From the NCBI GenBank assembly GCA_030040395.1, contig JASHTU010000231.1, forward strand, positions 1 to 16,978: a stretch of 16,978 nucleotides of DNA, in the 5' to 3' direction. How positions within the stretch are numbered: position 1 is the first letter of the stretch; the number at the start of each line of letters is the position of its first letter. Under the pieces are notes generated by a model that made no database searches, was not told the origin of the DNA, and was given only the letters and a program-made list of their open reading frames with translations. Below, in pieces: positions 1 to 16,978 of this stretch. The DNA comes from Acidobacteriaceae bacterium. Lineage in GTDB: Bacteria > Acidobacteriota > Terriglobia > Terriglobales > Acidobacteriaceae. The position numbers were made by a program, and so were the translations under genes.

Positions 1-32
1 TCCGCGCGCCGAGCATCCTGGAGCGCGGTTAG
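1..32 (+). CDS. 3' end of an upstream gene, possible antitoxin
   Basis: The window opens inside a reading frame that ends at a TAG at 30-32; the visible C-terminal residues are RAPSILERG. The stop abuts the TTG start of the following acetyltransferase, so the two genes are probably co-transcribed and translationally coupled. GNAT toxins of the TacT type are normally preceded by a small ribbon-helix-helix (DUF1778, TacA-like) antitoxin, which makes an antitoxin the best guess. Nine residues cannot identify the family, so the call rests on position only. Confidence 0.35.
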   Translation, partial: RAPSILERG

Positions 33-548
33 TTGCGCGAACTCTCTGCCGTCGAACCGCTATCCGCGACGCATGACCTCAGCCAATTCGCTTGCGGCGC
101 TCATGAATCCCTCAATTTGTGGCTGAGGAAACACGCGCTGCAGAACCAGGCCGGCGACAGCGCCCGCACCTACGTCGTGCATCGCGCCAGCATAGTCGTC
201 GGCTACTATGCAATCTCCGCCGGCAGCATCTCCAGAAAGGAGGCCACCCTACGCGTCGCGCAAGGCCTGGCCCCTCACCCCGTCCTCGTCGCATTGCTGG
301 CGCGGCTCGCCGTCGATGAGCGCGAACAAGGCGCCGGCCTTGGCCGCGCTCTCCTGAAAGACGCTCTCATCCGCATCGAGCGCGCCGCGGACATTCTGGG
401 AATCCGCGCCGTCCTCGTGCACGCTATTGACCAAAACGCGCGCACTTATTACCAGCGATTCGATTTTGAATCCTGCCCCGAAGACGAATTACATATGATG
501 CTGTTGATGAAAGACCTGCGCAAAGCCCTGCGCCCAGCAAGGACTTGA
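33..548 (+). CDS. GNAT family N-acetyltransferase, TacT-like toxin
   Basis: A 171-residue GNAT protein. The fold is complete: an N-terminal strand with the CG-x-ES-x-WL segment near residues 21-31, a GYYAIS strand near 57-62, the LARLAVD strand at 89-95, the acetyl-CoA pyrophosphate loop REQGAGLGRALL at 97-108, and the ARTYYQRFDF segment at 136-145 carrying the Tyr usually proposed as general acid. This pattern matches TacT/AtaT-type toxins, which acetylate the amino group of aminoacyl-tRNA and so stop translation. The start is a TTG preceded by GGAG at 20-23; no in-frame ATG would leave the N-terminal strand intact. The gene abuts the stop of an upstream gene, as in toxin-antitoxin pairs. 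A housekeeping acetyltransferase is the alternative, but the toxin subfamily fits the motifs better. Confidence 0.82.
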   Translation: MRELSAVEPLSATHDLSQFACGAHESLNLWLRKHALQNQAGDSARTYVVHRASIVVGYYAISAGSISRKEATLRVAQGLAPHPVLVALLARLAVDEREQGAGLGRALLKDALIRIERAADILGIRAVLVHAIDQNARTYYQRFDFESCPEDELHMMLLMKDLRKALRPART

Positions 549-793
549 GACGTTCTCAACCCGCAGGTCGCGTTCTTTGCCGGTATAGCGATTCACTCAA
601 TGCACGCAGGCGGGTGGCCGAATCCCCGGCATGTGAATGAGCCACCACACTTGTGCGCCCCAGGTGCGGGGCCCCCAGCGAACGATTTGTGCTCGCTGGG
701 GTGGAGATCTCGATTTTGAGACCGGGGAAACCGGGATGCACACGCACCAATTTGCTCACTCACGGACTTAACACCGCCAGCTCCGCTACCCCG
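549..793. other. Intergenic gap between convergent genes
   Basis: This 245-bp gap separates the acetyltransferase from the 3' end of rhaI, which converge on it. No credible gene is seen. It contains several short inverted repeats: GCCCC/GGGGC, CCCCAGCGA/TCGCTGGGG and TCTC/GAGA. A 67-codon minus-strand frame crosses it but has no ribosome binding site and no family I recognise. Confidence 0.5.
673..701. terminator. Hairpin between convergent genes, possible weak terminator
   Basis: Perfect 9-bp inverted repeat CCCCAGCGA (673-681) and TCGCTGGGG (693-701) with an 11-nt loop. It lies between the converging acetyltransferase and rhaI genes, where a bidirectional terminator is expected. There is no T-tract on either side, so it is not a canonical intrinsic terminator and could be a repeat-type element instead. 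Confidence 0.35.
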
Positions 794-1987
794 CTACGCA
801 TAGCTGCTCACCGCTGCGCTCTGGCTGCCGCGTTCCTGACTAACCCGCTCCACATACCCGCTCGCGCGCAACGCCTCCAGCGGATCGACGGGCAGCCCGC
901 GCGCCTGCCGCCACGTGTGAACGAGCGGCCGCACATCGCGCCAGAACGCGCCGCGGAAAAGCTCCTCCGCGGCCACCAGGTCGCAGCTCTGCTGCAACCG
1001 CGACAATTCTTCGCGATCGATGAGCGCCGCCTTCAGATAAAGCTCCTGGGCCGTCGCCACGGTCTGCACCATCGCCTCGATTTTGCCTTTTAGGTTGTGG
1101 CTCTGGTCGATCATGTAGGCCACTGCGTGGGGCAGTCCTTCGGACTCGGCGGAGTGCAACTCGTGAAAAATCCGGAAAATCTGGTAGGGATCGATGGATC
1201 CCAGCGTCAGATCGTCGTCGGCGTAGCGGCGGTCGTTGAAGTGGAATCCGCCCAGCATCCCGGTGTGCAGCAGCCACGCCACAATCTGCTCGATGTTTTG
1301 GCCGGCATAATGATGCCCGGTGTCCACCAGCACCCGCGCCTGCGGTCCGGCATGGCGCGCAAAGTGCGCCGCCATGCCCCAGTCGGCGATATCGGTATGA
1401 TAAAAGGCCGGCTCAAACGGCTTGTACTCCACCAGCAGCCGCTGATCCGGCGCCAGGCGATCGCGACAAAACCGCAGTGCGTCTTCCAGCCATCCAATCC
1501 GTTTGCGGATGCTCTGCGTTCCCGGATAATTCGACCCGTCCGCCAGCCACAGCGAAACATCGCGCGAGCCCAGCGCCTTGCCGATCTCAATCGAGTCCAG
1601 CAGGTGCTGGAGCGCCTGCCCGCGAATCTCCGCCGACGGATTGCACAGCGATCCGTACTTGTACTCCTGATCCTGAAACAGGTTGGGATTGATCGAGCCC
1701 GAGCGCACCCCGTAGCGCCGCTCCAGGCCCTTCACCTCGGTCACGTCCTTCAACCCGTTGGGCAGGTCCCACAGCACGTGCAGAGCCAGCGTGGGCGTTA
1801 CGCCGGTAAGGTTGTTCACTTCGGCCGCGTCAGCAAACTTCTCTTCGATGGTGGAAGCCGCCGCGGACTGTACGAATTTGCCGAATCGCGTGCCGGTGTT
1901 GGCGAAACCCCAGGAAGGGATCTCGATCTGGAACGAATCCAGCGTTTGAATCGCACGATCGTAGATTGCAGAATCCGATAGCGTCAT
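794..1987 (-). CDS. rhaI: L-rhamnose isomerase (RhaI type)
   Basis: Converts L-rhamnose to L-rhamnulose in the cytoplasm, the first step of phosphorylating rhamnose catabolism. At 397 residues it fits the xylose-isomerase-like TIM-barrel RhaI family (Pseudomonas stutzeri type), not the longer E. coli RhaA. The metal and catalytic residues known from P. stutzeri RhaI have counterparts here: Glu187 in LLVEYKPFEP, Asp222 and His225 in VDTGHH, His249 in GGFHFNDRRY, Asp257 and Asp259 in the ADDDLT segment, and Asp294 in MIDQSHNLKG. I chose the ATG at 1987, preceded by GGTGAGG; an in-frame GTG at 1996 would add three residues. The gene follows lutC after 117 bp of repeat-rich DNA, probably in the same transcript, which would join rhamnose entry to oxidation of its L-lactate end product. 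Confidence 0.92.
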   Translation of the reverse strand: MTLSDSAIYDRAIQTLDSFQIEIPSWGFANTGTRFGKFVQSAAASTIEEKFADAAEVNNLTGVTPTLALHVLWDLPNGLKDVTEVKGLERRYGVRSGSINPNLFQDQEYKYGSLCNPSAEIRGQALQHLLDSIEIGKALGSRDVSLWLADGSNYPGTQSIRKRIGWLEDALRFCRDRLAPDQRLLVEYKPFEPAFYHTDIADWGMAAHFARHAGPQARVLVDTGHHYAGQNIEQIVAWLLHTGMLGGFHFNDRRYADDDLTLGSIDPYQIFRIFHELHSAESEGLPHAVAYMIDQSHNLKGKIEAMVQTVATAQELYLKAALIDREELSRLQQSCDLVAAEELFRGAFWRDVRPLVHTWRQARGLPVDPLEALRASGYVERVSQERGSQSAAVSSYA

Positions 1988-2052
1988 TATCCTCACCCCA
2001 TCGCCTACGCCCTTATCAATTATGTTCCTCGTCCCTCAGCCTCAGCCTTCTT

Positions 2053-2098
2053 GCTCCCTCGCTCCCTTGTTCCCTGATCCCTTGTTCCCTTGTTCCCT
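2053..2098. repeat. Short tandem repeat array, lutC-rhaI spacer
   Basis: Six consecutive 7- or 8-bp units of the type GCTCCCTC, GCTCCCTT, GTTCCCT, GATCCCTT, GTTCCCTT and GTTCCCT. The pyrimidine-rich strand is the plus strand, the same orientation as at the other three arrays in this window. It fills nearly half of the spacer between the lutC stop and the rhaI start, ending 6 bp from the lutC stop. The unit spelling is degenerate but the GNTCCCT core is constant. Confidence 0.85.
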
Positions 2099-2104
2099 GC
2101 AACC

Positions 2105-2875
2105 CTAGTCCTTCACCAGAATCACATGCAAAAAGCGCGGACCGTGCACCCCTTTGATGCGCGTCATCTCGATATCCGCCGTAGCGCTCGGCCCCGAAAT
2201 CCACGTAACCAACGAAGGAAGTCTCTTTGTTCTTTCTTCTCTAGTCCATCGTCCCTCAGTCCCCATCTTCTCGTTCCCTTGTTCTCTTGTTCCTTCGTTC
2301 CCTGACTCCTGATCCCTGACTCCTGACCCCTGTTCTCTGGCTGCGCAGCGGCTGAAATACTCCGGCAGCGTCTCCACCACCTGGCTCGCGCGCAAAATGC
2401 ACAGGTGCCAGTCCGGCAGCAGCGTCAACACCCGCCGCCCTTCGCTCGCCGAGTGGTGCAGCACAATCGTGCCCGAATCCGCCACGCCGCAAAAGGCCGC
2501 TGTCACCACCCCTTCCGCGCCTTCAATCTCCGCCGCCGTCAGCCCTTCGTCGATCCTCCAGTCAAACCCCGCCGCAAGCCACTCCGAGGGCAGTCCCGGC
2601 GGCGCAACAAACCTCCACCTGCCGCTTGCCGCAAGCTGCGTCGCAATCGTCCGCGCCAATTCCTCCGCCGCGCATTCCACCACTTCTGCATCGTACTCGC
2701 GCAACCGTTGCATCATCAGTTCCACGCGCTCGCCCGCGCTCATCGCGCCGCAACGAATGTAGTTCTGCGGCTGCGCCCCATAAGCCTCCGCGAGCGCCGC
2801 GCCCGATGCCGCCGCCCCGGGTGTGGCCCGCCGGATACGGTCCAAAACAACCTCGCGGGAAAATGACGCGCTCAT
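2105..2875 (-). CDS. lutC: L-lactate utilization protein LutC with repeat-derived insertion
   Basis: LutC is a LUD-domain (DUF162) subunit of the LutABC complex that oxidises L-lactate to pyruvate. The 256-residue product has the family segments EGVVTAAFCGVADSGTIVL (121-139), LLPDWHLCILRASQVVETLP (152-171) and ISGPSATADIE (226-236), and ends in IKGVHGPRFLHVILV. The start ATG overlaps the lutB stop as ATGA and is preceded by GGAGG with a 4-nt spacer (2880-2884). Between YFSR (173-176) and LPSLVTW (219-225) lies a hydrophilic stretch of about 40 residues rich in Gly, Glu, Arg and Gln. It is encoded by the same 7/8-bp repeat found between the genes and has no counterpart that I know in other LutC proteins. 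The reading frame is kept, so the protein is probably made with an extra loop. Confidence 0.9.
   Translation of the reverse strand: MSASFSREVVLDRIRRATPGAAASGAALAEAYGAQPQNYIRCGAMSAGERVELMMQRLREYDAEVVECAAEELARTIATQLAASGRWRFVAPPGLPSEWLAAGFDWRIDEGLTAAEIEGAEGVVTAAFCGVADSGTIVLHHSASEGRRVLTLLPDWHLCILRASQVVETLPEYFSRCAAREQGSGVRDQESGNEGTREQGNEKMGTEGRWTREERTKRLPSLVTWISGPSATADIEMTRIKGVHGPRFLHVILVKD
2273..2338. repeat. Short tandem repeat array inside lutC
   Basis: Nine contiguous units: three of 8 bp (GTTCCCTT, GTTCTCTT, GTTCCTTC) followed by six of 7 bp (GTTCCCT, GACTCCT, GATCCCT, GACTCCT, GACCCCT, GTTCTCT). More degenerate copies continue to about 2222, where GTCCCT and GTTCTTT variants are visible. 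The 66-bp core is a multiple of three, so it reads through in the lutC frame and encodes the Glu/Gly/Arg/Gln-rich loop. Confidence 0.85.
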
Positions 2876-4380
2876 TTTGCCTCCGCTCTCTTGTTCCCTT
2901 GTTCCCTCGTTCCCTCTGTCCCTGTTTTTCTCGCAGCCCACCACTCGTGAAACGTCTGCTGCGGCAGCCCGCGCAGGTCCCGCGTTTCGGTCCATTTCCC
3001 CCCAACCCCGGGCAGCGCGTGAATCCACCCATCCTTCCGCGTAAACAGCCGCAATCCCATCCGCCCCATCCATTGCGCCCCATGAAACAGCCAGGCCCGC
3101 GCGAAGATCAGATTCGCCGCCCGCAGCCCCAGGTAAAGCGGATCGAAAAACCGTCCCGCCCGTCGCCGCTGCCGGTCCGTCACCTGCGCGCGGAGATCGA
3201 TCAGCACCTCGGGAATATTGATCTTCACCGGGCAAACCTCAAAGCACGCCCCGCACAGCGACGACGCATACGGCAGCGACTGGGAGTGCCGCAGTTGTTC
3301 GAGTTGCGGCGTCAGAATCGCCCCGATCGGCCCCGGATATACCGACCCATACGCGTGCCCGCCCGTCTGCCGGTACACCGGGCACGCGTTCATGCACGCC
3401 GCGCACCGAATGCATCTTAGCGTCTGCCGTTCCCGTTCCCGCGCCAAAATCCCTGTCCGCCCGTTATCCAGCAGCACCACATGAAACCGCTCCGGCCCGT
3501 CGCCCGCCGTTACCCCGCTCCACAGCGAGGTGTACGGATTCATCCGCTCTCCCGTCGCGGACCGCGCCAGCACCTGCAGCATTACCTCCAGGTCCTGGAA
3601 CCGCGGCAACACCTTCTCGATCCCCGCCAGCGTAATCAGTGTCCGCGGCAGCGTCAGGCACATCCGCCCGTTGCCCTCCGACTCCACCACTGCCACCGAG
3701 CCCGTTTCCGCAATCAGAAAATTTGCCCCGCTGATCGCCGTTGGCACGCGCAGGAATTTCCCCCGCAAATACTGCCGCGCCGCCGCCGTCAGCGCCTGCG
3801 GATCGTCCGGCAAATCCCTGATCCCCATCCGCCGCGCAAAAATCTCCCGCACCTGGCTGCGGTTCACGTGCAACGCCGGAACCACAATATGCGAAGGCTC
3901 TCCCTCACCAAGCTGCAAAATGATCTCGGCCAAGTCAGTCTCATACACCCCGATCCCCGCGGCCTCCAGAAACGGGTTCAACTGGATCTCCGCCGAAGTC
4001 ATGGTCTTGATCTTGATGACCTCGCTGGCCTTCTCCTCGCGCAGCAAGTCCAGAATGATCCGCCGCGCCTCGGCCGCGTCCGCCGCCCAATGCACCACCC
4101 CGCCTGCCGCCGTGCACCGCGCCTCGAACTCCTCCAGATACAGGCCCAGATTCCTTAGCGCCTCATCTTTGATCCAGGAAGCTGCTGCGCGCAGCGCCTG
4201 CCAGTCCGGCTTTTCCGCCACCAGCCGCGCCCGCTTGCCCTGGATGACGTCGATCGCATGCGCCACATTCTTGCGCAGTTGCGGATCGCGCAGCACCGCC
4301 AGCGCCGCCACCGGAAACGGCGGAGCCAGCGCGGGATCGAGAATCGCGCGGCCGCCCAACTGCTCGCCCGCCGCGCTCAT
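2872..4380 (-). CDS. lutB: L-lactate utilization iron-sulfur protein LutB
   Basis: LutB carries iron-sulfur clusters of the L-lactate-oxidising LutABC complex. The 502-residue product has an N-terminal LUD domain, with MTSAEIQLNPFLEAAGI in its first half and the segment FLIAETGSVAVVESEGN further on. A ferredoxin-like region follows: C323-x2-C326-x2-C329-x3-C333-P, then GGHAYGSVYPGPIGA, then C376-x2-C379-x3-C383-P. The start ATG at 4380 overlaps the lutA stop (ATGA) and has GGAGG seven nt upstream; the open frame extends further upstream but only over lutA. The last 18 residues (GTEGTREQGNK type) are encoded by the short tandem repeat and look like an added tail. The stop overlaps the lutC start, so all three subunits are translationally coupled. 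Confidence 0.95.
   Translation of the reverse strand: MSAAGEQLGGRAILDPALAPPFPVAALAVLRDPQLRKNVAHAIDVIQGKRARLVAEKPDWQALRAAASWIKDEALRNLGLYLEEFEARCTAAGGVVHWAADAAEARRIILDLLREEKASEVIKIKTMTSAEIQLNPFLEAAGIGVYETDLAEIILQLGEGEPSHIVVPALHVNRSQVREIFARRMGIRDLPDDPQALTAAARQYLRGKFLRVPTAISGANFLIAETGSVAVVESEGNGRMCLTLPRTLITLAGIEKVLPRFQDLEVMLQVLARSATGERMNPYTSLWSGVTAGDGPERFHVVLLDNGRTGILARERERQTLRCIRCAACMNACPVYRQTGGHAYGSVYPGPIGAILTPQLEQLRHSQSLPYASSLCGACFEVCPVKINIPEVLIDLRAQVTDRQRRRAGRFFDPLYLGLRAANLIFARAWLFHGAQWMGRMGLRLFTRKDGWIHALPGVGGKWTETRDLRGLPQQTFHEWWAARKTGTEGTREQGNKRAEAK
2885..2923. repeat. Short tandem repeat array at lutB 3' end
   Basis: Four contiguous 8-bp units, GCTCTCTT, GTTCCCTT, GTTCCCTC and GTTCCCTC, followed by a variant TGTCCCT. 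The array encodes the hydrophilic C-terminal tail of LutB and ends one nucleotide before the lutC ribosome binding site (2880-2884). Orientation is the same as the other arrays. Confidence 0.8.
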
Positions 4381-5123
4381 CCCAGCGCCTCCATCGGGGT
4401 CGTGCTCGCCAAAATTTCCGCCATGTGAATCGTCTTCATCCCCGCGAACTGCCGGTGCATCGCCCCGCCCAGGTGCATCAGGCAGCTGTTGTCCAGCGCC
4501 GTGCAATACTCACTCCCCGTCGCCAGCACGTCCGCCAGCTTCGCCGTCAGCATCGCCGACGAAACCTCGCCGTTCTTCACCGCAAACGTCCCGCCAAATC
4601 CACAGCACCGGTCCAGGTTCTTCAGTGGCGCCAGCTCCAGCCCTCGCACTTTGGCCAGCAGCCGCAACGGCCGATCGCCCAGGTTGAGCGCCCGCAGCCC
4701 GTGGCAGCTCGCGTGGTAGGTCACGCGGTGCGGAAAATACGCGCCCACGTCCTCCACGCCCAGCCGGTCAATCAAAAACTCGCTCAGCTCGTACACCCGC
4801 GGCAGCAGCGCATCCAGCTCCCGGCGCAGCCGCTCGTCCCCCAGCTCCTCCACCAGCCCCCGGTACTGATCGCGCATCATCGCCACGCACGACGACGACG
4901 GAATCACCACCGCCTCCGCGTCCCCATACATGCGGATCAACCGCTTCGCCAGGCTGAAAGCCTCGCCCCTGAACCCCGTATTGGCGTGCATCTGTCCGCA
5001 GCAGGTCTGCCGCGGATGAAACTCCAGCTCTACACCCAGCCGCTCCAGCAGGGTCACCACCGCGCGCCCGGTCTCCGGAAACAGCGTGTCGTTATAGCAG
5101 GTAATAAAGAGCGAAGCGCGCAT
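4377..5123 (-). CDS. lutA: L-lactate utilization Fe-S oxidoreductase LutA
   Basis: LutA (YkgE-like) is the heterodisulfide-reductase-like CCG-domain subunit of the LutABC complex that oxidises L-lactate. The 248-residue product contains two CCG domains: QTCCGQMHANTGF (C41, C42) and RCCGFGGTFAVKNGE (C173, C174), with further conserved cysteines at C79, C140 (YHASCHGLR) and C214 (DNSCLMHLGG). Length is close to B. subtilis LutA. I chose the ATG at 5123, three nt after GGGAG; a TTG at 5141 would add six residues of repeat-free sequence but spoils the usual N-terminus. It is the first gene of the lutABC-rhaI block. The upstream 5244-5299 heptamer array lies about 120 bp from this start. Confidence 0.95.
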   Translation of the reverse strand: MRASLFITCYNDTLFPETGRAVVTLLERLGVELEFHPRQTCCGQMHANTGFRGEAFSLAKRLIRMYGDAEAVVIPSSSCVAMMRDQYRGLVEELGDERLRRELDALLPRVYELSEFLIDRLGVEDVGAYFPHRVTYHASCHGLRALNLGDRPLRLLAKVRGLELAPLKNLDRCCGFGGTFAVKNGEVSSAMLTAKLADVLATGSEYCTALDNSCLMHLGGAMHRQFAGMKTIHMAEILASTTPMEALG

Positions 5124-5243
5124 CAGCTCCCGCCTGTTCAAGCCGATCCTCGAGCCAGGAGCCGATCACGTGCCTCCGATCCCGAGGAGCAGCCAGGAAA
5201 CAGAAGAATAAAGGATGGCTCCCCAACCGTCCACGTCCGCCCC

Positions 5244-5299
5244 GATCCCTAATCCCTGATCCCTGACCCCTGATCCCTGATCCCTGACACCTGTTCCCT
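5244..5299. repeat. Heptamer tandem array upstream of lutA
   Basis: Eight contiguous 7-bp units without spacing error: GATCCCT, AATCCCT, GATCCCT, GACCCCT, GATCCCT, GATCCCT, GACACCT, GTTCCCT. This is the cleanest of the four arrays and belongs to the same repeat family. It lies in the presumed lutA promoter or leader region. Heptameric arrays of this general kind are known in cyanobacteria as STRR sequences; whether these are related is unknown. Confidence 0.9.
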
Positions 5300-5527
5300 G
5301 TCCTAGTCAACCTTCCCGCACCATGCGCGTCTAATCCCATGCAATTACCCGCTTCTTTTGGCGGCCGGCTGAGCTTTTAACCCTTTCTTATATCCTGTCT
5401 TCAGCTTTCATCCCTGGGTGGCGCCATCCGCCTCTACCCTGAATGAGGTTTGCGCGAACGTGGCAAACGCTGCTCCCAATCGATCGTACCCGGGCAGAGT
5501 GGGTTTGCCGCGCCTGCGTCGTCCCCT

Positions 5528-5560
5528 CCGGCGGTAGTTTTTCCGCCCGCCGGCGTTTTT
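5528..5560 (+). terminator. Terminator-like hairpin in peptidase leader
   Basis: CCGGCGG (5528-5534) pairs with CCGCCGG (5547-5553); a TTTTT tract follows two nt later at 5556-5560. The arrangement resembles an intrinsic terminator, but it sits about 70 bp upstream of the peptidase start and on the same strand, so it may act as an attenuator. An overlapping alternative stem GGCGG/CCGCC (5530-5534 with 5543-5547) is possible. No ligand-binding domain is recognised upstream. Confidence 0.4.
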
Positions 5561-5565
5561 CAATT

Positions 5566-5601
5566 GAGACAACAACATTTCCCGGCTTCGGGGGTTGTCT
5601 C
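5566..5601 (+). promoter_or_regulatory. Compound hairpin before peptidase ribosome binding site
   Basis: An outer stem GAGACAAC (5566-5573) / GTTGTCTC (5594-5601) encloses an inner stem CCCG (5581-5584) / CGGG (5589-5592). It ends 15 nt before the AGGA ribosome binding site (5617-5620). Such a structure in an mRNA leader can stabilise the transcript or shape translation; its role here is inferred from position alone. Confidence 0.4.
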
Positions 5602-5628
5602 GGAAGAAAGGTTCCCAGGAAACTCACC

Positions 5629-8600
5629 ATGGCAAACATGCGTTCGCTCCCCCTGTATGGCCGCTTCGGCCTTTTGACCTTCTCCTTGTGCCTCCTGTGC
5701 ATTTTCACCGGTGACCTCCTCGACTCCGCCGCCTCGGCGCAAACTCCCGCCTCCGCCGTCCGCCCTGCGCCCCGCATCGTCGCCCCCATCGACGCGAGCC
5801 AGCTCGTTACCCTCAAGGGCAACGTCAATCCCCGCGCCAACGCCCAAAACGATCGCGGCCCGGTCAGCGCCTCGCTGCCCATGGCTGAAATGGTCCTCGT
5901 CCTCAGCCGCAGCCCTGAGGATCAGGCGGCCTTTGACGCCTACGTCGCCGGTGAATACGAGCCCAGCTCGCCCGACTTCCACCAGTGGCTCACGCCCGCC
6001 CAAATCGGCCAGCGCTTCGGTCCTGCCGAGTCCGACATCGCCGCCCTCACCAATTGGCTAGCCAGCCAGGGCTTCGCCGTCACCTCCATCGCGCCCGATC
6101 GCATGTCCATCGCCTTCAGCGGCACGGCCGGTCAGGCTCAAAGCGCCTTCCACACCCAGATTCACAATCTGCTCGTCAACGGCAAAATGCACATCGCCAA
6201 TATGACCAATCCGCAGATTCCGGCCGCTTTCGCGCCGGTCGTCGTGGGCGTCAAAGGCCTGCATAACTTCGTCCCCCATCCACTGCACAAAATGGGAGCC
6301 TTGGTGCGGCGTGACCCGCAAACCGGCAAATGGCAGCGGGTTGCCAGTGCGGCCTCAACCACCTCCGCGACCCCCTCCGCCAACAGCGCTCAAGCCCGGC
6401 CAGCCATGTCCACGCGCCTCCACCCTGAATTCGGCATCAACGTGCCGGCCAATTCGACTGAAGGAATCTCCGCCTACCTCGAAGAGGATGTAACCCCCTA
6501 CGATTTCGCCACCATCTATAATGTGCAGTCGCTCTGGACCGCGGGAATCAACGGAACCGGCCAAACCATCGCCATCGCCGGAACCACCGATATCTGCCTG
6601 GGTCAAAGCGGCTCACCGTGTGAAGGGGCCAACGACGTCGCCACCTATCGCAGCGCCTTCGGCCTGCCCGCCGGCCAAACTCCCAAACAGGTCAATGGCA
6701 ACTCCTACCCTCCCGGCGTGTGCACCAGCTCAACCAACGCCTGCGGCATCGGCGACCTGCAGGAGAACTCGCTCGACGTCGAGGTGTCCGGCGCCGTGGC
6801 CCCGCAGGCCCAAATTGTCCTCGTCGCCTCCGGCTACAACAACCAGACCAACCCCACCAACGACCCCATCTACGACTCTTCCTATTACATCGTCAACAAC
6901 ATCAACGATTCCACTTCCGCGGTCTATAACGCCCATGTCATGAACGTCAGCTATGGCCTGTGCGAGCTCTACGAAGGCACTTCAGGCAACGTCGCCTACT
7001 ACGATCTGTGGCAAACCGCCGCGGCCGAAGGGCTCTCCGTCTTCGTCGCCGCGGGCGATTCCGGCTCACCCAGTTGCGACGACGACGGGGATGCATACGG
7101 CAATCCCTATTCCGCCCAGTACGGTCTCTCCGTCAACGGCGTCGCCTCCACGCCCTACAACACCGCCGTTGGTGGCACGGACTTCACCTGGTGCCAGCCA
7201 ACTATTAACTCCAACGGGAACGAGGAAGGCTGCCCCAGCACGAGCTCGGCTGCCTCGCCTAACTGGAACTCAACCAACAACACCACCACCGGCGAAAGCG
7301 CCGCCAACTACATCCCCGAGAAACCCTGGAACGACACCTGTGAAGATCCCATCTGGGAAAAATACCTCGAATCGATCGCATCCCAATACCTCGGCGGGCA
7401 GTTCGGGTCCGCCGGATCGACTCCTGAACAAGCCTGCAACTGGGTCGAGAACAACTGGTATGACATCGACGAGTCTTACGAGGAAGAAACCGGAGAGCCG
7501 TTGGGCCTCGCCATCTTTGTGGACACCGTCGGCGGCGCCGGCGGAGCCAGCAATTGCGTCGCCAACAACGAGGAAACCGATCCCAATAACCCGACTTGCA
7601 CCGCCGGGGCCACATCCACCGGCGTCACCACCAACCCTGAAAATGGGGCCTCTCAAGCATCCCTCACCCTCGTGAACGACGGGTGGCCGAAACCCTCCTG
7701 GCAGACCGGCGTCTCCGGCATTCCCAGTGACGGTGTTCGCGACCTTCCCGACGTCAGCTTCTTCGCTGGCGACGGATCGCTGCAGAGCGCGACCCTGATC
7801 TGCGTTTCCCTCGATGGAGCTTGTGTGACCTCCTCGGAGGTTGGAACCAATCCGGTGACCACCGAGCCCACCGCGCAAGAGATTGGCGGAACCTCGGTAG
7901 CCTCTCCGGAAATGGCTGGCGTCATGGCGCTCATCGATGAGAAAGCCGGCGCGCCGCAGGGCCTCGCCAATCCAGGCCTCTATAAGCTGGGCGCCATGCA
8001 AACCTGGTCCGACTGCAGCGCCGCGTCGGTGAAAAACAACAGCAGTTGCTACTTCCAGGACGTCGTTTCCGGAACCAATACCATGCCCTGTAGCCTCGGC
8101 GTAGGCGGCGACGAAGGCGGCTTCGTGAATGGATACGACGAACCCCAAGAAGCGTACACCGGCGCTGTCTCCCCCAACTGCACGGCGCTCACCTCCGGCG
8201 ACGGCATCGGCACCCTCGTCAGCTCCGGAACCACCCCGGCCTATAACGCCACCACCGGCTTCGATCTTGCCACCGGCCTCGGCTCGCTCAACGTCGCCAA
8301 CGTGGTCAACGGATCGGTCTGGGTGGCCGCGGGCACGCACACGGCCACCATGACCGTAACCCTCAGCCCCACCGGGACCATCTCCTACTCGACCGCCCTC
8401 ACCGTCTCCGTGACGGTGACCGGCTCGGATGGAACGCCGACAGGCTCCGTCGTGGTTGCGGGCGGCGGCTATAACGCCAGCCAAACGCTGGATTCGAGCG
8501 GCAAGGCCTCCATCACCATCCCCGCCGGCAGCCTGTCGCCAGGTAGCGTCACACTGACCGTGACCTATGGCGGCGACACTACCTACGCCTCCACCAACCA

Positions 8601-9804
8601 GACCGAAACCGTGAACGTTTCCGCGGCGCTTCCCACGGTCACAATCACCGCGCCCAGCAGCGGCAACTTAAACAACCCAATTTCCGTGTCGGTTACCGTC
8701 AGCGGACCCTCGGGAGCGACCACCCCGACCGGAACAGTGACCCTCGCTCAGACAAACACCGGCGGTACCTACAGCTCGACGGCCGCTAACCTCTCTAGCG
8801 GTGTTGCTACCTTCACCATCCCGGCCGACACCCTCACCGCTGGAACCGATACGCTGAAGGCAACCTATAGCGGCGACTCCAATTACACGACGGCCACCGG
8901 TACAGCCACTATCGTGATCACGGGGGTCGCCCTGCTCACGCCCACTGTCACCGTCACTCCAACCACAAAATCAATCGATTCGAGCCAGAGCCTCACCTTG
9001 TCGGTGAAAGTGACCGGCACGGGCGTCACTCCCTCCGGAACCGTCACCCTCACCGCTCCCAGCCTCACTCCGGCGCCGTCGGCAACCCTTGACGCGTCCG
9101 GCTCTGCCGTCCTTACCGTTCCGGGCGGAACTCTTTCCTCGGGAACGCCCACCATCACCGTCTCCTACAGCGGCGACGCGGTGTACAGCCAAGGCACGGG
9201 TAATGCCTCCGCCGTAACTGTTACCCAATCCACCTACGCGCTCACCGCAGGCACGGTTTCGCCGTCCTCTGTCACGCCGGGCAGCTCAGCCACCGTAACC
9301 ATCACTGGCAGTACAAGCAGCACGGACTATACGGGGACCGTCTCGTTCAGCTCGGCCAACGCCTGCACCCTGACCACTCAGCCATCAAACGACAACACCA
9401 GCGCATTACCCAGTTGCTCCATTAGCGGCTCCATCACCTACCAAAACGGCGCTGCAAGCGGAAGCGCCACGGCCACGGTGTCCACAATCGCGTCCACCAC
9501 CAGCGCGCTGGCCTATCCGAAACTCCGCAACGGCAAAACCTGGATGAGCATGGGCGGCGGCGCCGTCCTCGCCTTCCTCGTCTTCCTCGGCATTCCCGCC
9601 CGGAGGCGTAGCTGGCGCGCAATGCTCGGCCTGGTGGTGCTCATCGCCGCTCTCGGCAGCCTTTCCGCGTGCGGCGGAGGCGGCGGTGGAACCACCACGA
9701 TTCCCGGCACTTCCGCCGGAAATTACACATTTACGGTAACCGGAACCGGAAACGACACAGCCAACACCGCCGGGAACACCACCTTCACCATCACAGTGAA
9801 CTGA
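5629..9804 (+). CDS. Secreted S53 (kumamolisin/sedolisin-like) serine-carboxyl peptidase with Ig-like repeats
   Basis: A 1391-residue acid-type endopeptidase of MEROPS family S53. In order: signal peptide 1-37 (hydrophobic core 13-26, ASA cleavage site); pro-kumamolisin activation domain about 70-250; catalytic domain about 290-890; three Ig-like domains about 905-1200, each ending in a GDxxY-type motif; a beta-rich segment to about 1290; and a C-terminal membrane region. The S53 residues are all visible: Glu379 and Asp383 in QENSLDVE, Asp477 in AAGDSG, and Ser756 in GGTSVASP. FDLATGLGS (878-886) matches the region of the calcium site. The start ATG follows AGGA by eight nt and begins the signal peptide. 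The C-terminus is odd: a hydrophobic segment (1308-1323), RRR at 1325-1327, a second hydrophobic segment ending in LSAC (1345-1348), six Gly and a 37-residue beta-like tail. It probably digests extracellular protein, anchored at the surface. Confidence 0.94.
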   Translation: MANMRSLPLYGRFGLLTFSLCLLCIFTGDLLDSAASAQTPASAVRPAPRIVAPIDASQLVTLKGNVNPRANAQNDRGPVSASLPMAEMVLVLSRSPEDQAAFDAYVAGEYEPSSPDFHQWLTPAQIGQRFGPAESDIAALTNWLASQGFAVTSIAPDRMSIAFSGTAGQAQSAFHTQIHNLLVNGKMHIANMTNPQIPAAFAPVVVGVKGLHNFVPHPLHKMGALVRRDPQTGKWQRVASAASTTSATPSANSAQARPAMSTRLHPEFGINVPANSTEGISAYLEEDVTPYDFATIYNVQSLWTAGINGTGQTIAIAGTTDICLGQSGSPCEGANDVATYRSAFGLPAGQTPKQVNGNSYPPGVCTSSTNACGIGDLQENSLDVEVSGAVAPQAQIVLVASGYNNQTNPTNDPIYDSSYYIVNNINDSTSAVYNAHVMNVSYGLCELYEGTSGNVAYYDLWQTAAAEGLSVFVAAGDSGSPSCDDDGDAYGNPYSAQYGLSVNGVASTPYNTAVGGTDFTWCQPTINSNGNEEGCPSTSSAASPNWNSTNNTTTGESAANYIPEKPWNDTCEDPIWEKYLESIASQYLGGQFGSAGSTPEQACNWVENNWYDIDESYEEETGEPLGLAIFVDTVGGAGGASNCVANNEETDPNNPTCTAGATSTGVTTNPENGASQASLTLVNDGWPKPSWQTGVSGIPSDGVRDLPDVSFFAGDGSLQSATLICVSLDGACVTSSEVGTNPVTTEPTAQEIGGTSVASPEMAGVMALIDEKAGAPQGLANPGLYKLGAMQTWSDCSAASVKNNSSCYFQDVVSGTNTMPCSLGVGGDEGGFVNGYDEPQEAYTGAVSPNCTALTSGDGIGTLVSSGTTPAYNATTGFDLATGLGSLNVANVVNGSVWVAAGTHTATMTVTLSPTGTISYSTALTVSVTVTGSDGTPTGSVVVAGGGYNASQTLDSSGKASITIPAGSLSPGSVTLTVTYGGDTTYASTNQTETVNVSAALPTVTITAPSSGNLNNPISVSVTVSGPSGATTPTGTVTLAQTNTGGTYSSTAANLSSGVATFTIPADTLTAGTDTLKATYSGDSNYTTATGTATIVITGVALLTPTVTVTPTTKSIDSSQSLTLSVKVTGTGVTPSGTVTLTAPSLTPAPSATLDASGSAVLTVPGGTLSSGTPTITVSYSGDAVYSQGTGNASAVTVTQSTYALTAGTVSPSSVTPGSSATVTITGSTSSTDYTGTVSFSSANACTLTTQPSNDNTSALPSCSISGSITYQNGAASGSATATVSTIASTTSALAYPKLRNGKTWMSMGGGAVLAFLVFLGIPARRRSWRAMLGLVVLIAALGSLSACGGGGGGTTTIPGTSAGNYTFTVTGTGNDTANTAGNTTFTITVN

Positions 9805-9838
9805 GAACCCACTTCAGCCTACTGCCGCAACCAAAATG

Positions 9839-9870
9839 GAGGCCCTCCTTCGGGAGGGCCTCTTCGTCTC
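9839..9870 (+). terminator. Rho-independent-like terminator of the S53 peptidase gene
   Basis: A perfect 10-bp stem, GAGGCCCTCC (9839-9848) / GGAGGGCCTC (9853-9862), closes a TTCG tetraloop and begins 35 nt after the peptidase stop. The downstream TTCGTCTC is only partly T-rich, but the stem is very stable and its position is right for termination. Confidence 0.8.
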
Positions 9871-10170
9871 ACCCCAACGCCCGCCCGGCGCATTTCCGCT
9901 CATTGCGCGGTTTGTTCAGGCCCACACCGCGTCGCCCGCATGCTTTCTGCCCAAAATCACACGCATTCGGCGCCGAATCACGCGCATTCCACCGCCAATC
10001 AGCCAGGTTTCAGCCACTCGTAATCCAAGCCAACTGGCAGGCTGCGCCGGCCACATTCAATCTTTGTCAATCCCTTCGCCCCGCATCCAGCACCATCCCC
10101 TTCATTCCAAACAGATCATTTTTCTTCCCAACCTTGCCGGTTATTTCCGCCAAATCGCTAGAATAGTTTT

Positions 10171-10260
10171 AGGGATCAAAACCGGGTGATTCTTCTCGGG
10201 AGACGGCCCGGGAATGGTGGCTGAGGCATGGCCGCCATCCCCGGGCCACCTTGTTTTTTT
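10171..10260 (+). ncRNA. Candidate small RNA
   Basis: A possible promoter, TTGCCG (10134-10139) and TAGAAT (10159-10164) with a 19-bp spacer, would start transcription near 10171. A strong intrinsic terminator ends at 10260. The implied transcript is about 90 nt, mostly the terminator stem plus a single-stranded 5' part. No known RNA family is recognised. The alternative is that the terminator is only a back-up for peptidase read-through. Confidence 0.3.
10205..10260 (+). terminator. Strong intrinsic terminator with T-tract
   Basis: GGCCCGGG (10205-10212) pairs with CCCGGGCC (10240-10247). After one A/C mismatch a further eight pairs follow (10214-10221 with 10231-10238, one G-U), leaving a 9-nt loop. 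Downstream is TTGTTTTTTT (10251-10260). It is oriented for plus-strand transcripts and lies about 400 nt after the peptidase stop, beyond that gene's own terminator. Confidence 0.8.
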
Positions 10261-10348
10261 GCCGCTGTTCTGTAGCCCTTCGCGGCTAGGCTCTTCCGGG
10301 GGTGGCGCCGAAAACGGAGTAAAACGCCCCAAAATGGGCCGTAAGTTC

Positions 10349-10397
10349 TTATTATTGAGGATTTTAGGATCTAACCCCTTTATTATCAAGAATTTAG
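10349..10397. repeat. Imperfect direct repeat in AT-rich island
   Basis: TTATTATTGAGGATTTTAG (10349-10367) recurs as TTATTATCAAGAATTTAG (10380-10397), with three substitutions and one deletion at a 31-bp period. The surrounding 10340-10440 is strikingly AT-rich compared with the GC-rich neighbourhood. It may be a binding site pair or part of a dispersed intergenic element. Confidence 0.45.
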
Positions 10398-10449
10398 ACC
10401 CAGTACTAATTAGTATAAGTGTTTGCAATCAAACCACTTAGCCTCAAAA

Positions 10450-10472
10450 GGGATAGGGGGTAGGGGGGAGGG
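10450..10472 (+). other. G-quadruplex motif
   Basis: Four G-runs of 3, 5, 6 and 3 separated by loops ATA, TA and A. This satisfies the classic four-run rule with very short loops, which favours a stable parallel quadruplex in DNA or plus-strand RNA. It lies 107 bp beyond the 3' end of the minus-strand lipoprotein gene, so a minus-strand transcript would carry the C-rich complement. Confidence 0.6.
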
Positions 10473-10578
10473 TAATTTGGATTTATCGCCTTTGCAGCCC
10501 GGAGGAAAGCTACGCGTTTAGATCGAAGAGAGGCATCCGGCCAGGCTGATGCACAACTCCGTTAAAGGCGGCGCGGAT

Positions 10579-11139
10579 TCAGCGCGACGGCCATTCCTCC
10601 ACCACGATGCCCAGATCGTTGAGCTGACGAATCACCGCTTCCAGGTTGCGCCGCATTTTGGGGCGGTCTTTGGGAACGGCGTTGGGTGACTCGGCCACCG
10701 CGATGACGCGCCCATAGCGCCACGCACCGGCTGGAATCGCGGCCACCGCTTTGTCCAGGTCTGAAAGCCGCACCTCCATTTGCTGCCGTCGCGCTGACTG
10801 TGGGCGCAGCATGGTGCCCACCCCCAGCGCGCTGGGGTTCTCGTCGGGAAGGATGATGCGCAAGGAGAGCATCTCGGGGCCTACCGAAAGAAAAGGATTG
10901 GTCCAGGAGTCGGGATCGCGCACATCGTTATAAAGGCTCTTGGTGGGTAGCGGAATCAGGTCCAGTTCGGCGCGCTCCTCGTCGTGCTCGTTGGCCGTCG
11001 CCTGCGCCCGGTGCTCAGCTTGCACCGCGTTCTGCGCCACGCCTTCCACCGCCTGCTCCTCCTTGTGGCAGCCGGCGACGGTGGCTGCAAGCAACACAAC
11101 CGTGGTTAAAGTCCCTATCTTCTGATGGGAGTGAGTCAC
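10579..11139 (-). CDS. Hypothetical lipoprotein
   Basis: A 186-residue predicted lipoprotein of unknown function. Residues 1-23 form a type II signal peptide: a short polar N-region with one Lys, hydrophobic TTVVLLAATVAG, and lipobox V21-A-G-C24, so the mature protein would start at Cys24. A charged linker of about 30 residues (Gln/Glu/Ala-rich, likely disordered or helical) precedes a compact domain of about 120 residues with LIPLPTKSLYNDVRDPDSWT and ending in VVEEWPSR. I do not recognise the domain. The start is a GTG; no Shine-Dalgarno is seen, but an extended -10 lies 6 nt upstream (11146-11154), suggesting a leaderless mRNA. It is transcribed divergently from the flavodoxin-fold gene. 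Confidence 0.8.
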   Translation of the reverse strand: MTHSHQKIGTLTTVVLLAATVAGCHKEEQAVEGVAQNAVQAEHRAQATANEHDEERAELDLIPLPTKSLYNDVRDPDSWTNPFLSVGPEMLSLRIILPDENPSALGVGTMLRPQSARRQQMEVRLSDLDKAVAAIPAGAWRYGRVIAVAESPNAVPKDRPKMRRNLEAVIRQLNDLGIVVEEWPSR

Positions 11140-11145
11140 AAGTAG

Positions 11146-11154
11146 AGAATATCA
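11146..11154 (-). promoter_or_regulatory. Extended -10 promoter of the lipoprotein gene
   Basis: On the minus strand TGATATTCT matches the extended -10 form TGnTAnnnT. The hexamer ends 6 nt before the GTG start codon, so transcription would begin at or next to the start codon. No -35 element is evident, which is usual for extended -10 promoters. Confidence 0.5.
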
Positions 11155-11257
11155 GGATGCGCGCTCGCCCAGCGGCCTGCGCCCCGGGCTGCGAGCGCCG
11201 TCACAGCGCCGCCCGCTCCCGAAGCGGTACTCTGCGCCTAGCCCCAGGAGGCAATCG

Positions 11258-11854
11258 ATGAACAGCAAGGTGGTTGCGATCATAGGCAGCTACCGCAGGG
11301 GCGGCACGATCGATAGTGCGGTCAAGATCATTCTTGAAGGCGCGCGCGAACGCGGCGCGGAGACCCATGTGGTCTACCTCACCGAGCAGCACATCGAATT
11401 CTGCCGCAACTGCCGCGAGTGCATGCAAACCCCCGGCGAGCAGCGGGGCAAATGCCTGCAAATCGACGATCTGGAGCCAATCCTCCAGGAAATCGAGGCC
11501 GCCGACGCCATCGTGCTGGGCTCGCCGGTCAACTGCTACAACGTCACCGCGATCTTCCGCAGGTGGATGGAGCGCCTGGTCGGCTTTGGTTACTGGCCGT
11601 GGGGACAAAATGCGCCCCGGCCGCGCGTCAAACGGCAGCCGCGCAAAGCGGTGCTCGTGGCGTCATCGGCCATGCCCGGGTTCCTGATCCCCTGGGCCAC
11701 CGGCGCAGCGCGCGCCTTGCGCCTCACCGCCCGGATGTTGGGCGCCAAGCCGGTGGGCAAGCTGTGGATCGGGCTTGCAGCCGCGCAACCGCATCAGCCG
11801 CTCTCGCCCGGCCGCCTGCGCCGGGCCCGACGCCTGGGCTGGAAGCTGGCGTAA
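11258..11854 (+). CDS. Flavodoxin-fold NADPH-dependent FMN reductase-like protein
   Basis: A 198-residue protein of the NADPH-dependent FMN reductase / iron-sulfur flavoprotein group. The N-terminal IIGSYRRGGTIDSAV (8-22) is the phosphate-binding loop for FMN, and ADAIVLGSPVNCYNVTAIFRRWMER gives the second flavin-contacting strand and helix. Four cysteines, C49-x2-C52-x2-C55-x10-C66, resemble the compact cysteine motif of iron-sulfur flavoproteins, although the last spacing is longer than in the Methanosarcina protein; a 4Fe-4S cluster is possible but unproven. The C-terminal 35 residues are Arg-rich and look unstructured. The start ATG has a full AGGAGG six nt upstream (11246-11251). Substrate unknown. 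It lies 40 bp upstream of the VOC-RibH fusion gene, which makes flavins, so the two may be functionally linked. Confidence 0.8.
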   Translation: MNSKVVAIIGSYRRGGTIDSAVKIILEGARERGAETHVVYLTEQHIEFCRNCRECMQTPGEQRGKCLQIDDLEPILQEIEAADAIVLGSPVNCYNVTAIFRRWMERLVGFGYWPWGQNAPRPRVKRQPRKAVLVASSAMPGFLIPWATGAARALRLTARMLGAKPVGKLWIGLAAAQPHQPLSPGRLRRARRLGWKLA

Positions 11855-11882
11855 GGCCTGCTTCGAACTTTGCTGCGAACGT

Positions 11883-11888
11883 TAGAAT
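11883..11888 (+). promoter_or_regulatory. -10 hexamer of the ribH fusion gene
   Basis: TAGAAT ends 6 nt before the ATG at 11895, placing the predicted transcription start on the start codon. No Shine-Dalgarno is present in the 15 nt upstream of the ATG. No good -35 is seen. Confidence 0.45.
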
Positions 11889-11894
11889 CGAAGC

Positions 11895-12767
11895 ATGATC
11901 AAGGGAATCGCGTTCTTGCGGCCTGTGGGCAGCGTCGAGGTCTATGACCAGTTGGCAAGTTTTTGCACAGCGCTGGGTCTGGCCGCCGGCAAGGGCTGGA
12001 AAACGGCGGATTCCCGGGGCGCGGCTTTTTGGGCTCCCTCGGGCGCGCTTGAATTTGTCGATGGTCGCATGCCCTATGCCGCCGATGTTTTCGTCGAAGT
12101 GACCGCGCTCGACGCAGCTCACCAGGCCGCGGAGAGCTGGCTGCGCGCGCAGGGCGGCGACACCGCCGCGGCCCGGATCTCGCCCGTCGAAGAGACAGAC
12201 TGGAAGGCGCGCATGTTTTTGGTTGAGCCGTCCCCGGGTTTCAAATTTGGATTCTGGGCCTGGAGCGACCCGGTTAAGGGCAAGCCGATCACCCTTGAAG
12301 GCGATCTCTCCGCGGCGGGAATGCGGTTCGCCATCGTTGTCTCGCGCTGGAATGCGGTGATTACCGAACGGCTGCTCGACGGCGCCTTCGATGCGCTGTT
12401 GCGTAGCGGCGCTCAGCGCGACGACATTGAAGTGGCGCGCGTGCCCGGCGCATGGGAGATCCCCGCGGCCGCGCGCACGATCGCTAACCGCGGGCAAGTG
12501 GACGCGATTGTGACCCTCGGCTGCCTGTTGCGGGGAGAAACCGCGCATTACGAGGCCATCTACAACGAAGTTGCGCGAGGAATCGGACAGTCGCAGCAAG
12601 AAACCGGCATTCCGCACAGCTTTGGCGTGCTCACCTGCGAGACCCTGGAGCAGGCGCTCAACCGCGCCGGCGTCAAGAGTGGAAACAAGGGATTTGAAGC
12701 CGCTGCCGCAGCTATTGAAATGGTGAGTTTGCGGCAAAAACTTCGGGCCGAAGGCGGCGCCGTTTGA
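11895..12767 (+). CDS. ribH: VOC-domain / 6,7-dimethyl-8-ribityllumazine synthase fusion
   Basis: Lumazine synthase condenses 5-amino-6-ribitylaminouracil with dihydroxybutanone phosphate, the penultimate step of riboflavin synthesis. Residues about 132-280 are a complete RibH: ITLEGDLSAAGMRFAIVVS at its N-terminus, VPGAWEIP (183-190), LRGETAHYEAI (212-222, with His218 as the catalytic His), FGVLTCETLEQALNRAG and GNKGFEAA. Ahead of it lie about 126 residues (FLRPVGSVEVYDQLASFCTA to FKFGFWAWSDP) with the size and strand pattern of a glyoxalase/VOC domain. At 290 residues it is nearly twice a normal RibH. No in-frame start codon lies at the junction; the first internal ATG (Met143) would delete the first RibH strand, so this looks like a real fusion. 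Its stop overlaps the nusB start (TTGA), implying coupled translation. Confidence 0.9.
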   Translation: MIKGIAFLRPVGSVEVYDQLASFCTALGLAAGKGWKTADSRGAAFWAPSGALEFVDGRMPYAADVFVEVTALDAAHQAAESWLRAQGGDTAAARISPVEETDWKARMFLVEPSPGFKFGFWAWSDPVKGKPITLEGDLSAAGMRFAIVVSRWNAVITERLLDGAFDALLRSGAQRDDIEVARVPGAWEIPAAARTIANRGQVDAIVTLGCLLRGETAHYEAIYNEVARGIGQSQQETGIPHSFGVLTCETLEQALNRAGVKSGNKGFEAAAAAIEMVSLRQKLRAEGGAV

Positions 12768-13198
12768 GCGCCGCCACGCACCATGGCTCCAGGCGTCGCA
12801 AAGGGCGCGAACTGGCCATGCAGATGCTGTTTCAGGCCGAGATGGGCAAGCAGAGCGCCGACGAGGTGCGCGCTACGTTCTGGAAAGCGGGCGATGAAGC
12901 CGAGCCTTCAGTGCGCGGCTTCGCTGAAGATTTGTTTCGCGTGGCCGTGGCGCGTCGCGAGGAAATCGATGCGCTCATCGCCGCCCACTCCGCGCACTGG
13001 CGGCTGGAGCGCATGCCGGCAGTCGATCGCAATCTGTTGCGCATGGCCGTGGCGGAGATGCTGGGCTTCAAAGAGACGCCGTTCCCAATCGTGATCAATG
13101 AGGCGCTGGAAATCGGCCGCCGCTACGCGGCGGCGGAGTCGATCAATTTTTTGAATGGGGTGCTGGACTCGATCGCCCGAAGCCTTATTCGCACTTAG
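12764..13198 (+). CDS. nusB: Transcription antitermination factor NusB
   Basis: NusB binds boxA RNA with NusE (S10) and supports processive rRNA transcription. The 144-residue all-helical product has the family segments RRKGRELAMQMLFQAEMG (10-27), PAVDRNLLRMAVAEML and VINEALEIGRRYAAAESINF followed by LNGVLDSIAR. The start is TTG, overlapping the ribH stop; it is chosen because the conserved RRKGRELA segment begins ten residues in and the next in-frame ATG (12818) would remove it. ribH-nusB adjacency is common across bacteria and supports both calls. Confidence 0.95.
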   Translation: MSAATHHGSRRRKGRELAMQMLFQAEMGKQSADEVRATFWKAGDEAEPSVRGFAEDLFRVAVARREEIDALIAAHSAHWRLERMPAVDRNLLRMAVAEMLGFKETPFPIVINEALEIGRRYAAAESINFLNGVLDSIARSLIRT

Positions 13199-13286
13199 GG
13201 CGCACAGAATTTGCCGATGTCCATCTCAGTGTTTCTGGCGCCTTGGCCCGCGGGAGCTATTACTCGCCGATACCCGCTGGCTCCGC

Positions 13287-13292
13287 TACAAT
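13287..13292 (+). promoter_or_regulatory. -10 hexamer of the DUF374 acyltransferase gene
   Basis: TACAAT ends 7 nt before the ATG at 13300. The ATG lacks a Shine-Dalgarno, so a leaderless transcript is predicted. No convincing -35 is present at 16-18 bp. Confidence 0.45.
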
Positions 13293-13299
13293 CGACCCG

Positions 13300-14016
13300 A
13301 TGAGCGCTGCGGACCAAGCCAGCCATGGACCTGGCGAAACGCATTTCAGCCTTGGGCAACGGCTCGTCCTCGCTTTCGTCCCGCGCCTCGTCTGGGCGCT
13401 CCTGCGCATCATCAGCCTCACCTGGAGCTTTGAAACCATCGCTGAGGAAGGCGCCATCGCGCTGCCCTTTGGCGCGGGCGCCGGTTCCGAAATTTATTGC
13501 TTCTGGCACCAGTGCGTGCTGCCTTGCACCGTCTACTTTCGCCGCACCCATGCCACCATCCTTATCAGCCGCAGCTTCGACGGCGAACTGGTGACGCGCG
13601 TCTTGCGCCTCTTCGGCTTTCGCGCCGTGCGCGGCTCCAGTTCGCGGAGCGCGCATGAAGGGTTGCTGGGATTAAAGCAGGTGCTTGAAGACGGCGGTCC
13701 GGCCATCTTCACCGCCGACGGCCCACGCGGGCCCATCTATCGCACCAAGATGGGCCCCATCAAGCTGGCTGAACTTACCGGCGCGCCCATCGGCGCCTTT
13801 CATTTGGAGCCCGAGCGCGCGTGGACGGCGCGCTCCTGGGACCGCTTTCTGATTCCCAAGCCGTTCACGCGCATTGTGGTGAGTTGGGCGCGGCGCACTT
13901 CGGTTCCGGTCGATTTCGCGCCGGAGCAATTTGAGCTCAAGCGCGAGGAACTCAATGCCGCCATCGAGCGCGCCCGGCTGCACGCTCTTGCTTATTTCGG
14001 GAAGGCGGGCGCATGA
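13300..14016 (+). CDS. DUF374 lysophospholipid acyltransferase family protein
   Basis: A 238-residue membrane-associated acyltransferase of the DUF374 group, relatives of lipid A and phospholipid acyltransferases. Family features: hydrophobic segment 21-42, CFWHQC (67-72) with the presumed active-site His70, SRSFDGELV (90-98), [12 protein letters not shown] (111-122), [10 protein letters not shown] (138-147) and [11 protein letters not shown] (179-189). The acyl donor and acceptor are not known. I chose the ATG at 13300 because it fits the family N-terminus and lies just after a -10 hexamer; an in-frame ATG at 13243 has no supporting signals. It starts 101 bp after nusB, and its stop overlaps the queA start (ATGA), indicating one transcript with queA. 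Confidence 0.88.
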
Positions 14017-15122
14017 GCGGAGCCGTCGAAGAAGGCCGGAGTATGACGGGTCTGCGCGTCGCAGACTTCGATTACAGCTTGCCCGAGGAGTTAATTGCGC
14101 AGCAGCCTCCGCCGGAGCGTGGCGAAAGTCGCATGTTGCTGATGGATCGCGCCACGGGCACGGTGCGCGACAGCCGGTTTGGGGAATTTCCGTCGCTGCT
14201 CAACGCTGGAGACTTGCTCGTCCTCAACGATAGCCGAGTGATTCCCGCGCGCCTTTACGCCCGCCGCACGCTCCGCCGCGAGCGCGAGAAACCCATGGGA
14301 CGCATTGAGGTGATGCTGACCGAGCCGGCCGCTGAAGCGAACCAATGGCGCGCACTGGTGCGTCCGGGACGAAAGATCGCGAATGGCGAGCGGCTGGTGT
14401 TTCCCGCGCCGGCAGGCGAAGTCGTGCTCACGGCCGAGGTGCTCGAACGCGGCCCATTCGGCGAGCGCCTGCTCGAATTCGCGCCGGTGGAGGATTTCTT
14501 CGCGATCCTCGATCGCATCGGCCACGTCCCGTTGCCGCCCTACATTCATCGGGCGGATGCAGCCGCGGACCGCGAGCGCTACCAGACGGTCTACGCGCGC
14601 GAACGGGGTTCGGTGGCCGCGCCTACAGCCGGCCTGCATTTCACGCCGCAAACCCTCGAAGCGATCGGCGCCCGAGAAGTGGAGATAGCGCACGTCACCC
14701 TTCACGTGGGCCTGGGCACCTTCGCGCCCATTCGCGCGGAGCGCGTGGACGAGGTGCGCCTTCACCGCGAGCGCTACACGCTAAGCGCGCCCGCCGCCGA
14801 TGCGCTGAACCGCGCCGCGCGCGAAGGTCGGCGCATCGTAGCCGTGGGCACCACCGTAGTCCGTACACTTGAATCCATTGCGCGGCGCATGGAGCCGGGA
14901 CAGCTCAATCCGCACGCCGGCGCGACGGAGATCTTCATCTCTCCGGGCTTCGAGTTCCGCCTGGTGCGCGCGCTGCTCACCAACTTCCATCTCCCGCAAT
15001 CGAGCCTGCTGATGCTGGTGAGCGCCCTTACCGGGCGCGATCAGATGCTGGCCGCCTATCGCCACGCAGTCGAGGCGCGCTACCGGTTCTTCAGCTACGG
15101 GGACTGCATGTTCATCGCGTAA
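14013..15122 (+). CDS. queA: S-adenosylmethionine:tRNA ribosyltransferase-isomerase QueA
   Basis: QueA transfers and isomerises the ribosyl group of S-adenosylmethionine onto 7-aminomethyl-7-deazaguanine in tRNA, making epoxyqueuosine at the wobble position of Tyr, His, Asn and Asp tRNAs. The 369-residue product carries [15 protein letters not shown] near the N-terminus, [57 protein letters not shown] and the terminal [12 protein letters not shown]. The ATG at 14013 overlaps the previous stop as ATGA and has AAGG seven nt upstream. A second ATG at 14043 would give a start closer to the usual QueA N-terminus and cannot be excluded. A cysteine replaces the more usual Ala in the final YGDxM motif. 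Confidence 0.95.
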
Positions 15123-15167
15123 CTACAATCAGCTGGCGCCAATCGCCGATCACCAACCACCGCTGAC

Positions 15168-15176
15168 TGTTACACT
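15168..15176 (+). promoter_or_regulatory. Extended -10 promoter of polA
   Basis: TGTTACACT is an exact TGnTAnnnT extended -10, ending 7 nt before the GTG start of polA. No Shine-Dalgarno is present, so the mRNA is probably leaderless. It lies in the 61-bp queA-polA gap. Confidence 0.5.
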
Positions 15177-15183
15177 CTCTACC

Positions 15184-16978
15184 GTGCCTGACCAAGCCAA
15201 GCCGCCCGTTTTTCTGCTCGACGCCATGTCGTTTATCTTTCGCGCCTATCACGCCATGCAGCGGTCGCGGCCCATGTCGACGCGCAACGGATTGCCCACC
15301 GCGGCTACCTACGTCTTCGTCAATATGGTCAAAAAACTGCGCCAGGACTTTGCTCCCAAATACTTCGCGGCTGTCTTCGATGTGAGTGGCGCGGTGTTTC
15401 GCGACGACCGCGCCAAGGCCATCGAGTCGCTGAAGAAATGGAACTCCAAAACCAAGTGCTTTGAGGAAGTGGGCTACGAAGGCTATAAAGCCAAGCGCGA
15501 AGCCATGCCTGAGGACCTGCGCCGTCAGGTCCCGTACATACGGCGTTCGCTTGAAGCGCTGCGCATTCCCATCCTCGAGGCCGAGGGCTTTGAGGCCGAC
15601 GACGTCATCGGCACGCTGGCCCGCGAGGCTGCCGAGCGCGGTCACGAAGTCTTCATCGTCTCCGGCGACAAGGACATGATGCAATTGGTCACGGCGCAGG
15701 TGAAGGTTCTTAACCCGCAAAAAGACAACCTGATCCTCGATCCCGCCAAAGTCACCGAAACGCTCGGCGTGCCGCCCGAGAAGGTGATCGACGTGATGGC
15801 GCTGCGCGGCGACACCGTGGACAATATTCCCGGTGCGCCCGGGATCGGCGATAAGGGCAGTGTCGATCTTATCGTCGAATTCGGAAGCGTTGAATCGGTC
15901 CTCGACCGCGCCGACGAAGTGAAGCGCAAGAGTTACCGCGATTCCCTCCAACAAAATCGCGACGCTGTGCTGCTGTCGAAGGAGCTGGTCACCATCGACC
16001 GCCATGTGCCGCTGGATCTTGATTTGACGTCGCTCGAAACTCAGTCGCCCGATCTCGAAGCCTGCCGCGCGTTGTTTACCGAACTCGAGTTCACTTCGCT
16101 GTTGCGCGATCTGGCTCCTGCGGAGGGCGGGCCTTCGGTGGAAATCATCGAAGAGCCGACAGCCGGGCAGCTCGCTGCGTTTGTTCACGCCGCCGGCGCC
16201 GCGGGATTTGCCTTCGCTCTCGACGCCGCCGAGCCCACCGCTCCAGAATCGGACGAGGAAGCGCCGCCCGCGCCTTCTTTGCTCGACGCCGTCGAGGCCG
16301 CCGAACGCAAAACCCGGTCGAGTATGGGCGTGTGCGCAGAGCCGAACCGAGCCATTTGCCTTCCCCTCATGGCGGATTTGCGCGCCCTTTTCGAAGACCC
16401 CAAAATCCCCAAACGCACGCACGACCTGAAGCTCGCATTGCACGTCTTGCACGGTCTCGGCGTCGAGTTGCGCGGCGCGGTAGACGACCTGATGCTGCTC
16501 TCCTACGTGCTGAACCCCACACACGCGACGCAAACACTGGCCGATATTGCCGCCCGCAACGGCCAGACGCCGCCGGGGTCCATCGCGGCCAAATCCGCCG
16601 CCATTCATACGCTGACACCCGCGCTGCGCGCTGAGGTTGAGAAGGCAGCTCTAGAGCCCGTCTACCGCGAAATTGACCTGCCACTGGCCCCGGTGCTTTT
16701 CCACATGGAACGGGCCGGCGTGCGTATCGATACCGGGGTCCTCGACGGACTTTCTAAGCGCTTCGCCGCCGAGATCAACCGCGTGGGCGAGCGTATCTTC
16801 GAGCTGGCCGGGCAGCGCTTCAACATCAACTCGCCCAAGCAGCTTGGCGTGGTGCTCTTCACCCACCTCGGCTTGCAGCCGCCATCTGTTCGCGGCAAAG
16901 GCAAGACCGTTTCCACGGCCCAGGACGTTCTGGAACAGCTTGCCGAGAAGCACGAAGTTCCGCGCCTGGTGCTCGAAT
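15184..16978 (+). CDS. polA: DNA polymerase I, N-terminal 598 codons (cut by window end)
   Basis: Pol I fills gaps and removes RNA primers. The open frame runs from a GTG at 15184 to the window edge without a stop. Residues about 7-300 are the 5'-3' exonuclease (FEN) domain: FLLDAMSFIFRAYHAM, FDV (Asp66), EGFEADDVIG (Asp139, Asp140), SGDKDMMQLV (Asp162, Asp164) and GDTVDNIPGAPGIGDKG (Asp210, Asp213). The next domain, about 318-510, aligns with the 3'-5' proofreading domain but lacks its motifs: LDAAEP stands for the DTE motif, HDLKLALHVL has no Asp of motif II, and there is no YAxEDAD motif. Proofreading is therefore probably absent. LAPVLFHMERAGVRID and FNINSPKQLGVVLF begin the polymerase domain. 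The C-terminal part lies outside the window. Confidence 0.95.
   Translation, partial: MPDQAKPPVFLLDAMSFIFRAYHAMQRSRPMSTRNGLPTAATYVFVNMVKKLRQDFAPKYFAAVFDVSGAVFRDDRAKAIESLKKWNSKTKCFEEVGYEGYKAKREAMPEDLRRQVPYIRRSLEALRIPILEAEGFEADDVIGTLAREAAERGHEVFIVSGDKDMMQLVTAQVKVLNPQKDNLILDPAKVTETLGVPPEKVIDVMALRGDTVDNIPGAPGIGDKGSVDLIVEFGSVESVLDRADEVKRKSYRDSLQQNRDAVLLSKELVTIDRHVPLDLDLTSLETQSPDLEACRALFTELEFTSLLRDLAPAEGGPSVEIIEEPTAGQLAAFVHAAGAAGFAFALDAAEPTAPESDEEAPPAPSLLDAVEAAERKTRSSMGVCAEPNRAICLPLMADLRALFEDPKIPKRTHDLKLALHVLHGLGVELRGAVDDLMLLSYVLNPTHATQTLADIAARNGQTPPGSIAAKSAAIHTLTPALRAEVEKAALEPVYREIDLPLAPVLFHMERAGVRIDTGVLDGLSKRFAAEINRVGERIFELAGQRFNINSPKQLGVVLFTHLGLQPPSVRGKGKTVSTAQDVLEQLAEKHEVPRLVLE

Follow-up and report, generated by a model that had tools for sequence, protein, structure and literature searches.

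Lumazine synthase (RibH) is a vitamin B2 enzyme that normally forms a hollow shell of 60 subunits, and the locus described here raises the question of whether one such enzyme truly carries a second domain at its N-terminus and, if so, what this domain might contribute. The window, i.e. the complete stretch of 16,978 nucleotides that was analyzed (contig JASHTU010000231.1 of an Acidobacteriaceae bacterium), contains on its forward strand an intact open reading frame (11895-12767) that starts with ATG (11895..11897) and encodes 290 amino acids. Residues 1-123 (11895..12263) make up a predicted VOC-fold domain with two successive beta-alpha-beta-beta-beta units, assigned on the basis of AlphaFold2, Foldseek and VIA as well as PF00903 matches in relatives. 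A linker of residues 124-131 (SDPVKGKP, 12264..12287) was delimited by the alignment and the pLDDT values of the AlphaFold2 model (mean of 78 for residues 121-130, 48 for residue 131). Residues 132-290 (12288..12764) constitute the RibH domain including its own N-terminal strand, as evident from PF00885 and the match to the Aquifex aeolicus enzyme.

The earlier note had placed an in-frame VOC domain ahead of a complete RibH, with no start codon at the junction, and both statements hold: no start codon is present between residues 110 and 142 of the fusion reading frame. That note also named two circumstances under which the fusion would dissolve, namely translation from Met143 and a sequencing error joining two genes. 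An ATG is indeed present at residue 143, and methionine occupies this position in 45 of 64 relatives. A start at this site is nevertheless unlikely, because the conserved first RibH strand would be cut off and because residue 143 is methionine in just those 45 of 64 sequences. Residues 134-142 align with residues 4-12 of the solved A. aeolicus lumazine synthase, and G136, D137, L138 and A140 are invariant in all 65 aligned sequences and kept in 58, 44, 63 and 58, respectively, of a more diverse set of 64. An internal ATG at residue 107 was also discarded as the origin of a RibH-only product, since the codon is not conserved (methionine in just 10 of 64). GTG codons lie close to the junction in some relatives. 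A joining of two genes by assembly or sequencing error is likewise disfavoured by the relatives. A protein search retained 7857 of 7999 scored candidates at E 0.001; the 120 best listed include the protein itself, and all 119 others are long (288-303 amino acids, 97-100% query coverage, 76-89% identity). When named genomes were scanned, all of the best 80 of 524 relatives matched from query residue 1 or 2 onward, and the carriers among them comprise named isolates of Granulicella, Edaphobacter, Silvibacterium and Paracidobacterium as well as Terriglobus roseus DSM 18391, whose genome is complete (NC_018014). Of 66 fused loci, 57 offer an in-frame ATG at a distance of 117-145 codons ahead of RibH, and 9 have only GTG or TTG there. 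The VOC-RibH arrangement is thus confirmed as a genuine gene fusion, and the chance that it is an artefact of either kind is negligible.

The RibH part is recognized by PF00885 (residues 142-280, 176.7 bits against a cut-off of 26.7, E 2.9e-52) and TIGR00114 (160.9 against 84.6), and it is complete including the first strand, because residues 134-284 match residues 4-154 of the A. aeolicus enzyme over spans of equal length. The active site, which we take to consist of residues equivalent to His88, Arg127 and Lys135 of the Bacillus subtilis enzyme, corresponds to H218 (65 of 66 fused loci), R257 and K265 (each 66 of 66); E188 (66 of 66), presumably at a position known from the literature, is counted among the catalytic residues as well, and all four are present in the fusion protein. 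Just one RibH match resides in the host genome (77% complete), in which a separate ribH, the presence of which the earlier note had suggested checking, was not found. The same single match applies to 137 of 138 RibH-bearing genomes in the sample of the order. The only genome with two matches (G687) contains a fused RibH and a second, unfused and very divergent copy (loci L100 and L101). All 21 genomes searched yielded riboflavin synthase (RibE), and 20 of them also yielded DHBP synthase, the one miss being the incomplete genome of the host itself. Given the single RibH copy, the retained catalytic residues and the presence of RibE and DHBP synthase, it is most likely that the fusion protein supplies lumazine synthase activity. 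Two tryptophans reside at what are presumably active-site positions. At position 152 (W152, 12348-12350), which we take to be the substrate-stacking place that is usually occupied by Phe, 45 of 66 fused loci carry Trp; at position 187 (W187, 12453-12455), 40 of 66 do so, and neither tryptophan is present in any of the 24 unfused rows. Trp152 was rejected as a mark of the fusion, as it also occurs in 5 of 30 other relatives from the phylum.

On its own, the N-terminal part yielded no significant match in Pfam or NCBIfam. Among 44 relatives, 6 matched PF00903 at E<=0.1, and only one of them (L099) exceeded the cut-off (27.4 against 20.6). AlphaFold2 predicts two beta-alpha-beta-beta-beta units that form one sheet, and the matches listed by Foldseek and VIA comprise glyoxalases, methylmalonyl-CoA epimerases, the entry 3fcd and the mitomycin-binding protein MRD, all at an identity of only 5-21%. 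The relative placing of the two domains in the full-length model is not trusted, and the 50 rows listed in a fold search with that model were all RibH entries. Neither G28 nor E68 is substituted in any of the 38 N-domains aligned, and E68 is likewise unchanged in all 64 sequences of the larger set, in which E53 is kept in 58, W35 in 60, F108 in 59, an aromatic residue at position 121 in 58, W103 in 56 and F120 in 52. In VOC metalloenzymes the metal is ligated from strands 1, 4, 5 and 8, with at least one histidine among the ligands. No column of the N-domain alignment has a majority of histidine (maximum 25 of 64), and by inspection strands 1, 5 and 8 of the fusion protein do not show this ligand pattern. 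Chemistry of the glyoxalase I type is thus unlikely, which weakens the earlier suggestion that the domain handles a dicarbonyl compound in this manner. The conservation of E68 and of E53, an acidic residue presumably situated at a strand position where VOC enzymes often hold a metal ligand, leaves room for some chemistry.

Within the scans made, the fusion occurs solely in one family, the Acidobacteriaceae, many members of which originate from soil and peat. At E<=1e-6, the N-domain profile matched 43 of the 44 family genomes among 396 genomes sampled across the phylum and 72 of the 74 among 299 sampled across the class; the initial pass had considered no more than 11 and 14 candidates per genome, respectively. 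Outside the family, weak matches appeared in 7 of 352 (best 3e-11) and 2 of 225 genomes (best 2e-13); none of these nine covers the whole profile, eight are located in stop-free open frames of 143-481 amino acids and one contains an internal stop. In a wider family sample, at least 155 of 200 genomes, and at least 118 of 146 of good quality, match the N-domain at E<=1e-3, with the fused share lying a little below 155 of 200 because some matches, e.g. in G690 and G691, are not situated at ribH. A search for the N-domain returned 26 proteins that are apparently fused or fragments, and a profile search returned 75, of which the 14 that were read look like cut or frameshifted fusions.

All 126 family genomes in the order sample contain RibH. 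Reading of 76 of the 126 loci, among them odd ones picked on purpose, yielded 66 fused and 10 unfused genes (L072 and L073 belonging to the fused ones), and the other 50 were judged solely from open frames of 289-645 amino acids. In the sister family, all 11 loci read are unfused. A profile check of 90 loci agrees with every fused or unfused label; the N-domain profile used has 38 rows, the majority of which were drawn from the very loci that it checked. In a RibH tree, nine of the ten unfused family members adjoin two fused rows, and the tenth is L070. The fused/unfused label changes five times on the tree of 90 rows, four times without L100 and three times when two distant rows are left out as well. 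These counts, which are blind to gain versus loss and stem from a tree whose bootstrap had not settled, suggest by parsimony one gain and two losses of the VOC domain in the family.

Among neighbouring genes, the most common companion of the fusion gene is nusB (12764..13198, forward strand, TIGR01951), which is encoded in 79 of the 80 related loci, some of them incomplete. A gene for an FMN reductase just upstream (11258-11854) was considered as a partner and dismissed, as tblastn found it in just 6 of the 80 related loci, of which 77 extended far enough to include it. Other parts of the window feature 7-8 bp tandem repeats (CCCTGAT, CTTGTTCC) at 2050-2099, 2269-2332, 2890-2915 and 5240-5300, which reside between and inside genes for LUD-domain proteins of the lactate utilization type. 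In one of these genes (2105-3235, reverse strand), the LUD domain is matched by two separate stretches, and we read the sequence immediately ahead of the second stretch as encoded by the repeats. The reading frame at 5443-9804 (1453 amino acids), which contains a pro-kumamolisin activation domain as well as bacterial Ig-like repeats, likely encodes a secreted sedolisin-type protease.

Where would the VOC domain be located on the particle? Pentameric lumazine synthases are marked by a kind of loop insertion. As the RibH part keeps the catalytic residues and a capsid-type length, the usual particle is expected, which should be a 60-mer (or a pentamer) with one VOC domain per subunit on the outer face. 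In the available part of a review on lumazine synthase particles (PMC7369331), the N- and C-termini of the B. subtilis and A. aeolicus enzymes are placed on the capsid surface, peptides fused to either or both termini still gave 60-mers and protein domains such as eOD were displayed on the particles. By analogy, the VOC domain would lie outside and decorate the shell; a block of assembly, which the earlier note had considered as the other outcome, finds no support in these data.

Selection can be judged best against the nearest relative (L122), with dN/dS values of 0.117 for the VOC part and 0.109 for RibH, which indicate purifying selection on the VOC domain. Of 2080 pairs, 54 have a dS below 1, and their median dN/dS is 0.42 for the VOC part and 0.19 for RibH. 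Misaligned inserts raise these medians in part; pairs that involve L173 or L181 seem to suffer from such an insert, and the pair with L122 was preferred for this reason.

Antibiotic-binding VOC proteins, as known from bleomycin and mitomycin resistance, are metal-free and bind a planar ligand, usually at the dimer interface. We propose, with a probability of about 0.4, that the metal-free VOC domain on the particle exterior binds a planar aromatic ligand without acting as a catalyst, with a compound of the flavin pathway as the first candidate. The flavin-precursor binder considered in the earlier note is compatible with this proposal. The gene fusion, kept in most of the family, would place such a domain on each RibH N-terminus, RibH would assemble as usual with the VOC domains on its outer face, and the conserved Trp and Phe residues may hold the planar ligand as in VOC proteins of the bleomycin-resistance type. 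A flavin-pathway ligand could then serve retention, sensing or feedback control. The available part of the work on the toxoflavin-degrading enzyme (PMC3143149) describes a VOC-fold enzyme that binds an azapteridine, together with Mn(II). The more elaborate version, in which 60 metal-free VOC domains on a capsid capture or sense a pteridine or pyrimidine of the flavin pathway and thereby allow substrate retention or feedback at the protein level, is rather unlikely. With stricter filters, an FMN riboswitch (RF00050) was found in 0 of 47 genomes of the order, be they fused, unfused or from the sister family, and in 7 of 14 controls; this absence leaves room for control at the protein level without pointing to the fusion in particular, as fused and unfused genomes are alike. 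Members of this order may regulate flavins by means other than the FMN riboswitch. Stand-alone relatives of the N-domain are encoded in L210 (6417-6851) and L211 (7189-7632) and, as a generic VOC protein, in L212 (5581-6042), and riboflavin genes were not seen beside any of the three when neighbours were judged by reading translations, a point against the proposed binder. By the same reading, the gene in L212 sits between genes for a luciferase-like monooxygenase and a UbiX-like protein, downstream of a UbiD-like gene.

The strongest competitor, which we consider possible but less probable than a binder, is a purely structural role that involves no small ligand, either as a dimerizing tether or surface coat by which RibH particles are linked or stabilized, or as a dock for a further protein such as RibE or RibBA. 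VOC proteins often pair through their domains. A glyoxalase dimer is described in the available part of PMC3143149, RibE and DHBP synthase occur in nearly all genomes searched, and the domain is missing in 10 of the 76 family loci read. The faster evolution of the VOC part as compared to RibH fits such a role as well. The invariant G28 and E68 and the conserved aromatic residues, on the other hand, suggest a pocket rather than a coat. RibH itself evidently works without the VOC domain, because some relatives have lost it.

A catalytic VOC domain that converts or disposes of a reactive carbonyl or dicarbonyl compound arising from dihydroxybutanone phosphate appears improbable; glyoxalases and methylmalonyl-CoA epimerases among the structural matches and the conserved acidic residues E53 and E68 in strands speak for it, while the scarcity of histidine and the missing ligand pattern speak against it. 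Slightly more improbable still is a neutral relic that arose when a stop codon between a VOC gene and ribH was lost by chance and that persists without function. Parsimony places losses of the domain in two parts of the family, which speaks for such a relic, but it has been kept in most of the family (the 155 or more matching genomes of 200, some of them with the match away from ribH), and the dN/dS value of 0.117 for the nearest pair disfavours such a relic.

We found no literature on a VOC-RibH fusion or on a VOC domain in riboflavin synthesis, in a search that left most subscription journals outside. With the fusion, a VOC domain would enter riboflavin synthesis, and close relatives that lack the domain offer a clean comparison. 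Lumazine synthase cages serve as engineered display scaffolds (PMC7369331, available part), and a natural, conserved N-terminal decoration would show how evolution uses the capsid surface and provide a native display design. Compared with the icosahedral enzymes of A. aeolicus and B. subtilis, the RibH part is 48% and 51% identical, respectively, with a TMt of 0.91, and shares equal span length with the former as well as the catalytic residues; those enzymes lack an N-terminal domain, whereas the fusion protein has a VOC domain of 123 residues in front. Single-unit VOC proteins such as 3fcd and methylmalonyl-CoA epimerase differ in that the VOC domain of the fusion is joined to RibH and the metal-ligand set is missing. 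The toxoflavin-degrading enzyme, which was not among the structural matches listed for the N-domain, shares the VOC fold and binds a planar ring in an aromatic-lined pocket but is, according to the available part of its description, a two-domain, Mn(II)-dependent enzyme with one His and two Glu ligands and no RibH (PMC3143149). A parallel in design is offered by the eOD-GT6 and eOD-GT8 60-mers, in which foreign domains are fused to lumazine synthase and shown on the particle surface (PMC7369331, available part); these particles are man-made, whereas VOC-RibH is natural and conserved. Neither half of the protein is new; what is unusual is that the two are combined, that the combination has spread through a family and that a capsid would thereby be decorated in nature.
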